Positions 1 through 58,050 of a stretch of 58,050 bases of DNA are shown here, piece after piece. Made by a program: the position numbers and the translations under genes. Origin of the DNA: Candidatus Poseidoniales archaeon (GTDB lineage Archaea > Thermoplasmatota > Poseidoniia > Poseidoniales > Poseidoniaceae). The stretch covers positions 1 to 58,050 of the forward strand of contig QQRY01000036.1 in assembly GCA_003602575.1 (NCBI GenBank), in the 5' to 3' direction. Positions within the stretch are counted from its first letter, which is position 1. The number at the start of each line of letters is the position of its first letter. Under the pieces are notes generated by a model. It was given only the letters and a program-made list of their open reading frames with translations, did not search any database and was not told the origin of the DNA.

Positions 1-94
1 TCTTGATGAGAAAGACCACATATCCTGCAAAAATTATCAATGAACTTGAGGGAAAATTACTCTCCGTCCTATGTCAAAAATTTGTACAAATTTT

Positions 95-1384
95 CTATTT
101 TATTGATAATTCGAAATCTCTTCGGATTCTTCTAAGTTTCGTTGTTGAAGGTTTGAATGAATATTTAGTCAAAGAAATACTAGGTTGAATCGTTTTCATT
201 TTCTCCCAAACTTGCTCGAATCCCTGTAAAGAAATATCTTCAAGACCTTCTGGGAGAAGTTGTATCTCAATTTCTTTAGGAGACTTCTGAATGGCACAAT
301 AAGCGGTTATATCCGGATGCATTTGCATTACTGCTCGTCTAATAAAATCTGGAATTACTTGCTCAAAGCCATCTCCAGATTTCTTTTCAAGCAGGAAAAT
401 ATCGTCTTGCCTTCCCATGATTGATTCAATAGATTCTCTTGCATCCCCGCACTTACATGGTTGTTTTGAAGTTACTAAAATATCATTTAATCTATATCGA
501 ATGATTGGTTGAGTTTTTCTCTTGAAATCTGAAATTATAGGATGATACCATCCTTTTTCTTTATCGACCCACTGCTTCTGAATTACCATTATTTCTTCAT
601 TCAAATGTAATGTTCCATATTCACAGGTAGCTGCGATTTCTCCCTCTGTAGATGAATAAAATTGGTGGACTATTTGACCAAAGTGCGCTTCTATATACGT
701 CCGATCTATATCATCTAAGACCTCAGCAGCAGATACTAATTTACGCACTTTAAGTGGAGATTTCACATCTGCTAAATATCTTAGAACACTAGGTGGGCCA
801 ATCAAGATATCTAATTCATCTTGTAAAATAGACTCATGAATTTCTTCTAAAGGCTTCATGAGGTCATAGAACTTGAATTCTATTCTGTTAGAACCCACCG
901 ATTCAAAGGTATTCGAATTTGCTCTTAGTATCAAACCAATTCTATGTTTTGAAAAAATAGAACCATCTAAGCCCCTAGCAAGCATAAAACCCGCCCAACC
1001 CGCTTGTTCTTTTTCACTAACAAAATGCATGCCTCTTGAACCGCTTGTTCCTGAAGAGTAACCTATCGAATAAGGTCCTATTTTTGGTGAAAAGTCTCTC
1101 GACTTTTCTGCATTGTCTGCTAATTTCCTTGCTTTGTCGACATCTAATCTAACAGTGAGTAAATCCTCTAAATTTTCCATCATTATCGATTTGTCAATCA
1201 ATGGAAATTCAGACCATTGCTCATCTTGTATGCCATCCCAATGACGCGCATAGAACGGTGAGTTTTTACGAACAAACTTGGCTTGCTTTCTCATTCCTTT
1301 CCTTTGTATCCGTTCTATTTGTTCACGAGATTTAAATTTCTTAGGAGTAAAGAAGTATCGAAACAGTGTGCTTAATTTACTCAT
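95..1384 (-). CDS. PaaK/CapK-like adenylate-forming enzyme
   Basis: This 429-residue protein resembles the phenylacetate-CoA ligase/CapK branch of adenylate-forming enzymes, which activate a carboxylate with ATP. The glycine/serine-rich nucleotide loop reads YSSGTSGSRG at residues 109-118. A second conserved segment, FYSSTEGE, lies mid-protein in the position of the family's aromatic-x-x-x-T-E motif. The C-terminal KLRRIRRDF stretch matches the basic end seen in CapK-like members. Length fits the family (about 430). There is no signal peptide or membrane span, so it is cytoplasmic. Its ATG overlaps the stop of the upstream SDR gene by four bases (ATGA), so the two are probably translationally coupled. 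It is last in a five-gene minus-strand set with a KAS III-like thiolase, its partner, a membrane protein and an SDR. By analogy with OleC it may activate a hydroxy-acid made by that pathway. The substrate is unknown. The fold call is fairly secure; the role is inference. Confidence 0.8.
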   Translation of the reverse strand: MSKLSTLFRYFFTPKKFKSREQIERIQRKGMRKQAKFVRKNSPFYARHWDGIQDEQWSEFPLIDKSIMMENLEDLLTVRLDVDKARKLADNAEKSRDFSPKIGPYSIGYSSGTSGSRGMHFVSEKEQAGWAGFMLARGLDGSIFSKHRIGLILRANSNTFESVGSNRIEFKFYDLMKPLEEIHESILQDELDILIGPPSVLRYLADVKSPLKVRKLVSAAEVLDDIDRTYIEAHFGQIVHQFYSSTEGEIAATCEYGTLHLNEEIMVIQKQWVDKEKGWYHPIISDFKRKTQPIIRYRLNDILVTSKQPCKCGDARESIESIMGRQDDIFLLEKKSGDGFEQVIPDFIRRAVMQMHPDITAYCAIQKSPKEIEIQLLPEGLEDISLQGFEQVWEKMKTIQPSISLTKYSFKPSTTKLRRIRRDFELSIK

Positions 1385-2349
1385 TCTAACTCCTCCATGC
1401 CTTGTTCAAAAGTCATTTTTGGAGTCCAACCCAATGCCTCTTCAGCCCCTGAAATATCCAAGACAAGAGATGTTGTAACCTGCCTTAACCCATAAGGAGT
1501 TATTCTTGGCTCCCACTTTTTACCTGGGATTAAATTAGCAATTACATTATTGAAATGTGCCAGTAAAAAAATAGGATAATATGGTATTTTCCGTTGCTTA
1601 AATGATGAAGAAAATTTTGAAGTATAAGTCTGCATTATCGAATTAAATGTTCTTGGATCACCGTTTGAAATATTATAGAACTTACCAAGACTATCTTTAG
1701 GAGCATTTATCGCTAAGCATACAGCATCAATAAAGTTAGATAAACAAGTCACGTCGATAAGATGCTCTCCAGTTCCTATTGTTTTGTAGTGATTCTTACC
1801 GATCAATTTCTTCAGCCTAGGGATTAGAGTTTGATCTCCTTTACCAAATACTGCACGTGGTCTTAGGCCAATCCATTTATCGCCAGGTTGGTTCAAACAA
1901 ACCAACTCTGCATCATATTTGCTTGCTCCATAACTATGCTTTGGCCTAAACTTTGAATCTGGAGTTTCATCAAGATGTGGTTTTTCATGTTTCATCCCAT
2001 CAAAAATTGATGCTGAAGATATCGCAATTACCCTTGATACACTAGAATTTTTTACAGCCTCAAATACATTCTTTGTACCTTGGACATTTGTCTCGAAAAA
2101 TTTCTTCTTACTGCCGAATGGGGCAGCAAATGCTGCACAATGGATTATTACATCACTGCCTTTGAAGCAATCGGTTAATGTTACTAGGTCGCCAATATCA
2201 CAACTCTTCATGTCAAAACCTTCATCGGTTAATGACTGAATTTTCGATTTGGAAAGTCCCAAACCGATGATAGAATGATTTTCTTCTTTTAGCCTATACA
2301 TTAGTGCAGTGCCCAAAGAACCAGTAGCTCCTGTAATGACTATCTTCAT
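1381..2349 (-). CDS. Extended SDR NAD(P)-dependent epimerase/dehydrogenase (OleD-like)
   Basis: A 322-residue extended short-chain dehydrogenase/reductase. The N-terminal Rossmann loop GATGSLG sits at residues 7-13. The active-site pair is Y140 and K144 in YGASK, with serines at about 111-112. Sequence flavour is closest to the 3-beta-hydroxysteroid dehydrogenase/NAD-epimerase group, which includes OleD, the reductase of bacterial olefin biosynthesis. Length is normal for that group. A moderately hydrophobic segment near residues 255-275 could be a membrane-associating helix. The gene starts 11 bases after the stop of the polytopic membrane protein and overlaps the adenylate-forming gene by ATGA. 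In context it probably reduces a 3-keto intermediate made by the thiolase-fold enzymes. An alternative is a sugar-nucleotide epimerase, but no glycosyltransferases are nearby. Confidence 0.85.
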   Translation of the reverse strand: MKIVITGATGSLGTALMYRLKEENHSIIGLGLSKSKIQSLTDEGFDMKSCDIGDLVTLTDCFKGSDVIIHCAAFAAPFGSKKKFFETNVQGTKNVFEAVKNSSVSRVIAISSASIFDGMKHEKPHLDETPDSKFRPKHSYGASKYDAELVCLNQPGDKWIGLRPRAVFGKGDQTLIPRLKKLIGKNHYKTIGTGEHLIDVTCLSNFIDAVCLAINAPKDSLGKFYNISNGDPRTFNSIMQTYTSKFSSSFKQRKIPYYPIFLLAHFNNVIANLIPGKKWEPRITPYGLRQVTTSLVLDISGAEEALGWTPKMTFEQGMEELE

Positions 2350-2360
2350 TATTTCACCTC

Positions 2361-3983
2361 CTAAGATATCTTATGGGAAATATTTCTCCAAATTAAAACC
2401 ATCATTGAGGGCCATGATAAAGCGATGAACCATGCTAACCAAACTGGTAATAGTGGAGGACTTGCAACATCTACTGGGATCACTGTAAAGTCTGGTTCGC
2501 CATTCTTCTCAAGCCATATCTCCATAGTTTGGTTACCTGAAAAAGGGAAATTAATTTGTCCATTCCAAATTGCAATGTCGTTTTTTGTTTCCATATCAGT
2601 TCTCATTCGAACTTCTCCTTTCTCATTTGGATAAACAACTTCAATCCAAATTTCATCTATTTCCATAGTTTCATTTTCAGCAGGCAGAATTACAACTTCT
2701 GTCTCAGATGCTGCTTTTGGTGGCCATATCATGAATTCAACCCAAACAAATGTGTCATCAATATCGATTAAATAGCGCTTAGGTGCATCAAAACCTTCTC
2801 CTTCTTCTGAGAAATGAATCGTGTGCCCACTAACCACTGGTAAAAAGAATATCATCAATACAATACCAACAACAGATAACTTGGGTTTTGAAGACTTTGA
2901 CTTTTTCAAAGATATTTTCTTATTCAAAGATAATCTTTCAATCGAATCACCAAACCCAAGACTCAAAGTGTAAAATATTCTTAAAATTGCTATACTTATG
3001 ACAATTGAAACTAAAGTATTGAAAATTCCTACTTCTTGAGGAATATAATCAATAAAGGTTGGTAGCCAAATGACATCGACTAAAATCACCATTGCAATTA
3101 ACCTATTTGGGTTTTCTAACACAGAAAATTTTCTAGTAAAAATCAAGACTGGAAAGAGAAGCCAAGGTAAACAATTTGCAGCCCAAGTTGTATGAGGTGA
3201 ACCTGGTCGATAAAAATGCTCAGAGGTCATGAAAATAGATACCAGAAATGGGACTAGTACTAAGAATAGTAATTGAGAACCAAATAATAATCCTGTAAGG
3301 GAAATTGCACCATTTTTACCAAGCCACCTGTCCGCTAAAGGAAGAAAAATAATCAATGTCGCGCCGGCAAAGATGATGTGTAATATTATATCTAAACCTA
3401 GAATTTCTAGTGTCCAAACTCTCGGATCTAAGAAGTTGGCAAAGGCCAAATGAAAATGGTAAACCAATGCCCAAAGTGTTCCGAGAATTATCAAATTAAG
3501 CCATTTTGGTGTATTATCTTGAAGCCTCTCTTTCATCTGAAGAGCTAATACAATTGTTGCAATTTCTACCAACATACCGCCAGCAAAGGTCCATATGTGG
3601 GGCGGAGTAATTATCGTGGTATCTACTCCATAACTGGTGTGCCATAAATCATCATATAGTCCACCTACTACAAGAGTTAGTAAACCACAAACCATCATCC
3701 AAAGGCTTGTTGGTGCGATAAATGGTCCAATATTGAATCCAACCTTATCCTCTTGTTTTGAAATAAAACTATACCAAAAAATGTAAGATGTAAGCATTAT
3801 ACTTGTAGGTACTATGCCTGCAAGAATCATAATATGTGGGGGCGTGAATAACTTATCTCTTCCAACATCTGTATGCCACTGTAAATCAACTGCTAAGCCA
3901 AATCTTGCAATGATATGGTATAAGCATAAAACAATTAGAAAAAGTAATAGAAAGTTATCTTCTTTACTTCTTTGAAATTTCAT
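2361..3983 (-). CDS. Polytopic membrane protein with duplicated W-H/PPH motif
   Basis: I do not recognise a named family. The ATG at 3983 is preferred over an upstream in-frame start because it lies two bases after the previous stop and avoids an overlap of about 50 bases; this gives 540 residues. About ten hydrophobic helices fill residues 10-350. A last pair brackets an extracytoplasmic beta-type domain (about 395-510), and a final helix ends near 535. An internal duplication is visible: W36-H37 followed by PPH at 48-50, and W114-H115 followed by PPH at 127-129, each then reading into I-x-x-x-AG. Further membrane-proximal His lie at about 196-198, 276 and 284. Paired His in or near helices suggest metal or heme binding, but this is inference. 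It sits inside the thiolase/SDR/ligase operon, so it may modify or export the product. Confidence 0.7.
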   Translation of the reverse strand: MKFQRSKEDNFLLLFLIVLCLYHIIARFGLAVDLQWHTDVGRDKLFTPPHIMILAGIVPTSIMLTSYIFWYSFISKQEDKVGFNIGPFIAPTSLWMMVCGLLTLVVGGLYDDLWHTSYGVDTTIITPPHIWTFAGGMLVEIATIVLALQMKERLQDNTPKWLNLIILGTLWALVYHFHLAFANFLDPRVWTLEILGLDIILHIIFAGATLIIFLPLADRWLGKNGAISLTGLLFGSQLLFLVLVPFLVSIFMTSEHFYRPGSPHTTWAANCLPWLLFPVLIFTRKFSVLENPNRLIAMVILVDVIWLPTFIDYIPQEVGIFNTLVSIVISIAILRIFYTLSLGFGDSIERLSLNKKISLKKSKSSKPKLSVVGIVLMIFFLPVVSGHTIHFSEEGEGFDAPKRYLIDIDDTFVWVEFMIWPPKAASETEVVILPAENETMEIDEIWIEVVYPNEKGEVRMRTDMETKNDIAIWNGQINFPFSGNQTMEIWLEKNGEPDFTVIPVDVASPPLLPVWLAWFIALSWPSMMVLIWRNISHKIS

Positions 3984-3985
3984 TT

Positions 3986-4699
3986 TCAAAACTCCCACTT
4001 GGCCGTTGTAGACTTGCCTGAGCGGTCTACTATACAATGTTCAAGTGTATCATTCTGTCCATCTATTCTTTGTAAAAATTCGTGCATATGCTTGCCGGAT
4101 AACCATTCGCTATCTCCTGAAAAATAATTATTCCTAGATTCTTTTTCTCGTTCTTCAATATTTCCAACCTTTTCAAATTTATTTGCTTTTATTTTATCAT
4201 CAAAATAACCGGTTGTTGTAAAATTTACATTAAAGTTAGAATTATCATAATCTACTGAAATTAGTTTAATTCCATCTCCCGATAGCCCAATTACTGCTAC
4301 TACGCAGTATGACTCATAATCCCATTCACAATGCTTTGTTGGCCTATCATCACCTATGCATAAAAGGGCAAATTTATTTGTTAATGATGGCAATAAATCT
4401 GCTATTGCCTGTAATGCAACATGTGGGCTACAACTTCCATCGGTTACATCAAATGAAAAGCATGTCTGACTATCAAAACTTATGTTAGTGCAGTGTATAT
4501 CTAAACCGCCGTGTATATGAGTTGCAAAAGCGGGTTCCGTCCTGAAATGTTCTCTAAATACGCCTCCATGGACGATTAAACCGATATCTTCCTGGCTGAT
4601 TTTTGCCTTTTTTATCGCTTTTTTGGCTAGTTTCAATGTTGATTTGAACAGATTATTATAACCTATTTTGGTACTTTCCCATGAGAGCATTACGACCAT
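3986..4699 (-). CDS. Truncated thiolase-fold partner lacking catalytic Cys
   Basis: A 237-residue protein whose first half aligns by eye to the KAS III-like protein encoded just upstream. Both have a helix ending in a K/A-rich stretch, then an FDV strand leading to the nucleophile elbow. The neighbour has FDVSNAC there; this protein has FDVTDGSC, so Ser89 occupies the nucleophile position and Cys90 is shifted by one. The C-terminal half has no recognisable catalytic His or Asn motif and is about 100 residues shorter than a full ketosynthase. It is therefore probably not an active condensing enzyme on its own. Inactive ketosynthase partners are known, such as chain length factors and PqsB. The start overlaps the upstream thiolase stop by about 10 bases, which suggests coupled expression and a heterodimer. 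It is not a frameshift remnant, because the neighbouring thiolase is complete. Confidence 0.65.
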   Translation of the reverse strand: MVVMLSWESTKIGYNNLFKSTLKLAKKAIKKAKISQEDIGLIVHGGVFREHFRTEPAFATHIHGGLDIHCTNISFDSQTCFSFDVTDGSCSPHVALQAIADLLPSLTNKFALLCIGDDRPTKHCEWDYESYCVVAVIGLSGDGIKLISVDYDNSNFNVNFTTTGYFDDKIKANKFEKVGNIEEREKESRNNYFSGDSEWLSGKHMHEFLQRIDGQNDTLEHCIVDRSGKSTTAKWEF

Positions 4700-5739
4700 T
4701 TTTCCACCCCCTCTGGGAGATTAAAATGAATAGCTACCATTGCAAGTCCAGAACCAAAAGAAACCATGAATACTGTTTCATCGGAATTCAAATATTTGTT
4801 ATCATGTGAAATTTCTAATAATACCCCATGGGTTGTTGATGCAGTATTAGCTGTTTCAGCACTATCATTGTGTAAGAAATTTATTTCTCCTAAAGCATCA
4901 GTTGCTATTTTTGCTCCCTTTTTGACCGCTTTAGGAGTTGTCGGGTGAGAGTAAGTATGATCGATTTTGTCCCATTCAATACCCATTTTCTTGATTGAAC
5001 GTTGTAAAAAAATCCCTAAATTATCCAAAACTCCATTTTGTAAATCTCTAGCCTTAGTTCTCATTTGAGGGCCTCGATGATTTTTACATGCTTGACCGAT
5101 GCAAAGTCTATTGTGTTGGGCTAGAGTAAATGGTTCACTAAATTTAATTCTCCCCTCCTGTTCGGTCGGCCCTAAAATATAGGCTGCAGCGCCATCTCCG
5201 ACAGTTAGAGAAGCTATTGCTCTAGGATGAAGATAGAGATTTCTTCTTTTTGCCTCATCAATAATTGGAGTAATATGCTCTCCTGAAACGATTAATGCAT
5301 ATTCTGCCTGTCCACTTCTAATTCTAGATTCGGCAATCATAAGAGAAGTCACCATACTTGCACAAGCATTAGAAACATCAAAGCATTGAGCATTATTAAT
5401 TTCAAGTTTATCAGCAATAAGTGAGGCATAACTTGGAGATAAATGTTGACTTAATTCATGGTTCATTTTACTGACTGAAGCATTTATCACCAAATCAATG
5501 GAAGCAGGTTCTAATTGTGCTCTTGAAATTGCTTTTTTAGCCGCCTCTATGGCCAATTCAAAACTACCTTGTTGTTCAGATACCTCATGATGTGCTAATA
5601 TGCCTGTTAGTCTAATGAAATCTAACGACCTAGGTAAATCGCTAGGGGCTGCAAATGAGGTTGTATCAACCTTTTTTTCTGGCAAATAACCTGCGAATGA
5701 AACCATTTGAGCATGGCGACTGTCTTTCGACATGGACAT
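4690..5739 (-). CDS. KAS III/OleA-like thiolase-fold condensing enzyme
   Basis: A 349-residue enzyme of the 3-oxoacyl-ACP synthase III/OleA/HMG-CoA synthase superfamily. The catalytic triad is visible: Cys126 in NACASM, His265 in YSHPTTP and Asn298 in ETANTAS. A glycine-rich VGDGAAAYILG segment (about 180-190) and the C-terminal SFGSGLAMVA strand are typical of the fold. Length is normal. It probably condenses two acyl thioesters or an acyl with malonyl units. It is first in the minus-strand set with a degenerate partner, a His-rich membrane protein, an SDR and an adenylate-forming enzyme. Archaea generally lack type II fatty acid synthesis, so an Ole-like or polyketide-like role is more plausible than FabH. 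It does not look like the archaeal mevalonate-pathway HMG-CoA synthase, because no thiolase or DUF35 partner gene adjoins it. Confidence 0.82.
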   Translation of the reverse strand: MSMSKDSRHAQMVSFAGYLPEKKVDTTSFAAPSDLPRSLDFIRLTGILAHHEVSEQQGSFELAIEAAKKAISRAQLEPASIDLVINASVSKMNHELSQHLSPSYASLIADKLEINNAQCFDVSNACASMVTSLMIAESRIRSGQAEYALIVSGEHITPIIDEAKRRNLYLHPRAIASLTVGDGAAAYILGPTEQEGRIKFSEPFTLAQHNRLCIGQACKNHRGPQMRTKARDLQNGVLDNLGIFLQRSIKKMGIEWDKIDHTYSHPTTPKAVKKGAKIATDALGEINFLHNDSAETANTASTTHGVLLEISHDNKYLNSDETVFMVSFGSGLAMVAIHFNLPEGVEKWS

Positions 5740-5852
5740 TTTGTAATTAATCTAATAGAAAAAACTTCAACCGACAATCAACAATTTTCTTCGATAATCA
5801 ATTAGTTAATTTAATTCACTTATATCGACTATTTAGACATCCTTATTGCTAA
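5740..5852. promoter_or_regulatory. Divergent intergenic promoter region
   Basis: A 113-base AT-rich gap separates the divergent thiolase (minus) and TauE/SafE (plus) starts. For the plus gene, CTTATATCG at 5819-5827 is a good archaeal TATA candidate. A start about 25 bases downstream would fall within a few bases of the ATG at 5853, which implies a leaderless or nearly leaderless transcript. No strong Shine-Dalgarno precedes that ATG, which agrees. For the minus direction the region is AT-rich throughout and no single box stands out. Confidence 0.4.
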
Positions 5853-6620
5853 ATGATTACTAGCATTATCATGGATGTGATGTTGATCATTATTAGCATG
5901 GTCATTACATTGATTGCTGCTGCATTAACCGTACCAGCTGGGTTTGGTCTTGCAACTATGCTTACTCCTGTCGTACTATTATGGCTACCACCTCATGAAG
6001 CAATTGCAGTTGTAGCGATTATTCATGGAGCTCACAATGCTTGGAAATTGAAAGTTTTACGTTCTAGTATCAATATTGATGCAGTAAAACGATATGGTTG
6101 GGCGCTGATTTTAGGAGCCATAATAGGTTCACTATTACAATCAAAAATACCATCCAACCCTCTACTTTTGGTTGTTGGAATAGCATTGATTATCCTACCA
6201 CTTTTATCGGTGACAGAAAAATGGACTAAACTTAGACTTGGGGAAACCGAGGATAGAATTGGCGGATTTGGTTCAGGCTTTTTTGGTGGCTTAACAGGAC
6301 ACCAGGGTGCTTTAAGAGCATTATTTTTACAAAAAAGACTACCTGATAAGATGGCCTATGCTGCCACTGCAAGTATTCTAGCATTGGTTGTTGATTTAAC
6401 TAGAATTCCAATTTACATATACTTTGAAGGCCGAGGAATAATGGATGAATATATTTTGATTATCGCCTTGGTTTTTGCAGCAATAATGGGAGTACAACTC
6501 GGTAAAAAGTGGCTATTATCTTGGAAGGAATCTTGGATAAGAACTGGGATATTAATAGCCATAGTTGGTAGCGGATTCATGTATATGTATGAAGCATCTA
6601 AGGGTCTTGGATGGATCTAA
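5853..6620 (+). CDS. TauE/SafE (TSUP) family permease
   Basis: A 255-residue membrane protein with about eight hydrophobic helices. The pattern matches the TauE/SafE sulfite-exporter family. An N-terminal helix carries VPAGFGLATMLTPVVLLW, followed by PPHEAIAVVAI. A second-half repeat contains GGFGSGFFGGLTGHQGA near residues 138-155, typical of the family's duplicated glycine-rich motif. Members move small anions such as sulfite, sulfoacetate or other organosulfonates across the membrane; the substrate here is unknown. Alternative Met codons lie at residues 7 and 10. It stands alone on the plus strand, divergent from the thiolase cluster and convergent with the lectin-domain gene, with two bases between them. 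Confidence 0.85.
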   Translation: MITSIIMDVMLIIISMVITLIAAALTVPAGFGLATMLTPVVLLWLPPHEAIAVVAIIHGAHNAWKLKVLRSSINIDAVKRYGWALILGAIIGSLLQSKIPSNPLLLVVGIALIILPLLSVTEKWTKLRLGETEDRIGGFGSGFFGGLTGHQGALRALFLQKRLPDKMAYAATASILALVVDLTRIPIYIYFEGRGIMDEYILIIALVFAAIMGVQLGKKWLLSWKESWIRTGILIAIVGSGFMYMYEASKGLGWI

Positions 6621-6622
6621 AA

Positions 6623-9145
6623 TCATACTGAATCCCAAAAGTTATCTTTCTTTTCTTTAACAGACTGTTTTAATGCTGACTGTATTTTCTTGGCTGACTG
6701 TATTGATTTTTCCTTTGGCAATTGATATACTGCGGGGCCTCTCCAACCCTCACCAACATCGTTCCACAATTTATTTTGGCCGTTTAGGTGTATTCTGTTC
6801 TCGTTACCTCCGTGGTTGTTGGGCTCGCCTGGAGCCCAGTTCGCATATATCCAAGGTTGACCGTCACACCAACACCAGTGGTCAGCACCGGGGCCATTGC
6901 CTGAGCCTTTCCTCATTCCACCAATCCATACGGTTCTTGCACCAGCGATTCGAGCGACCAGTTCGTTTTCCTCTGCGCTGGTAATTGAAACAAGGTAGCC
7001 TCCCATCGCTAGAGCACGGTCACTGTGCTCATTCCAAGACAACTCATCTGGTGCTAATTCGTAGCGCCCATCGGCGGGGTGTAATTGAGCGGCATTGCCA
7101 TGAGCCCCAGTAATGTCAAAATCTAATCGATCAATCTGATTATAGCCACCATCTGAAAAGACTCTGATACTCCATCTACCTGCTGGTTGTGGAGGTAAAT
7201 ACAGAGTTTTTTGTTGCGCTACATCTCGGAAATACATCCATTTGTGGTTCATTTCTCCATGCTCTTGGTCAGTCGCCCGGTCAGGATACAAACCAAACCA
7301 AGCTTCGTTACCGCTTGGCCGGTTATTCACATTGAAGCGAATTGGCTTACTCGTAGTCGCTTCTAAGATTTGGATTTCACAAGTGTGGCTCTGAGGCATG
7401 CCATCGCGTGAGGTGGATGTTTTGGGGTGTTGGGGGCTACTAGAAATCTCGAAATCCACGCGATGCTGGAGTTTGTATCCGCCGTCCTTGAAGACACGGA
7501 TACTCCACTTACCTGCGGTTTGACCTGGCAACGTAGCGTTATTCACATCAATATCTCTCAGCCAACTCCATCTATCGCCGTGGTCTTGATCACCAGCGCT
7601 AGGAGGATAGATGCCTACCCATGCATCTCCTCCCTTCGGAGGGTCATTTAGTTTGAAGCGCACCGGTTGACCTGGATTTGATTCAATAATCTCAATGGCC
7701 TCTTTTTCCTCTTCAATAGTAGGCATAATTCCGGCCCTTTCTGCTGCTTTGGATTTGGAAATTTTTACTATAATTATGATTGAGAGTGTCGCTCCACCAA
7801 GACCCGCCAGAACAGCTCCAACAATTGTCAAAGCAGTAGATTCTTGGATTTTTTCGCCATCTTGTATCCACATCCCAACAGGTGTTCTTGCTTCCGATTC
7901 AGATTCTGGTGCATATTCCGCAGTGATTGTTGTATTCCCTACCATACAACCATAACATGCTCTTCCAATTTTTACCAGTTGAGTATTGTTCTGCCATTTT
8001 TCTTTCGGCCAGTGTTGTGTATTGCAACCACTATCTCTCTGAGAAATTTCAAGTTCGAATACTTGCCTTGTTTCATCCGCCTCATTATAGTGGGAAGTCA
8101 TTACTTGCCAAGGTTCACTCATCCAGGCTCCCGAATGATTAGCATTAACGATTATATTTTCACAATAATCATGGATTCCATTTCCGTTGAAATCACCAGG
8201 CGTTGCTTTAATGAAAATAATGAATCCTTGGTCACCTAAGCCGTCTTCATCAATGATTTCTAGAGTATAACTAGAACTCCCTTCCCCTTCAATGAACTCT
8301 TCTGCCATTCCGCCACCAATTATTAGCAATACTATCCCTGGAATTAAAATGATTACAGCAAAAATTGCGGCAAATATAAATCCACGCCCTAACGATGGTT
8401 TCGGGGTTATTTCATTCCCACTCAAATCGTAAATAGGCTCAGTGGTGGAACTAGACTGGGATTCTTCAAGTACCTCTTGGGTTGGCATGAAACCGACTTT
8501 ATCTGCATGTTCTGCTTCTACGGTTAAATCATAATTATATTCTCGGTTGAAAAATTTCTTGAAAAAATTACTAATAACCAAAATCGGTGGAAGTCCGCCC
8601 AGCCAAATCAATCCAAATCCAAAGGGGAAAATTTTCCACCAATTTGTAGACCATTCACCCCATGGCAATAATGTCCATGCGTATGGTAAACATATTAGAA
8701 ATAATAATCCCCAAATAATTGAAGGATTTATTAAGAATAATAATCCCCATATTTCGTCTTTCCACTTTTTCGTTACATCCTTATTTCGATATGATAATAT
8801 CAAAGCAGAGAAGACTAATGGCCCAACCGCAATTCCGGTTACTAAACTACCGAGTAAAGACCACCAGACCCCGCCAGACCCTACAAGACGTTCACATGAT
8901 TCATACTCAGTAACTACACACTGAGAACCATCGGAATTCTCAGTGACAACTTGCCATCCTACCTCTGAAATTGCAAAATAAAATTCCTCCCAAAACCAAA
9001 GAATATTAAATACGAAGATATTTAGAAATAACCAAATTATCCCAAAACTAAACCAAAGTAAAATACTTCTATTTCTAAAACTCAAATCTTCAAGGGAGGC
9101 TTGATACTTACCGTAGTCAACATAACTACTGGTTTCACTTCCCAT
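6623..9145 (-). CDS. Polytopic membrane protein with two beta repeats and a C-type-lectin-like domain
   Basis: An 840-residue modular protein. Residues 25-210 hold about five hydrophobic spans. A sixth span at about 265-290 leads into a Cys-containing extracytoplasmic region, and a further span lies at about 438-463. Two tandem homologous repeats (about 483-568 and 589-675) share the pattern W-V/F-G-I/L-Y-P ... D-x-x-H-G ... AG-W-SIRVF-DGGY ... DF-I. The C-terminus (about 690-810) is a C-type-lectin-like domain with W-x-G, WAPGEPNN near 770 and WND near 794. The EPN and ND residues correspond to the Ca2+/mannose-type ligands in animal lectins. By the positive-inside rule (KISKSK after the last span), the repeats and lectin domain are predicted to be cytoplasmic, which is odd. 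The family call for the lectin domain is good; the carbohydrate role is inferred. Confidence 0.75.
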   Translation of the reverse strand: MGSETSSYVDYGKYQASLEDLSFRNRSILLWFSFGIIWLFLNIFVFNILWFWEEFYFAISEVGWQVVTENSDGSQCVVTEYESCERLVGSGGVWWSLLGSLVTGIAVGPLVFSALILSYRNKDVTKKWKDEIWGLLFLINPSIIWGLLFLICLPYAWTLLPWGEWSTNWWKIFPFGFGLIWLGGLPPILVISNFFKKFFNREYNYDLTVEAEHADKVGFMPTQEVLEESQSSSTTEPIYDLSGNEITPKPSLGRGFIFAAIFAVIILIPGIVLLIIGGGMAEEFIEGEGSSSYTLEIIDEDGLGDQGFIIFIKATPGDFNGNGIHDYCENIIVNANHSGAWMSEPWQVMTSHYNEADETRQVFELEISQRDSGCNTQHWPKEKWQNNTQLVKIGRACYGCMVGNTTITAEYAPESESEARTPVGMWIQDGEKIQESTALTIVGAVLAGLGGATLSIIIIVKISKSKAAERAGIMPTIEEEKEAIEIIESNPGQPVRFKLNDPPKGGDAWVGIYPPSAGDQDHGDRWSWLRDIDVNNATLPGQTAGKWSIRVFKDGGYKLQHRVDFEISSSPQHPKTSTSRDGMPQSHTCEIQILEATTSKPIRFNVNNRPSGNEAWFGLYPDRATDQEHGEMNHKWMYFRDVAQQKTLYLPPQPAGRWSIRVFSDGGYNQIDRLDFDITGAHGNAAQLHPADGRYELAPDELSWNEHSDRALAMGGYLVSITSAEENELVARIAGARTVWIGGMRKGSGNGPGADHWCWCDGQPWIYANWAPGEPNNHGGNENRIHLNGQNKLWNDVGEGWRGPAVYQLPKEKSIQSAKKIQSALKQSVKEKKDNFWDSV

Positions 9146-9184
9146 AAACGGTCCATTGAAAACCGCTTATTAGGCTTTAACATC

Positions 9185-9793
9185 TCAGAATGTGGATTGC
9201 CACTCTTCAACATCGTTTGCTTCTGCCCAAGCCTCATCAGTGGTTTCACCACGTGCCTTTAGAACTTCACGAGCGAGTAACCAGTAGATTAGAGCTAAAG
9301 AACGACGTCCTTTGTTGTTAGCAGGAACTGCGATGTCTACATTTCTAAGATTGTTGTTTGCATCGACGATTCCAACTACTGGCAAGCCAGAATTTACTGC
9401 TTCACGAAGGGCTTGTTGATCCGCTGCAGGGTCTGTTACAAACAAGACATCTGGTTCTACATATGAACGTAGAGCTGGATTTGTTAGAGAACCTGGAATA
9501 AAACGACCTACAGCAGCATTAGCACCAATTGCTTCAGCAAACATTCTTGCTGGTCTTTGGCCATATTGTCGAGCAGAGACTACCATAATTCTTGGAGCAT
9601 CATATTTGGTCAAGAAAGCAGCGGTTGTTCTAATTCTGGAATCTGTCATGTTGACATCCAATAGATAGAGACCGTCTTCGCGTACTCTCTCAATAAATCT
9701 AGCCATATCCGCACTCTTTTGTTGAGTACCGATATTTACAGCGTTTTCCTCATAGGATTCAAATGGCAACAATAGGCTCGCTTCTTCAGACAT
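9185..9793 (-). CDS. rpsB: 30S ribosomal protein S2 (archaeal type)
   Basis: A 202-residue S2 protein of the archaeal/eukaryotic (SA) type. It shows the conserved INxRT-like opening [12 protein letters not shown], the [18 protein letters not shown] region, and [33 protein letters not shown]. It ends with the [31 protein letters not shown] helix region. Length matches archaeal S2, about 200 residues, shorter than bacterial S2. It binds the small-subunit head and is cytoplasmic. It appears to be transcribed alone here, divergent from a Cas4-like gene, rather than in the rpoN-rpoK-eno arrangement seen in some archaea. The identification is secure. Confidence 0.96.
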
Positions 9794-9827
9794 GAATAGA
9801 CCTCAGCGTCCGTTCCACTTAGCCCCC

Positions 9828-9835
9828 ATATTAAA
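9828..9835 (-). promoter_or_regulatory. TATA-box candidate for rpsB
   Basis: On the minus strand this reads TTTAATAT, about 35-42 bases upstream of the rpsB ATG at 9793. A start about 25 bases downstream would leave a leader of roughly 10 bases. Position and composition fit an archaeal TATA element; no upstream purine BRE is obvious. Confidence 0.35.
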
Positions 9836-9886
9836 CCACTTCGCAGTATCATAATTGTTCAAATTAACCAATTTCTATCCAATTAT

Positions 9887-11134
9887 ATGATTCAAAACAT
9901 AGAAGATTACAAGATTGAAAACATAAAACGGCTAGTTATGGGGGAGGCAGTAAGTAGCGATATATCTCGCTCAAGTGCCATTTCTGATGCAAAATTATGC
10001 AAAGATGGATTCTGGAGAGATTCTGAAAACTCCCCGCTTAAAATAAGTGCAAGTGATATCGAAAGGCACGCGTATTGTCCGATGTCTTGGTCATTAGCCA
10101 GACAAGGAAATTCTGGCCAAGGCGAAGCGATTGAAGAGGGCAAGAATAAACACGCAGAAATTCATAAAAAAGTATTAGAATTTCAAGAAAAGCAAATTTT
10201 ATTCAAAAGGCATTTACTGATTTGGACATGGTGGTTTACAGTAATTATTGCACTAATCATTGACTCAATCGCATTTATTGTAATTGATGACATAGTCGTT
10301 TCTCCGATTGATTTAGCGCGCTATTTGGCTTTGTGGAGTGCAATTTTACTTTTCACTACTATACTAGCAATTTCCGTACCATGGCGTTCTTGGCTTGGAT
10401 TATCAGAAACATTACGACAAGAAAAAACTCGCCTGATTAAACAAAATGAGATAATGCAGTCCGAATGGGAAACTATTGATTTTCAAGGTGGATGGTTTGA
10501 AGCAGGAAAATTTGAAATCAGCCTATTGTTTACTGTTATTCTATTAGGAATTCATTCCATTGCGCTTGTCGCAGCTGAAAATAGAACTCAGGCGGGTTTT
10601 ATTTTATTCACTTTAGCCATGTTTTGGACTTTAGCAGCTTCTTGGCAGTTACAACGTGCACTGCTAACGGAAAATGCTGCTGAACTTGTTAGAAAAGATG
10701 TTGGATTAAATAAAAATTCAGAAGTAATTTATTCTGATGATGAAAAAGGTTCAGGGCTTTTAGTTGACCAAAATATCGGACTACGGGGTAGGCCCGATCA
10801 AATCGTAGTAGTAGATGGTGAATTCATTCCTGTAGAACAAAAAACCGGAAGAATTCCAAAAAGACCCCATTTATCTCATAAAATGCAATTACTCGCTTAT
10901 CTACATCTGGTTGAAATAAGTACCAAGAGAAGTACACCCTATGGTATTTTGAGGTATGGAAATGAAGATATTCACCAGATATACTGGGATGAAGAAACTA
11001 AAGAAGAATTATTTTCATCTATTAAAGAAATTCAACGACTCATGGTTGAAGGTGGGGCAAAGAGAAATCACCAAAGAAAAGGTAAATGTCAAAACTGTTC
11101 TAGAAAATATGCATGCAGCGAATCACTGGCGTGA
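9887..11134 (+). CDS. Cas4/RecB-like PD-(D/E)XK nuclease with inserted membrane helices
   Basis: A 415-residue protein whose two ends form a Cas4-like exonuclease. Near the start is an SASDIERHAYCP motif with Cys64 and then His89. The C-terminal half carries GRPD (D304), VEQK (E317, K319) and the QLLAY motif (Q334, Y338). It ends with CQNCSRKYAC (C401, C404, C410). Cys64 plus these three matches the four-Cys 4Fe-4S arrangement of Cas4 and AddB. Unlike ordinary Cas4 (about 180-220 residues), residues 100-260 hold four hydrophobic spans (about 109-133, 145-163, 211-231, 236-253). The nuclease halves would therefore both sit on the cytoplasmic side of an integral membrane domain. No CRISPR array or other cas gene is in the window, so a DNA repair or membrane-proximal nuclease role is likelier. 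Met18 is an alternative start. Confidence 0.8.
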   Translation: MIQNIEDYKIENIKRLVMGEAVSSDISRSSAISDAKLCKDGFWRDSENSPLKISASDIERHAYCPMSWSLARQGNSGQGEAIEEGKNKHAEIHKKVLEFQEKQILFKRHLLIWTWWFTVIIALIIDSIAFIVIDDIVVSPIDLARYLALWSAILLFTTILAISVPWRSWLGLSETLRQEKTRLIKQNEIMQSEWETIDFQGGWFEAGKFEISLLFTVILLGIHSIALVAAENRTQAGFILFTLAMFWTLAASWQLQRALLTENAAELVRKDVGLNKNSEVIYSDDEKGSGLLVDQNIGLRGRPDQIVVVDGEFIPVEQKTGRIPKRPHLSHKMQLLAYLHLVEISTKRSTPYGILRYGNEDIHQIYWDEETKEELFSSIKEIQRLMVEGGAKRNHQRKGKCQNCSRKYACSESLA

Positions 11135-11704
11135 TTATTCATTACATGGGGGTTCTTGAGGATACTGTCTACATTCGTGGTAGACGTTAATTATTATAAT
11201 AAAATCATCTTGAAATTGATTCAAGGTTGATTCTCCAAATCCTCTTGCTTGTACTTCAAGATTGAAAGTGCCAAGAGAATCAAAATCCTCTTGTGCGAAA
11301 TCATAAGTGGTTGGAGAAACATCTTCGCAAACATCCTCAGACCATAAAACGGCACCAGATGCTGTAGTTACAGTCGGACGGACATAACGAGCCGGGGCTT
11401 GCTCAATACATGCAATGGTATCAGAACCACTAATTGTAACTTTGAAGTATATTTCGATTCTTTGTACTGATTCATCGATATCGAATGAAGTACTGTTTGA
11501 GTATTCTTCGAAAACATCTAGTAAGGATTCTGTTTGAAATGTATGGGACATACCGATTTTATCTGCATATGGTTTGTCTACAGGTTCGCCCCTCATTCCT
11601 TCCAAAGATTCTCTTGCTTGAATGAGTCCCATGCATCCTGATAGACTCATTGTCATGAAGACTAGAACCATAAACAGTGGTAGAATTCTTGCCCTCATTA
11701 GCAT
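11135..11704 (-). CDS. Small secreted lipoprotein, function unknown
   Basis: A 189-residue protein with a clear lipoprotein signal: a basic start (MLMRAR), a hydrophobic stretch, and the lipobox LSGC with Cys24 as the likely lipidation site. The mature part (about 25-189) is hydrophilic, with beta-strand-like segments and several Cys (near residues 110, 130 and at the C-terminus), which may form disulfides. I see no known family. The second Met (residue 3) is an equally good start. It converges with the Cas4-like gene, the two stops being adjacent, and lies downstream of a 140-base gap. Confidence 0.7.
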   Translation of the reverse strand: MLMRARILPLFMVLVFMTMSLSGCMGLIQARESLEGMRGEPVDKPYADKIGMSHTFQTESLLDVFEEYSNSTSFDIDESVQRIEIYFKVTISGSDTIACIEQAPARYVRPTVTTASGAVLWSEDVCEDVSPTTYDFAQEDFDSLGTFNLEVQARGFGESTLNQFQDDFIIIINVYHECRQYPQEPPCNE

Positions 11705-11843
11705 AACCGAAATTATTCTTGGCTATGAATTATATCCAAAAATGGGCGCTTATTTGAAAGCAGGAAGCATATCAGGCATGTCCGAATGACGCACATGGTG
11801 GCCGAGCCTTGGCTATGACGAACCCTATGAAAGCCGACGGACA
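11705..11843. other. Gap with a 7-bp inverted repeat
   Basis: This gap separates two minus-strand genes. ATGTCCG at 11778-11784 is mirrored by CGGACAT at 11838-11844, enclosing about 53 bases. The right arm runs into the stop codon of the 933-residue surface protein. It could be a 3' hairpin of that transcript or chance. No tRNA cloverleaf or clear C/D box pair is visible. Confidence 0.25.
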
Positions 11844-14645
11844 TCACTCAAATTCAGCACCACATACAGAGCATTCTTTGGCCATAATCGGTATTTGAGC
11901 ACCACAAGCACCGCACTCTGCAGTTTTCTTCTTTTCACGACGCTTAGGTTGTTGCCGTTTTGGACTCAAATCGTCTTTATCATCTAATTTAGCGATTGGT
12001 TGATCATCATCAAATGTAAAGTCGCTACTTGTTTCCTCTATTTCATTACCTGCCAATGCTCCATCAGAAAGACTCATTCCAACATTCACTTCATCGCCTG
12101 GCATAATGCCTTCTTCGCCAGTAATCTCATACAATCTACCGCGTATTTCTGCATCGCTTGCTGATAATTCGCTACCATCATCTTTGTGAGAGATTAAATC
12201 TCCTTTAGCGGCAAGCATGTCATCGATATTACTGGATTGTTCTCCTAACTGTTTCATACTACGTAATTTAGTCGTAACTTGAGATTCTAATTCTTCAACT
12301 TCTTCGGGGGTTAATCCATCAGTTGATTCTAATTCTTCATAAGATTGTTCCAATTCAGCAATTTCTGCTTCAGCTTTGGCGAACTTCTCATCCCAGTCTT
12401 CTTCTAACTGCTCTTCATCATAGCCGAATTCCTTGACGGTTTCAGCGAAATTTTCTGTTCCTGAAACAATTTCATCTTCATCTTCTTCGGGAAGAGCAAT
12501 CTCAACCTTTGGAACTCTGCGTTCTCTCTTTTCCCTTCTTTCAAAGAATGAAGATACATCTTGCTGAGCACCACAATAAGGGCAATTATCCATTAAGTCA
12601 GGTACTGATTCACCACATTCATGACATTGGTGGAATTGCTTTCTCGCCTTGTCAAGGTTGAAAGAACAATGTGGACATCGTGATTCATCACCTTCCAACT
12701 CTCCGTCACAAGCCGGACAATATTCGAATATATCTCTCTCGACTTCTTCTTCTGATTCTCTAGTAAACCATACAGCAAGACCCAGGATTAGGATTAGAAT
12801 TACTACTCCAAATCCAATCAATGTCATAGTACCAGATTTTGATTGTTCAGAAGAATCGTCATCTGAGGAAAAAGCTGTTGAAAATTGCCTAACGTAGGTC
12901 GATGTTACTTTTGTCGTATCAGAGGGCTTGAGTTGAATAGATGACAATGGCGCAATTGCGGTAAATTCACAATCAAGGTTAACTGTTTGACCAATCGTTG
13001 AGACATTTACTTCTGTAGTTGAAATTAATTCATTTTTACCATTCAAGCAATCAAAACTAATCTCTCCGAGTTCTTGACTGGTAAGGTTGATCGATATCGT
13101 ATAATTATCTCCTTCTTCCAATGGATATGTTGCTTCTTCTCCACTAGAGTCTAGCAATTTAAGAGATGATGGCGCCCATTCAAGTCTCAAGTCAGCCTTG
13201 ACTGTAATTGTATTTTCAGCCACATTGTTTGCTAAATTACTATCCGAGCTACCTTGAGATGCTTCCCATGTGGCTTTGAATGGGGCTTGGTGCGCCCCTG
13301 AACCAGTCAGCAAAGGTGTACTTACCCAAGTATAAGATTCACCGGGGCTTAGATCAATCAATATTGAAAGGTCTGTAACTCCTTCAAATTCATACTCCAA
13401 TTTACCACTAACATCGATGCCACCATTGTTTTGTACAGTAACTTCCCAAGTAACCCTCTCGCCTGAATTTACTTCAGGAGATGATGGTCGAGCAATGGCA
13501 TCAACTACTACATCGGGGACCTCTAAAATTTCCAATAGAGCGCTGGAACGATCGTTGGATTTACTTTCCTGAAGGAAATTAGGGTCGTCAAACGGGTCGA
13601 TTTGTGCTGCGAGAAGATATCCTCCAGCCGGTAGAGAACTTACAATGTTGGAGGTTAGAATTGTTGACCATGATTTTTCTGCATAGCCTGAACCTTCTAA
13701 GATAACATCGAATGGTTGGGCTGTTACAATTCCACCAGTGTCGGTTTCTACCTCAATCCACATTGGGACGGTAGTGGTACCTGTTCCGCCGGTCCTTGCA
13801 AGTTTTCCTGTGATAGTCCAAGGTCCCTCTAGTGAGTCTTCTGCAGAAGTAATTGTGATATTTTCTAAGTGGTAGACATCCATCCTTGGCTCGACAATTA
13901 GGGCAACTGTCTCAATCTTATTATTCTCTGATGCTTCAACGACCTCATCATGATAATCAGGAGTTACATAAATGGAATATGTTCCACTCGAGGGGGCAGT
14001 AAATGTGGTATTAATCCACTCTTCGACACCAGGAGATAGGGCTGATGTTGCTATTTCTTGGTCGCTTATTGTTGATGGTAAATCTATCTGTAAGGTACTA
14101 GCAACTGCAGACTCGGAACCTGTATTCTTTACCAGCGTAGATAACTGTACTGTGTCTCCTGAATTGATTCCGCTAGAAGGAGAAACTTCAGATTGCATAA
14201 TCCTAAGGTTTGGTAAGCCCGCAACATCAAAGTCGACGAAGAATGATTGCTCATTTCCACCGAACTCAAAAACGATCCATACACGGCTATCAGTTTCTTG
14301 CAAGTTATCCCAAATAACTGAAACCGTCTCTGTTTCTTGCGCATAAATATCAACTACACTCTTCTTTAATTGTTGACTCGATGTGTAATCATTCATGTAA
14401 AATGCATACTCTACATCAAATGCATCAGACTGTAAAGTATTGGATAGAGTTAGATAGATTGTAACAGAATCGCCTTGGGTCAAACCCGTTGAAGGACTTA
14501 ATGCAACCTGTGCTTCTGAGGCTTCAATTCCACCGCTATTATATGCCGCGATATTAGCAGGAAGAATTGCAATACTGAGAATCATCACACCCACGATGAC
14601 CTGCCACTTACCTGCCATATACAACATCGACATATTGCAAAGCAC
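11844..14645 (-). CDS. CARDB-repeat surface protein with TM and cytoplasmic zinc ribbons
   Basis: A 933-residue type I membrane protein. An N-terminal signal peptide (about residues 12-35) precedes roughly 550 residues of tandem CARDB/Ig-like beta repeats. These carry recurrent motifs such as SGDTVQLSTLVKNTG, EVVEASENNKIETV and EVNSGERVTWEVTVQNNGG. A single membrane span lies at about 602-624. The predicted cytoplasmic part has two adjacent zinc ribbons, CPAC...CPHC (about 641-664) and CHEC...CPYC (about 671-692). An acidic coiled-coil-like region (about 720-800) follows, then a third ribbon CGAC...CSVC at the extreme C-terminus (about 910-932). The domain order is clear; function is unknown. 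The intracellular ribbons suggest that a protein or nucleic-acid partner inside the cell is linked to the ectodomain. Confidence 0.8.
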   Translation of the reverse strand: MLCNMSMLYMAGKWQVIVGVMILSIAILPANIAAYNSGGIEASEAQVALSPSTGLTQGDSVTIYLTLSNTLQSDAFDVEYAFYMNDYTSSQQLKKSVVDIYAQETETVSVIWDNLQETDSRVWIVFEFGGNEQSFFVDFDVAGLPNLRIMQSEVSPSSGINSGDTVQLSTLVKNTGSESAVASTLQIDLPSTISDQEIATSALSPGVEEWINTTFTAPSSGTYSIYVTPDYHDEVVEASENNKIETVALIVEPRMDVYHLENITITSAEDSLEGPWTITGKLARTGGTGTTTVPMWIEVETDTGGIVTAQPFDVILEGSGYAEKSWSTILTSNIVSSLPAGGYLLAAQIDPFDDPNFLQESKSNDRSSALLEILEVPDVVVDAIARPSSPEVNSGERVTWEVTVQNNGGIDVSGKLEYEFEGVTDLSILIDLSPGESYTWVSTPLLTGSGAHQAPFKATWEASQGSSDSNLANNVAENTITVKADLRLEWAPSSLKLLDSSGEEATYPLEEGDNYTISINLTSQELGEISFDCLNGKNELISTTEVNVSTIGQTVNLDCEFTAIAPLSSIQLKPSDTTKVTSTYVRQFSTAFSSDDDSSEQSKSGTMTLIGFGVVILILILGLAVWFTRESEEEVERDIFEYCPACDGELEGDESRCPHCSFNLDKARKQFHQCHECGESVPDLMDNCPYCGAQQDVSSFFERREKRERRVPKVEIALPEEDEDEIVSGTENFAETVKEFGYDEEQLEEDWDEKFAKAEAEIAELEQSYEELESTDGLTPEEVEELESQVTTKLRSMKQLGEQSSNIDDMLAAKGDLISHKDDGSELSASDAEIRGRLYEITGEEGIMPGDEVNVGMSLSDGALAGNEIEETSSDFTFDDDQPIAKLDDKDDLSPKRQQPKRREKKKTAECGACGAQIPIMAKECSVCGAEFE

Positions 14646-14758
14646 TTGAACCCATCTCTAAACATTGTGTTATTTCGCCTCATAAGTCTAGTTTTCAATA
14701 TGCCGCAAGAAGAAATAATTGTACAATTAATTGAAAATGTGCTTTTACAAGGGGAGCA

Positions 14759-16603
14759 TTGAAGGATAACCCCGAACCTCTTACTTTCATGCGAAGGGGG
14801 GGAGCGGCACTAGTCCTTGGACTGATTCTGATTTCATCCATGCTATCGAACATTGATTTTGAGCAGGAAAGTTATTCTGAATTGGAAGAAAATGATACTT
14901 TATTTTCTAACTCAGATGTTACAATTACCTATTCGAATGGGCCTAGTTCTGGACAGAGCGTGACTGGAATGTACACCGTTTCTTTCACATTGGGGGGTAC
15001 CGCTACTGTTTCTTCAATCTTAGTAGAGATCTCTGATGGCACTACTTGGACCACTGTAACCAACTTAACATCCTCACCATGGCTGACATATCTCGACTCA
15101 ACAAGTTATTCTAATGGAACATATAACCTTAGAGCAACTGCTTATGACTCTACTAACCAAGAAGATGTGGTACAAATTTCTGATTCTTTCACGATAGATA
15201 ATCAGGTACCTGAAATTACAATTTTTACTGTTTTGAATCCTGTAACTGGAAGTGGAGATTCTGCAAATGACAGGGCGTGGTTCGATATTGATGCTACCGG
15301 TACCTTGGAATTTAGATGGGGTGTTAATGATGATGACTTACTTCGTGCCAGTTTGGTAAATGTACCTGGCCCTAGCACACCGCCTAATGATGGCCCTGGT
15401 TCAATTTCTTACGGCTGGGACTGGGCTTCAGGAAATATGCAAGAGGGTACTTGGAATCCTAGAATAACTGTTTATGACAACTCTGGGCTGACTGCAACTG
15501 AAACTATTTTTATTGGAATCGATAGAACTGGACCTAGCCTAGGAACTATTACTGTAGGAGATGGTTCGGGGTGGTACGACACCTCTACTGTTACAATTTC
15601 TGGCCTAATCACTTCGGCTAATGATGGACAGGGTTCTGGGGTTGACTATGCTGAAATAAGTACTGATGGCTTAACTTGGAGTTCTACAACCTCTGATAGT
15701 TTCGACCTCACATTGCCTGAAGGCACAAATTCTGTCTCGGTGCGAGCTGTTGATAAAATTGGTAATGTCGGTCCAGACACTCAACTAAGTATCCAAATCG
15801 ATACTACTAATCCTGAAGAAATTGGATGGACTGTCGAACAGATTACAACTGATAGAATTGGAACTGTGCCAATTGAATTTTCAGCATTTGATTCAACCTC
15901 TGGAATCGATGCTGTTGCATCATTTATCGAATATGGTTTTGACTCAAATGGAGTAGGACAAACCCCCGACCTTTCAGGAAGTTGGCAGCCTATTTCTTCA
16001 CCTGGATTAAGCGGTGTTGTAGCGCAATCTAGTTGGTCGACAAAATCTAGACAATACTTGATGTTAAGAGCTCATGTTGTTGACTTAGCGGGAAATTCTA
16101 TCACAACTTCTCCAGCCTCATATCAGATACTCCCTAGCCTAGATCTTTACTGGAATACTAGTGAAACCAATTTAGATAGATTGATTGTGAAACCGGGAGA
16201 AAAAACTGGAAATGTGACCATAACCAGCCTTCTGGAGACTAGTGAAAGTTATGGAGGTAGTGTGACAATACAACTAGAGTCTGCGCCTGCTGACCGCACT
16301 TCTTCAGTATCTTGGACAGTTTTAGAAACCAGGAATTTAAACTCAGGGAGTCTTACAGACTCTGCCGAATTACTAATCTGGAATTATACAGTTCCTGATT
16401 CAGGTCAATTTGACCTAAGGTTAGTAATCGACCCAAACAATGTGATTGATGAATTTGATGAATCGAACAATAAGAACCACATGGTGGTAACTGGTGCTAC
16501 GATTAGTAGCATTATTGATGCCCCCTCATTTGCACCGTCGATAATGCTTATTCTAATCACTTCATTTGCTATCTCGTTCATCATTAATAGGCCAAGAGAT
16601 TGA
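14759..16603 (+). CDS. Ig-like surface protein with C-terminal membrane anchor
   Basis: A 614-residue exported protein. The signal peptide is around residues 11-30 (MRRGGAALVLGLILISSM). Several Ig/cadherin-like beta repeats follow, including two with D-x-T-x-P/GP openings typical of bacterial Ig-like domains. A CARDB-like domain with the signature IDPNNVIDEFDESNNKN lies near 560-580, and a C-terminal helix of about 20 residues is followed by a short basic tail (NRPRD). There is no cytoplasmic zinc ribbon, unlike its neighbour. The start is uncertain. TTG at 14759 has AAGGGGAG four bases upstream; ATG at 14789 lacks a Shine-Dalgarno but begins right at the signal peptide. It is divergent from the 933-residue protein. 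The gene for a KH protein begins 26 bases after its stop. It is likely a surface or adhesion-type protein. Confidence 0.75.
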   Translation: MKDNPEPLTFMRRGGAALVLGLILISSMLSNIDFEQESYSELEENDTLFSNSDVTITYSNGPSSGQSVTGMYTVSFTLGGTATVSSILVEISDGTTWTTVTNLTSSPWLTYLDSTSYSNGTYNLRATAYDSTNQEDVVQISDSFTIDNQVPEITIFTVLNPVTGSGDSANDRAWFDIDATGTLEFRWGVNDDDLLRASLVNVPGPSTPPNDGPGSISYGWDWASGNMQEGTWNPRITVYDNSGLTATETIFIGIDRTGPSLGTITVGDGSGWYDTSTVTISGLITSANDGQGSGVDYAEISTDGLTWSSTTSDSFDLTLPEGTNSVSVRAVDKIGNVGPDTQLSIQIDTTNPEEIGWTVEQITTDRIGTVPIEFSAFDSTSGIDAVASFIEYGFDSNGVGQTPDLSGSWQPISSPGLSGVVAQSSWSTKSRQYLMLRAHVVDLAGNSITTSPASYQILPSLDLYWNTSETNLDRLIVKPGEKTGNVTITSLLETSESYGGSVTIQLESAPADRTSSVSWTVLETRNLNSGSLTDSAELLIWNYTVPDSGQFDLRLVIDPNNVIDEFDESNNKNHMVVTGATISSIIDAPSFAPSIMLILITSFAISFIINRPRD

Positions 16604-16628
16604 AAAGAGAAGGGTGGCAGGACAGGTC

Positions 16629-17372
16629 ATGCGCCAAGCACTTCCTAGGGTACCCAAAGACAGAATCGCTGTCTTGATTGGTGCTAAAGGAGTGACAGCA
16701 AAATCCCTTAGAAATTCTGCTGGCTGCAGGGAATTAAATATCGATTCTGTAACAGGAGAAGTCGAAGTAGTATGGGGCGAAGCAGGGTCTTATGACCCTG
16801 TCAAAGCCATGAAACTACCAAATGTAATCAAAGCAATTGGCAGGGGAATGGCTCCAAAAGCTGCGTTACGATTATTTGATGACCAGCATTTTTTTGAAAT
16901 GGTGGATTTGAGAGATTTTGTTGGAAAGCGTTCCAATCAACAACGTAGAATCCGTTCTAGAATTATTGGTAGCCAAGGAAAAATTAGAAAACTGATCGAA
17001 AATTTAACCGATACTGAAATTACAATCTATAAGTCAACAGTGGTAATCATTGGTGAAGAAGAAGGCCTTTTTGCTGCCCAACAGGCAATTGAAATGCTGG
17101 CTGGAGGGGCAGAACATGGTTCTGTACTCAACTATTTAGAAAAGGATAGACGAAGAACTAAACTATCCAACCGGTCTCTAGAATCAATTGAACTCAAAGA
17201 CGACCCTACCACAAATGTTGGTTTTGAACATCTTGTTCCAGGGCTATCTGAAATTAGTGATAGGCGTTCAAGAAGAATGAAAGCCTCACAAGTTGACCCT
17301 GCTGATGAAGAAGCGGTTGAAGAAATGATGGAATTATCTGAAGATGAAGAAATAAGTTGGGAAGAAGAATAA
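16629..17372 (+). CDS. Archaeal KH-domain ribosome-biogenesis protein (Dim2/Pno1-like)
   Basis: A 247-residue RNA-binding protein with two KH domains. The first begins VPKDRIAVLIGAKGVTAKSL and the second reads RSRIIGSQGKIRKLIENL, both with the GxxG loop. This is the architecture of archaeal Dim2/Pno1-like (Krr1-type) proteins, which act in small-subunit rRNA maturation together with Rio kinases. The C-terminus is an extra acidic tail of about 30 residues rich in E and D. The ATG at 16629 is preferred because upstream in-frame codons run into the previous gene; a GTG at 16614 with AGAGAAGG upstream is an alternative. It converges with rio1, with two bases between stops, which fits the known functional link. 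Confidence 0.88.
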   Translation: MRQALPRVPKDRIAVLIGAKGVTAKSLRNSAGCRELNIDSVTGEVEVVWGEAGSYDPVKAMKLPNVIKAIGRGMAPKAALRLFDDQHFFEMVDLRDFVGKRSNQQRRIRSRIIGSQGKIRKLIENLTDTEITIYKSTVVIIGEEEGLFAAQQAIEMLAGGAEHGSVLNYLEKDRRRTKLSNRSLESIELKDDPTTNVGFEHLVPGLSEISDRRSRRMKASQVDPADEEAVEEMMELSEDEEISWEEE

Positions 17373-17374
17373 TC

Positions 17375-18373
17375 TCAATCAATAGATACTTCTTCTACAT
17401 GACTTAGATCCATGTTTAATACATCGTACATCGCTTCTGCTAAATCGACATCCAAGTTATTTTTTTGACCCCACTCAACCAATCTAGTAACATCCCTAAC
17501 AAGGAAATCTTGTGCTTTGGGATGTGATTGTATTACTGCTTGTCCAACATCGATTACCACTGGCTTATCTTCATCATTCCACAGTATGTTAAATGGTGAA
17601 AAATCACCGTGTACTAAGTTTGCTTTCTGCCATGAAACCGCTAAAAATTGAAGCAATTCATCATACACTGGTTGTGGGTCTTCGACCTTGACTTCCCGAA
17701 GTTTCGGGAAAGGAGAGGTTTCATCACCCAAGTAATCCATCACTAGGACATTCTTGTGTAATCCTAGTGGCTTAGGAACTCTAAGCCCCCATTTAGCTAG
17801 TCGAGTAAGATTTCTTTGCTCTTTACGAACCCAGATATCAACCAAATCTCTGTGCCTACGTCTAAGTCCAGTAAATCTAGGGTCACCTTCTATGTATTGC
17901 ATAAGGTTCTTGAAAACTGCATTTGATGTGTGGAAAATTTTGACTGCTACTGGATTTCCATCGATATCTGTCCCATGAAATACGTGCGCTTCCTTTCCTC
18001 TTGCTACTGGGAAATCCAAAGTATCAATGATACCATTCTTCATCAATTTATACAATGACATCAGAGTCAATCTATCAAAGACTTGGTCGAATACTCTCCT
18101 ATCAACCCATTCAAAGGGACCTTTTCCCATAGCACCTTGGATTTTATCTTCTATATTCCTAAACATTGTTTTGTATCGCTTTTCTTTCATCCAAGAATAT
18201 TTTCCGGATGTATTTTCTAAAGTATCTATAAATTTACTTTCTTCAAAACGAGAAAATTCAGCATCCTTTTGATGTTCTGAATTTTTGAACTTGGACTTTT
18301 TACGACGGCGACGATTCTTATTGGTGGCGAGTTCATCCCAATCTTCGTCTAAATCTTTCATTTGACCACCCAT
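17375..18373 (-). CDS. rio1: RIO1-type serine/threonine protein kinase/ATPase
   Basis: A 332-residue Rio1 family protein. A basic N-terminal extension (RRRRKK near 21-26) precedes the RIO domain. Visible motifs are the flexible loop region ARGKEAHVF (about 124-132), catalytic Lys145 in VAVKIF, HGDFSPFNIL with catalytic Asp257 and Asn262, and the metal-binding IDVGQ with Asp275. Length is slightly above the archaeal average because of the N-terminal tail. Rio1 acts in the last cytoplasmic steps of 40S/30S maturation and release of assembly factors such as Pno1/Dim2. It follows the aIF1A gene by 14 bases on the same strand, so the two are likely co-transcribed, and it faces the KH-protein gene. 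Confidence 0.94.
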   Translation of the reverse strand: MGGQMKDLDEDWDELATNKNRRRRKKSKFKNSEHQKDAEFSRFEESKFIDTLENTSGKYSWMKEKRYKTMFRNIEDKIQGAMGKGPFEWVDRRVFDQVFDRLTLMSLYKLMKNGIIDTLDFPVARGKEAHVFHGTDIDGNPVAVKIFHTSNAVFKNLMQYIEGDPRFTGLRRRHRDLVDIWVRKEQRNLTRLAKWGLRVPKPLGLHKNVLVMDYLGDETSPFPKLREVKVEDPQPVYDELLQFLAVSWQKANLVHGDFSPFNILWNDEDKPVVIDVGQAVIQSHPKAQDFLVRDVTRLVEWGQKNNLDVDLAEAMYDVLNMDLSHVEEVSID

Positions 18374-18387
18374 AAGGCCAATAAATC

Positions 18388-19062
18388 CTAACCAAATAGT
18401 GAGTCGATATCGATGTCATCATCGTCATCTTCTTCGTCATCTTCCTCAGTTGCAGGATATTCTTCTACAGCCTCGAATTCTTCTTCTGGCTCTTCCTTTG
18501 GTTCTTCTGGCTCTTCTTCAGAAACCTCTTCTTGAGAGTTTGAATCTTCATCTTCTTCACTGTCTCCAAACAGATCATCATCATCGTCATCATCTGGAGT
18601 GTCTGCCTCCCCAAATAAGTCATCATCATCATCGTCATCTACAGTTCCAAATAGATCGTCGTGTTCATCATCATCATCATGAGTGACATTCATGCCAAAT
18701 ACATCGACATCATCTGGTAGAACTCCTTTACGCGATAAGTACATTGCTTGAGTTTTGGTATATCTGTGTTTGACATCTGCTTTCGAGTCTTGGAAATCCC
18801 AAGGCCAAACAATGATCAAATCACCTTCTCTGACCCATTGTCTTCTTCGCATCTTACCTGGAATTCTAGCCAACCTTGTCTCTCCATCTTCACAAAGAAT
18901 TGTTACTCTTCGACCACCAAGAATTTGCTCTGCCAAAGCGAACATTTCGTTTATCTTCCGATTTGGCATTTTGACACGAATCTTACCTGAAGAACCATCC
19001 TCTGGATTCTCTAGACGGGCTAATTCTTCCACGTCTACTTTTTCTTCACGTCTTCGACCCAC
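18388..19062 (-). CDS. eif1A: Translation initiation factor aIF1A with long acidic LFG-repeat tail
   Basis: A 224-residue protein. Residues 1-110 are a normal aIF1A: a short basic N-terminus, then an S1/OB-fold with GKIRVKMPNRKINEMFALAEQ-type start, CEDGETRLARIPGKMRRRQWVREGDLIIV, and the helix ending near 110. Archaeal aIF1A usually stops there. Here residues 115-224 form an acidic, disordered-looking tail of D/E runs. It has four L-F-G motifs at 137-139, 149-151, 164-166 and the very C-terminus 222-224, three of them as DDLFG. Eukaryotic eIF1A also has an acidic C-terminal tail that contacts eIF5B, so convergence or homology is possible. The start codon is GTG with GTGAG upstream. It lies upstream of rio1 in the same direction. 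Core identity is certain; the tail function is unknown. Confidence 0.93.
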   Translation of the reverse strand: MGRRREEKVDVEELARLENPEDGSSGKIRVKMPNRKINEMFALAEQILGGRRVTILCEDGETRLARIPGKMRRRQWVREGDLIIVWPWDFQDSKADVKHRYTKTQAMYLSRKGVLPDDVDVFGMNVTHDDDDEHDDLFGTVDDDDDDDLFGEADTPDDDDDDDLFGDSEEDEDSNSQEEVSEEEPEEPKEEPEEEFEAVEEYPATEEDDEEDDDDDIDIDSLFG

Positions 19063-19127
19063 AATGTCTCACTAATATGGGCTGATAGTCAACCCTTATT
19101 GAAGGCATCACCCGTTTAAGTGAAATT

Positions 19128-20855
19128 TTATGCCCAATTATAATTGAAACTTTGTGCTGCAATTTCGCATATCTCAAGGATTTTATCGCCTGCAACGCCC
19201 ATGAATACGGTCGCTAGTAAACAAGCTAGAATTGCAAATCTAACTTGCCATCCTGCTGGAAGAGGTCCTGTTTTCCCTTCTTCAGGCTCCTCAAAGAACA
19301 TTACAACTCCAATTCTTAGATAGTAGTAAACTGAGATTGCTGAATTAATTACCATAGCTAATGCTAGCCACCAAACCCAATGAACATCAGATAATCCAAG
19401 TTCACTACCTGTTGCTAATGCCTCACTCATGTCACCAAGAGCAACCTTCACAATTCCCATAATAACCAGTAATTTAGACATAAATCCTGCCAATGGAGGA
19501 ACACCTGCTAAAGATATCATGAAGATAAACATGGCAACTGCAAGGAATGGTTCTCTCTTAGCAAGTCCGCCAAGAGAGGACAATCTCGAACCTCCGCCTT
19601 CTGATTCAAGAACAGATAATACTAGGAATGCTCCCAACTTGAATGCGACTAATACCATCAAGTGGAACATTAATGCTGTCAAAACAACTACTGCTGCTTC
19701 ACCTGGATCTCCTGATAATGTGCTATCCCAGTTCCACGCACCAATAGCGGTAATCGCTGCAAGCATGTAACCTGCATGGGCTACAGAAGAGTAAGCAAGC
19801 ATTCTCTTTGGATTGGTACTGCCTAGAGCCGCTAAGTTACCCCAAGTCATGGTGATAACAGATAATAATCCAAGGCATACTAGCCAAACAGTTCCCTCTT
19901 CGCTCGATTCTGGTGCGGCAACTATCAATAAAATTCTCAAAAGACCAACTATACCCATTGCCTTACTTGCCGTGGCAAGAACACCTGCAACAGGACTGCT
20001 TGCGCCTGAATAAGCATCCGGTGCTGCAAAGTGGAATGGTGCTGCACTAACCTTGAAGCCAAACCCTACCAGAACAAAACCGATACCAATCATTGGAAGT
20101 GCATCGCTTCCTGATAGAACAAACATTTCTGCTAGAACGTCTAATTGTAGAGAACCTGCCCAGAGATACAACATAGATAATCCATAAAGGCCGACGCCTG
20201 AGGCAACTGAACCAACAATGAAATATTTCATTCCAGCCTCGGTTCCAGCCTTGGATTCCTTGAAGAAGGCAACGAGGACATAGGTTGAGAAAGATGCTAA
20301 CTCAAGTCCGATGAATAATACAAATAAGTCTTGAGCGAGTGCGACAATGGACATTCCAAGAGCACATGTAATCATCAAAATATAGAAATCGCCTTGTCTC
20401 CTATTGTTGTATAATTCTTCTGTGGAAACTCTAGCACCTATACCCTTGACATCCAGTCTATTCATGCTAGCGAATGCTGCTAAAGTCAAAGCACCAAAGA
20501 ATATCAGTTCAAAGACTCTGCTAAATGCATTAATCATGAGAATCTGAGTGCCTCCTTCGCTAACAATAGCAGTTCTTTCAACTCCATCTTGGAATGATAG
20601 AATAGTCATAACAAACGATGCGCCAATAGTAATCACGGCTATCCAAGAAGGTAATCTAGGATCACTAGTCAATTTGAATCTCTTACCACCTAATAACCAA
20701 GGTATTCTAGTCTGAGTCCCAGGTATTCTGAATTTCCCATCACCGAGATTAGGTACGATAATCAGTAGAATTAAACCAGCAAACAAAATTAATTCTGGAC
20801 AAAGTGCGGAAATGAAACCTTCTCCAAATGGTTCAACTGTTTTCAGATTTGACAT
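19128..20855 (-). CDS. nuoN: Complex I subunit N (NuoN/FpoN)
   Basis: A 575-residue antiporter-like proton-pumping subunit of complex I, with about 14 hydrophobic helices. The core motif GFKVSAAPFHFAAPDAYSGA carries the conserved Lys and the PFHxWxPDAY-type segment of NuoN; here the Trp is replaced by Ala. The ATG at 20855 is chosen because GGGAGGTG lies just upstream and the nuoM stop ends one base before it (TGATATG). The upstream in-frame codon at 20879 would place this Shine-Dalgarno inside the gene. It is the last gene of the operon. Confidence 0.95.
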   Translation of the reverse strand: MSNLKTVEPFGEGFISALCPELILFAGLILLIIVPNLGDGKFRIPGTQTRIPWLLGGKRFKLTSDPRLPSWIAVITIGASFVMTILSFQDGVERTAIVSEGGTQILMINAFSRVFELIFFGALTLAAFASMNRLDVKGIGARVSTEELYNNRRQGDFYILMITCALGMSIVALAQDLFVLFIGLELASFSTYVLVAFFKESKAGTEAGMKYFIVGSVASGVGLYGLSMLYLWAGSLQLDVLAEMFVLSGSDALPMIGIGFVLVGFGFKVSAAPFHFAAPDAYSGASSPVAGVLATASKAMGIVGLLRILLIVAAPESSEEGTVWLVCLGLLSVITMTWGNLAALGSTNPKRMLAYSSVAHAGYMLAAITAIGAWNWDSTLSGDPGEAAVVVLTALMFHLMVLVAFKLGAFLVLSVLESEGGGSRLSSLGGLAKREPFLAVAMFIFMISLAGVPPLAGFMSKLLVIMGIVKVALGDMSEALATGSELGLSDVHWVWWLALAMVINSAISVYYYLRIGVVMFFEEPEEGKTGPLPAGWQVRFAILACLLATVFMGVAGDKILEICEIAAQSFNYNWA

Positions 20856-20856
20856 A

Positions 20857-22485
20857 TCAGGCACCTCCCTTTCCGACAAATAATATCAAGCCATTGAAAA
20901 TTTGTTTTGTCCAATCATCCATCATGTCTAAAGCAATCCAAGGCATAATACCAAATAGAATTGTGAAGAAAGCCAAAATCAACATTGCGAACTTTTCTGG
21001 ATTAGAAATATCTGGAATAATTTTGCCTACCATATTAGCTGGAGGTTGTGTTTCATCTCCACCTTCGAAAATTGTCCTTTGCATAGACCATAGGTAATAT
21101 GCCGCTGTTAGTGCAAGAACCAATGCTGGACCAACCATCCACCAGATACTCCATCCATCTAGAGAAATCATATGCCACAAAGCGATAAGCATCATAATTT
21201 CTGCAACGAAACCGGCAAGTAGAGGAAGTCCCAAAGAAGCCATCCAAGCAAACATCATTGAGGTTGCAAGCCATGGTGAATGCTTTGCCATTCCGCGCAT
21301 TGCTCCAATTTCCATGCTATGGTAATGATGTTTGAATGCACCACAAACAGCGAATAGCATTGGACTGATAATACCGTGAGCGAACATCATGAATAGTGCA
21401 GCTGCCCAACCCATAGGTTGCATTGTAGCAATACCAATTAGAATTACACCCATGTGAGAAACCGATGAGTAAGCAACCATTTTCTTCAAGTTAGTTTGAC
21501 CCAAACACACAATTGCACCCCATACAAGAGATACCATTCCAATAATCATCAATGCTAGTTGGAAATGATATAGCGCATGAGGGAATAGACTTAGTGGCAA
21601 TCTAAACATTCCATATGCACCCATCTTCAGCATTACACCTGCTAGAAGCATTGAACCACCAGTTGGTGCTTGAACGTGAGCATCAGGCAGCCAAGTGTGG
21701 AATGGAACTGCCGGAAGTTTCACCAAGAATCCAATCATCAACATTACGAATAAGATATTCTGCATTGTCTTGCCAAGGAACCAATTATCACCGACATTTG
21801 CAGTTCTTGCCGTATCGATCAATTCAGGAATCGAGAAACTACGACCAGTCATAGACCCAGCGGAAGCCAAAGTGTTTGGCTCTTGTAAGAAGTATAGAGT
21901 AATTAGACCTAGAAGCATTACTACAGATGCAGTAAATGTATAGATGAAGAATTTCTGTGCAGCATACTTTCTATCTGCTCCACCCCACTTTAGAATCAAG
22001 AAGAACATTGGAATTAGGGTTAATTCCCAGAATACATAGAACATAAACAGATCCAAAGATACGAAGACACCGATTAAAGCCCCACCCATCATCAATAGCA
22101 GAGGGAAGTATGTGGCACCATACTTTTCATTCCAAGTTGCAATCATTGTCACTGGTAGTAAGAATGTAGTCAACCAAACCATTGGGAAAGATAGAGCATC
22201 TAATCCAACTGTCCAATTGATTCCAAGCGAGTCGATCCAAGCATAACTTACAAAGTACTCATAATCATTGAACTCGATGTCCATCCAAGAAACTTCTCCG
22301 AAGTACTTGAAGAACATTCCAGTTGTCAAAACAAAAAGCAGTAGTGAGAAAACAAAACAAGCCATTCTAATTGGCTTAACTAATCCATCACGTACTCTTG
22401 GTGATGCATTGGAAACAAAGGCTAGTAAAATCATACTGCTTATCAGTGGGAAAGCCACCAGTGGAATCGAAATCCAATCATTCAA
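20857..22485 (-). CDS. nuoM: Complex I subunit M (NuoM/FpoM)
   Basis: A 542-residue antiporter-like membrane subunit of complex I. Signature segments include VSLDLFMFYVFWELTLIPMFFLI with the key Glu, LPAVPFHTWLPDAHVQAPTGGSMLLAGVMLKMGAYG (shown here only as the family hallmark, residues about 245-280), and KKMVAYSSVSHMG. Length is normal. The start is TTG at 22485, which directly follows the nuoL stop (TGATTG). It has GGGGTGG upstream, and no better Met exists before the first helix. It is co-transcribed with nuoL and nuoN. Confidence 0.95.
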   Translation of the reverse strand: MNDWISIPLVAFPLISSMILLAFVSNASPRVRDGLVKPIRMACFVFSLLLFVLTTGMFFKYFGEVSWMDIEFNDYEYFVSYAWIDSLGINWTVGLDALSFPMVWLTTFLLPVTMIATWNEKYGATYFPLLLMMGGALIGVFVSLDLFMFYVFWELTLIPMFFLILKWGGADRKYAAQKFFIYTFTASVVMLLGLITLYFLQEPNTLASAGSMTGRSFSIPELIDTARTANVGDNWFLGKTMQNILFVMLMIGFLVKLPAVPFHTWLPDAHVQAPTGGSMLLAGVMLKMGAYGMFRLPLSLFPHALYHFQLALMIIGMVSLVWGAIVCLGQTNLKKMVAYSSVSHMGVILIGIATMQPMGWAAALFMMFAHGIISPMLFAVCGAFKHHYHSMEIGAMRGMAKHSPWLATSMMFAWMASLGLPLLAGFVAEIMMLIALWHMISLDGWSIWWMVGPALVLALTAAYYLWSMQRTIFEGGDETQPPANMVGKIIPDISNPEKFAMLILAFFTILFGIMPWIALDMMDDWTKQIFNGLILFVGKGGA

Positions 22486-24768
22486 TCATGCCACCCCCCA
22501 CAACAAAAAGAAAATCGCTAATGTTCCAACTGAAATCATCAAGATGTAGTCTCTTGCAGAACCTGTAGTCAAAGAACGAACTACACTGGATAAAGACTGA
22601 GACCCTCTCTCAATACTCTTGATTGTTCCATCAATTACCGAACTATCAGCTTCTGCTGACTTATTGGAGAAGGCTGCTACAATCTTGAGCATAGCCATAT
22701 CATAGTAGTAATCAATGTACAATCTTTGTTCGAGAGCCCTAGTAAGACTAGATTTAGCAATTGCACTATTGTTGAAGTTGAAACGGGCATAAACCCAAGC
22801 GTTCAATTTGATTACAGGCTTCATCCAAGGCTTGGTTTTCTCGCCTTCTGCTAAGTTACCACCATAGAGTGACATTGCCAATCCTGGGCCTAATACTGCT
22901 CCGACTGCGATAGCCAAATACGTCAATATGAAGAAGAACGGGTCGCCGTTTGCGAATGCATGATCTAATTCATACCACATTCCATCTATGATACTCCCAT
23001 GATACATCGCCCCTATTTCTTGTTCTGGAGCCCAGTGAGTGAAGCCCATTGCAGCAAGAATAATTGCTGAAAGAGTTACGAATGTTAGAGTGAAAAGTGG
23101 AATCTTAATCCATGTATTTGTTGGACCTACATGAGCCGCAACCTCGTTATTTGGCTTACCAGCAAATGTCTTTAGCCACATTCTTGACATATAGAATCCA
23201 GTCATACCAGCGCCAATTAGTACGCACAATGCAGGAAGTAGGAATCTTGGGTCGTCTTGAGCAACTCTCCAAGCATTAGCAATAATTCCCTCTTTAGACC
23301 AAAATCCACCGATTAATGGAAGACCCATAATAGAGGCAGAGCCGACCAACATTGCTGTTGCCGTTAGTGGCATCTTAGATGCTAGGCCACCCATATTTTC
23401 CATAGATTGTGCGTCAAATTCGTCATCATGATGGTCGTCATGATGCCCGTCTCCGTGGTCATCTCCATGGTCATCATGATGATGTAGGTGATGATGAGCG
23501 TGATGGACCTCGTGAATTACTGAACCACTTGCCATAAACAGCATTCCTTTAGCCATGGCGTGATTAAACAAATGGAATAGAGCTGCACCAAATGCAACGG
23601 CAACAATAGCATGCTCTTTGCTATCTACAACGTGCCAATCCAAAGTATTAGCAAGATACATTGCACAACCAAGACCTGTGAAAATATAGGCTAGTTGACT
23701 CATTGTTGAATATGCTAAAACTTTCTTCAAATCATTTTGTACAAAGGCGATTGCTGCTGCCATTACCGCGGTAATACCACCGATTAATGCGATGATGAAT
23801 GCCAAGTCTACAAGATCTCCGCTGAGTGCTTCAGCACCAAAGAATGGGAACATTCTAGCGACTAAGTATAGACCAGCATTAACCATGGTTGCAGCGTGAA
23901 TCAAAGCAGAAACCGGAGTTGGCCCTTCCATAGCATCTGGCAACCAAACGTGCAATGGGAATTGTGCAGATTTACCGACTGCTCCGATAAACATCATTCC
24001 AAGTGCCCACTGTAAGGTACTGGAAGATACTCCGGCCATGAATGTTTTATCCTCAAGGGAACTGAAAATAACATCATAGTCTAGCGAACCGAAGATGTCC
24101 CACATCATCACCAATCCTATGACAAGGAAAACGTCTCCTATACGAGTGGTCAAGAAAGCCTTCTTAGCGGCATAAGCAGCACTCGGGCGTTCATAGTAAA
24201 ATCCAATCAAAAGATAGGAACAGAGACCCATAATTTCCCAGAAAATAAATAGCCAAAGGAATGAATCTGCAAGAACCATACCCAACATTCCTGAACAGAA
24301 TAGAACGAACTCTGCATAGAAGCGATGGTTTCTGTTATCATTAATCGGGTCGGTGTTCATGTAACCAACACTGAAAATATTGATTAGAAGACAAAGGAAT
24401 GAAGCAATAAACAGTAGCATCACTGTAATATGGTCAATATAAATTCCAAAACCAAGACTTACTGGTTCAAGTACGCCTCCATCCCAAACCGTAGTATTAA
24501 CCCAAAGAAGATTCATAGAATCCTTAATTCCAGCGAAACCTCCAATGTGGTCTTTAATCAAAAGTAACGAGATGATTAAACTTGCAGCCATGACTGGCAA
24601 AGCAATTAATCCGCCTTCTTTCAAATTATTCTTCCAAAATGGGTTTTTATTGAATACACGGCCCAGGAATAAAATCACTGGGAATGCTAACATTGGTAAA
24701 AGAATGATTAGTGGTGCATATTGCACCATCTCGCTGTCGAGTATAACATCAGATCTACTTGCCATCAT
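22486..24768 (-). CDS. nuoL: Complex I subunit L (NuoL/FpoL) with His/Asp-rich insertion
   Basis: A 760-residue antiporter-like subunit, longer than most NuoL. It has FWEIMGLCSYLLIGF with the conserved Glu, KSAQFPLHVWLPDAMEGPTPVSALIHAATM and the lateral-helix region at the C-terminus. Residues about 419-453 form an extra His/Asp/Gly-rich stretch with about 15 His, placed right after the SVIHEVHH helix end where other NuoL proteins run directly into a short loop before MGGL. The start ATG at 24768 is preceded by TGAGGTGG, which contains the nuoK stop. Function in proton pumping is standard; the insert looks metal-binding. Confidence 0.95.
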   Translation of the reverse strand: MMASRSDVILDSEMVQYAPLIILLPMLAFPVILFLGRVFNKNPFWKNNLKEGGLIALPVMAASLIISLLLIKDHIGGFAGIKDSMNLLWVNTTVWDGGVLEPVSLGFGIYIDHITVMLLFIASFLCLLINIFSVGYMNTDPINDNRNHRFYAEFVLFCSGMLGMVLADSFLWLFIFWEIMGLCSYLLIGFYYERPSAAYAAKKAFLTTRIGDVFLVIGLVMMWDIFGSLDYDVIFSSLEDKTFMAGVSSSTLQWALGMMFIGAVGKSAQFPLHVWLPDAMEGPTPVSALIHAATMVNAGLYLVARMFPFFGAEALSGDLVDLAFIIALIGGITAVMAAAIAFVQNDLKKVLAYSTMSQLAYIFTGLGCAMYLANTLDWHVVDSKEHAIVAVAFGAALFHLFNHAMAKGMLFMASGSVIHEVHHAHHHLHHHDDHGDDHGDGHHDDHHDDEFDAQSMENMGGLASKMPLTATAMLVGSASIMGLPLIGGFWSKEGIIANAWRVAQDDPRFLLPALCVLIGAGMTGFYMSRMWLKTFAGKPNNEVAAHVGPTNTWIKIPLFTLTFVTLSAIILAAMGFTHWAPEQEIGAMYHGSIIDGMWYELDHAFANGDPFFFILTYLAIAVGAVLGPGLAMSLYGGNLAEGEKTKPWMKPVIKLNAWVYARFNFNNSAIAKSSLTRALEQRLYIDYYYDMAMLKIVAAFSNKSAEADSSVIDGTIKSIERGSQSLSSVVRSLTTGSARDYILMISVGTLAIFFLLWGVA
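23411..23514 (-). other. His/Asp-rich insertion in NuoL
   Basis: This tract encodes NuoL residues about 419-453, alternating H-H, D-D-H and G-D blocks with about 15 His and 12 Asp. The reading frame is intact. Comparable His-rich loops in membrane transporters bind zinc, nickel or copper; none is standard in NuoL. Confidence 0.85.
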
Positions 24769-24774
24769 ACCACC

Positions 24775-25077
24775 TCAGTTCCTCAAGACGTCTACATCGT
24801 CCAATGATATCGATTCATGCTTACCATACATAGCAAGGAAAATCGCCAATCCTATTGCGACTTCGCTCGCAGCGATTGCAATTGCAAAAATAGTGTAAAT
24901 CCATCCTGTAGCATCACCGTGGTGAACAGCGGCAGCCGCAAATTGCATATTTGCCGCATTCAGCATCAACTCAATACACATCAATACGATAATAGCATTC
25001 TTACGTGTAAAAGCGCCACCAAGTCCGATGACAAACAGTAGAGCGGAAAGTGCAGAAACCCATGCTGGATCGATCAT
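24775..25077 (-). CDS. nuoK: Complex I subunit K (NuoK/FpoK)
   Basis: A 100-residue protein with three hydrophobic helices, the normal size. The second helix carries the conserved Glu in VLMCIELMLNAANM, and a third helix contains AASEVAIGLAI with the other conserved Glu. It belongs to the membrane arm of complex I, next to NuoJ. The start overlaps the upstream nuoJ2 stop as ATGA, with GGGGGTGA upstream. The end is followed after six bases by nuoL. Confidence 0.95.
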   Translation of the reverse strand: MIDPAWVSALSALLFVIGLGGAFTRKNAIIVLMCIELMLNAANMQFAAAAVHHGDATGWIYTIFAIAIAASEVAIGLAIFLAMYGKHESISLDDVDVLRN

Positions 25078-25343
25078 TCTTCTTCACCCCCAAATTCCCA
25101 AAGAAGATTCTCTCTTCTTTCATCACGAACAAGATATGCTGCTCCAATCATTGCGACAGACATTAAAATTCCAAGAACTAATAATGGTAATGCCCATTCA
25201 TTTAGCATTATATCTGCAAGAGCATTGGTTGTTGGTTCACTATCCTTAGGGTCATCCCAAACTTCATCTGCGCTGAGTACAGCAACAAGTATCATACCAA
25301 GCCCAAGAAGACCGATTCTAGTTACCAGAGACAAGAATTTCAT
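25074..25343 (-). CDS. nuoJ: Complex I subunit J, C-terminal half (NuoJ2/FpoJ C)
   Basis: An 89-residue protein with two hydrophobic helices, equivalent to the C-terminal part of NuoJ. The last helix reads EWALPLLVLGILMSVAMIGAAYL and ends in an acidic tail. The preceding gene encodes the N-terminal half. The genes overlap by ATGA, so this is a true gene split rather than a frameshift: both halves have their own starts, and the junction falls between helices. Split nuoJ genes occur in haloarchaeal and methanosarcinal complex I operons. Confidence 0.85.
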   Translation of the reverse strand: MKFLSLVTRIGLLGLGMILVAVLSADEVWDDPKDSEPTTNALADIMLNEWALPLLVLGILMSVAMIGAAYLVRDERRENLLWEFGGEEE

Positions 25344-25615
25344 TCAAAATCCTCCTCAAGTATTTGTCTCCTAGTAAGCATAATACCGAATAATACAACC
25401 AATCCAACACTCGCTAAATAAACGAGAATTTGAATCGCTGCTAAAAACTCAGCACCCAAAAGAATGAATATTCCTGAAACCGCCATAAAACAAAAAATGA
25501 GTGAAAGCATGGAGTGAGCAACTCTTTGAGCGAGAATTAATCCTAATGCCCCACCAATAGTGATAGTTGCGAAAAGGAAGAAAACACCTGCCTCAACAAT
25601 TGCTCCTACGTCCAT
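25340..25615 (-). CDS. nuoJ: Complex I subunit J, N-terminal half (NuoJ1/FpoJ N)
   Basis: A 91-residue protein with three hydrophobic helices. The third contains the NuoJ signature EFLAAIQILVYLASVGLVVLF, including the region of the conserved pi-bulge helix next to NuoK. The ATG at 25615 is chosen: the nuoI stop ends one base earlier (TGATATG), and the upstream in-frame codons fall inside nuoI. Together with the next gene it makes a full NuoJ. Confidence 0.9.
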   Translation of the reverse strand: MDVGAIVEAGVFFLFATITIGGALGLILAQRVAHSMLSLIFCFMAVSGIFILLGAEFLAAIQILVYLASVGLVVLFGIMLTRRQILEEDFE

Positions 25616-25616
25616 A

Positions 25617-26591
25617 TCATGCACTCTCCTTAGCAGCCCTAGCCGCCTTCTTTGCCCTCTTGTCTCGTTCTTTATTAGCACGCTTTGCTAATTCAGAATC
25701 AACAGCTTCTTGATGAACCGAAGGCAAGACTCTAGTTCTACTAGCATCAAACCAAAGGTCCTGACGAGAAAAGCCCGACATACCATCGTATTCATTGGTC
25801 ATGAAGAATGAAGTAAAACCACATGCTTCCATACATAGTCCGCAGAACATACATCGTCCCAAGTCAATTCTTCCAGATACAATTTGGTCATCTGCAACGA
25901 ATAGTTCAGATGTTTCGACTTCTTGTTCAGCGCCTGAATCGTTCCAACGGACAGTTGCAGTGCTACCAGATAGGTCAAGAACTTCAGCGAACCTCCATTG
26001 GTCTGGAGTATCTGAGTGCGCAGTAACGTGATTGAAGTCATCTAGAGTTTCGGCTACTTCTTCGATTTGCTTTGCCGCAAATCCTCCGACTTCCAATTCT
26101 GAACCCATTCCTCCGTGTTCGCCTTCTGCACCGTCAAGAACGTCTACTCTTAGTTCGGTTGTCATGTGAAGACAATCATTTGGACAAGCGGTTACGCACA
26201 ACTTACAGGCTGTACAAGTCTCCCAAATGACTCCAATTCGCCCATTATAATTACCTGGGACGAAAAGCCATGGCTCCATATCTTCAAGTCTTTCATATGG
26301 ATATTGGACAGTTTGAGGCTTCCAAAGTGTTGGGAAAAGATCCGAAGTTACTCTGTCAGGAGCGAATTCCTGTTGTGAAATATCGTTAAATTCAGAACTT
26401 CTTGAAGCTCTAGAAGCAGAACCATCGTCCAAAAATTCTGGATGAGTAGTATTGTGATATCCGCCGGAAAGTCTCTTCCCAAACAACTTACCGAAAATCG
26501 GGAAGGTTCGTAGGGCGGTAATCAAAGTAATCTTAAACGGATACCAAAATAAGTTTCTAAAATTCGGTTTTGCGTGTGGATGCATTGGCAT
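25617..26591 (-). CDS. nuoI: Complex I ferredoxin-like subunit I (NuoI) with inserted domain
   Basis: A 324-residue subunit carrying two 4Fe-4S clusters. The first Cys motif is C126-x-x-C129-x-x-C132-x-x-x-C136 and the second is C247-x-x-C250-x-x-C253-x-x-x-C257. These clusters pass electrons along the peripheral arm to NuoB. Ordinary NuoI has about 30 residues between the two motifs; here there are about 110. The extra part (about 150-235) is acidic at first and then has a small beta-barrel look (WRFAEVL...ATVRWNDSG...). An N-terminal extension of about 80 residues and a basic, Ala/Lys-rich C-terminal tail are also present. GAGGTGA precedes the ATG and contains the nuoH stop. Confidence 0.93.
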   Translation of the reverse strand: MPMHPHAKPNFRNLFWYPFKITLITALRTFPIFGKLFGKRLSGGYHNTTHPEFLDDGSASRASRSSEFNDISQQEFAPDRVTSDLFPTLWKPQTVQYPYERLEDMEPWLFVPGNYNGRIGVIWETCTACKLCVTACPNDCLHMTTELRVDVLDGAEGEHGGMGSELEVGGFAAKQIEEVAETLDDFNHVTAHSDTPDQWRFAEVLDLSGSTATVRWNDSGAEQEVETSELFVADDQIVSGRIDLGRCMFCGLCMEACGFTSFFMTNEYDGMSGFSRQDLWFDASRTRVLPSVHQEAVDSELAKRANKERDKRAKKAARAAKESA

Positions 26592-26602
26592 ATCTCTTCA
26601 CC

Positions 26603-28105
26603 TCACTCCTGCCCCGGGACATATGTTCCCGCAGGCTTGTCTGTATACACATGGAACATACGTTCCGTGTTTCCACTCTTATCTTCGTCATTTAGCATCA
26701 GGAAGAATATCCCTAGCCATATGACTGTAGTAATTGCTGGAATCAAGAATGGAATCCCTAGAGCGTCCCATGATGTACCTCCATAGGTTCCATCATCCAT
26801 TGCTGAAGGGTCGAATAGATACAATCGGTAAACTGCTGAAAGGATAAGTTGGAAGACTGCCAATGGCAACAAGATTCGCCAACCAAATTCAAGGATTTGG
26901 TCTGTTCTTATTCTCGCTAGAGAGAATCTAGCCCAAACGAATACTAGTAGGAATACCAACCAAGACTTGAGTAGAACTACTACAGCGCCAGGAATCAAAA
27001 GATATAGATCGCCAAGAACAGGTATTGAACCAATTAGGCCTTGGAATGGCAAATGCCATCCGCCAAGGAAGAAGTGAGTAAAGAGGAAACATGCTGCATA
27101 TGTTCTGATATATTCAGCCATGAACAACATCCCGAACCTCATTCCTCCATATTCTGTCCACCAACCTTCGACAAGTTCAGCTTCTGCTTCAGGCATATCG
27201 AAAGGAACACGTTCTACCTCAGCAATCATAGTTAAAAGGAATAATCCGGCACCAAGAGGCATCAGGAAAAGATTCCATGCGCCTGCAGAATGTTGGAAGT
27301 GTACGCTATCGATTATATTGAATGTCCCCGAGAGAACTGCGACCGAAAGCAGGGTGAGTAAAAGAGGTATCTCGTAAGCTGTTAATTGTGCAGCAGAGCG
27401 TATACCTCCAATTAGAGTATACTTGTTATTAGAAGACCATCCGGCAAAGAAAACTCCTATTGGGGCAATACCAAATATTGCAATCGCATACAGAATTGAG
27501 AGTTCTGGATTGGTTGCATAAATCCCGCTAGAAAGAGGAATTATTCCAAGAATTAGTAGAGTAGAAGATACGATGAGGAAAGGTGAGACTTCAAAAATTA
27601 ATTTATCTGCTCTTTGAGGCACCATGTGCTCTTTTAGCAAGAATTTCATCCCGTCAGCAACGTTTTGGAAGAACCCTGGGAAAATGGAGTATCCCATCCA
27701 AGACCTGTTGTTCACTCTATCAACAGTTGCAAACTTCTCATCCCTATTACCGAACTTCTTATTCAACCATTTATTGACTGCGCCCACGGGTTTGCCAAGT
27801 CCAAATGGCAACATATTCCACCACTCTCCAGCGGTGACTCCGTTTTCTCCAACCCAAAGTGAACGAAGAGCGGTCGTTGCCCCTCTTCTATCATTCATTC
27901 TTGCAACTGCTTTTCTCTCAATCCAAAGAATTGCGAATTGTGAGAAAAATAGCATTAGAAATACGATGTTTACTACTGCAAAAGTCGCTAAACCAAATGC
28001 GATTTGCCCTGTACTTTCTTCAAGCGGAGTGCCTTCAAGAAGTGGAGGTATTACCTTATCGACAAGGTCGAAAATTAATCCTCGTAAGTCATATGCATCA
28101 TCCAT
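26603..28105 (-). CDS. nuoH: Complex I subunit H (NuoH/FpoH)
   Basis: A 500-residue membrane subunit that links the quinone site to the proton channels. Eight or nine hydrophobic helices are visible. The hallmark cytoplasmic loop MIAEVERVPFDMPEAEAELV is followed by EGWWTEYGGMRFGMLFMAEY, with its conserved Glu cluster. It is longer than bacterial NuoH (about 325-350), with extra N-terminal sequence and a loop of about 60 residues around 95-145. TGAGGTGATATCATG joins the nuoD stop, ribosome-binding site and start. Confidence 0.95.
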   Translation of the reverse strand: MDDAYDLRGLIFDLVDKVIPPLLEGTPLEESTGQIAFGLATFAVVNIVFLMLFFSQFAILWIERKAVARMNDRRGATTALRSLWVGENGVTAGEWWNMLPFGLGKPVGAVNKWLNKKFGNRDEKFATVDRVNNRSWMGYSIFPGFFQNVADGMKFLLKEHMVPQRADKLIFEVSPFLIVSSTLLILGIIPLSSGIYATNPELSILYAIAIFGIAPIGVFFAGWSSNNKYTLIGGIRSAAQLTAYEIPLLLTLLSVAVLSGTFNIIDSVHFQHSAGAWNLFLMPLGAGLFLLTMIAEVERVPFDMPEAEAELVEGWWTEYGGMRFGMLFMAEYIRTYAACFLFTHFFLGGWHLPFQGLIGSIPVLGDLYLLIPGAVVVLLKSWLVFLLVFVWARFSLARIRTDQILEFGWRILLPLAVFQLILSAVYRLYLFDPSAMDDGTYGGTSWDALGIPFLIPAITTVIWLGIFFLMLNDEDKSGNTERMFHVYTDKPAGTYVPGQE

Positions 28106-28114
28106 GATATCACC

Positions 28115-29254
28115 TCAACGATCTGTCTCCCCGATACATGGGTCAAAACTACCCATGATTGCCGGTATATCTGCAACCTTATATCCAATCATTGTCTTTG
28201 CAACGAATGGAATTGTGATAAACATAGGTGAACGAATGGAAAGTCTGTAAGGGTTCTTTCCCCTGCCGTCTCCTCCACCTTGGATGTAAAATTGTGAAGC
28301 ACCTCTAGTGCATTCATAATTGCTAAACCCGCTAGCGCCTTCTGGGGCTCTTGTAGGTGCTTTTTGGTAAATCATCTCGTCCCCATTAGCGTAATTTGTA
28401 TTCTTTCCACCAGGGATTTTTTCGATTGCATCCAAGACCATTCTACAGGATTGACGCATCTCTTCCATCCTTACACGATAACGATCATAGCAGTCTGCAC
28501 CTTTGACTGAAGTTGGCTTTTCTACTGCTGGCTCCCAGTCTACTTCATCATATACTGAATAAGGATGTGCCCATCGTACATCGTAATTGACTCCAGCTGC
28601 ACGGACGTTAGGGCCCGAAACTCCTGCTTCAACCATTTCTTCGGCATTAGCATAGCCCACACCTTGTAGCCTAACCAGCCAAATTGTTGATTCGTCTAGC
28701 ATCATCTCATATTCATCAATTCTACGTTCGAATAATTTTACTTTAGCAATCATTCTATCGGCAAATCCGATTGGAATGTCTCGCTTAACACCGCCAATTC
28801 TTGGATAATTGTAATGCATTCTAGAGCCACCTAGTTCTTGCAGTAAATCGAGGAACATTTCACGATCACGCATACACCAAGTCATCAAAGTTAGGTTACC
28901 AATATCCGGTCCAAAGGCACCAAGCCACATCAAGTGAGAGGCAAGCCTTTGTAATTCAGCTGAAATTAAACGGATATATTCTGCTCTTTCTGGTACTTCG
29001 GCTTCCAAAAGATCTTCTGCAGCATAGATGTATGAATTAGCCCAAGTCATGGCACTAACATAACAAAGCCTGTCGCAATATGGAGTGACTTGAGTGAAAT
29101 CTCTCGATTCACATATTTTTTCTACACCACGGTGAATATATCCAAGTTCGGCCTCGGTATCGACTACTGTTTCTCCGTCCACTTTCACTCTAAGAGTCCA
29201 CAGCCCGTGAGTCATCGGGTGCTGAGGCCCCATTGTAATCCACATTTGTGCCAT
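28115..29254 (-). CDS. nuoD: Complex I 49-kDa subunit D (NuoD/FpoD)
   Basis: A 379-residue peripheral-arm subunit related to the large subunit of [NiFe] hydrogenases. The start has MGPQHPMTHGLWTL (family GPQHPxxHG), followed by ELGYIHRGVEKICE. The C-terminal end reads GSFDPCIGETDR, matching the family's G-S-x-D-x-x-x-GExDR terminus. Length is normal. Together with NuoB it forms the quinone-binding pocket. The gene is separate from nuoC. GTGAGGCGAT precedes the ATG. Confidence 0.96.
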   Translation of the reverse strand: MAQMWITMGPQHPMTHGLWTLRVKVDGETVVDTEAELGYIHRGVEKICESRDFTQVTPYCDRLCYVSAMTWANSYIYAAEDLLEAEVPERAEYIRLISAELQRLASHLMWLGAFGPDIGNLTLMTWCMRDREMFLDLLQELGGSRMHYNYPRIGGVKRDIPIGFADRMIAKVKLFERRIDEYEMMLDESTIWLVRLQGVGYANAEEMVEAGVSGPNVRAAGVNYDVRWAHPYSVYDEVDWEPAVEKPTSVKGADCYDRYRVRMEEMRQSCRMVLDAIEKIPGGKNTNYANGDEMIYQKAPTRAPEGASGFSNYECTRGASQFYIQGGGDGRGKNPYRLSIRSPMFITIPFVAKTMIGYKVADIPAIMGSFDPCIGETDR

Positions 29255-29263
29255 AATATCGCC

Positions 29264-29926
29264 TCACTTAACACGGCCCTCATCCGCAGGTTTTCGGCCA
29301 AAGCCTTGCGCATCATCATACATTTCATTATGATCATGGTATCGAATCTTGTGCTGCTTCTGCAGCGGGTGGAAGCCTTCTGGGCTATCGTGGGGGTTGA
29401 GTACTCTATGCATATTCTTGTGGCCTTCGAACTTTATTCCGACCAAGTCCCAAGTTTCTTTCTCATTCCAATCAGCACCTCCCCAGATATGTTGGACTGT
29501 TGGTACCGTAGGGGAATCGTTGTTCTCTAGAGGTATCAATACTTCAAATTCCATAGGAACTAAATAACCGTCTAATTTCTCCGCCACATAAACTGTATTT
29601 GTATCTGGCAATTGATTGGAAATAGGTTGCCTAAGGAAATGATACGCTACTTCCCATCCTCTTTCTGGAGGGCCTTCGGGGAAGTGAGTTCCTGTTACCA
29701 TTGAGCAGTAATTGACTTCTAGGTCGAATCTCATCCATTTGGCTAATGCTTGCCAGTGTTGCGGTGGGGTCGTGATTCTGATGAATGCATATTTCTTAGC
29801 ATTTGAATGCCTCTCGACAGAAGCTACAATTCCAGAACCTGCGAAGCGTGAATTGATTGCTTCTAGGCATTCATTAGCAGCCTCTTCATTTTGAGCTAAT
29901 GTGACTGTGGTTCCCAAATTACTCAT
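29264..29926 (-). CDS. nuoC: Complex I 30-kDa subunit C (NuoC/FpoC)
   Basis: A 220-residue subunit of the peripheral arm, with the family segments ERGWEVAYHFLR and LVGIKFEGHKNMHRVLNPHD near the C-terminus. The ATG at 29926 is chosen over a TTG three codons upstream. GGGAG lies directly before it, and the overlap with the nuoB stop is eight bases. The N-terminal region is divergent from bacterial NuoC. It lies between nuoB and nuoD in the usual order. Confidence 0.93.
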   Translation of the reverse strand: MSNLGTTVTLAQNEEAANECLEAINSRFAGSGIVASVERHSNAKKYAFIRITTPPQHWQALAKWMRFDLEVNYCSMVTGTHFPEGPPERGWEVAYHFLRQPISNQLPDTNTVYVAEKLDGYLVPMEFEVLIPLENNDSPTVPTVQHIWGGADWNEKETWDLVGIKFEGHKNMHRVLNPHDSPEGFHPLQKQHKIRYHDHNEMYDDAQGFGRKPADEGRVK

Positions 29927-30515
29927 CTCCCACAATCAAAGGCTTTTCACTGTCCCTTTCGGAACTTGGAGCGCCACCAATTCTGATAATCTTCTCACGA
30001 AGCAATCCAAATCCGTCTATTAGAGCCTCTGGCCTTGGAGGGCACCCTGGGATGTAAACATCGACTGGGATTACGGTGTCGACTCCTTCAAGGATATTGT
30101 AAGACTGGAAATATGGGCCGCCGGAAATAGCACATTCACCCATGGCAATACAGTACTTTGGTTCCGGCATTTGTTCCCAAAGACGGACGATTTTATCTGC
30201 GAATTTCTTAGAAACTGGGCCGTTTACCAGTAGGACGTCTGATTGCCTAGGAGATGAGCGGAATAGTACGCCGAATCTATCTCCGTCGAATCTAGGAGTC
30301 GCAGCTGCTGCCATCTCGATTGCACAGCACTTGATACCCAAGTGTAAAGTAAACAGAGATTTTCTTCCAGCCCAATTGAAAAATCTACCAGCAAGAACGC
30401 TCAAGAATTGTTTGATTTTTGTCACCTTCAATGCTTCGTCGGTGACCCCGCCTACCATCTCGACTAATGCTCTGCTATTGAACGCAGCAAAATTCTCCCC
30501 TGTATCAGCCATCAT
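29919..30515 (-). CDS. nuoB: Complex I subunit B (NuoB/FpoB)
   Basis: A 198-residue subunit that holds the terminal N2 4Fe-4S cluster. The expected Cys are all present: adjacent Cys in IKCCAIEM, one in MGECAISGG and one in YIPGCPPRPEAL. Length is normal. Start ATGATG at 30515 is joined to the nuoA stop by TGAGGTGATATG, where stop, ribosome-binding site and start are fused into twelve bases. Confidence 0.96.
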   Translation of the reverse strand: MMADTGENFAAFNSRALVEMVGGVTDEALKVTKIKQFLSVLAGRFFNWAGRKSLFTLHLGIKCCAIEMAAAATPRFDGDRFGVLFRSSPRQSDVLLVNGPVSKKFADKIVRLWEQMPEPKYCIAMGECAISGGPYFQSYNILEGVDTVIPVDVYIPGCPPRPEALIDGFGLLREKIIRIGGAPSSERDSEKPLIVGDE

Positions 30516-30521
30516 ATCACC

Positions 30522-31007
30522 TCAAATGTATATTCTTCCTCGCTTTCGAAAAACATACCACACGCCCAACGACATAGTGGCAAAGAATGCACTAAGAACA
30601 ACCAATGCATTCTTAGCCTTAGAGACTGCACTTTCTCTAGCACTTTCTGCTAGGTCTTGTGCAGTAGCATCAGATGCAACCATTCCTCCAAGAACGAGGA
30701 ACATAAAGGCCACATCAAACACTAGGAAAATAATCGCATACCAATAATATTGAAAGTGAAATTGAATCATTGCATCGCCGACTGGCTCACTACCGCACTC
30801 GAAGGTTGTCAATCTCCTAGGATACAAACTGTGGTCTTTCTCATAGCCCTCCAAAAGATATGAACGGGTGATGTGGGGGCGAGCGGGATCTACACGCGGT
30901 CTAACCACCCAAGTAATAATGAAATTTGTTAGTGGCATAAGTATGCCAACAACCGTCAAAAAGCCAATAGAAAGGTACGCACTAGGTACCGATTCAAGTC
31001 CGGACAT
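30522..31007 (-). CDS. nuoA: Complex I subunit A (NuoA/FpoA)
   Basis: A 161-residue membrane subunit, first gene of the operon. It has three main helices and the loop TTFECGSEP with the conserved Cys typical of NuoA/ND3, followed by FHFQYYWYAIIFLVFDVAFMFL. It carries an extra C-terminal helix and basic tail compared with the usual 120-145 residues. The ATG at 31007 is preferred because GGGTGAT lies four bases upstream; an in-frame TTG/CAG-start reading from further upstream would bury that site. Confidence 0.93.
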   Translation of the reverse strand: MSGLESVPSAYLSIGFLTVVGILMPLTNFIITWVVRPRVDPARPHITRSYLLEGYEKDHSLYPRRLTTFECGSEPVGDAMIQFHFQYYWYAIIFLVFDVAFMFLVLGGMVASDATAQDLAESARESAVSKAKNALVVLSAFFATMSLGVWYVFRKRGRIYI

Positions 31008-31025
31008 TTTATCACCCAATTGCAA

Positions 31026-31125
31026 AGCATACGCTCAGCAATCTTTCCAATAATTACCCCTCAATAAGGGTTCCCAAGTGATATGGCTTTTTTCAAGTGC
31101 AAATTAATTGAAAAATCAACAAAAT
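31026..31125 (-). promoter_or_regulatory. Probable promoter region of the nuo operon
   Basis: This 100-base gap precedes nuoA and follows the stop of the next minus-strand gene cluster. It is AT-rich, with TAATTATT about 60 bases before the ATG as a possible TATA element. T-runs immediately after the upstream gene's stop could end that transcript. No palindromic operator is evident. Confidence 0.35.
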
Positions 31126-34100
31126 CTAAGCGGATTTACCGAACCAAATAGTCCATGAAGCATTCATTGAATTTTGTACCATAGACCATATTTTGTAAGT
31201 TGGCAGAATAAACAGCCAAACGACAAATGCATAAAACAAGTATAGAATTGGCATTGAGACAATTTCAGGCAATAAAATGACTACAGGAATCATTAGTAAT
31301 GCTCCGACAATGAATGTTATCGCCCCAATAACAGGGAATACGAATATCGAAAGAATAAACCAAACCATAGGCGCCTTTCCTGAAATTCTTGTTTCGTGCA
31401 TAGTCTGGGCTTCAAGTTGCCTAACCATTCCAACGAATTTGAATCCCCAAAATATGTTGAATAACGGTATTATGAAGAAAAGTAAATTCTTTGCCCCCCC
31501 AGGTCCTATGTTGGCGTGCCTCTTCATTTCGCCACCCCATTGGTACAAAGCGACTAAAGGATAAATCCCTAGAGTTAACGGAGTGAAAAGTAACCACTGC
31601 TTGAATGGAGAACGATGAGGTACTGGATTGAAACCTAAGGCACTTTGAACTTTGAAGCCTTTGGCCTTGGCGCTTGACAGTTTCTCGGAATAAATTATTT
31701 CGCGTTTAGCTCTAGATTTTGAGCCCATTTCCGCTAATGTAGGTTTGGCCCCTTGATAAATCACTCCAAGGAAAATAAGTGCGATTAAAACATACATTCC
31801 AGATTTTATATGCTCTTGTTGAATTCCAAGGCCAAATGCTCCTGCATAAGGCTCCCCAAGTACTGAGAATTCGATATTCTCTCTATCGATTACTCCGGTT
31901 TCGATTGGTTGTACAGACAGAGTGAAAGTGAAATTATCTTCAACCTCTGCCTCAAAGGAAGGTCTAACATTAACCTCTAAGCCGATAGAATCTCCAACAT
32001 CCAACCAGCAGGTTAGACCTTCTGAGTTAGACGAACAAGAGCCATTGGCATAATCCATAGATACCGTCCAACCCCTTAGGCCTTCAGGATTTAGAACAAT
32101 GAATTGTGTCCTTACATTTCCTTCATTGATCACATCGACATTAATTGTCTTCTTATCTGGATACTCTAGAGTATAATGGAGTTCTACATCGGATTGGAAT
32201 TGAATATTATAGATTGTCTGAACCTCTAAACTTACAGAAGTAAACCCTGAACGATCAGCAGAATTTGATTCACTTGTAACGACGATTTCTAATGCGCCGC
32301 CATCACCAGTTAATGCACCGGGATTTACTTCAATAATTAGTTGGAATAGTTGTCTGTATGCTCTGGCTTCCAGTTCAATTATTCCTGTATTCTCTTTTTC
32401 AATTTCAATTCCTTGTAGTGAATATGAGTGGATTAATTCGCCTTGTTCGTCAAGGTGATATGAATTGGTAGTGTAATTCCATAGGCCATAACCTGAAAGA
32501 ATCTTGAATTTTCCATCGATATCTACAACTTCGCCATCCAATAGTAGTTGCCGCGTAGCTAAGCCTTCTAATCCATTGATATCAAAGACTGCATTATCGT
32601 AATTTTCATCACCAGTATTTTCAACCCATAAATCAAATGTAATTTCGCCCTCAGGAGGTAAAATTATCGAAGTTACACGGTTATTGATAGAGACATCGGG
32701 TGTCTCTTCATCAAAGCGTACATCCATTGAATAATTTACATCTGAACGTATTGCTCTAAACTTTTCTAAACGTTTGTTGTCTGGTAAACCATCAAAATTT
32801 CCATCGGCTGTATTTGAATCTCCAAGATTTGTAATCTCAACATCAATATCTGTGAACTCCCAATTCTCAGTACCAACCTTAACCCTAACATTTAGAGTGA
32901 TAATTTCAGTCTCTCTAGCCCCGATATCGAACTGAGACTGTTGGTTACCTGATTCATCCATGAACCAAGTTTCCCAGTTTTCTGTATTTCTTTTGGTATA
33001 GAATCTAAAGGTATCTTCATTATTTCCTAAGTTCTCTACTGTAATTGGGAATAATAATATTGTATTTGAACGACCAGTTTGATTTTCACCTCGTTCAACA
33101 TCCATCCCATGTGTTTCTTTGACAGTTACTGAAAGAATCTTTGTCTGGTATGCTTGGCCGCCTCCATTTGGTAAAACAGAGAAAGTCAAATCCGTACTTT
33201 CTGTAGCAAACGCATCCTCTGGAACATAAACGGTGAAAGAGACTTCGGCCGATTTGCTTGAGCCATGCTTTGAACCAACGCTAACCGAAGACCTGTCTAG
33301 AGTGATGCTCCACCCTGATGGAGGAGATGAAACAGTGAGTCGAAGTGTATCTTCACCGTTACCAGTATTTGTGATTGTAACTTTTGAAGTTTGATTTTGA
33401 CCTGGTTCAATCGGCCCTAAACTCGAAGTTTGTAAACTGAGAGATGCACCGTAACTCTGCCCTAATACTACAGTAAATTGTTTGACACATTTTAGCGAGC
33501 CTCCGTCTTTTGCCTGGACTGTTATTTGAGTTTCAGAGCCTGCACTGCGAGAATCATCTGGTTGGACTTCCAAATCAAAGGATTTAGTCCCTGAACCGCT
33601 GTTATATGGCAGCAATCCACTTGAAGGACCATCGAATGTAACCCACTTGTTATTGCCTGAACCCGGGTCTCCAGTAATTGACATGGAAACAGACCAATCG
33701 CTATTTCCTTCGTTGCTTAGAGTTGCTGTCAAAGTACCAATATCTTCAGGCTGAAGGTTGAGAGTTGTTTTAGAAAGAGACATGGAACATTCTTTCAAAA
33801 CTGGAACTTCTAGTTCCATTTCCACAGTATCTGTCGCATTTTGTGCCGGATTAGACCCCGATACAGTACCGGTAACTTCCCAGCAGTAGTCATTAGCTTG
33901 CTGGCCTTCAGGAACTTCAACCTCTACTGTGACTTGCTCTGTCTCCTCAGGGTCGAGAGTCACTTGTGAATCGCTAAGCGTTACAGTTAGATCTTGAGGG
34001 TTGCTACAGCCAGAATCAGTTACTTCCTCTATGACTAGGTCAATTGATGATTGCTGGCCATTTTCTTGACCTGTATTTTCAACTGTAATGAAGTAAGTCA

Positions 34101-34668
34101 CCATATTAGAACCTCCTCCTAAGGTCTTTTTCTGTGTGTTTCTTTCTTCTACATTATCGAAATAAAGGTCAACACCAAACAGAGTACTACCTGAGCCATC
34201 ACCTGGGGTTGTTGTTACTGTTTCAGTTGAAGGTTCGGGAATTTCCGCACCAGGCGCCCCTATCACTGCTGTAATGGTTGCCGTGACTGTGGTATCACAG
34301 CCATTACCCTCTGGATCGACGGTTTGAGCAAGCGTGACGTTCATTGTGGTTTCTTCAGAAGAACCTGATTCTATCTGCCCCGGTATTTGCCCTATGGTTG
34401 TAGTATATCCATTACAATCCTCTCCTGGCTCATTTTGAGCCTGTAGATTTACAGTGACCGGATCAGAACCTGTATTGAAAATAACAACCGTATATTCTCC
34501 AGATTCACCAGGGTTGACTTCCATTGAGTTTGGAGACACGTTGAGAGAGATACTTCCGTCTGCTGCTACAGATGGAGCCATTAGCGGCACTATGGAAAAC
34601 AGCATGAGAATTATGAGAAAAATGGCGCCACGATGCGCAGAAACTCGGGGCTTTTCTCGGGGGTTCAT
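31126..34668 (-). CDS. Giant NEW3/CARDB-like repeat surface protein with DUF4234-like membrane end
   Basis: An 1180-residue exported protein. The signal peptide includes IFLIILMLFSIVPLMAPSVAA at about residues 17-40. Residues 40-930 are tandem Ig-like repeats, many with the pattern x-V-x-NTG-x-x-x-D-T-x-x-L and PP/PEG-W, as in NEW3/CARDB or APHP repeats. A membrane span lies at about 958-974. The C-terminal end (about 1018-1180) holds several more helices resembling a DUF4234-type module (WLLFTPLTLGIYPLVALYQW...). Start: ATG at 34668 is chosen because GGGGG lies three bases upstream; an in-frame TTG exists at 34695. The ATG lies in the centre of a perfect palindrome. It is the last gene of the exported-protein block. 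Function unknown. Confidence 0.72.
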   Translation of the reverse strand: MNPREKPRVSAHRGAIFLIILMLFSIVPLMAPSVAADGSISLNVSPNSMEVNPGESGEYTVVIFNTGSDPVTVNLQAQNEPGEDCNGYTTTIGQIPGQIESGSSEETTMNVTLAQTVDPEGNGCDTTVTATITAVIGAPGAEIPEPSTETVTTTPGDGSGSTLFGVDLYFDNVEERNTQKKTLGGGSNMVTYFITVENTGQENGQQSSIDLVIEEVTDSGCSNPQDLTVTLSDSQVTLDPEETEQVTVEVEVPEGQQANDYCWEVTGTVSGSNPAQNATDTVEMELEVPVLKECSMSLSKTTLNLQPEDIGTLTATLSNEGNSDWSVSMSITGDPGSGNNKWVTFDGPSSGLLPYNSGSGTKSFDLEVQPDDSRSAGSETQITVQAKDGGSLKCVKQFTVVLGQSYGASLSLQTSSLGPIEPGQNQTSKVTITNTGNGEDTLRLTVSSPPSGWSITLDRSSVSVGSKHGSSKSAEVSFTVYVPEDAFATESTDLTFSVLPNGGGQAYQTKILSVTVKETHGMDVERGENQTGRSNTILLFPITVENLGNNEDTFRFYTKRNTENWETWFMDESGNQQSQFDIGARETEIITLNVRVKVGTENWEFTDIDVEITNLGDSNTADGNFDGLPDNKRLEKFRAIRSDVNYSMDVRFDEETPDVSINNRVTSIILPPEGEITFDLWVENTGDENYDNAVFDINGLEGLATRQLLLDGEVVDIDGKFKILSGYGLWNYTTNSYHLDEQGELIHSYSLQGIEIEKENTGIIELEARAYRQLFQLIIEVNPGALTGDGGALEIVVTSESNSADRSGFTSVSLEVQTIYNIQFQSDVELHYTLEYPDKKTINVDVINEGNVRTQFIVLNPEGLRGWTVSMDYANGSCSSNSEGLTCWLDVGDSIGLEVNVRPSFEAEVEDNFTFTLSVQPIETGVIDRENIEFSVLGEPYAGAFGLGIQQEHIKSGMYVLIALIFLGVIYQGAKPTLAEMGSKSRAKREIIYSEKLSSAKAKGFKVQSALGFNPVPHRSPFKQWLLFTPLTLGIYPLVALYQWGGEMKRHANIGPGGAKNLLFFIIPLFNIFWGFKFVGMVRQLEAQTMHETRISGKAPMVWFILSIFVFPVIGAITFIVGALLMIPVVILLPEIVSMPILYLFYAFVVWLFILPTYKIWSMVQNSMNASWTIWFGKSA

Positions 34669-34677
34669 GAACCCCCG
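34658..34677. repeat. Perfect 20-bp palindrome centred on a start codon
   Basis: The arms are CGGGGG and CCCCCG, separated by TTCATGAA, which is itself palindromic; the ATG of the minus-strand surface-protein gene is in that loop. In RNA this could form a six-pair GC stem with the AUG in an eight-base loop and the ribosome-binding G-run in the stem. It could therefore tune translation, or act as a dimeric operator. Confidence 0.6.
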
Positions 34678-34737
34678 TGGAAGCCTTAGTATCAAAAGAC
34701 TATCCTAAGATGCTCAAAGGAATTCCAGTAAAAAAGG

Positions 34738-37700
34738 TCATCCTTCGATGAAATCAGATGTTGGTCCAGAGCAACTTACACACTTGTCAATGCTAGAGAT
34801 ACTACATGAATCGTTCCCGTCACCATGATATCTTGCACCACAAGCAGGGCAACCTAATACAGCCCCTTCGATTGGGTTTCGGCACGACCAGCAAATTGGC
34901 GGAGGAGAACTTTCTTGCTCACTTTTTGTTTCAACAATTGCCGGTTTAACGGCAAGTGGTGAAGGAATTGGTTGTGTGGTTGCTGCTGGCGCCAATGCAA
35001 CTGGAGATAAATTAGGAATAACTTTTGGAGGAGTAGTTGGTTTATTGAAAGTAGCCTGAGGGGCAATGTTGGGCATTGGAAGTGGTGCCACAAATCCTTG
35101 CTTTCTTGGCTTTAGTAAAGCTACACTTAGACCAATTATCACCAAAAGAACCACAACTAAAAGAGATGATGTGATAAGAGAAAGACCACCACTTGCTGAA
35201 TCTTTAGATTCGCCAGTAGATGATACATTAAACTGGAAACTACTTGTTTCTGAAATTTCTGTACTCTTAAATCCAAGTGAGATAGAAGAGAAACCTGGCT
35301 CATCCGCAGTAATTAAGAATTTTACATTCGCAGACTCGCCCACTTCTAAATCTAAAATATCTTCACCATCTATTACAACATCCCAATCATCTTCAGATGT
35401 CACCTCAATTCGATGATTGAAAGGAATATTGCCATTATTGGTCACCATTATTTGTATTAACTTCTCTTCATCAGTGTTGAACGTATTAGATGATAATCCC
35501 TGCCAAGAAACTTGTTCTAGACTTGCAATGTATAATGAAACTGTTTCAGAAAATTGAGCCCCATTACCAGTTAACTGAAGCGTAAATGAAGGTTCAGAAA
35601 ATGGTGCAGCCTCAGCATCGATATCGACAAAACAGGAAAGGTCAACCTGATCATCCATATTCAGGCTTGTAAGACCACTACACTGAACCGATAAATCATC
35701 ATCCTCTTGAATACTTAGAATTGGAGTCCATTCGATATCTGCTGAATTTCCTAATGTCCAATCAAACCTTAGCATTTGACCTGCAGGATGACTTCCAGAA
35801 CCAGAATAAGTAGAATATGTTGATGCATCAGAATAAGTCAGTCTACTAAATTGAAGTGTTGGCTTAGCAAATATCTGAACCACTAAATCATAAGTCGTAG
35901 AGAATCTTTCAGAACCATTGTCCATATTCACTGTTATCTGGCCACTCTTTGAGTTAGGTCCAGCATATAGAGATAGAATGTAAACTTTTGATTCCCCGAT
36001 ATCTAGATTAAATGGAGATACTCCTTGTGTAGTTTGAATTCCCTGAGGCAGAATAAAAGAAGGGAATAATCTAACATCGACATTGCCTTTGTTCTCGATA
36101 GTATATATCATCACGAATTCAGAATCAGGAATAATACTATTCAATTGTGAGTCGAGTGCGAATTCTACTGATTTGACAGACTCGACCTTGATAGGGATTT
36201 CAACTAACCAACTCTTAATCGGTGTAGTCCTGGAGAGGATGTTTACAGAAATTATTTTCTCAACACCCGCGTCTTGAACGATGTTAGGTGGTTGTACTGT
36301 GATGTTCATGGTTGAATATTGGTTGACATCGACCGGCCCAGTACTGGCAAACTTACCAATGGGCTCTCCTTGAGAAAATATAGCATCCCATCCAACAGGA
36401 GATTGAACTTGAAGGTCATATTCTAGATTGGAATTACCTAGATTTTGTATATATATCGGGAATGTGCTAGGTTCAATTGGATTGACTGGAATTATTTCAT
36501 AATCATACTCAACCAATATATTGGCAATTTCTAAAACTTCCATTTCTAAAATATACTGACTAGAAACGCCATTATCTGTGTCCGTTGCCTGTAATTGAAT
36601 CTGATAAGTTCCTTTAGCCGGAGTATCAGGGTGTATCATAGTCACACTTAGTGAATCGGATTCTTGTCCTTGAAGAGAAAAACTTGTAGTTGAAATTCCA
36701 ACGTACCAAGAGATACTTTCGCCCGTTTCAACCATACTAACTCCTTGTTTAGTGATTGTAGCATTAGTTGGAAGTAAACCTGTATTTGTCAAATTTACCT
36801 CCCAAGAAGTAGATGTCTGTAATGGATCATTCAATGTAATTATTCTTTGAGTAGAAGTCAGAGAAACTCCCGGAGTAGTAACTTCAACGATTACATCTTG
36901 CCGATTATTATTTTCTAAGGTCTCTTCAACGGCATTGGTTGGGTCTATTATGAACGATATTAATTTCTCACCTGCACTTTGAGGAGTCCAAGTCCAGTAT
37001 AGGTCTTTGACCGTGCCTCCACCAATATCCATATTTTTGGTTTCGACTACTACTCCGTCGACTTGTAACTCGACATCAAAGAAATCTGATTTCACATTAC
37101 CCGTATTTTCAATTCTTGAATTAAAATGAACTTCCTCTCCAACGCTAGGAATAGGAATATCAATGCCATAACCAGATTCTACAACCTCTATATCTGGAAG
37201 TAAATCATTAATTCCATGCCCCATTACAGCAAGTGAGAATGGTTGAGAACGACTGCCTCCATGATATGTGTCTTTGACCTTGACAGTCCATTGTCCTACA
37301 ATTGCAGAATCGATTAGAACCACTTCGACATTGTTGGTATTATCAGCACTGCCGCCTGTTGTCGAGCGACCATTAGCAAAATCATTACCAAGGTAGATGT
37401 TGCCATTCGGGTCAGTTACTTCAAGGTCAAAATTATTGACTAGTTGCTTATTAGAAAATGTTGATGCATATTCATCTGACCATGTCAATACTGCTTTGAA
37501 GGCATCATTTGCTATATCGATATCAAAATCATAGGATTTCGAATTTCCAGATGCTGATAATAAGGACCTATCGTCAACCCAAATACCTTGACCGTCTGCT
37601 GGAGCTAATGAATTTCTAATATTTATTCTACCCCACCCCTCGTCATTATTAGGGATATTTCTAGTGCCCATATCCTCTGCTCCAAGAATCAGTAATGCCT

Positions 37701-39372
37701 TTACTAGAGCTCCTTGAGGGGATTCTCTTAGGGCTATTTCTTCAAGATACTGTCTGATCATAGTAGAAGCCCCTGCTGCATTAGGGGTCGCCATTGAGGT
37801 CCCTGTATATTCAAGATACCAAGTGCTTTCCCAAGATGAACCGCCGGTATCTCCTGCCTCCTGCGCTTTACAAGAGCGAACATATCCGCCTGGTGCTAGA
37901 ACATCTGGTTTGATTCTTCCATCATCGACTGGCCCTCTTGAAGAACCTGACATGATTGTATCTGGAGCCCCTGAATAACGATTTTGATGCATCCCCACTG
38001 TTACGGAATTTTTGGCTGTACTTGGTGGACCTATGGTATCTGCATTAGGACCATCATTTCCTGCAGCGAACAGGATTGTCAAACCCTCTGCTCCATTGTA
38101 GTATCTATCGTAATAATTTGCTCTATCATCGACATCTTGACTCTCAGAAGTATACTCTCCGTATATGTTATTTCCACCGCTGCCCCAAGAATTAGTGTGT
38201 GTTCTTGCTCCTGCATTATATGCTGAATTCAATAAACCGTTGAGAGAAGGTGATTGGAAATTACCAGTATTATCGTTCTCCATGGCTTGGAAATATAAAT
38301 CAGCCTCGGGAGCAACTCCTGTATATCCACCACGGGTTCCATCGCCAAGAACTGTACAAGATACGTGTGTTCCATGTCCAGACCATTTATCGGCTGTTGA
38401 GCCATCATTGATCACGTCATAATTACCCACCACACGACTTCCAAAGTCTCCGTGGTCGTCATCTAATCCTGAATCTGCAACTGCAACGGTTTGATTCGCT
38501 CCATCGAGGTCCGTGGTGAAATAAATCTTCATTGTACCAGTTTTCATATGGCTACCTGCATTATTATTTTCGATAGTAAATTGAGGATTATATCTTAGCG
38601 AATGAATAGAGGGTTGTTGTACTAAAGCAATCAATTGGTCTGTTTTCAAATTCCCTTCATATCTTCCTTCGTCCCACTTGATAGCATCATCTAGAGAGAA
38701 TTCTATGACATCTGCAACATCTTGTTTCAAAGTATTTTGACTTGCGTCGGTAAATGATACTGCTTGTTGAGGGCCCATGTCTCCACGCCATCCTTGAATC
38801 CTCATTCTCTGGCCGATTAGAGATTGTTCCCCATCCTCAAGAAGCAGTACGTCTAAAATTTCTTCTTGTACAAGCATAGCTATTGGCACTGGATGGAAAC
38901 TAGAGACTGAATCAAGACTTTCAGCCTCTAATATGGCTGCGGGTGTACCTTGAATTATTAGTCCAGATGGATAGATAAATTCACGAATCTCCAAACCCTG
39001 AATCTCGTTTATTTGTTGACGGGCATCCAGCATATTGATGTTATTTGAAATCAAAAGTAATGATAAGTCGTGTCTCGCTTGCATCCAATCAACAGGAACT
39101 GGTCTACTTAGAGTCAATCCTGAATCATCGTAGACTCCCAATGTAGTACCGGCATAAACACTTCTTTGCTCTAATTCTATACTCTCATCAAATACCCCAA
39201 CAGCATTATGAAAAACGCCGTCTTCTAGGTCGAATTGAACCCATTCTACTTGTCCATATTCATCTTCTTCATTGAGAAAACTATCCTCTGGCGTGAGAAT
39301 CGAAGATATACTTTGCAAAACAAATAATGCCACAAGGAGAATTGCTCCCTTGCTAGCGCGAGTGCTTTGCAT
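34738..39372 (-). CDS. Subtilisin-like protease with beta repeats, TM and zinc ribbons
   Basis: A 1544-residue exported S8 family serine protease. A signal peptide covers residues 5-24. A propeptide-like region runs to about 285. The catalytic residues are Asp in VADSGLDDDHG (about 300), His in SGHGTHVS (about 334) and Ser in GTSMATPN (about 525). Behind the protease come a P/proprotein-type domain (about 590-700), many CARDB/NEW3-like repeats (about 720-1380), a membrane span at about 1394-1424 and a low-complexity Pro/Ala linker. The cytoplasmic tail has Cys pairs CWSC...CPAC (about 1494-1512) and further CxxxxxxxCxxC Cys near the end. The protease is therefore anchored with its catalytic domain outside and zinc ribbons inside. 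AGGGG precedes the ATG. Protease identity is secure; the substrate is unknown. Confidence 0.88.
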   Translation of the reverse strand: MQSTRASKGAILLVALFVLQSISSILTPEDSFLNEEDEYGQVEWVQFDLEDGVFHNAVGVFDESIELEQRSVYAGTTLGVYDDSGLTLSRPVPVDWMQARHDLSLLLISNNINMLDARQQINEIQGLEIREFIYPSGLIIQGTPAAILEAESLDSVSSFHPVPIAMLVQEEILDVLLLEDGEQSLIGQRMRIQGWRGDMGPQQAVSFTDASQNTLKQDVADVIEFSLDDAIKWDEGRYEGNLKTDQLIALVQQPSIHSLRYNPQFTIENNNAGSHMKTGTMKIYFTTDLDGANQTVAVADSGLDDDHGDFGSRVVGNYDVINDGSTADKWSGHGTHVSCTVLGDGTRGGYTGVAPEADLYFQAMENDNTGNFQSPSLNGLLNSAYNAGARTHTNSWGSGGNNIYGEYTSESQDVDDRANYYDRYYNGAEGLTILFAAGNDGPNADTIGPPSTAKNSVTVGMHQNRYSGAPDTIMSGSSRGPVDDGRIKPDVLAPGGYVRSCKAQEAGDTGGSSWESTWYLEYTGTSMATPNAAGASTMIRQYLEEIALRESPQGALVKALLILGAEDMGTRNIPNNDEGWGRINIRNSLAPADGQGIWVDDRSLLSASGNSKSYDFDIDIANDAFKAVLTWSDEYASTFSNKQLVNNFDLEVTDPNGNIYLGNDFANGRSTTGGSADNTNNVEVVLIDSAIVGQWTVKVKDTYHGGSRSQPFSLAVMGHGINDLLPDIEVVESGYGIDIPIPSVGEEVHFNSRIENTGNVKSDFFDVELQVDGVVVETKNMDIGGGTVKDLYWTWTPQSAGEKLISFIIDPTNAVEETLENNNRQDVIVEVTTPGVSLTSTQRIITLNDPLQTSTSWEVNLTNTGLLPTNATITKQGVSMVETGESISWYVGISTTSFSLQGQESDSLSVTMIHPDTPAKGTYQIQLQATDTDNGVSSQYILEMEVLEIANILVEYDYEIIPVNPIEPSTFPIYIQNLGNSNLEYDLQVQSPVGWDAIFSQGEPIGKFASTGPVDVNQYSTMNITVQPPNIVQDAGVEKIISVNILSRTTPIKSWLVEIPIKVESVKSVEFALDSQLNSIIPDSEFVMIYTIENKGNVDVRLFPSFILPQGIQTTQGVSPFNLDIGESKVYILSLYAGPNSKSGQITVNMDNGSERFSTTYDLVVQIFAKPTLQFSRLTYSDASTYSTYSGSGSHPAGQMLRFDWTLGNSADIEWTPILSIQEDDDLSVQCSGLTSLNMDDQVDLSCFVDIDAEAAPFSEPSFTLQLTGNGAQFSETVSLYIASLEQVSWQGLSSNTFNTDEEKLIQIMVTNNGNIPFNHRIEVTSEDDWDVVIDGEDILDLEVGESANVKFLITADEPGFSSISLGFKSTEISETSSFQFNVSSTGESKDSASGGLSLITSSLLVVVLLVIIGLSVALLKPRKQGFVAPLPMPNIAPQATFNKPTTPPKVIPNLSPVALAPAATTQPIPSPLAVKPAIVETKSEQESSPPPICWSCRNPIEGAVLGCPACGARYHGDGNDSCSISSIDKCVSCSGPTSDFIEG

Positions 39373-39432
39373 GTTTTCTGCCCCTACCTACACCGCTTTA
39401 TTGCTTCGGGTCTTTTGGACGCCAATTTTGAT

Positions 39433-40026
39433 TCAATCTCTATCCTTGAATTCTTCCCAAGCCCATTCTCCAACTTCATGAGTTTGAATTATTCTGTTGG
39501 ATTCGCCCTCATAGTCTGTCCATTGTAATTCGATTGCAATAACATATGAATCCCAAACGGTATATCCAAGTATCTGCATTTCTAAATCATCTCCTGCGAC
39601 AGATGAATGCGATGAAATTGATTCTACTTCAATACTCATAATTTGAATCACTTCTCCATCTAATGACTGGAATTTAACATCCATAGAAACATCGGTAATC
39701 TCCCTACTACCAGTATTGTGAATTTCAGACATTACAATATGGCCGCCTCTCTGAACATATAATGTCTCGACTGTAACTGAATCCCTTGGAATCACCCAAT
39801 ACCAACTACTGAATATAGCACCAAGCAAGAGAAGAAGGATTACTCCTGCTAAAGCCACTCTATTTGGAGTGACTTCTCTTTTTAGGTCTTGAACAATTCT
39901 TGCCGCATCCTTAGAAGCCTCCAAGATTGCCAATTCCTCTTGGCTCATGGTGGTTGATTGTATTGCATCCTCATGGACCAACATATCGCCCTCATCAGAA
40001 AAAATAATATCATCTTGGCCAATCAT
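39433..40026 (-). CDS. Single-span membrane protein of unknown function
   Basis: A 197-residue protein with an acidic N-terminal cytoplasmic part (about 1-55), one membrane helix (VALAGVILLLLLGAIFSSWYW, about 60-80) and an extracytoplasmic beta-type domain (about 85-190). That domain contains HNTGSREITDVSMDVKF, similar to single CARDB/FxLD-type domains. I do not recognise a family. The ATG at 40026 is chosen for its GGGGTGA site and because it lies four bases from the upstream stop; an alternative in-frame start runs into that gene. It probably accompanies the large exported protein encoded upstream. Confidence 0.65.
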   Translation of the reverse strand: MIGQDDIIFSDEGDMLVHEDAIQSTTMSQEELAILEASKDAARIVQDLKREVTPNRVALAGVILLLLLGAIFSSWYWVIPRDSVTVETLYVQRGGHIVMSEIHNTGSREITDVSMDVKFQSLDGEVIQIMSIEVESISSHSSVAGDDLEMQILGYTVWDSYVIAIELQWTDYEGESNRIIQTHEVGEWAWEEFKDRD

Positions 40027-40030
40027 TTTT

Positions 40031-43000
40031 TCACCCCAACATAGCCAAAGTACTGGCAATCATAGAAGTCATTGGTTCTACAAGCAGGATATGCCTTGTT
40101 TCCACTGCTCCACCAGTCAAAGTTCCAACAACTGATAAATCAGATACAACTCCGTTAATTCCTAATGATGATGCTGTTGGTAATGGCCCAGTCATCTGTG
40201 TATCAAGCATTACCGCCCTACCATCAAATTCTCTATCTCCAAATATACCGACATAATATCCTGGCTGAGATGTGACTTGCGCGCTTGCTACTATACGTCC
40301 TTCAGTTATGTCATCCAGAATAATTACTGGATATTCATATGGACCTCGGTGAACGTGAATCGTAGCCGATTTCAGATCTTGACCAATCAATTCCATCCTA
40401 TTTACCGTTACTCCTGGCATTATTGGCATGTTACTTTGTTTCATGTACAAACTTCTAACTCCATCGCCTGAAGACGCCATGCGTACCCCCCAATCATCGG
40501 TAGTCTCTACCTTGAAAGTCGAAGGTAGTCCTTGAGCAATCATCAAAATATCACCACGGTAATCTACAGCCCTGCCCGCTGCTTCTAAGTATAAATCCAT
40601 ATTTTCAGCATTAGAGGTATAATCTAGAGTCATCATACCTTGGAAAGAAGTATCTTCTCTGATATTGAAATTATCATCAGGAACTGCACTAAGACTCATT
40701 ATACCAGGTAGATTTCGCATGAATACAGTCGCTGGCCACCAGTACCCATCGACAAATCTCAGTTGTTGGATCATCAATTTATCGATCGATGTTTTTTCTT
40801 CGGTCATATATTTCTCTGGCACTTCTAAATCAATAATGAAAATATCACCAATCGTTGCAGAGAAATCCATTGATTGAGGAACCTCATCAATTAATGTTTC
40901 AACTCTAGTGTTCTCGATTCTATCTATGAATATAGCATGAACAGAATCTAATTTAGAGCCTAGGTCATAATCCATATTGACTGTGAAACGAGGTACGGTC
41001 AGATTATCTTGAGTGAAAAACACTGCATTTGCATTGACATCGTTGGGTTTAGTGGTGTCCAATCCATCGATTACTAAGTCCATATCTCTACCTTCAATCC
41101 CATTGACTTCGATAGTTAATTGCTCGCGAAGTGGTTTCCATTGCGACATAAACATATCAATTTCATAAGTTGGAATTTCTCCAATCATGCGGAAATCATA
41201 GTCTATGGTGATTTGTCCGGCAGGTAATTGTGGTAGCCAAATTCGATTATGCCAAGAGCGTTTAAATTTCATTGTAATGCCTAAATTCTCAAGTTGCGTG
41301 ATATTCAAATTCTTCATTTCAAAATCATAAATTACGCCATCTTCAAGCGCATCTAATAAATCACCAAATTGAGTTATGTTTGCCTCTAAAAGAGCATTGT
41401 CTATCGCCTCTCGTTCATTAGAGTCTACCTTGTAATCCATCAATGCAGCATCGACTATAGCCTTGGTAGATAGAGTATAAGTGGGCATCCTAGAGAGATT
41501 GAAATCTAACTTTGTCGCTTCAAAAACATTCATCGCAATTCCATGTGCCCAATCAGGACTATCATCAAAATTATTGCCCTTCTTTACATCGACTGTCAGA
41601 TTGAATGATTCGCCAGTAAGTAGGTCAACCCCTATAGCAAAGTCTTCTTCATCTCCTTCACTACCTACTAAATCCTTGGTAAAATCATAAACTAAATCAT
41701 TGACTGTAGAGCCAAAGTCAACTAAATCTCCTAGGAAAAAGGACAATGCTTCAACACCTTCACCTTCATCGAAACTCGGTAATTCAATGCCAGATGAATC
41801 AACGCCACTTGGAAACCCTAGAGTTATGTTGGAGGGAAGTGGATCTAGAACTATACGACCATTCATTCCAATGAAATCGTCTTCATAATTCGAAATATCT
41901 TCCAGTAGTATTCGGAAAGGAGATGACTGTGTTCTAATCAATTCTATCTCGGAATTACCTTCAGGCCCAGTAGCATTAGGTACTTGTGGAGAGAATCTCT
42001 TCAAACTTAGAACATCGGAAATCTGTAGGCTCATACATGCTTCAGCATTATCTTGGTCGACCCAGAATCTGAAATGGTCACCATCCATAGTGACAGGATT
42101 GGTTGCATTGGATAGTTGTATTTGAATGGAATCTAGTGCTTGGTTTGCAGAATACCCGATAGTGTCCCCGAGAATCAATCCAAAATTGGTCGGAAGTCCA
42201 TTCAATTTTATTGCATTTTGCTGGCTTGGGCTCTTGCCTCCATAGGTTATTGACTCGATTGTAGCGCTTGCCTCATAAGTCAAATCATCTGATGTTTGAA
42301 TAATTTTAAGATAAGATGGTCGATTAGAAAACAATGCTGACTGGGTAATTGCAGAAGTTAGATTTGTACCTTCATGTTTGATGTGGCCCATCAAAAGAGG
42401 GCCTCCATTATCGCCTTCAACTACGATCTGACGTGTGTTTGAATTGGGTTCATAAGAATAAGTTACATCAGAAATACCAGCAACTCTCATGCTGATTGAA
42501 ACTGGAACAAGTGGTTCTACTGGACCTTGTCTTCCGTCAATTAAACCTATAGAGGAATCTTGTGAAATTAAGATATGGTCAGTGTCAGGAATCCAAGGAT
42601 GGTCATTACTGGAAAATGCAAAAGAGATACGCTCAACTTCTTGTGATACACGCGGAGTCCCTCCAATATTTGCTTTGACTTGATTGAAACAATGTAATTC
42701 CAAAACTCCTCCTGATGAGCCTGCTGTGCTGATAATCGTGTCGGGCAAGGTATTGACTATTTCTCCAATATCCAGTACAACTTCAATAACTGATAATAGA
42801 GCATTATCTAGGATTTGTGCAAGTGAATTAAGATTCGGATTATCGAAATTGACTCTATCAATTCCTGTTGGAGAAACTAAGAAACTACCCTCAACAACTA
42901 TCACTTCAGGGACTTGCTCAACCTCGATGAAAAGTGATGAAGCATCGTTATTATATCCTCCACGTTTGAATGTTGATTTATATTCGAGACGATCTATTTT

Positions 43001-44725
43001 TTCTGTACCTGCGATTAGAATCAAAGTATTGGGTGCTTCTGTTGGGTTGACTGGCAAAGTTGGGTCATCGATATTCCCGGTATTATCTCCAGAAAAGTTC
43101 TTTATTCCAATAATCCAAGAAAGTCTTGAAGGTATCTCTCCTGGTAAATTAGATGAGCCAGGTGCTTCGCCTAACATGGTAAATATTGAGTTTATTTCTT
43201 CGGCTGGCATACTGCCTGCAGGAAGGCCATGAATCCACGCCCTAGCATCTGTCACATTACCAAATGAGGAGTCCCCTTCATTGACATTTGACCGGTCTTC
43301 AAAGTAATGAAGATACACGTCTGAACCAACATCTGAGAAAATCTCAATTGTATCAAATGTGTTTTCTCCAAGGTTATCATTTCGAATTGTAATATCAACT
43401 TCTGAAGGAAGTGTTGTTTGACCTACTTCAGGATGGAATCCAGCATCTAGATAGCTCATTTCCAAAACTGGGGCTGCAGCCCCGCCTCCGTCTCCATCAA
43501 AGCGAATGAAGCCTACTCCGACTCCAAAACCACATTTATGTTCATCACTTTCAGCGATATTATCTGCAATAGGGTCAAAATACCCTGGGTCTTCACAATC
43601 CGTCTGTTTTCTATCTGAAATATCAGCATTGGGATCATCAGGATTCGAAATTTGAACCGAATATGGAGCTGTGATCGATGTTAATGCAAGTTCACTAGAA
43701 TTCAAAGAATTTAGAAGTGTGGAGATTGCTAAATTGAAAAGATTCTCTACTGATACATCGAATTCTATTCTTTCTATACCAATTCCCAGAGTAAATCTGT
43801 ACGGTGGTTGAGTAAATCTGGTATCAACAACTATGCCATACGATTCGGAATCATCTAGGGTTATGTCAAAAGCCAGCCCTTTCATCAAACTTACTTCTAA
43901 GTGTTCTAAAGAATCCCAAATAGGATCAGATAAGTCAACTGCTTCAACCTTCCATTGGAATGTCGGTTTAATCCAAAGTTTATCGATAACCACTCCCAGT
44001 GGACCACTAGTTTCGACACCAAATCCTTCTCCAGGAGTGAGTATGTCCTCAATGGTTAAAGCAACTATTAGGTCATCAGAGCCGTCGCCATCGATATCGA
44101 TGAAATTTTCAAAACAGCAGTTAAGTGCACCATTCACAACCAAATCTCCAGTGAAGGTTCCCCTCTCCCATGCTTCATATGATGGACCGTTGTTTTTGGA
44201 GGTAAAATTAACGTAAACTGCATAAGTATTAATTCCAATTGCAAGGAGATTTCCATCGCCTAAAGCAGCAGTTGAAAATAAGGTTTCGAACAAATTATCA
44301 GGGAAACCTTCTGGTTGTGTAGAACTATCCATCAAAAATTCATATGGCCTAGGATGGTCTGCCTCATATGGGCTTGAATCGCGCATTGAAACATTATCAA
44401 GAAACGTATTGGCAACTGTTAGAGGGTCATCATTTCCAACCGGTCTAGCAGCAGCATCCACAGCACCCAATGCACTTTCAGCACTACTAGCAGCAACTTC
44501 AGCCTCCCCATTCTCTGTTCGCATAGATAGAGTTTCCATCAAAGCATCAAGAACTTCAAAGTCATCTCTAGATATTGTAGTATCGGCTGAAACAGGTTGT
44601 GCCACTGATATGAACATCAGTAGGACAAGAAAAACTGCGCTCTTACGAGAGTCTCCAGTCTGAGGCAGGCCTGCCCTAATCAGACGTGGTTTACACTCAT
44701 CCATGCATCGAAGGGCATTATACAT
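40031..44725 (-). CDS. Very large secreted protein, function unknown
   Basis: A 1564-residue protein, the largest in the window. An N-terminal signal peptide (about 25-48) has basic residues then FLVLLMFISVAQPVSA. The mature part is acidic, beta-rich and rich in Asp/Asn, with an FG-GAP-like Ca2+ loop DIDGDGSDDLIVAL at about 205-220. There is no clear membrane anchor; the last 20 residues (MTSMIASTLAMLG) are only mildly hydrophobic. I see no catalytic motif. The small membrane protein encoded four bases downstream, with its own ribosome-binding site, may be its partner or anchor. The start is uncertain (Met8 at 44704 also possible). It could be a surface-layer or adhesive protein. Confidence 0.65.
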   Translation of the reverse strand: MYNALRCMDECKPRLIRAGLPQTGDSRKSAVFLVLLMFISVAQPVSADTTISRDDFEVLDALMETLSMRTENGEAEVAASSAESALGAVDAAARPVGNDDPLTVANTFLDNVSMRDSSPYEADHPRPYEFLMDSSTQPEGFPDNLFETLFSTAALGDGNLLAIGINTYAVYVNFTSKNNGPSYEAWERGTFTGDLVVNGALNCCFENFIDIDGDGSDDLIVALTIEDILTPGEGFGVETSGPLGVVIDKLWIKPTFQWKVEAVDLSDPIWDSLEHLEVSLMKGLAFDITLDDSESYGIVVDTRFTQPPYRFTLGIGIERIEFDVSVENLFNLAISTLLNSLNSSELALTSITAPYSVQISNPDDPNADISDRKQTDCEDPGYFDPIADNIAESDEHKCGFGVGVGFIRFDGDGGGAAAPVLEMSYLDAGFHPEVGQTTLPSEVDITIRNDNLGENTFDTIEIFSDVGSDVYLHYFEDRSNVNEGDSSFGNVTDARAWIHGLPAGSMPAEEINSIFTMLGEAPGSSNLPGEIPSRLSWIIGIKNFSGDNTGNIDDPTLPVNPTEAPNTLILIAGTEKIDRLEYKSTFKRGGYNNDASSLFIEVEQVPEVIVVEGSFLVSPTGIDRVNFDNPNLNSLAQILDNALLSVIEVVLDIGEIVNTLPDTIISTAGSSGGVLELHCFNQVKANIGGTPRVSQEVERISFAFSSNDHPWIPDTDHILISQDSSIGLIDGRQGPVEPLVPVSISMRVAGISDVTYSYEPNSNTRQIVVEGDNGGPLLMGHIKHEGTNLTSAITQSALFSNRPSYLKIIQTSDDLTYEASATIESITYGGKSPSQQNAIKLNGLPTNFGLILGDTIGYSANQALDSIQIQLSNATNPVTMDGDHFRFWVDQDNAEACMSLQISDVLSLKRFSPQVPNATGPEGNSEIELIRTQSSPFRILLEDISNYEDDFIGMNGRIVLDPLPSNITLGFPSGVDSSGIELPSFDEGEGVEALSFFLGDLVDFGSTVNDLVYDFTKDLVGSEGDEEDFAIGVDLLTGESFNLTVDVKKGNNFDDSPDWAHGIAMNVFEATKLDFNLSRMPTYTLSTKAIVDAALMDYKVDSNEREAIDNALLEANITQFGDLLDALEDGVIYDFEMKNLNITQLENLGITMKFKRSWHNRIWLPQLPAGQITIDYDFRMIGEIPTYEIDMFMSQWKPLREQLTIEVNGIEGRDMDLVIDGLDTTKPNDVNANAVFFTQDNLTVPRFTVNMDYDLGSKLDSVHAIFIDRIENTRVETLIDEVPQSMDFSATIGDIFIIDLEVPEKYMTEEKTSIDKLMIQQLRFVDGYWWPATVFMRNLPGIMSLSAVPDDNFNIREDTSFQGMMTLDYTSNAENMDLYLEAAGRAVDYRGDILMIAQGLPSTFKVETTDDWGVRMASSGDGVRSLYMKQSNMPIMPGVTVNRMELIGQDLKSATIHVHRGPYEYPVIILDDITEGRIVASAQVTSQPGYYVGIFGDREFDGRAVMLDTQMTGPLPTASSLGINGVVSDLSVVGTLTGGAVETRHILLVEPMTSMIASTLAMLG

Positions 44726-44787
44726 CTATGTCAAACCATCCCTTTGATGTTTACAAAAAAGGTCAAAAACATCGATTCTCTTAGTAT

Positions 44788-47253
44788 TCAAGAAAAGTCT
44801 AGACCAAAATCAGAATTACACTTGGGGCATGCAACTACGGCTTGAGGCACACCTTTTGGAATCTTAATTCTAAATTGATACTGGCATTCTGGACAAGTTA
44901 TTTGTCTACTATCATCAATTACTTGCTTGGATTGTTCTGGAATTACTTCTTCTGGTTTAGTAATTTTAGATTTGATAGATTGTGGAAGTTCGATTCCCCC
45001 ACTGTTAACCTTGGCCTCTATTGCCGGTTGTGATTGCTCTTCAACCCTAGATTCTATGATTGTCTCTGTTTCATCTTCAGCGAACATGGCAAGTGCTGCG
45101 TTTGCAGCAGCTTGACTACCTTGACTAAATTGCCTAGCCACAGGCTGTGGCGCAAAGCTTTGTGGAGCGAAGGAACTAGGTGCAAACCCAGCATTTGGAT
45201 CTTGATTTTGTGCACCATAGATTGACTCATATTGGGATTTCTCCGCTTGCTTTGCCCTATCTTCTGAAGTTACCACTGGTTCTTCTGATTTCAAACCCGC
45301 AATGACTGCTGCCGGTGCAAAAATTGGAACTTTCATTTTCTGGCTAACCATACTAATGTGTTCTTTGGCCTCGCTTTGTGAAAGGCCTCTACCAGTTAGA
45401 AGTTCAACTGCGATATTCTTCTGCCACCTGCGATATCCAATCATCGAAATAGCCATGGTTAAAACTCCAACAAATAAGACCACTATCAAAATCGCAAAAA
45501 TGTCAGTTGGTTCTGATTGGGCGGCAACATTGACTGTAAAGGCATGTGAATCTTTATTCCCAGATTGATCAAAAACAGTCAATACGACATCGTTTCTACC
45601 TGTCTGTTCAAATGTAATCTCAACGTTGGAGCCTATGAAATTAGGGTCGTCCTTAGCATCGCCATTACCATCGCTGTCGAAAGTTGGGTCAAGGTCCCAA
45701 TAATACCTCAATTGGTAAGATTGGTCATAAGCATCGATTGCTGAAACACTAAATTCTAATGGAGAGCCTTCAACTGCGGAATCTGGTAACAACTCGAGTT
45801 TACTTTGGTCTAGAACCGGTATTGAAGAATCGTCAACTGCGATTACCTTGGAGATTGAATTACTATTGCCTGAGCTATCGGCAACCGTCAAAACAAGTGT
45901 ATGAGTACCTATATTTGCCCAAGAGAGAACTATTGAAGAATTCTGATCATATAAAGTTCCGTCCAATGTCCAAATACAAGTATCTACTGAGTAATCATCT
46001 GTACTATCTCCACAACTAAATGCTATGTCTTGATTCAAACCTGTTTTCCAGCCATCGCTGATAACTTGTCCAGAACTTGATATTATTGCGGTTGGACTAA
46101 CTATATCTTCAACAGTAATTATTGAAGTGACCTTAGATGTTTGCTGAACTCTTGAAGTTGCTGTCAAAGTAATTGTTTTTTCACCAGGTGAATCCCATAA
46201 TCCTACTACCTCCCAACCTTCACCATCAGCATCATTATCAAAAATTGAGTCTCCGTTACTATCGACTTCTAAATCAAAATCCCAACTCATAGTTTCGATT
46301 TGATCTAATAGATTTGGAGTGTTCATCGAGTTCAAATTCAATCCAACACCGATAGATGTGACTCCAGAATTATCATAAGAGATTACAGGAGATATTGGAG
46401 GTGCTAATTGGACTCTGACTGTCATTCTTATGTCTTGTGAACCGTCTCCTCCACCAACCGGATTATCGGTATTATCAACGATTAAAACCAATTCTTGATT
46501 CTCTAATTCTTCTGGAACAACCCAGGTTGTTGAATCTGATGAAGAGATACTCTGCATCTCTGTTGTAGTGATATACAATTGCCCAACTCCGCCTGAGACA
46601 TATAAGTCATGCATCTGCTTGGTCTGAAGATAAACATCGCCAACTCCCTCTAAAGCCCACGCAGTCAAAACTACAGTTGTACCAGAGTCTAATTTCAAAT
46701 CATCTCCTGAAAGAAGGGTTTCAAATGAATTAGATGAAACTGACATTACATCGTGATAAGGCGTCCAATAAGAATCTTGTAATTTCGTAAAATCCAAAGA
46801 AATCTGGCTTGTTATGCCACCTTGGTCGCCGAGACCTTGGTCGCCGTCATGAGCAAGATTATCTAGTACCAAATACCAAACTTTTGGATTTATCGACGAA
46901 GGAACTTTCCAATGGAAATTATATCCTCCAAGAGCGTCTTCCGTAGATGACTTATTATCGAATATATTTCGATAAGATTGTCCTAAATCATATGACTGTA
47001 TACTATTTTGGTCAAAAAATAACATATCTACTGCATCGTTGATTATATTGATGTCAACGTCATAAACATCGCCAGGTTGTAATGAACCTAAGTTTATTTT
47101 CCAACAAATCCCAGAATCAACCGATATTGAATTGGAAATATCTTCAACATCTCTCTCAAGACACCCCGGTGGTGCGCGACCTTCGGTTTGCGCAGAAACA
47201 TATGGAGCAAGTATCATGCACAGAAGAATTGTGATGATGAACTGGCAACGCAT
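44788..47253 (-). CDS. PKD-domain surface protein with TM and C-terminal zinc ribbon
   Basis: An 821-residue type I membrane protein. The signal peptide is residues 1-21 (MRCQFIITILLCMILAPYVSA). The ectodomain has an N-terminal beta domain and PKD-like repeats, recognisable by W-D-F/L-x-x-D followed by a D-D-G/N block and G-x-x-x-x-x-L-T-A/V. One membrane helix lies at about 580-608. The cytoplasmic side has a helix, a disordered Pro/Gln/Ala segment and a final MJ0042-like zinc ribbon, CPEC...CPKC (about 785-813). The ATG at 47253 is chosen for GTGAT directly upstream; a longer reading would overlap the RNase Z gene. Function unknown; the design matches the 933-residue protein at 11844. Confidence 0.8.
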   Translation of the reverse strand: MRCQFIITILLCMILAPYVSAQTEGRAPPGCLERDVEDISNSISVDSGICWKINLGSLQPGDVYDVDINIINDAVDMLFFDQNSIQSYDLGQSYRNIFDNKSSTEDALGGYNFHWKVPSSINPKVWYLVLDNLAHDGDQGLGDQGGITSQISLDFTKLQDSYWTPYHDVMSVSSNSFETLLSGDDLKLDSGTTVVLTAWALEGVGDVYLQTKQMHDLYVSGGVGQLYITTTEMQSISSSDSTTWVVPEELENQELVLIVDNTDNPVGGGDGSQDIRMTVRVQLAPPISPVISYDNSGVTSIGVGLNLNSMNTPNLLDQIETMSWDFDLEVDSNGDSIFDNDADGEGWEVVGLWDSPGEKTITLTATSRVQQTSKVTSIITVEDIVSPTAIISSSGQVISDGWKTGLNQDIAFSCGDSTDDYSVDTCIWTLDGTLYDQNSSIVLSWANIGTHTLVLTVADSSGNSNSISKVIAVDDSSIPVLDQSKLELLPDSAVEGSPLEFSVSAIDAYDQSYQLRYYWDLDPTFDSDGNGDAKDDPNFIGSNVEITFEQTGRNDVVLTVFDQSGNKDSHAFTVNVAAQSEPTDIFAILIVVLFVGVLTMAISMIGYRRWQKNIAVELLTGRGLSQSEAKEHISMVSQKMKVPIFAPAAVIAGLKSEEPVVTSEDRAKQAEKSQYESIYGAQNQDPNAGFAPSSFAPQSFAPQPVARQFSQGSQAAANAALAMFAEDETETIIESRVEEQSQPAIEAKVNSGGIELPQSIKSKITKPEEVIPEQSKQVIDDSRQITCPECQYQFRIKIPKGVPQAVVACPKCNSDFGLDFS

Positions 47254-47299
47254 ATCACGCTGTTTGGCCGTCCACACTTCAAGTATGCGCTTGTTTGAA

Positions 47300-48430
47300 T
47301 CAACTAGACCAACCTTGCTCGTCCCAATAATGATGGGAGATTTTTCCTGAATCTGAAACATGAATTCTATCTCCATCGCTTGCCGCACTAAGAGTTACTT
47401 GTGAACCTTCCAACTCTTGATCTGCCTGAGATAGCATTTCTTCAGCACCCTTTATTCTAGCACCGAAATGGGTCAGAACTAGATGCTTTGTACCGCTTGA
47501 TAATGCGGTTCTGGCTGCCCCGCTTGCCGTACTGTGAAGATAATTTTTGGCATGTTCGCTCCACTCATCTAAGAATGTTGATTCATGAACCAAAACATCA
47601 CAATTATCCATGCTAGTAATGCCTTTGGACATTTCAGATGTATCCCCAGAAAGAACGACGCTTATCACTCCTGAATCCGGCCCTCTAAATTCACTAGCCG
47701 AAAGGATTTCTCCACTCTCCAATGTTTGATTCTCGCCTTTAGCAAGACCTGCTCTTTGGGCTTCTGTAAGTTTTAATTCTGCAGCTCTTAGACGATCGAA
47801 TTTACCTCTTTTGCCCTTAGATGAAAAATGCCATCCGCATGAAGGGACTGTATGATTTGTCGCAAGGGCTTTGATTTTATTTTCAGACCAGCCTTTCGGT
47901 TGTGGCATCTTTTCTAGTTCAACTACTGAATTACTATCCGGCATTAATTCAATCCAACGGTCATTTTCAACATCACCCAAAATCCATCTAACTGGGAAAC
48001 CTAATTGCTTAGATGTGCCGCCTAATTGGTGCCATGAACGCCATTGTATAATGAGATCAGAATTAGAGATATCTTCTGGTAATTTTGAATTCGACAATAG
48101 AGAATCTAAGACTTGACTTGAGGTTGGTCCAATGATTAGTAATGGTTTTTCACGCTTGTCCAAAGACAGTGTATGAAGCCAAGGAAGTACCCCCCATGTG
48201 TGGTCTAAGTGCCCATGAGTTAAGCATAGAACATCGACTCTACCAACTTTAATTTGGGTATCGCCAAATTTCTTCATCCTTCTTCTTTGAACTGCAAAAC
48301 GAGACTGAAATCCTTCACCAGCATCGACTATTGCAACTCCGTCATCACAAACAACGAGACTTCCGCTGACTTGCCTTGAACCGGTTGGACGAGCCGAGGA
48401 TGTTCCAAGAATATGAATATCAAAACCCAT
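47300..48430 (-). CDS. rnz: Ribonuclease Z (tRNA 3'-processing endonuclease), MBL fold
   Basis: A 376-residue metallo-beta-lactamase fold nuclease that trims tRNA 3' trailers. The metal motif THGHLDH is at residues 71-77. Other family marks are LGTSSARPTGSRQ near the start, HTVPSCGW, SGDTS, VHESTF, and an LHSTA segment followed by LTHFGAR. It is longer than typical archaeal enzymes (about 300) because of insertions in the middle region. It is cytoplasmic. A PRC-barrel gene lies nine bases upstream on the same strand. Confidence 0.92.
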   Translation of the reverse strand: MGFDIHILGTSSARPTGSRQVSGSLVVCDDGVAIVDAGEGFQSRFAVQRRRMKKFGDTQIKVGRVDVLCLTHGHLDHTWGVLPWLHTLSLDKREKPLLIIGPTSSQVLDSLLSNSKLPEDISNSDLIIQWRSWHQLGGTSKQLGFPVRWILGDVENDRWIELMPDSNSVVELEKMPQPKGWSENKIKALATNHTVPSCGWHFSSKGKRGKFDRLRAAELKLTEAQRAGLAKGENQTLESGEILSASEFRGPDSGVISVVLSGDTSEMSKGITSMDNCDVLVHESTFLDEWSEHAKNYLHSTASGAARTALSSGTKHLVLTHFGARIKGAEEMLSQADQELEGSQVTLSAASDGDRIHVSDSGKISHHYWDEQGWSS

Positions 48431-48439
48431 AACTTCACC

Positions 48440-48682
48440 TCAGGAGTTCATAGGAATTGGAGTGGGGGGGAACCACCTAAGCAGAACAATATCATTGACT
48501 CCACGAACCCAGCGCCAAGGTACTGCAACATTGATTCCGCCTTCGACTAATTCATGGTCGGTTTCCCTAACAAAAAGATGAGTACAGCGAATTCCTGATG
48601 TATCTATAACAGCATCATAAACAACGCCAAGACGACGTCCTGATGGCAAATAAACATCAAGTCCCGATATACGAGAAATCAT
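48440..48682 (-). CDS. PRC-barrel domain protein
   Basis: An 80-residue small barrel protein. It has ISGLDVYLPSGRRLGVVYDAVID followed by beta strands ending in VPWRWVRGVNDIVLL, which matches archaeal PRC-barrel proteins. These small domains bind RNA or partner proteins in ribosome-associated and other roles; the exact job is unknown. The ATG at 48682 begins right at the domain and has GGGCGAAG upstream. The longer in-frame reading to 48772 adds an unlike hydrophobic stretch. It lies between photolyase and RNase Z genes on the same strand. Confidence 0.82.
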   Translation of the reverse strand: MISRISGLDVYLPSGRRLGVVYDAVIDTSGIRCTHLFVRETDHELVEGGINVAVPWRWVRGVNDIVLLRWFPPTPIPMNS

Positions 48683-48775
48683 GTCTTCGCCCTGTATCAA
48701 AGTTAGCCCTCGATTAATGCGTAGGGCCGACACAAGATAAAGAAAACCGAAATTTAGAGTAACTTTTTGCAACTT

Positions 48776-50263
48776 TCATCTTCTTCTACGACTCCCATGA
48801 AGGTCATATACTATTTTCGATCGATGTCTTACTTTGGCATTTCCTTTGGCTGAGTATGATTTACTAACGCCTTCTTTTCTTGCCGACTTCTCATCGATGA
48901 TTGGCTCAGGGTAGTCTTTTCCAATCATACATCCATACTGTTTTTGCAGTTCTAAAGACATCAACCAAGGCTCATGAATAAATTCGGTGGGAACCTGACT
49001 TAATTCCTTGACCCACTCTCTGATGAAGTCTCCTTGAGGGTCTTGGTCTTCAGATTGTTTTCTAATTGAATAAGCCCTGACTGAATTAATTCCTGTAACG
49101 CCTGACTGCATATGGACTTGTGACCAATGAATACCCGGCTCATAATCCAAAAATAGTCTTGCCAAGTGATTACCAGTCTCTTGCCATGGTAGCCAAAGAG
49201 TGTATGAGGCGACCGATTGAAGCATTGCACGCATTCTAAAATTAATCCAACCTGTGGCTTTCAAATATCTCATACAAGCATCAAAAAAAGGCCAACCTGT
49301 ATTTCCTTCACTCCAGGCTAGAAATCTTTCTTCATCATATTCACGTTGTAATTGCTCATCGAGTTCTGGGTTCAGTGCTATCTGGTCCATTGTAGATTCA
49401 AATTCTAAGCGTTGAATAAAATGACAATGCCAAGCCAAACGACTTTGAAAGGAACTCAAACTGGAAGTCCATCCTCTATTTTCTGCTGAACGAGGGTTTT
49501 GTTTGACTCTTTTTTGCTTTCTCCTTGTGTGATAAAATATCTGTCTGATGCTGATACATCCAGAACTTAGATACGGTGAAAGTCGAGAACAAGCATCTTG
49601 TCCAGTAATTGGACTTGACATATGTTTGCGATATGTTCGGCCTCTTTGATCTAAGAATGAAAATAATACTGATAGGGCTGCCTTTTCACCCGGTTCAGGT
49701 CTCTGCAATAATTCCCGTGATTCAAGTCCTAATTGATGAATTGGAGGAATGTCGTCAGATTCTAATCCAGCAGGTGAGACAATATGTTCAGGGGTTTTAA
49801 CTAAATCTTGATTGACTCGTGAATCTCTTTCTCTCTTCCAATTATCTCGGGAATCAAGTCGTCTAACTATTCCATTAGTTGGAAACTCGAGGAAATCAAT
49901 ATTGTTTTCAACACACCATTTAGCAACGGATTTGTCTATATTCCATGACCATGTCAGTCCAGTCTCTTCATTACTGAAAATTTTCTTGATCTGATATTGT
50001 TGATTTATTTTTGTCAATTCTTCTACTATACTTCCAAAATTGAATAATAATTTACCACCAATAGATTCTAGTGATTTCCTAAGTTCTCTTAAACAATCTA
50101 ATTCCCATTCTATGTGTATTGAATCTACGTCTTTTCTATGCATTCTTTCTGATTCTAAGTTGAATAAACAAATAACAGGTAGTTGGCTATTTACCGCTTC
50201 TAATAGGGCTTGATTATCAGAGACTCTCAAGTCTCGTTTGAACCAGACTAAAGATACTGACAC
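48776..50263 (-). CDS. phrB: Deoxyribodipyrimidine photolyase/cryptochrome family
   Basis: A 495-residue flavoprotein. The N-terminal alpha/beta domain starts SLVWFKRDLRVSDNQAL (photolyase hallmark). The FAD domain shows SSGCISIRQIF (about 235), NTGWPFFDACMRYLKATGWINFRMRAMLQSVAS, LFLDYEPGIHWSQVHMQSGV and GINSVRAYSIRKQSEDQDPQGDFIREWV. These are the FAD- and DNA-lesion-binding segments. It repairs UV-induced pyrimidine dimers with light, consistent with a surface-water organism. Length is normal; the tail is basic (LHGSRRRR). It is divergent from the gene at 50360. Confidence 0.93.
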   Translation of the reverse strand: MSVSLVWFKRDLRVSDNQALLEAVNSQLPVICLFNLESERMHRKDVDSIHIEWELDCLRELRKSLESIGGKLLFNFGSIVEELTKINQQYQIKKIFSNEETGLTWSWNIDKSVAKWCVENNIDFLEFPTNGIVRRLDSRDNWKRERDSRVNQDLVKTPEHIVSPAGLESDDIPPIHQLGLESRELLQRPEPGEKAALSVLFSFLDQRGRTYRKHMSSPITGQDACSRLSPYLSSGCISIRQIFYHTRRKQKRVKQNPRSAENRGWTSSLSSFQSRLAWHCHFIQRLEFESTMDQIALNPELDEQLQREYDEERFLAWSEGNTGWPFFDACMRYLKATGWINFRMRAMLQSVASYTLWLPWQETGNHLARLFLDYEPGIHWSQVHMQSGVTGINSVRAYSIRKQSEDQDPQGDFIREWVKELSQVPTEFIHEPWLMSLELQKQYGCMIGKDYPEPIIDEKSARKEGVSKSYSAKGNAKVRHRSKIVYDLHGSRRRR

Positions 50264-50359
50264 AAGTCATTCTCATTTCTAGCCTCTATTAATTCATGTA
50301 TTTTGCATTTCACAAGGAGAAAATCAAGGGTCTTTAAACACCAAAGAAGAGGCGAGGCT

Positions 50360-51004
50360 ATGAGAAGAATACTGGTCATGATTATTTTGACCGTGTTTCT
50401 TGCCCCTGTAGCGAGCGCTGAGACCTACTTAATTTCAGGTAAAGCAACCTATGCTGACAACACTCCCGTACCTCTTGACTATGTTTTGATTGAATGTGAG
50501 GTAGGCAATACTCAATGCTACCAATACCGAGGGACTAAAGCAATGACAGATGCGTATGGAGCATTTACCCTGATGCTAGATGCTGACTCACAAGAAGACG
50601 GATTAGAGATACTGTTAACTCTCCGTGGTGAAAACTTTAGCCATATTATTGACCTGGAAAGTTCGCAAACCTCTAACCAAGGTTCGGTAATTCAAGATAT
50701 AAAATTATCACAATATCCTCCCCCATCTGGAGTCTTTATGGGATTTGGATGTGTAGTTGTTTTGTTCGTCCTTGTATTTGTTTCTGTTTTGCTTCGCACC
50801 GGTAGAAGGTTAACGACCAAACAGGGGCGTATGGAATTTGTCGGTTTCAAAAAAGCCCGTCAATTAAAATGCCCTGAGTGTGATGAGAAGGTATTGCAAC
50901 ATGAACTTATCAAGCACCTAATTATTGATCATGATTTTGAAGCACTGGATGCTGCAGAGATTACTGGTAAAGTTATGCGAAGGACATGGTCAGAAGAAGA
51001 ATGA
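50360..51004 (+). CDS. Exported domain plus TM plus C2H2-like zinc finger
   Basis: A 214-residue small membrane protein. The signal peptide is residues 1-21 (MRRILVMIILTVFLAPVASA). An extracytoplasmic beta domain (about 22-120) resembles a carboxypeptidase-regulatory/CNA-B-like fold (SGKATYADNTPVPLDYVLI...). A membrane helix lies at about 124-150. The cytoplasmic end carries a C2H2-like finger, CPEC...HLIIDH (about 171-191). The ATG at 50360 is chosen over TTG at 50303 for the AGGCGAGG site and because the signal peptide begins there. CTTTAAAC about 30 bases upstream of the ATG may be the TATA element. Function unknown; the architecture is a small version of the neighbouring surface/zinc-ribbon proteins. 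Confidence 0.72.
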   Translation: MRRILVMIILTVFLAPVASAETYLISGKATYADNTPVPLDYVLIECEVGNTQCYQYRGTKAMTDAYGAFTLMLDADSQEDGLEILLTLRGENFSHIIDLESSQTSNQGSVIQDIKLSQYPPPSGVFMGFGCVVVLFVLVFVSVLLRTGRRLTTKQGRMEFVGFKKARQLKCPECDEKVLQHELIKHLIIDHDFEALDAAEITGKVMRRTWSEEE

Positions 51005-51044
51005 TATCGTGGGATTCATCAACCTCCTACAATTAGGATACAAT

Positions 51045-51881
51045 ATGCGAATCAGCCATAGGACTCCTGAAGGAAAAGAAGCCTATCCTCTTGAAATCCC
51101 ACAATTTGGACTGGGAGTATTCCTAATGACAAAGGAAGGTGAATGTAAAAATTCAGTACTCAAAGCACTTGATGCGGGCTATACTCACATAGATACTGCA
51201 AGTGTGTACAATAATGAATACGAGGTAGGACAAGCAATCAAAGAGTCTGGAGTTGACCGTGATTCAGTATTTATCACAACCAAACTTAGAAGAGGCGATG
51301 CAACGGGTTATGAAGATACAATCGAACATTGTAAACGATCATTAGAATTGCTCGATATGGATTATATTGACCTATATCTCGTTCATGCGCCGCCGGTTAA
51401 CCCTGAACATAGAGCGCCGGTTTGGAAGGCTATGGAGTACTGTCTTGAACAGGGATTGGTCAAATCTATTGGAGTTTCTAACTATGGGCCGGCTCACCTT
51501 GAAGCGATGAAGCAATATGCTTCTTACATGCCATGCGTCAATCAAGTCGAATTCAATCCATGGTTACAAAGACCTCACCTAAAACAAGCTACTGAAGATG
51601 CTGGGGCTCGAGTTATGGCCTATTCACCTCTGGCTAGAGGGCACAAAGTAAACGACCCAGAATTAGCCATGATTGCCGAAAAAGTTGGTTGTACTCCAGC
51701 ACAATTGGCTATCAAATTCTGTTATGATGAAGGATGTATTACCATTCCTAAAACCAGTACCCCATCTAGGATAATTGAAAATTTAGAATCGCTTAGTTTT
51801 GATATTTCAGGTGTTTATGAACAGATTAAATCTCTGGAATGCAACTATGTTTCTGGTTGGGACCCGACCTCAGAACCTTAG
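51045..51881 (+). CDS. Aldo/keto reductase
   Basis: A 278-residue (alpha/beta)8-barrel oxidoreductase that reduces aldehydes or ketones with NAD(P)H. The catalytic tetrad is visible: Asp50 and Tyr55 in HIDTASVYNNE, Lys80 in ITTKLRRGD, and His114 in YLVHAPP. The cofactor loop ending KTSTPSRIIENL near residue 240-255 is typical. Length is normal. The ATG at 51045 is preferred; an in-frame upstream Met overlaps the preceding gene. The substrate is not predictable. Confidence 0.92.
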   Translation: MRISHRTPEGKEAYPLEIPQFGLGVFLMTKEGECKNSVLKALDAGYTHIDTASVYNNEYEVGQAIKESGVDRDSVFITTKLRRGDATGYEDTIEHCKRSLELLDMDYIDLYLVHAPPVNPEHRAPVWKAMEYCLEQGLVKSIGVSNYGPAHLEAMKQYASYMPCVNQVEFNPWLQRPHLKQATEDAGARVMAYSPLARGHKVNDPELAMIAEKVGCTPAQLAIKFCYDEGCITIPKTSTPSRIIENLESLSFDISGVYEQIKSLECNYVSGWDPTSEP

Positions 51882-51924
51882 TAATTGGTCTGTTTAGCAA
51901 ACAAGATACTAAAACAAAATCCAA

Positions 51925-52386
51925 ATGTCTAACTTCATGGACGCTTATGATTTATCTTTCTTTTTTTCCACGATGTGGGTTGGGCCATTTTGGTTTGCAA
52001 TGCTGATTTATCCTGAACACAAGTTAACTCACAAGGTATTACAAGGACCTTGGTTCTTCTTAGGGCCCCTAGTCGTTTGGTGGCTTGTTACGATTGCTGA
52101 CCCGCAAGGACTAATCGATCTGGCTAAAGATTCGACAGACCCAAATGGAATCCTTGAGGGGCTCGCCGGAATAATGGGCACTAAAGCGGGTGCTTCTGCA
52201 GCATGGGCACATATGGTTGCTGGAGATATCTTTGTCACAAGATGGATGTGGAAGAGATGTTTAGAAAATAATACCAAGCCATGGATAATGAAAACTACGA
52301 TTTTCTTTGGAGTGATGATGATGCCTGTTGGTTTAGCATTACATGCCATTTTGGTCAGAGATGAAAAACAAGTCTTGGATGAATAA
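51925..52386 (+). CDS. ABA4-like (DUF4281) membrane protein
   Basis: A 153-residue protein with four hydrophobic helices. It matches the ABA4-like family: WxGPFWFAMLIYP at the start, and AWAHMVAGDIFVTRWMW near residues 92-108, the family's W-A-H-x-x-x-x-D-x-F-V-x-R-W signature. Plant ABA4 is required for neoxanthin synthesis; microbial relatives are mostly uncharacterised. Carotenoids serve as antenna or retinal precursors in marine archaea with rhodopsins, so a carotenoid-related role is possible but not shown here. The upstream gap is short, so it may be co-transcribed with the aldo/keto reductase. Confidence 0.72.
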   Translation: MSNFMDAYDLSFFFSTMWVGPFWFAMLIYPEHKLTHKVLQGPWFFLGPLVVWWLVTIADPQGLIDLAKDSTDPNGILEGLAGIMGTKAGASAAWAHMVAGDIFVTRWMWKRCLENNTKPWIMKTTIFFGVMMMPVGLALHAILVRDEKQVLDE

Positions 52387-52446
52387 TTTGCCCAGCGTAT
52401 ATTTCGTCGGGAAAAGTAACAAAGGTAATGTCTGTTAGGCATTGGC

Positions 52447-53070
52447 GTGTCAAACAACTTCTGGGAAGAAAAACTAGAGTCAAAGTCTGAAGAAGACTTT
52501 GAAAAGGAGCTTGATGAAATCGGCAATGAAGTTCAAAAAATACAAAATGAGACTGAAAATACTGTTGAACTAAATGAAGCAAGTTTTGGTGGGATTGTTA
52601 CACTTTGGTTTTTTACAATCGTGTGGTGTTCTGCATCTCTCTTTGCCACTGTAATTATTGGTTCAGACATGATTGCGGACATAGGGACCAGAAATTGGGA
52701 GCCAGCAGATGGTATTGTCGAAAATAGCTATGTATCAACTTCAACAGGTGGTGAAGGAGGAACAACATATTGTTTACATGTCGACTATCGATACACAGTT
52801 GACGGAAGAACTTACAGTGGAGATAGAATAAGTTATAGTGCAGATAATTCATGTAATTCTTGGTCTGCAAATTCAGATGAAGATTATCCAGAAGGCAAGG
52901 AAATTACAGTCTATTACGACCCGAGCAATCCAAGTGAATCCGTTATTTTATCTGGTTTATCAGGAGTCGACTTTTTCATTTGCTGCTTCTTCATATTTCC
53001 ATTAGTTGGATTACTCCTTCTATTTGCTAGTTTGAAAAGTACTGTTGGATTATTTACTAAAAGACGTTAA
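52447..53070 (+). CDS. DUF3592-like two-span membrane protein
   Basis: A 207-residue protein with an acidic, coiled-coil-like N-terminus (about 1-40). A membrane helix (about 50-75), an extracytoplasmic beta domain (about 85-165) and a second helix (about 175-198) follow. The domain has the DUF3592 look: ADGIVENSYV..., Y-x-V-DGRTYSGDRIS, and PEGKEITVYYDPSNPSESVIL. Two Cys in it may pair. Function of the family is unknown. The start is GTG at 52447; no strong ribosome-binding site is visible. Confidence 0.75.
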   Translation: MSNNFWEEKLESKSEEDFEKELDEIGNEVQKIQNETENTVELNEASFGGIVTLWFFTIVWCSASLFATVIIGSDMIADIGTRNWEPADGIVENSYVSTSTGGEGGTTYCLHVDYRYTVDGRTYSGDRISYSADNSCNSWSANSDEDYPEGKEITVYYDPSNPSESVILSGLSGVDFFICCFFIFPLVGLLLLFASLKSTVGLFTKRR

Positions 53071-53170
53071 TCCTTTACTAAATATAATTCAATATAATCG
53101 GAATAGAGAGAATTCTATTATTCTCAATGCAGGCTAAATACTTATTTTATGGAAAAAGTTAGTGAACATC

Positions 53171-53704
53171 ATGGAAGAATTAAACAATTTGACTATTGTT
53201 CAATTAAAACATAAATTGAAGAAACACAACGCTAAGGTTTCAGGCAATAAATCTGAATTGATTTCACGCCTCCAAAAATTAAATGAGGAGCAATTCATTT
53301 CTATTGAAGATGAATCTGTTGAAGAAGGTTCATTCATTGTAAGTCAAAATAATTCTAAAAGTGAAGAGGCAAGTGATTTTAATCAAGGTTTAAATGAGAA
53401 AATAACCATAAATTGCTCGGAGTGTAATAGATTGATCAAATTTCCAAATGACCATTCTGGAAAAATTAATTGTCCATACTGTAAAAATAAAATTATAATC
53501 GGACAATCTAAATCGACTTCCAACATAGAATTACTGTTAATAGCGTCGATTCTTATACTCGCGGTGGCCCTTTTTATTAGATCGACAAACCTAATTAAAT
53601 ATTTCATTTTCGAAGATGTTTCAAATTATGGATTAATCTGTTCTGGAACATTATTTCTTTCTTCAATAATTGGTATGTTTATTGAGCCTAAAAATAAGGA
53701 TTAA
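53171..53704 (+). CDS. SAP domain plus zinc ribbon plus two membrane helices
   Basis: A 177-residue protein. Residues 1-37 form a SAP motif (LTIVQLKHKLKKHNAKVSGNKSELISRL), a helix-turn-helix DNA-binding module common in eukaryotic chromatin proteins. A zinc ribbon with C-x-x-C pairs (CSEC...CPYC) lies at about 82-104. Two hydrophobic helices lie at about 120-137 and 153-171. The SAP and ribbon would both be cytoplasmic. A membrane-tethered nucleic-acid-binding role is suggested but not shown. The ATG at 53171 is preferred over GTG at 53162. Confidence 0.8.
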   Translation: MEELNNLTIVQLKHKLKKHNAKVSGNKSELISRLQKLNEEQFISIEDESVEEGSFIVSQNNSKSEEASDFNQGLNEKITINCSECNRLIKFPNDHSGKINCPYCKNKIIIGQSKSTSNIELLLIASILILAVALFIRSTNLIKYFIFEDVSNYGLICSGTLFLSSIIGMFIEPKNKD

Positions 53705-53710
53705 ATTAAA

Positions 53711-53720
53711 TATTTTTTGT
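53711..53720 (+). terminator. Oligo-T terminator candidate
   Basis: TATTTTTTG lies just after the stop of the SAP-domain gene, on the coding strand. Archaeal RNA polymerase terminates at such T-runs. No hairpin precedes it. Confidence 0.3.
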
Positions 53721-53800
53721 TTCAAGATTACTTAGGATGAATATATTGGATTAAAACCAGTTAGCATCAATATCATGAGTGAGTAGTGTTTCAGCGTAGC

Positions 53801-55681
53801 ATGGACGAGCCAATTCTAGAGGCTGAACTCATCAAAGATGAGGGTGCAAAAGGTTACTCCATGCGTTCATCTAATGCAGCCTTAGGGGCTACAATTGCAA
53901 TAGTTCTTGTTTTTTTGTTGATGAGTAGAATCATAGGCGCACCGCTAGAAGAACAGGCAGTTCAAGAACAAATAGAAGAAAGTTATACTGCAATTAATAT
54001 GCGTTATCTTGAGAATTATAGTACAACTGAGCAAAACTCCTACGTTCTGGAAAACGGTAATATGACCGGTCCAGATGGGGCGTCATTATGGATTGGGACT
54101 CATCATTTTGTAGAGTTTGAACTACCCGTTGAAGAAGGCGGCGCTGCACCAAATGGAAAAGTAAGTCTCGCCGTATGGGTTCCAATTCTCGAAGGTAATA
54201 TGACGGTGCCAGTAATTGCAGAATTCGGACCATATTTTGATGAAGCATCGGTAGAAACCGGCGCAATTGAGGAACCAGGAACTTGGCTAGGAACCATGAT
54301 GATTGAACAAATAATTCCTCATGGTTTTGCATTCGCTCAAGTTTCAGTTATGGGAACTGGCCGTTCGAATCATTGTATGGACCTGATGGGTACAGCTGAG
54401 CAGTTGGGCGTTGATGCAGCAGTAACTTGGTTAGGTACACAAAATTGGAGCAATGGTAATGTTGGTATGATTGGTAAATCCTATGATGGTTCTACTCCTT
54501 GGCAAGCAGCAATGTTTGGTAATGAGCACCTAACGACAATCGTTCCAATTTCAGGTTTGATTGGCGTCATGGAATTGATGTGGCGTAACGGTAGTAGTGA
54601 AGCAAGAGCCCCGATTATGCACAATGGAGTTTATGGTTCGTATGGAATTGATGGCGATTTAGAAGATTCTGGGAACATGTGCCCTGATTATATTGCAGGT
54701 CCAGCAACTGGCGGTGCTGCTTGGGCTTGGGGCGGTGAAGCCGCTGGAAATTATTGGGGCGAACGGTATTTCCTTGAACGAGTGTTAGATAATTACAATG
54801 GTAGCGTCTATCTAATCCAAGGCATGCATGATTGGAATGTCGACCCACATATGGCAATTCCAACGATTAACAGATTGTATGATGCTGATATTGAAGCCAA
54901 AGGATTGTTTGGTCAATGGGACCACGATTATCCAGACCGTCCTGACATTATGTTCGAGAGAAGTGGGGTAGGACGAGGTATCGAAGCATTCCCTGAAATG
55001 GTGCGTATGGATTGGATGCAAGACTTGCTTGAATGGTTCACTTACTATCTCAAAGATGAAGGTCCACAACCATGGCTGGGTGTTGAAATTCAGTCTAATC
55101 AAGGCGATTGGCGTTTTGAAGACCGCTATCCTATGTCAAATACAACTCAAATAAGTTGGGAATTGGGAAGTTCTGAATTTGCCTCAACCGGTGGAGGAAA
55201 TACAATTTTCCCCGATGCTAACTCTGGACCAGTTTACGAAACTGCGCCGCTGGAAGAAGATCTATACTTTGGCGGATTACCACGCTTACATGTCAATGTC
55301 AATACAGCAACTGTCGGAGGGCAAATCTATGCCCTACTGGAAGACTGTAACAGTGGTAATTGTATCCATATTGGCCATGCGATAATGGATCTAAGATATC
55401 ATGCTGGAGGTGATGATGAACAGGTTTGGAATCCTTTGACCGATGAAATCACTGCATTGATGGAATTTTTCCCAATGGACGTAGAAGTTGAAGCAGGACA
55501 TACAATTCGCCTTACACTTCGCAGTACTGGTGAAGATTATCTTCCATCAGCCGCTTCTAGCATTACTACTGTGATTGATTCTGGCTCTACTTTACAACTA
55601 GATATGTTTGACCCGGAGACTAGAGAATATTATCAAACCGTTCAATGTACTTCGCAAATTTGTCTTCAAAATTCTGACTGA
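53801..55681 (+). CDS. Membrane-anchored CocE/NonD (S15) family alpha/beta hydrolase
   Basis: A 626-residue hydrolase of the CocE/X-Pro dipeptidyl-peptidase family. A signal-anchor helix (about 25-45) precedes the catalytic domain. The nucleophile elbow is GMIGKSYDGS with Ser227; Asp344 in MHDWNVD and His375 in QWDHDYP are likely triad partners. The C-terminal jelly-roll domain (about 415-620) is typical of the family. Members cleave peptides, esters or amides. It probably works at the outer face of the membrane on dissolved organic matter. Start: ATG at 53801 is chosen; an in-frame GTG lies at 53786. Confidence 0.87.
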   Translation: MDEPILEAELIKDEGAKGYSMRSSNAALGATIAIVLVFLLMSRIIGAPLEEQAVQEQIEESYTAINMRYLENYSTTEQNSYVLENGNMTGPDGASLWIGTHHFVEFELPVEEGGAAPNGKVSLAVWVPILEGNMTVPVIAEFGPYFDEASVETGAIEEPGTWLGTMMIEQIIPHGFAFAQVSVMGTGRSNHCMDLMGTAEQLGVDAAVTWLGTQNWSNGNVGMIGKSYDGSTPWQAAMFGNEHLTTIVPISGLIGVMELMWRNGSSEARAPIMHNGVYGSYGIDGDLEDSGNMCPDYIAGPATGGAAWAWGGEAAGNYWGERYFLERVLDNYNGSVYLIQGMHDWNVDPHMAIPTINRLYDADIEAKGLFGQWDHDYPDRPDIMFERSGVGRGIEAFPEMVRMDWMQDLLEWFTYYLKDEGPQPWLGVEIQSNQGDWRFEDRYPMSNTTQISWELGSSEFASTGGGNTIFPDANSGPVYETAPLEEDLYFGGLPRLHVNVNTATVGGQIYALLEDCNSGNCIHIGHAIMDLRYHAGGDDEQVWNPLTDEITALMEFFPMDVEVEAGHTIRLTLRSTGEDYLPSAASSITTVIDSGSTLQLDMFDPETREYYQTVQCTSQICLQNSD

Positions 55682-55748
55682 TTTCTCAATTGGTGAGATT
55701 GAAGATGTCATCCCAACCAACCAAATAAGAGTCCTAACTGGAAGTAAT

Positions 55749-56573
55749 ATGCATCGCCGCATAATAGTACCTAGTCGGGTCAATATTATTGGCGAACATA
55801 CCGACTATGCCGGTGGCTTAGCGCTACCATTTGCTACTGAAAAGTTCCTAAAATTAACCATTAAAAGTCAAGAATATGGCTATCAAGGTGACGAAACTGT
55901 GGTAAAATTATGGCAAGCAGTAAGTGATTTACCTGTCCAATTAAAAGTAGAAAGTGATATCCCAATTGGTAAAGGAATGTCATCATCAGCAGCACTATGC
56001 TTGGCGATTGTAATGGGTGCAAAGCCAAATCTAAGTAAGTCAGAGACTTGTAAAGAAGCCCAAAGAATTGAACACTTAGTTTTACAAACTGAATGTGGAC
56101 TTTTAGACCAAATGGCTATGATGTTTGCACAAAAAAACTATGCCTCAATGATCGATTTCAGTAATTTAAAAATTAAACATGTTAAAATTCCGAATGAATG
56201 GATATTCAAATTGGTTGATTCAAAAGTTCACAGAAAACTTTCTGATACCAATTACAACCAAATCAGCGATTATAGTAAAAAACATGTCACAGAAGAGAAC
56301 TCAAGAGTTAGAAGAGCGCTTTCCAGTTCCAAACATCAGTTAGGTCGATTGCTAAATGATTCACATCAGTCTTTACAAAAATTAGGAGTAAGTAATGTTG
56401 AAGTAGATAATTTAGTTGAACGATTACAACATACTGAAGGTGTACTTGGTGCAAGAATGATGGGTGGAGGTTTTGGTGGCATGATATTGACTTTGGTAGA
56501 AAATGAAAATATATTACCTGGTCACGAAGTTGTAAACAGTTCAGGTCCGCCTTTGTTTGAGGAATTGAGCTAG
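55749..56573 (+). CDS. Galactokinase-like GHMP kinase (short)
   Basis: A 274-residue GHMP family kinase. Motif 1 is RVNIIGEHTDYAGGLALP (about 9-26), the galactokinase signature. Motif 2 is PIGKGMSSSAAL and motif 3 is MMGGGFGG near the C-terminus. It is shorter than standard galactokinase (350-390), so regions between motifs are reduced and the sugar specificity is uncertain. It phosphorylates a sugar or related alcohol with ATP. The ATG at 55749 is preferred because upstream in-frame codons run into the CocE gene. Its 3' end overlaps the convergent nucleotidyltransferase gene by 33 bases. Confidence 0.82.
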   Translation: MHRRIIVPSRVNIIGEHTDYAGGLALPFATEKFLKLTIKSQEYGYQGDETVVKLWQAVSDLPVQLKVESDIPIGKGMSSSAALCLAIVMGAKPNLSKSETCKEAQRIEHLVLQTECGLLDQMAMMFAQKNYASMIDFSNLKIKHVKIPNEWIFKLVDSKVHRKLSDTNYNQISDYSKKHVTEENSRVRRALSSSKHQLGRLLNDSHQSLQKLGVSNVEVDNLVERLQHTEGVLGARMMGGGFGGMILTLVENENILPGHEVVNSSGPPLFEELS

Positions 56574-57215
56574 ATTTTCTAATCGCTCTGGAGTCCCCAT
56601 ATCCCAGAACTTTGTATCATCAATATGGGCTCTAATTTTACCTGCCATAGCAGGATAGACCGTCTTCTCCCAACTCCATTTGCCAGCCTTACCATGTTGC
56701 ATGACCAATTCTTTACTGATTATGCTAGTTCCTGCCTCATATCCATTATTATTGGATTGCAATGTATCTTTGTTATAATGAATCACAAAGCCATTTTCAT
56801 ACCTTAGATTATTTTCAATATGAGATTTAGTTACAGTCATTGTCATTAGATTATTACCGCTTTGATGAGTTTCCAATAACTTTTGATAATCGATTGGATG
56901 TAAATCATCACCCCATAACATGATGAAATTATCTTCTAAATAATCTACTGCATTCCATAATGCTCCACCAGTCCCCAGTGGTTCAGGCTCTCTAAGAAAG
57001 GTTAAGGAAATTGAATGATGTGAAAAATTATCAAATTGTTCGCCAAGATGCCCGGTCAAAATTAAGGCTCTATCGCAACCTTGTTCATCGATCCAATCTA
57101 GGATGTGACTAAGTATTGGCTTATTGTCAACTTGAATTAATGATTTTGGAATTTGCTTTGTTAAATCTCCCAATCTAGTACCCAGCCCTCCTGCCAAAAT
57201 TACAATCTGGGGCAT
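56541..57215 (-). CDS. Sugar-phosphate nucleotidyltransferase
   Basis: A 224-residue Rossmann-like NTP transferase that activates a sugar-1-phosphate with an NTP. The N-terminus reads IVILAGGLGTRLGDLTKQIPKSLIQV with the G-x-G-T-R-L loop and catalytic Lys. MLWGDDLHP provides the metal-binding Asp. WDMGTPERL lies near the end. Length matches the single-domain mannose-1-P guanylyl/heptose-1-P/glucose-1-P type. The ATG at 57215 has GGCGAT just upstream. It overlaps and faces the GHMP kinase gene, which suggests a shared pathway from sugar to nucleotide sugar. Confidence 0.85.
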   Translation of the reverse strand: MPQIVILAGGLGTRLGDLTKQIPKSLIQVDNKPILSHILDWIDEQGCDRALILTGHLGEQFDNFSHHSISLTFLREPEPLGTGGALWNAVDYLEDNFIMLWGDDLHPIDYQKLLETHQSGNNLMTMTVTKSHIENNLRYENGFVIHYNKDTLQSNNNGYEAGTSIISKELVMQHGKAGKWSWEKTVYPAMAGKIRAHIDDTKFWDMGTPERLENLAQFLKQRRT

Positions 57216-57300
57216 ATCGCCAACAGACTTGTCATTAGAGGGCATGAACTTCAATGTTCAAGTCGATTAATGAATAAACCGATGAATCGTTTAGATACCC

Positions 57301-57335
57301 TCACGAAGCGTGATGTGTAATTTTTTCAAAAAAAT
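57301..57335. terminator. Hairpin and bidirectional T-run
   Basis: TCACG-AAG-CGTGA at 57301-57313 is a five-pair hairpin. It is followed by TTTTTT (57321-57326) and, on the other strand, a T7 run. The position suits termination of the minus-strand methyltransferase transcript, whose stop is just upstream in its own direction. Confidence 0.35.
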
Positions 57336-57340
57336 CTAGC

Positions 57341-57976
57341 CTAAGTCTTAGTTATCTTGAATACTGTTGAAGTAACCTTAGAAAGTCCTCTGTCTTTCTC
57401 ATCATCGATGTCAATTTTCTCTAAACATTCAACTTCAAAACCATCAGAAAAGAAACGTAAAACATCTTCATCATGCAATGCAAAAGGTGGCCCTTCCATC
57501 TGTTCTTGGGGATAAGCGAACGTAATTAGTAAGCCTACAGCCCCAGCCTTTGTTTGGTTGTAAATTTGCTTAACATATTGTTCTCTAACAGAATTGGGTA
57601 AAGCAACCATCGCAGCTCTATCATACCAAGCATCTGCTTGAACGACTCCCGCCTCGAGGTCAAATATATCACCATGAAAAATAGTAAACGGGGGACTTGA
57701 GTGCTTGATATGCTTGCCAGTTTCATCGGCAATAGTCTCTAATTTATTTTCCTCAAAAAAAGTTTGAACTGCTTGCTCAACCATCTCAAGTCCGACTACA
57801 TCGTAACCTTGCTCGGCTAGCCATAACATGTCGAGGGATTTACCACATAATGGGACTAATACTTCTCCGTCTTTAGCGGGATTAATTGCGGGCCAGTACT
57901 TCTCCAATAAATCATTGAACTCATCTCTATGCCAACCAGTCTGTTCCTTATCCCAACGGTTGTGCCAATACTCCAT
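57341..57976 (-). CDS. tpm: Thiopurine S-methyltransferase (TPMT) family
   Basis: A 211-residue SAM-dependent methyltransferase. The start MEYWHNRWDKEQTGWH and the SAM-binding LVPLCGKSLDMLWLAEQGYDVVGLEMVEQA are strongly TPMT-like. DAWYDRAAMVALP and a final beta strand pair complete the fold. Length is typical (about 200-220). Bacterial relatives methylate thiols, selenium or tellurium compounds; the natural archaeal substrate is unknown. A T-run after the gene may end its transcript. Confidence 0.92.
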   Translation of the reverse strand: MEYWHNRWDKEQTGWHRDEFNDLLEKYWPAINPAKDGEVLVPLCGKSLDMLWLAEQGYDVVGLEMVEQAVQTFFEENKLETIADETGKHIKHSSPPFTIFHGDIFDLEAGVVQADAWYDRAAMVALPNSVREQYVKQIYNQTKAGAVGLLITFAYPQEQMEGPPFALHDEDVLRFFSDGFEVECLEKIDIDDEKDRGLSKVTSTVFKITKT

Positions 57977-58050
57977 GATAAAACCAAAAATCCCTTTTAT
58001 TCAAGTTTTTCTTTAGCGATAGTTACCACTTGCAGACTTGGAGAGAAGTC

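Follow-up and report, generated by a model that had tools for sequence, protein, structure and literature searches.

An archaeal operon with an LstA/LstB-like condensing pair and a PmoC-like membrane protein in Poseidoniaceae

Described systems that resemble the locus analysed here include the OleABCD enzymes and the lipstatin-type pair LstA/LstB. Both OleA and LstB lend a glutamate to the active site of the partner subunit; the published catalytic positions are C128 in LstA and E60 in LstB, and the LstB E60A mutant is inactive (PMC12141560, available text). With regard to Archaea, the accessible part of a survey that combined the pattern EPxx[AS]x(14,18)DxxNACL with OleBC/OleD neighbours reports no ole cluster (PMC7158056). 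In the present comparison, a Streptomyces globosus LstA/LstB-like pair has Cys128 and Glu60 at the published positions, with AMP-binding, SDR and NRPS genes downstream. Four loci from Streptomyces and Rhodococcus (L153, L154, L156 and L157) are ones that we take to be lipstatin-type from their operon content. A third kind of relative is a bacterial operon with a ligase of the TIGR02304 family, examined in six loci of 56 matching plasmid records (Paenibacillus, Pontibacillus, E. coli, Paracoccus, Ketogulonicigenium and Pseudomonas), in which the order is KS-(ATP-grasp)-SDR-MBL-TIGR02304. Literature searches found nothing on the 'F390 synthetase-related' enzyme and, among the matches listed, nothing on this bacterial operon.

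Gene order and conservation of the operon

The window, that is the whole analysed stretch of 58,050 nucleotides, comes from a member of the Poseidoniaceae (MGII archaea) and has five minus-strand ORFs at 95-5739, encoding a condensing enzyme (KS), a short partner, a membrane protein (MEM), an SDR and an adenylating enzyme. These and the adjoining features are as follows.

4690..5739, minus strand: KS, LstA-like KAS-III/thiolase-fold condensing enzyme, 349 aa (NCBIfam, BLAST, catalytic triad)
3986..4699, minus strand: partner, LstB-like, shrunken thiolase fold without catalytic Cys, 237 aa (hhalign, OleA alignment, AF2, Foldseek)
2361..3983, minus strand: MEM, polytopic, 540 aa from ATG, PmoC/AmoC-like N-terminal part and copper-binding-type domain
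3540..3971, minus strand: MEM residues 5-148, aligned to CuMMO C subunits (hhalign)
2466..2780, minus strand: MEM residues about 402-506, beta-sandwich resembling H. pylori CrdA (range from the strands of the model)
1381..2349, minus strand: SDR resembling OleD/LstD-type 2-alkyl-3-oxoalkanoate reductases, 322 aa (NF042422)
95..1384, minus strand: adenylate-forming enzyme, TIGR02304 'F390 synthetase-related', 429 aa (407 bits, cut-off 251.9)
5853..6620, plus strand: TauE/SafE-type membrane protein, divergent neighbour (PF01925, E 2.6e-21)

The ORF coordinates bear out the close packing described in the initial annotation (five minus-strand genes with overlaps or gaps of 0-11 bases): KS and partner overlap by 10 bases, gaps of 2 and 11 bases separate the partner from MEM and MEM from the SDR, and the SDR and adenylating genes overlap by 4. 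For MEM, the ORF list begins at an upstream TTG (4037). The TauE/SafE-type gene lies near the operon in many loci, not all, and is probably not part of it.

The KS was searched for in 59 genomes, the window's own included, of which 35 belong to the same genus and 24 to another family. A match at E <= 1e-90 was present in 18, all among the 35 (own included), and in 0 of the 24. The partner directly follows KS in all 17 other genomes with such a match, although in G034 the set is divided between two contigs, and MEM follows the partner in 16, the contig of the remaining one (G007) stopping inside the partner. The SDR and the adenylating enzyme come next, at least partly, in 11 of the 17; the contig stops before them in four, and in two (G032, G017) they are missing despite a continuing contig. 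All five genes are present, at least in part, in 11 of the 13 judgeable same-genus genomes. Among 21 named loci, 15 have at least part of all five genes in order and 6 start within the set at a contig end; this count is not independent of the 17 genomes, because at least 9 of the 21 loci are the same contigs. The order is therefore conserved elsewhere, beyond what chance would give, which answers a check that the initial annotation had called for, and co-occurrence of the genes, whose absence beyond the window would have spoken against the initial reading, is seen both in same-genus genomes and in the named loci. Interrupted gene copies in L028, L032, L039 and L051 cover runs of N; the break in the L052 KS has no N and is therefore a frameshift in that record. 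The contig that carries the L037 KS looks like bacterial contamination. No relatives of KS or MEM turned up on viral contigs when these were scanned with either protein.

The condensing enzyme and its short partner

The distinction drawn at the outset between an active thiolase-fold enzyme and an inactive short partner is upheld. The KS has its nucleophile at Cys126 (codon 5362-5364), together with His265 and Asn298, and this Cys/His/Asn triad is present in 15 of 15 KS, whereas the catalytic Cys position in 24 distinct partners is occupied by Ser in 23 and by Ile in one. All 24 keep an FRxEP motif including the Glu. In the window this residue is Glu55 (codon 4535-4537), which falls at the position of OleA Glu117 and LstB Glu60, with Glu55-Pro56 aligned to OleA Glu117-Pro. 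Profile comparison of the partner with six LstB-like proteins gave a probability of 98.6 (hhalign, E 6e-16, a comparison without shuffle control), and its AF2 model (pLDDT 83.7) matches KAS-III structures in Foldseek at TMq 0.6-0.7.

On the KS side, the window has Ser-Pro and NACA in place of the OleA Glu117-Pro and NACL. The OleA Glu position is Ser in 11 of the 15 KS and Glu-Pro in the other 4; Glu-Pro within the KS chain is also found in a sister-genus KS (L116) and in all six LstA-like proteins, so the glutamate need not be supplied by the partner everywhere. The survey pattern quoted above fails on 15 of 16 archaeal KS and matches only the L116 KS.

The comparison with LstA/LstB is close in several respects: an active KAS-III enzyme is followed by a shorter partner devoid of the Cys, the first protein has the Cys/His/Asn residues and the second the EP glutamate and a GVYR motif, and an SDR and an adenylating enzyme lie in the same operon. 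There are also differences. The archaeal partner has 237 aa and a reduced C-terminal half, as compared with 283-302 aa for LstB in the four lipstatin-type loci, and LstA-like proteins keep the Glu that most archaeal KS have lost. Judged by sequence, condensation is assigned to an LstA/LstB-like pair in place of a single OleA, and the nearest relatives of the KS found in this analysis are LstA-like: pairwise BLAST of the KS against six LstA-like proteins gave E 3e-31 to 7e-53, versus 1e-18 for E. coli FabH. In a first tree the archaeal KS grouped with a Rhodococcus KSa (92/92); in a second tree, to which LstA rows were added, the position of the archaeal KS relative to LstA is not fixed and carries a long-branch warning. 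The KS of the bacterial TIGR02304 operon had been considered as closest kin and were ruled out, the LstA-like proteins being closer.

These data also bear on a reading of the KS as a FabH-like decarboxylative enzyme that would draw on a malonyl unit, the product being a beta-keto acid, a signal molecule or a short polyketide. The NCBIfam score for FabH (129 bits) is slightly above that for PRK09258 (117), the KS profile matches FabH structures (8e-32) ahead of OleA (1e-24), and the bacterial-operon KS, six of six without the OleA Glu and with PRK07204 as best match in the three scanned, group with E. coli FabH (92/92 in the second tree). Nevertheless, the archaeal KS fall outside that group, the LstA-like proteins outdo FabH in pairwise BLAST and the LstB/OleA glutamate is kept throughout the distinct partners, and we regard a FabH-like function as rather unlikely. 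An archaeal HMG-CoA synthase in an isoprenoid-related cluster, the grouping that the initial annotation had named as telling against its proposal, is scarcely credible and was rejected. The HMGS models do match the KS weakly (47 and 26 bits), but these scores are far under cut-off, the archaeal model TIGR00748 giving 26 bits against a cut-off of 353; another ORF of the genome, of 528 aa, does better on the archaeal HMGS model, with 71 bits versus 21 for the KS in that comparison, both under 353. Trees say little on this question because the branch of the 528-aa ORF is very long.

The reductase, the adenylating enzyme and the product

The best NCBIfam match of the SDR is OleD (NF042422, 153 bits, cut-off 580), and a YGASK motif is recognisable by eye; it scores up to 174 bits against the SDR of the bacterial TIGR02304 operon and up to 102 against LstD. 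The adenylating enzyme is 32-42% identical to the six bacterial operon members and reaches only 11.4 bits on PF00501 (cut-off 29.9). Elsewhere in the phylum, TIGR02304 is above cut-off in 3 of 389 genomes, and none of the other four operon genes was found in the stretches of these genomes that were examined. By family assignment the enzyme is not OleC, which agrees with the earlier statement that the adenylating family differs; to this can now be added the TIGR02304 assignment and the match to the bacterial KS-SDR-MBL-TIGR02304 operon.

The archaeal and bacterial operons share identical SDR and TIGR02304 families, with the SDR ahead of the ligase, and an ATP-grasp gene lies beside KS in L116, L034 and L036 as it does in two Bacillales members (28-31% identical). 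They differ in that the bacterial operon encodes an MBL protein and no partner, whereas the archaea have the partner and MEM; the two MBL proteins scanned resemble lactonases best, below cut-off. An SDR and a ligase alone do not imply OleA chemistry, because the KS of these bacterial operons are without the Glu. With OleABCD, the archaeal set has in common an OleA-type glutamate, an adenylating enzyme and perhaps an OleD-type reductase, but the glutamate is on a separate subunit, TIGR02304 stands in for OleC and there is no OleB among the five genes. Compared with the lipstatin operon, it is without NRPS or formyltransferase, its ligase is of another family and a PmoC-like membrane protein is added. 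What stands of the initial label 'Ole-like' is therefore an OleA-class acyl-condensing system, with the partner Glu and an SDR that has OleD as its best NCBIfam match; the single OleA gives way to an LstA/LstB-like pair.

The partner glutamate and the OleD-like reductase would also suit a true olefin or ketone pathway, with decarboxylation to a long-chain hydrocarbon or ketone. This appears improbable, as no alpha/beta-hydrolase (OleB-like) match was found among the five genes, the ligase is not OleC and, according to the part of the source available, oleB-less clusters are tied to beta-lactones (PMC7064751). A hydrocarbon, one of the products first suggested, is not the first guess because of the missing OleB-like gene. 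The last steps of the pathway are not fixed either, because G032 and G017 keep ATP-grasp-KS-partner-MEM with no SDR after MEM, and neither genome (77-79% complete) yielded a TIGR02304 enzyme.

The membrane protein and the proposed pathway

The initial annotation had noted an extra, His-rich membrane protein. Its presence is confirmed and its description corrected: MEM looks like a PmoC-type copper protein with a CrdA-like domain, and the notion of a plain His-rich protein was set aside after the shuffle-tested AmoC resemblance. MEM aligns with seven bacterial CuMMO C subunits (PmoC/AmoC/HmoC) over 136 columns (hhalign, E 7e-6, probability only 84.5), the best of 300 shuffled controls giving E 0.005 and the reversed control 0.19. 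Its residues D33-H37-H50 have the CuC spacing and D111-H115-H129 the CuD spacing, as taken from the available text of two CuMMO studies (PMC7584546, PMC12576850), and both spacings are kept in 32 of 32 MEM rows, representing 23 distinct proteins. The two motifs, D-x3-H-x12-H and [ND]-x3-H-x13-H, occur in the same order as in the CuMMO C subunit and in similar surroundings (DATWHQILTRDTAFTPSH in HmoC, DLQWHTDVGRDKLFTPPH in MEM). MEM differs in having Asp where CuMMO has Asn at the CuD position, in being a longer, single gene without adjacent A or B and with a CrdA-like fusion, in its biosynthetic-operon setting and in a score under the Pfam cut-off.

Pfam AmoC (PF04896) gives 15.2 bits on MEM (cut-off 26.7), its sole match in the genome at E <= 10. 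Among 15 MEM members scanned, AmoC matched 2 (best E 0.01, under cut-off) and DUF373 matched 6 (best E 0.0045), with no Monooxygenase_B match. Across 389 genomes of the phylum, AmoC matched at E <= 0.05 in 19, none over cut-off and about ten of them not MEM. Such weak matches alone are thus unspecific, and the assignment of MEM relies on profile comparison and ligand spacing. A PDB search with the MEM profile returned 0 matches at E <= 10, PmoC was absent from the Foldseek top 50 for the MEM model, in which confidence is low around the ligand loops, and a phage search with HmoC found no match. Among bacteria, Rubrobacter has a MEM-like relative.

The C-terminal domain of MEM resembles 9ll2_A in Foldseek (E 1.2e-3, prob 1.00, TMt 0.70, 108 columns), and in L117 an unfused MEM relative adjoins a YtkA-like gene (18.8 bits, cut-off 25.9). 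CrdA and YtkA are copper-trafficking proteins. It is conceivable, if doubtful, that the pair is LstAB-like while MEM serves in copper transport, chaperoning or sensing and is no oxygenase, the product being a copper-handling or copper-regulated lipid; the CrdA-like domain, the weak YtkA-like neighbour and the absence of a CuMMO A or B subunit among the five genes are consistent with this. Against it stand the alignment of the N-terminal part with CuMMO C and the presence of both ligand sets; a CopD-type transporter was set aside, as a search of the genome for CopD stayed empty even at E <= 10.

On balance, we lean towards a lipid-biosynthesis operon of LstAB/Ole type in which MEM would oxidise the chain in the membrane. 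The acyl chain would be held on Cys126 of the KS, on which the partner would pack as LstB does, so that Glu55 could serve as the base deprotonating a second acyl-CoA. Head-to-head, non-decarboxylative joining of the two acyl-CoAs would give a 2-alkyl-3-keto acid, the keto group of which the SDR would reduce to a 3-hydroxy acid. The TIGR02304 enzyme may then adenylate this acid for an OleC-like closure to a beta-lactone or for transfer to CoA or another acceptor. MEM, as a single-chain CuMMO C relative with its own copper-binding-type domain, may carry out hydroxylation or desaturation of the chain in the membrane. In its full form, and only tentatively, the proposal is that MGII make a branched 3-hydroxy-acid or beta-lactone lipid by an LstAB-type split enzyme, finished by a single-chain PmoC-like copper monooxygenase.

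Among the planktonic archaea of the surface ocean, MGII are described, in the text available, as the most abundant (PMC6461757). If the proposal is true, head-to-head acyl condensation would take place in MGII despite the survey that reports none of the ole clusters from Archaea; its criteria called for both motifs, Glu and Cys, on a single chain and for OleBC/OleD neighbours as well, a combination absent from the operon of the window. Should MEM only handle copper, the archaeal LstAB-type operon would still stand. Which copper site of pMMO does the chemistry is disputed. A single-gene PmoC-like protein with both ligand sets and no adjacent A or B would, if the assignment is true, be a simple test object for this dispute, and a member of the superfamily of methane and ammonia oxidation would be at work in biosynthesis without the A and B subunits.

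The five-gene set and its condensing pair

The window corresponds to contig C30 in a metagenome-assembled genome of 1.97 Mb that is 87% complete. The five minus-strand genes described in the initial annotation are present in the ORF listing, with the spacing it gave, and ATG at 3983 is the best choice of start for the membrane protein.

4690-5739, minus strand: LstA-like condensing enzyme (KS)
3986-4699, minus strand: LstB-like partner, 237 aa
2361-3983, minus strand: membrane protein (MEM)
1381-2349, minus strand: SDR
95-1384, minus strand: adenylating enzyme (ligase)
6623-9145: 840-aa membrane protein, C-terminal part C-type lectin-like by eye
26603-29254: NADH dehydrogenase (complex I) genes of NuoH and NuoD type

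The Cys/His/Asn triad is found in all 15 aligned KS copies. The NCBIfam models FabH (129 bits) and PRK09258 (117 bits), the latter being the family that includes OleA, score above HMGS (47 and 26 bits), none of them over cut-off, and the archaeal HMGS model gives 71 bits to a 528-aa ORF elsewhere in the genome against 21 for KS (cut-off 353). A first tree, built without LstA rows, joined the archaeal KS with one Rhodococcus KSa (92/92). In a second tree of 34 rows the archaeal KS form one clade (99/98), apart from a separate group of FabH and the KS of bacterial TIGR02304 operons (92/92); this tree, with long branches flagged, does not settle their position relative to LstA.

The partner is predicted to adopt a shrunken KAS-III fold (pLDDT 83.7), and its best 50 Foldseek matches are thiolase-fold enzymes, mostly KAS-III, with OleA and PqsBC chains among them. 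When its profile is run against the PDB, OleA comes out on top (E 3.2e-6) with an Aquifex FabH close behind (3.8e-6), and the partner's Glu55-Pro56 aligns on OleA Glu117-Pro. Against six LstB-like proteins, hhalign gives a probability of 98.6 (E 6e-16), placing Glu55 on the LstB-like Glu. The corresponding KS residue is Ser in 11 of 15 copies and Glu in 4; Glu-Pro is also present in the KS of L116, a sister-genus locus, and in all six LstA-like proteins. FRxEP occurs in 24/24 distinct partners. In the window's branch, then, only the partner carries the Glu, which is what one would predict were the base to come from it.

In plasmid searches, the nearest bacterial kin of the pair are Rhodococcus KSa-KSb pairs, whose surroundings, as far as fetched, contain no ligase. 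Two such plasmid loci (L151, L155) have the LstA/LstB-like pair near universal stress proteins, and L155 also has wax-ester/TAG synthases nearby. The next-nearest kin are A-B-ligase-SDR-NRPS-formyltransferase operons of Streptomyces and Rhodococcus, presumably lipstatin-type by their content. In the S. globosus copy, whose fetched stretch stops within the NRPS, A has its Cys at position 128 and B its Glu at position 60, in agreement with what has been published for LstA (C128) and LstB (E60) (PMC12141560, section 5).

Conservation and relation to a bacterial operon

The search for KS at E <= 1e-90 covered 59 genomes and gave matches in 18. All 18 belong to the window's genus, which had 35 genomes in the search, and the 24 genomes of the other family gave none. 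The KS-partner-MEM order is retained in the 17 other genomes wherever the contig goes on; SDR and adenylating enzyme follow MEM, at least partly, in 11, are missing in two (G032, G017) and are not judgeable in four. L116 carries an ATP-grasp gene plus the full set. Among 21 named loci fetched via the adenylating enzyme, of which at least nine are contigs already in the genome count, 15 have at least part of all five genes, in order, and six begin inside the set at a contig end. Their titles name Candidatus Poseidoniaceae, Poseidoniales or Euryarchaeota, and these relatives are marine group II archaea. Across 389 phylum genomes, MEM matches below E 1e-200 occur in nine, all in the window's family, with three weak matches outside it; TIGR02304 is above cut-off in 12, nine of them in that family. 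Two loci (L034, L036) have a shorter set, ATP-grasp-KS-partner-MEM, in which both SDR and TIGR02304 are lacking; in L034 it is followed by a 252-aa protein with no Pfam family. On another contig (L037, G012:C31), T9SS-like and outer-membrane-like proteins were seen by eye, and this contig is probably bacterial contamination of its MAG.

With regard to the remaining enzymes, the top curated match of the SDR is OleD (153 bits, cut-off 580), and the ligase belongs to TIGR02304 (407 bits, cut-off 252). A plasmid search with the ligase matched 56 records; all six loci examined have KS-SDR-MBL-TIGR02304, with an ATP-grasp gene after KS in two and a KS lacking the OleA Glu in 6/6. The ATP-grasp adjoining KS in L116, L034 and L036 is related to the gene of the two Bacillales operons (28-31%), and the archaeal SDR is nearer to the bacterial-operon SDR (124-174 bits) than to LstD (82-102). 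The two MBL proteins that were scanned show a likeness, under the cut-off, to AHL lactonase and pyridoxolactonase, which is compatible with lactone chemistry but no demonstration of it. One E. coli plasmid has its operon near PAP2, FA-hydroxylase and acyl-CoA desaturase genes. No description of the recurrent KS-(ATP-grasp)-SDR-MBL-TIGR02304 operon (L105-L110) was found in the literature searched.

Judged by sequence, the archaeal operon is a mix, since its pair is LstAB-type and its reductase and ligase are akin to those of the bacterial TIGR02304 operon, with MEM in place of the MBL protein. The earlier Ole-like reading was broadly right in its chemistry and wrong in its details. A pattern-plus-neighbourhood survey reports no ole cluster in Archaea (PMC7158056); of 16 archaeal KS checked here, 15 escape the survey's pattern, and the KS of L116 fits it.

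The membrane protein and copper monooxygenase C subunits

No Pfam family scores above cut-off on MEM. When the whole genome is searched with AmoC (PF04896) at E <= 10, the model matches MEM alone, at residues 19-72 (E 0.009), and the score stays under its cut-off. Matches at E <= 0.05 occur in 19/389 phylum genomes, about ten of them outside MEM, and therefore are not specific alone. Profile comparison gives E 5.7e-5 (hhalign probability 65.8) against one HmoC and, for residues 5-148 compared with a set of seven C subunits from bacteria, E 7e-6 (84.5); the best control values were 0.02 for 150 column shuffles, 0.005 for 150 local shuffles and 0.19 for the reversed alignment. Furthermore, D33-H37-H50 is spaced exactly like the CuC ligands of PmoC, Asp156-His160-His173 (PMC7584546), and D111-H115-H129 like the CuD ligands Asn227-His231-His245 (PMC12576850), with Asp replacing Asn. 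Both motifs are present in 32/32 rows checked (23 distinct proteins), and both D-x3-H-x12/13-H motifs are retained in an unfused archaeal relative (L117, G103) that has no Pfam match. In Rubrobacter marinus (L149), a frame of an unfused relative, apparently shifted and beginning upstream of the annotated gene, has both by eye.

The C-terminal domain of MEM resembles CrdA (Foldseek), and in L117 the gene after the unfused relative is weakly YtkA-like. Against kinship with CuMMO stand the absence of PmoC from the best 50 Foldseek matches listed, the lack of an adjoining A or B subunit gene and the sub-threshold Pfam scores. The profile scores and ligand spacings read as those of a distant, minimal CuMMO-C relative, and MEM is probably a copper oxygenase, as predicted from these data; the main rival reading takes it for a copper-handling protein. 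From other Thermoplasmata, divergent CuMMOs have been described in operons of C-A-X-B order (PMC9038741).

Context in the organism

Fatty acid degradation and genes for mixed-type membranes have been attributed to MGII, and alkane 1-monooxygenase appears in the legend of a heat map (PMC6461757). None of the open-licence literature matches listed, seen as titles and abstract starts, concerned an LstAB, Ole or PmoC-like protein in Poseidoniales, which does not prove absence. Outside the window, a 2944-aa ORF (L158:5841-14675, G000:C49) has two KS stretches, an AT, three ACP stretches, a KR and a DH. By its domains it is a large PKS/FAS of the window's archaeon, presumably PUFA-synthase-like, a term absent from the literature matches listed; it might supply long acyl chains. 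The gene cluster is a real finding, and because of MEM it is of greater interest than first stated.
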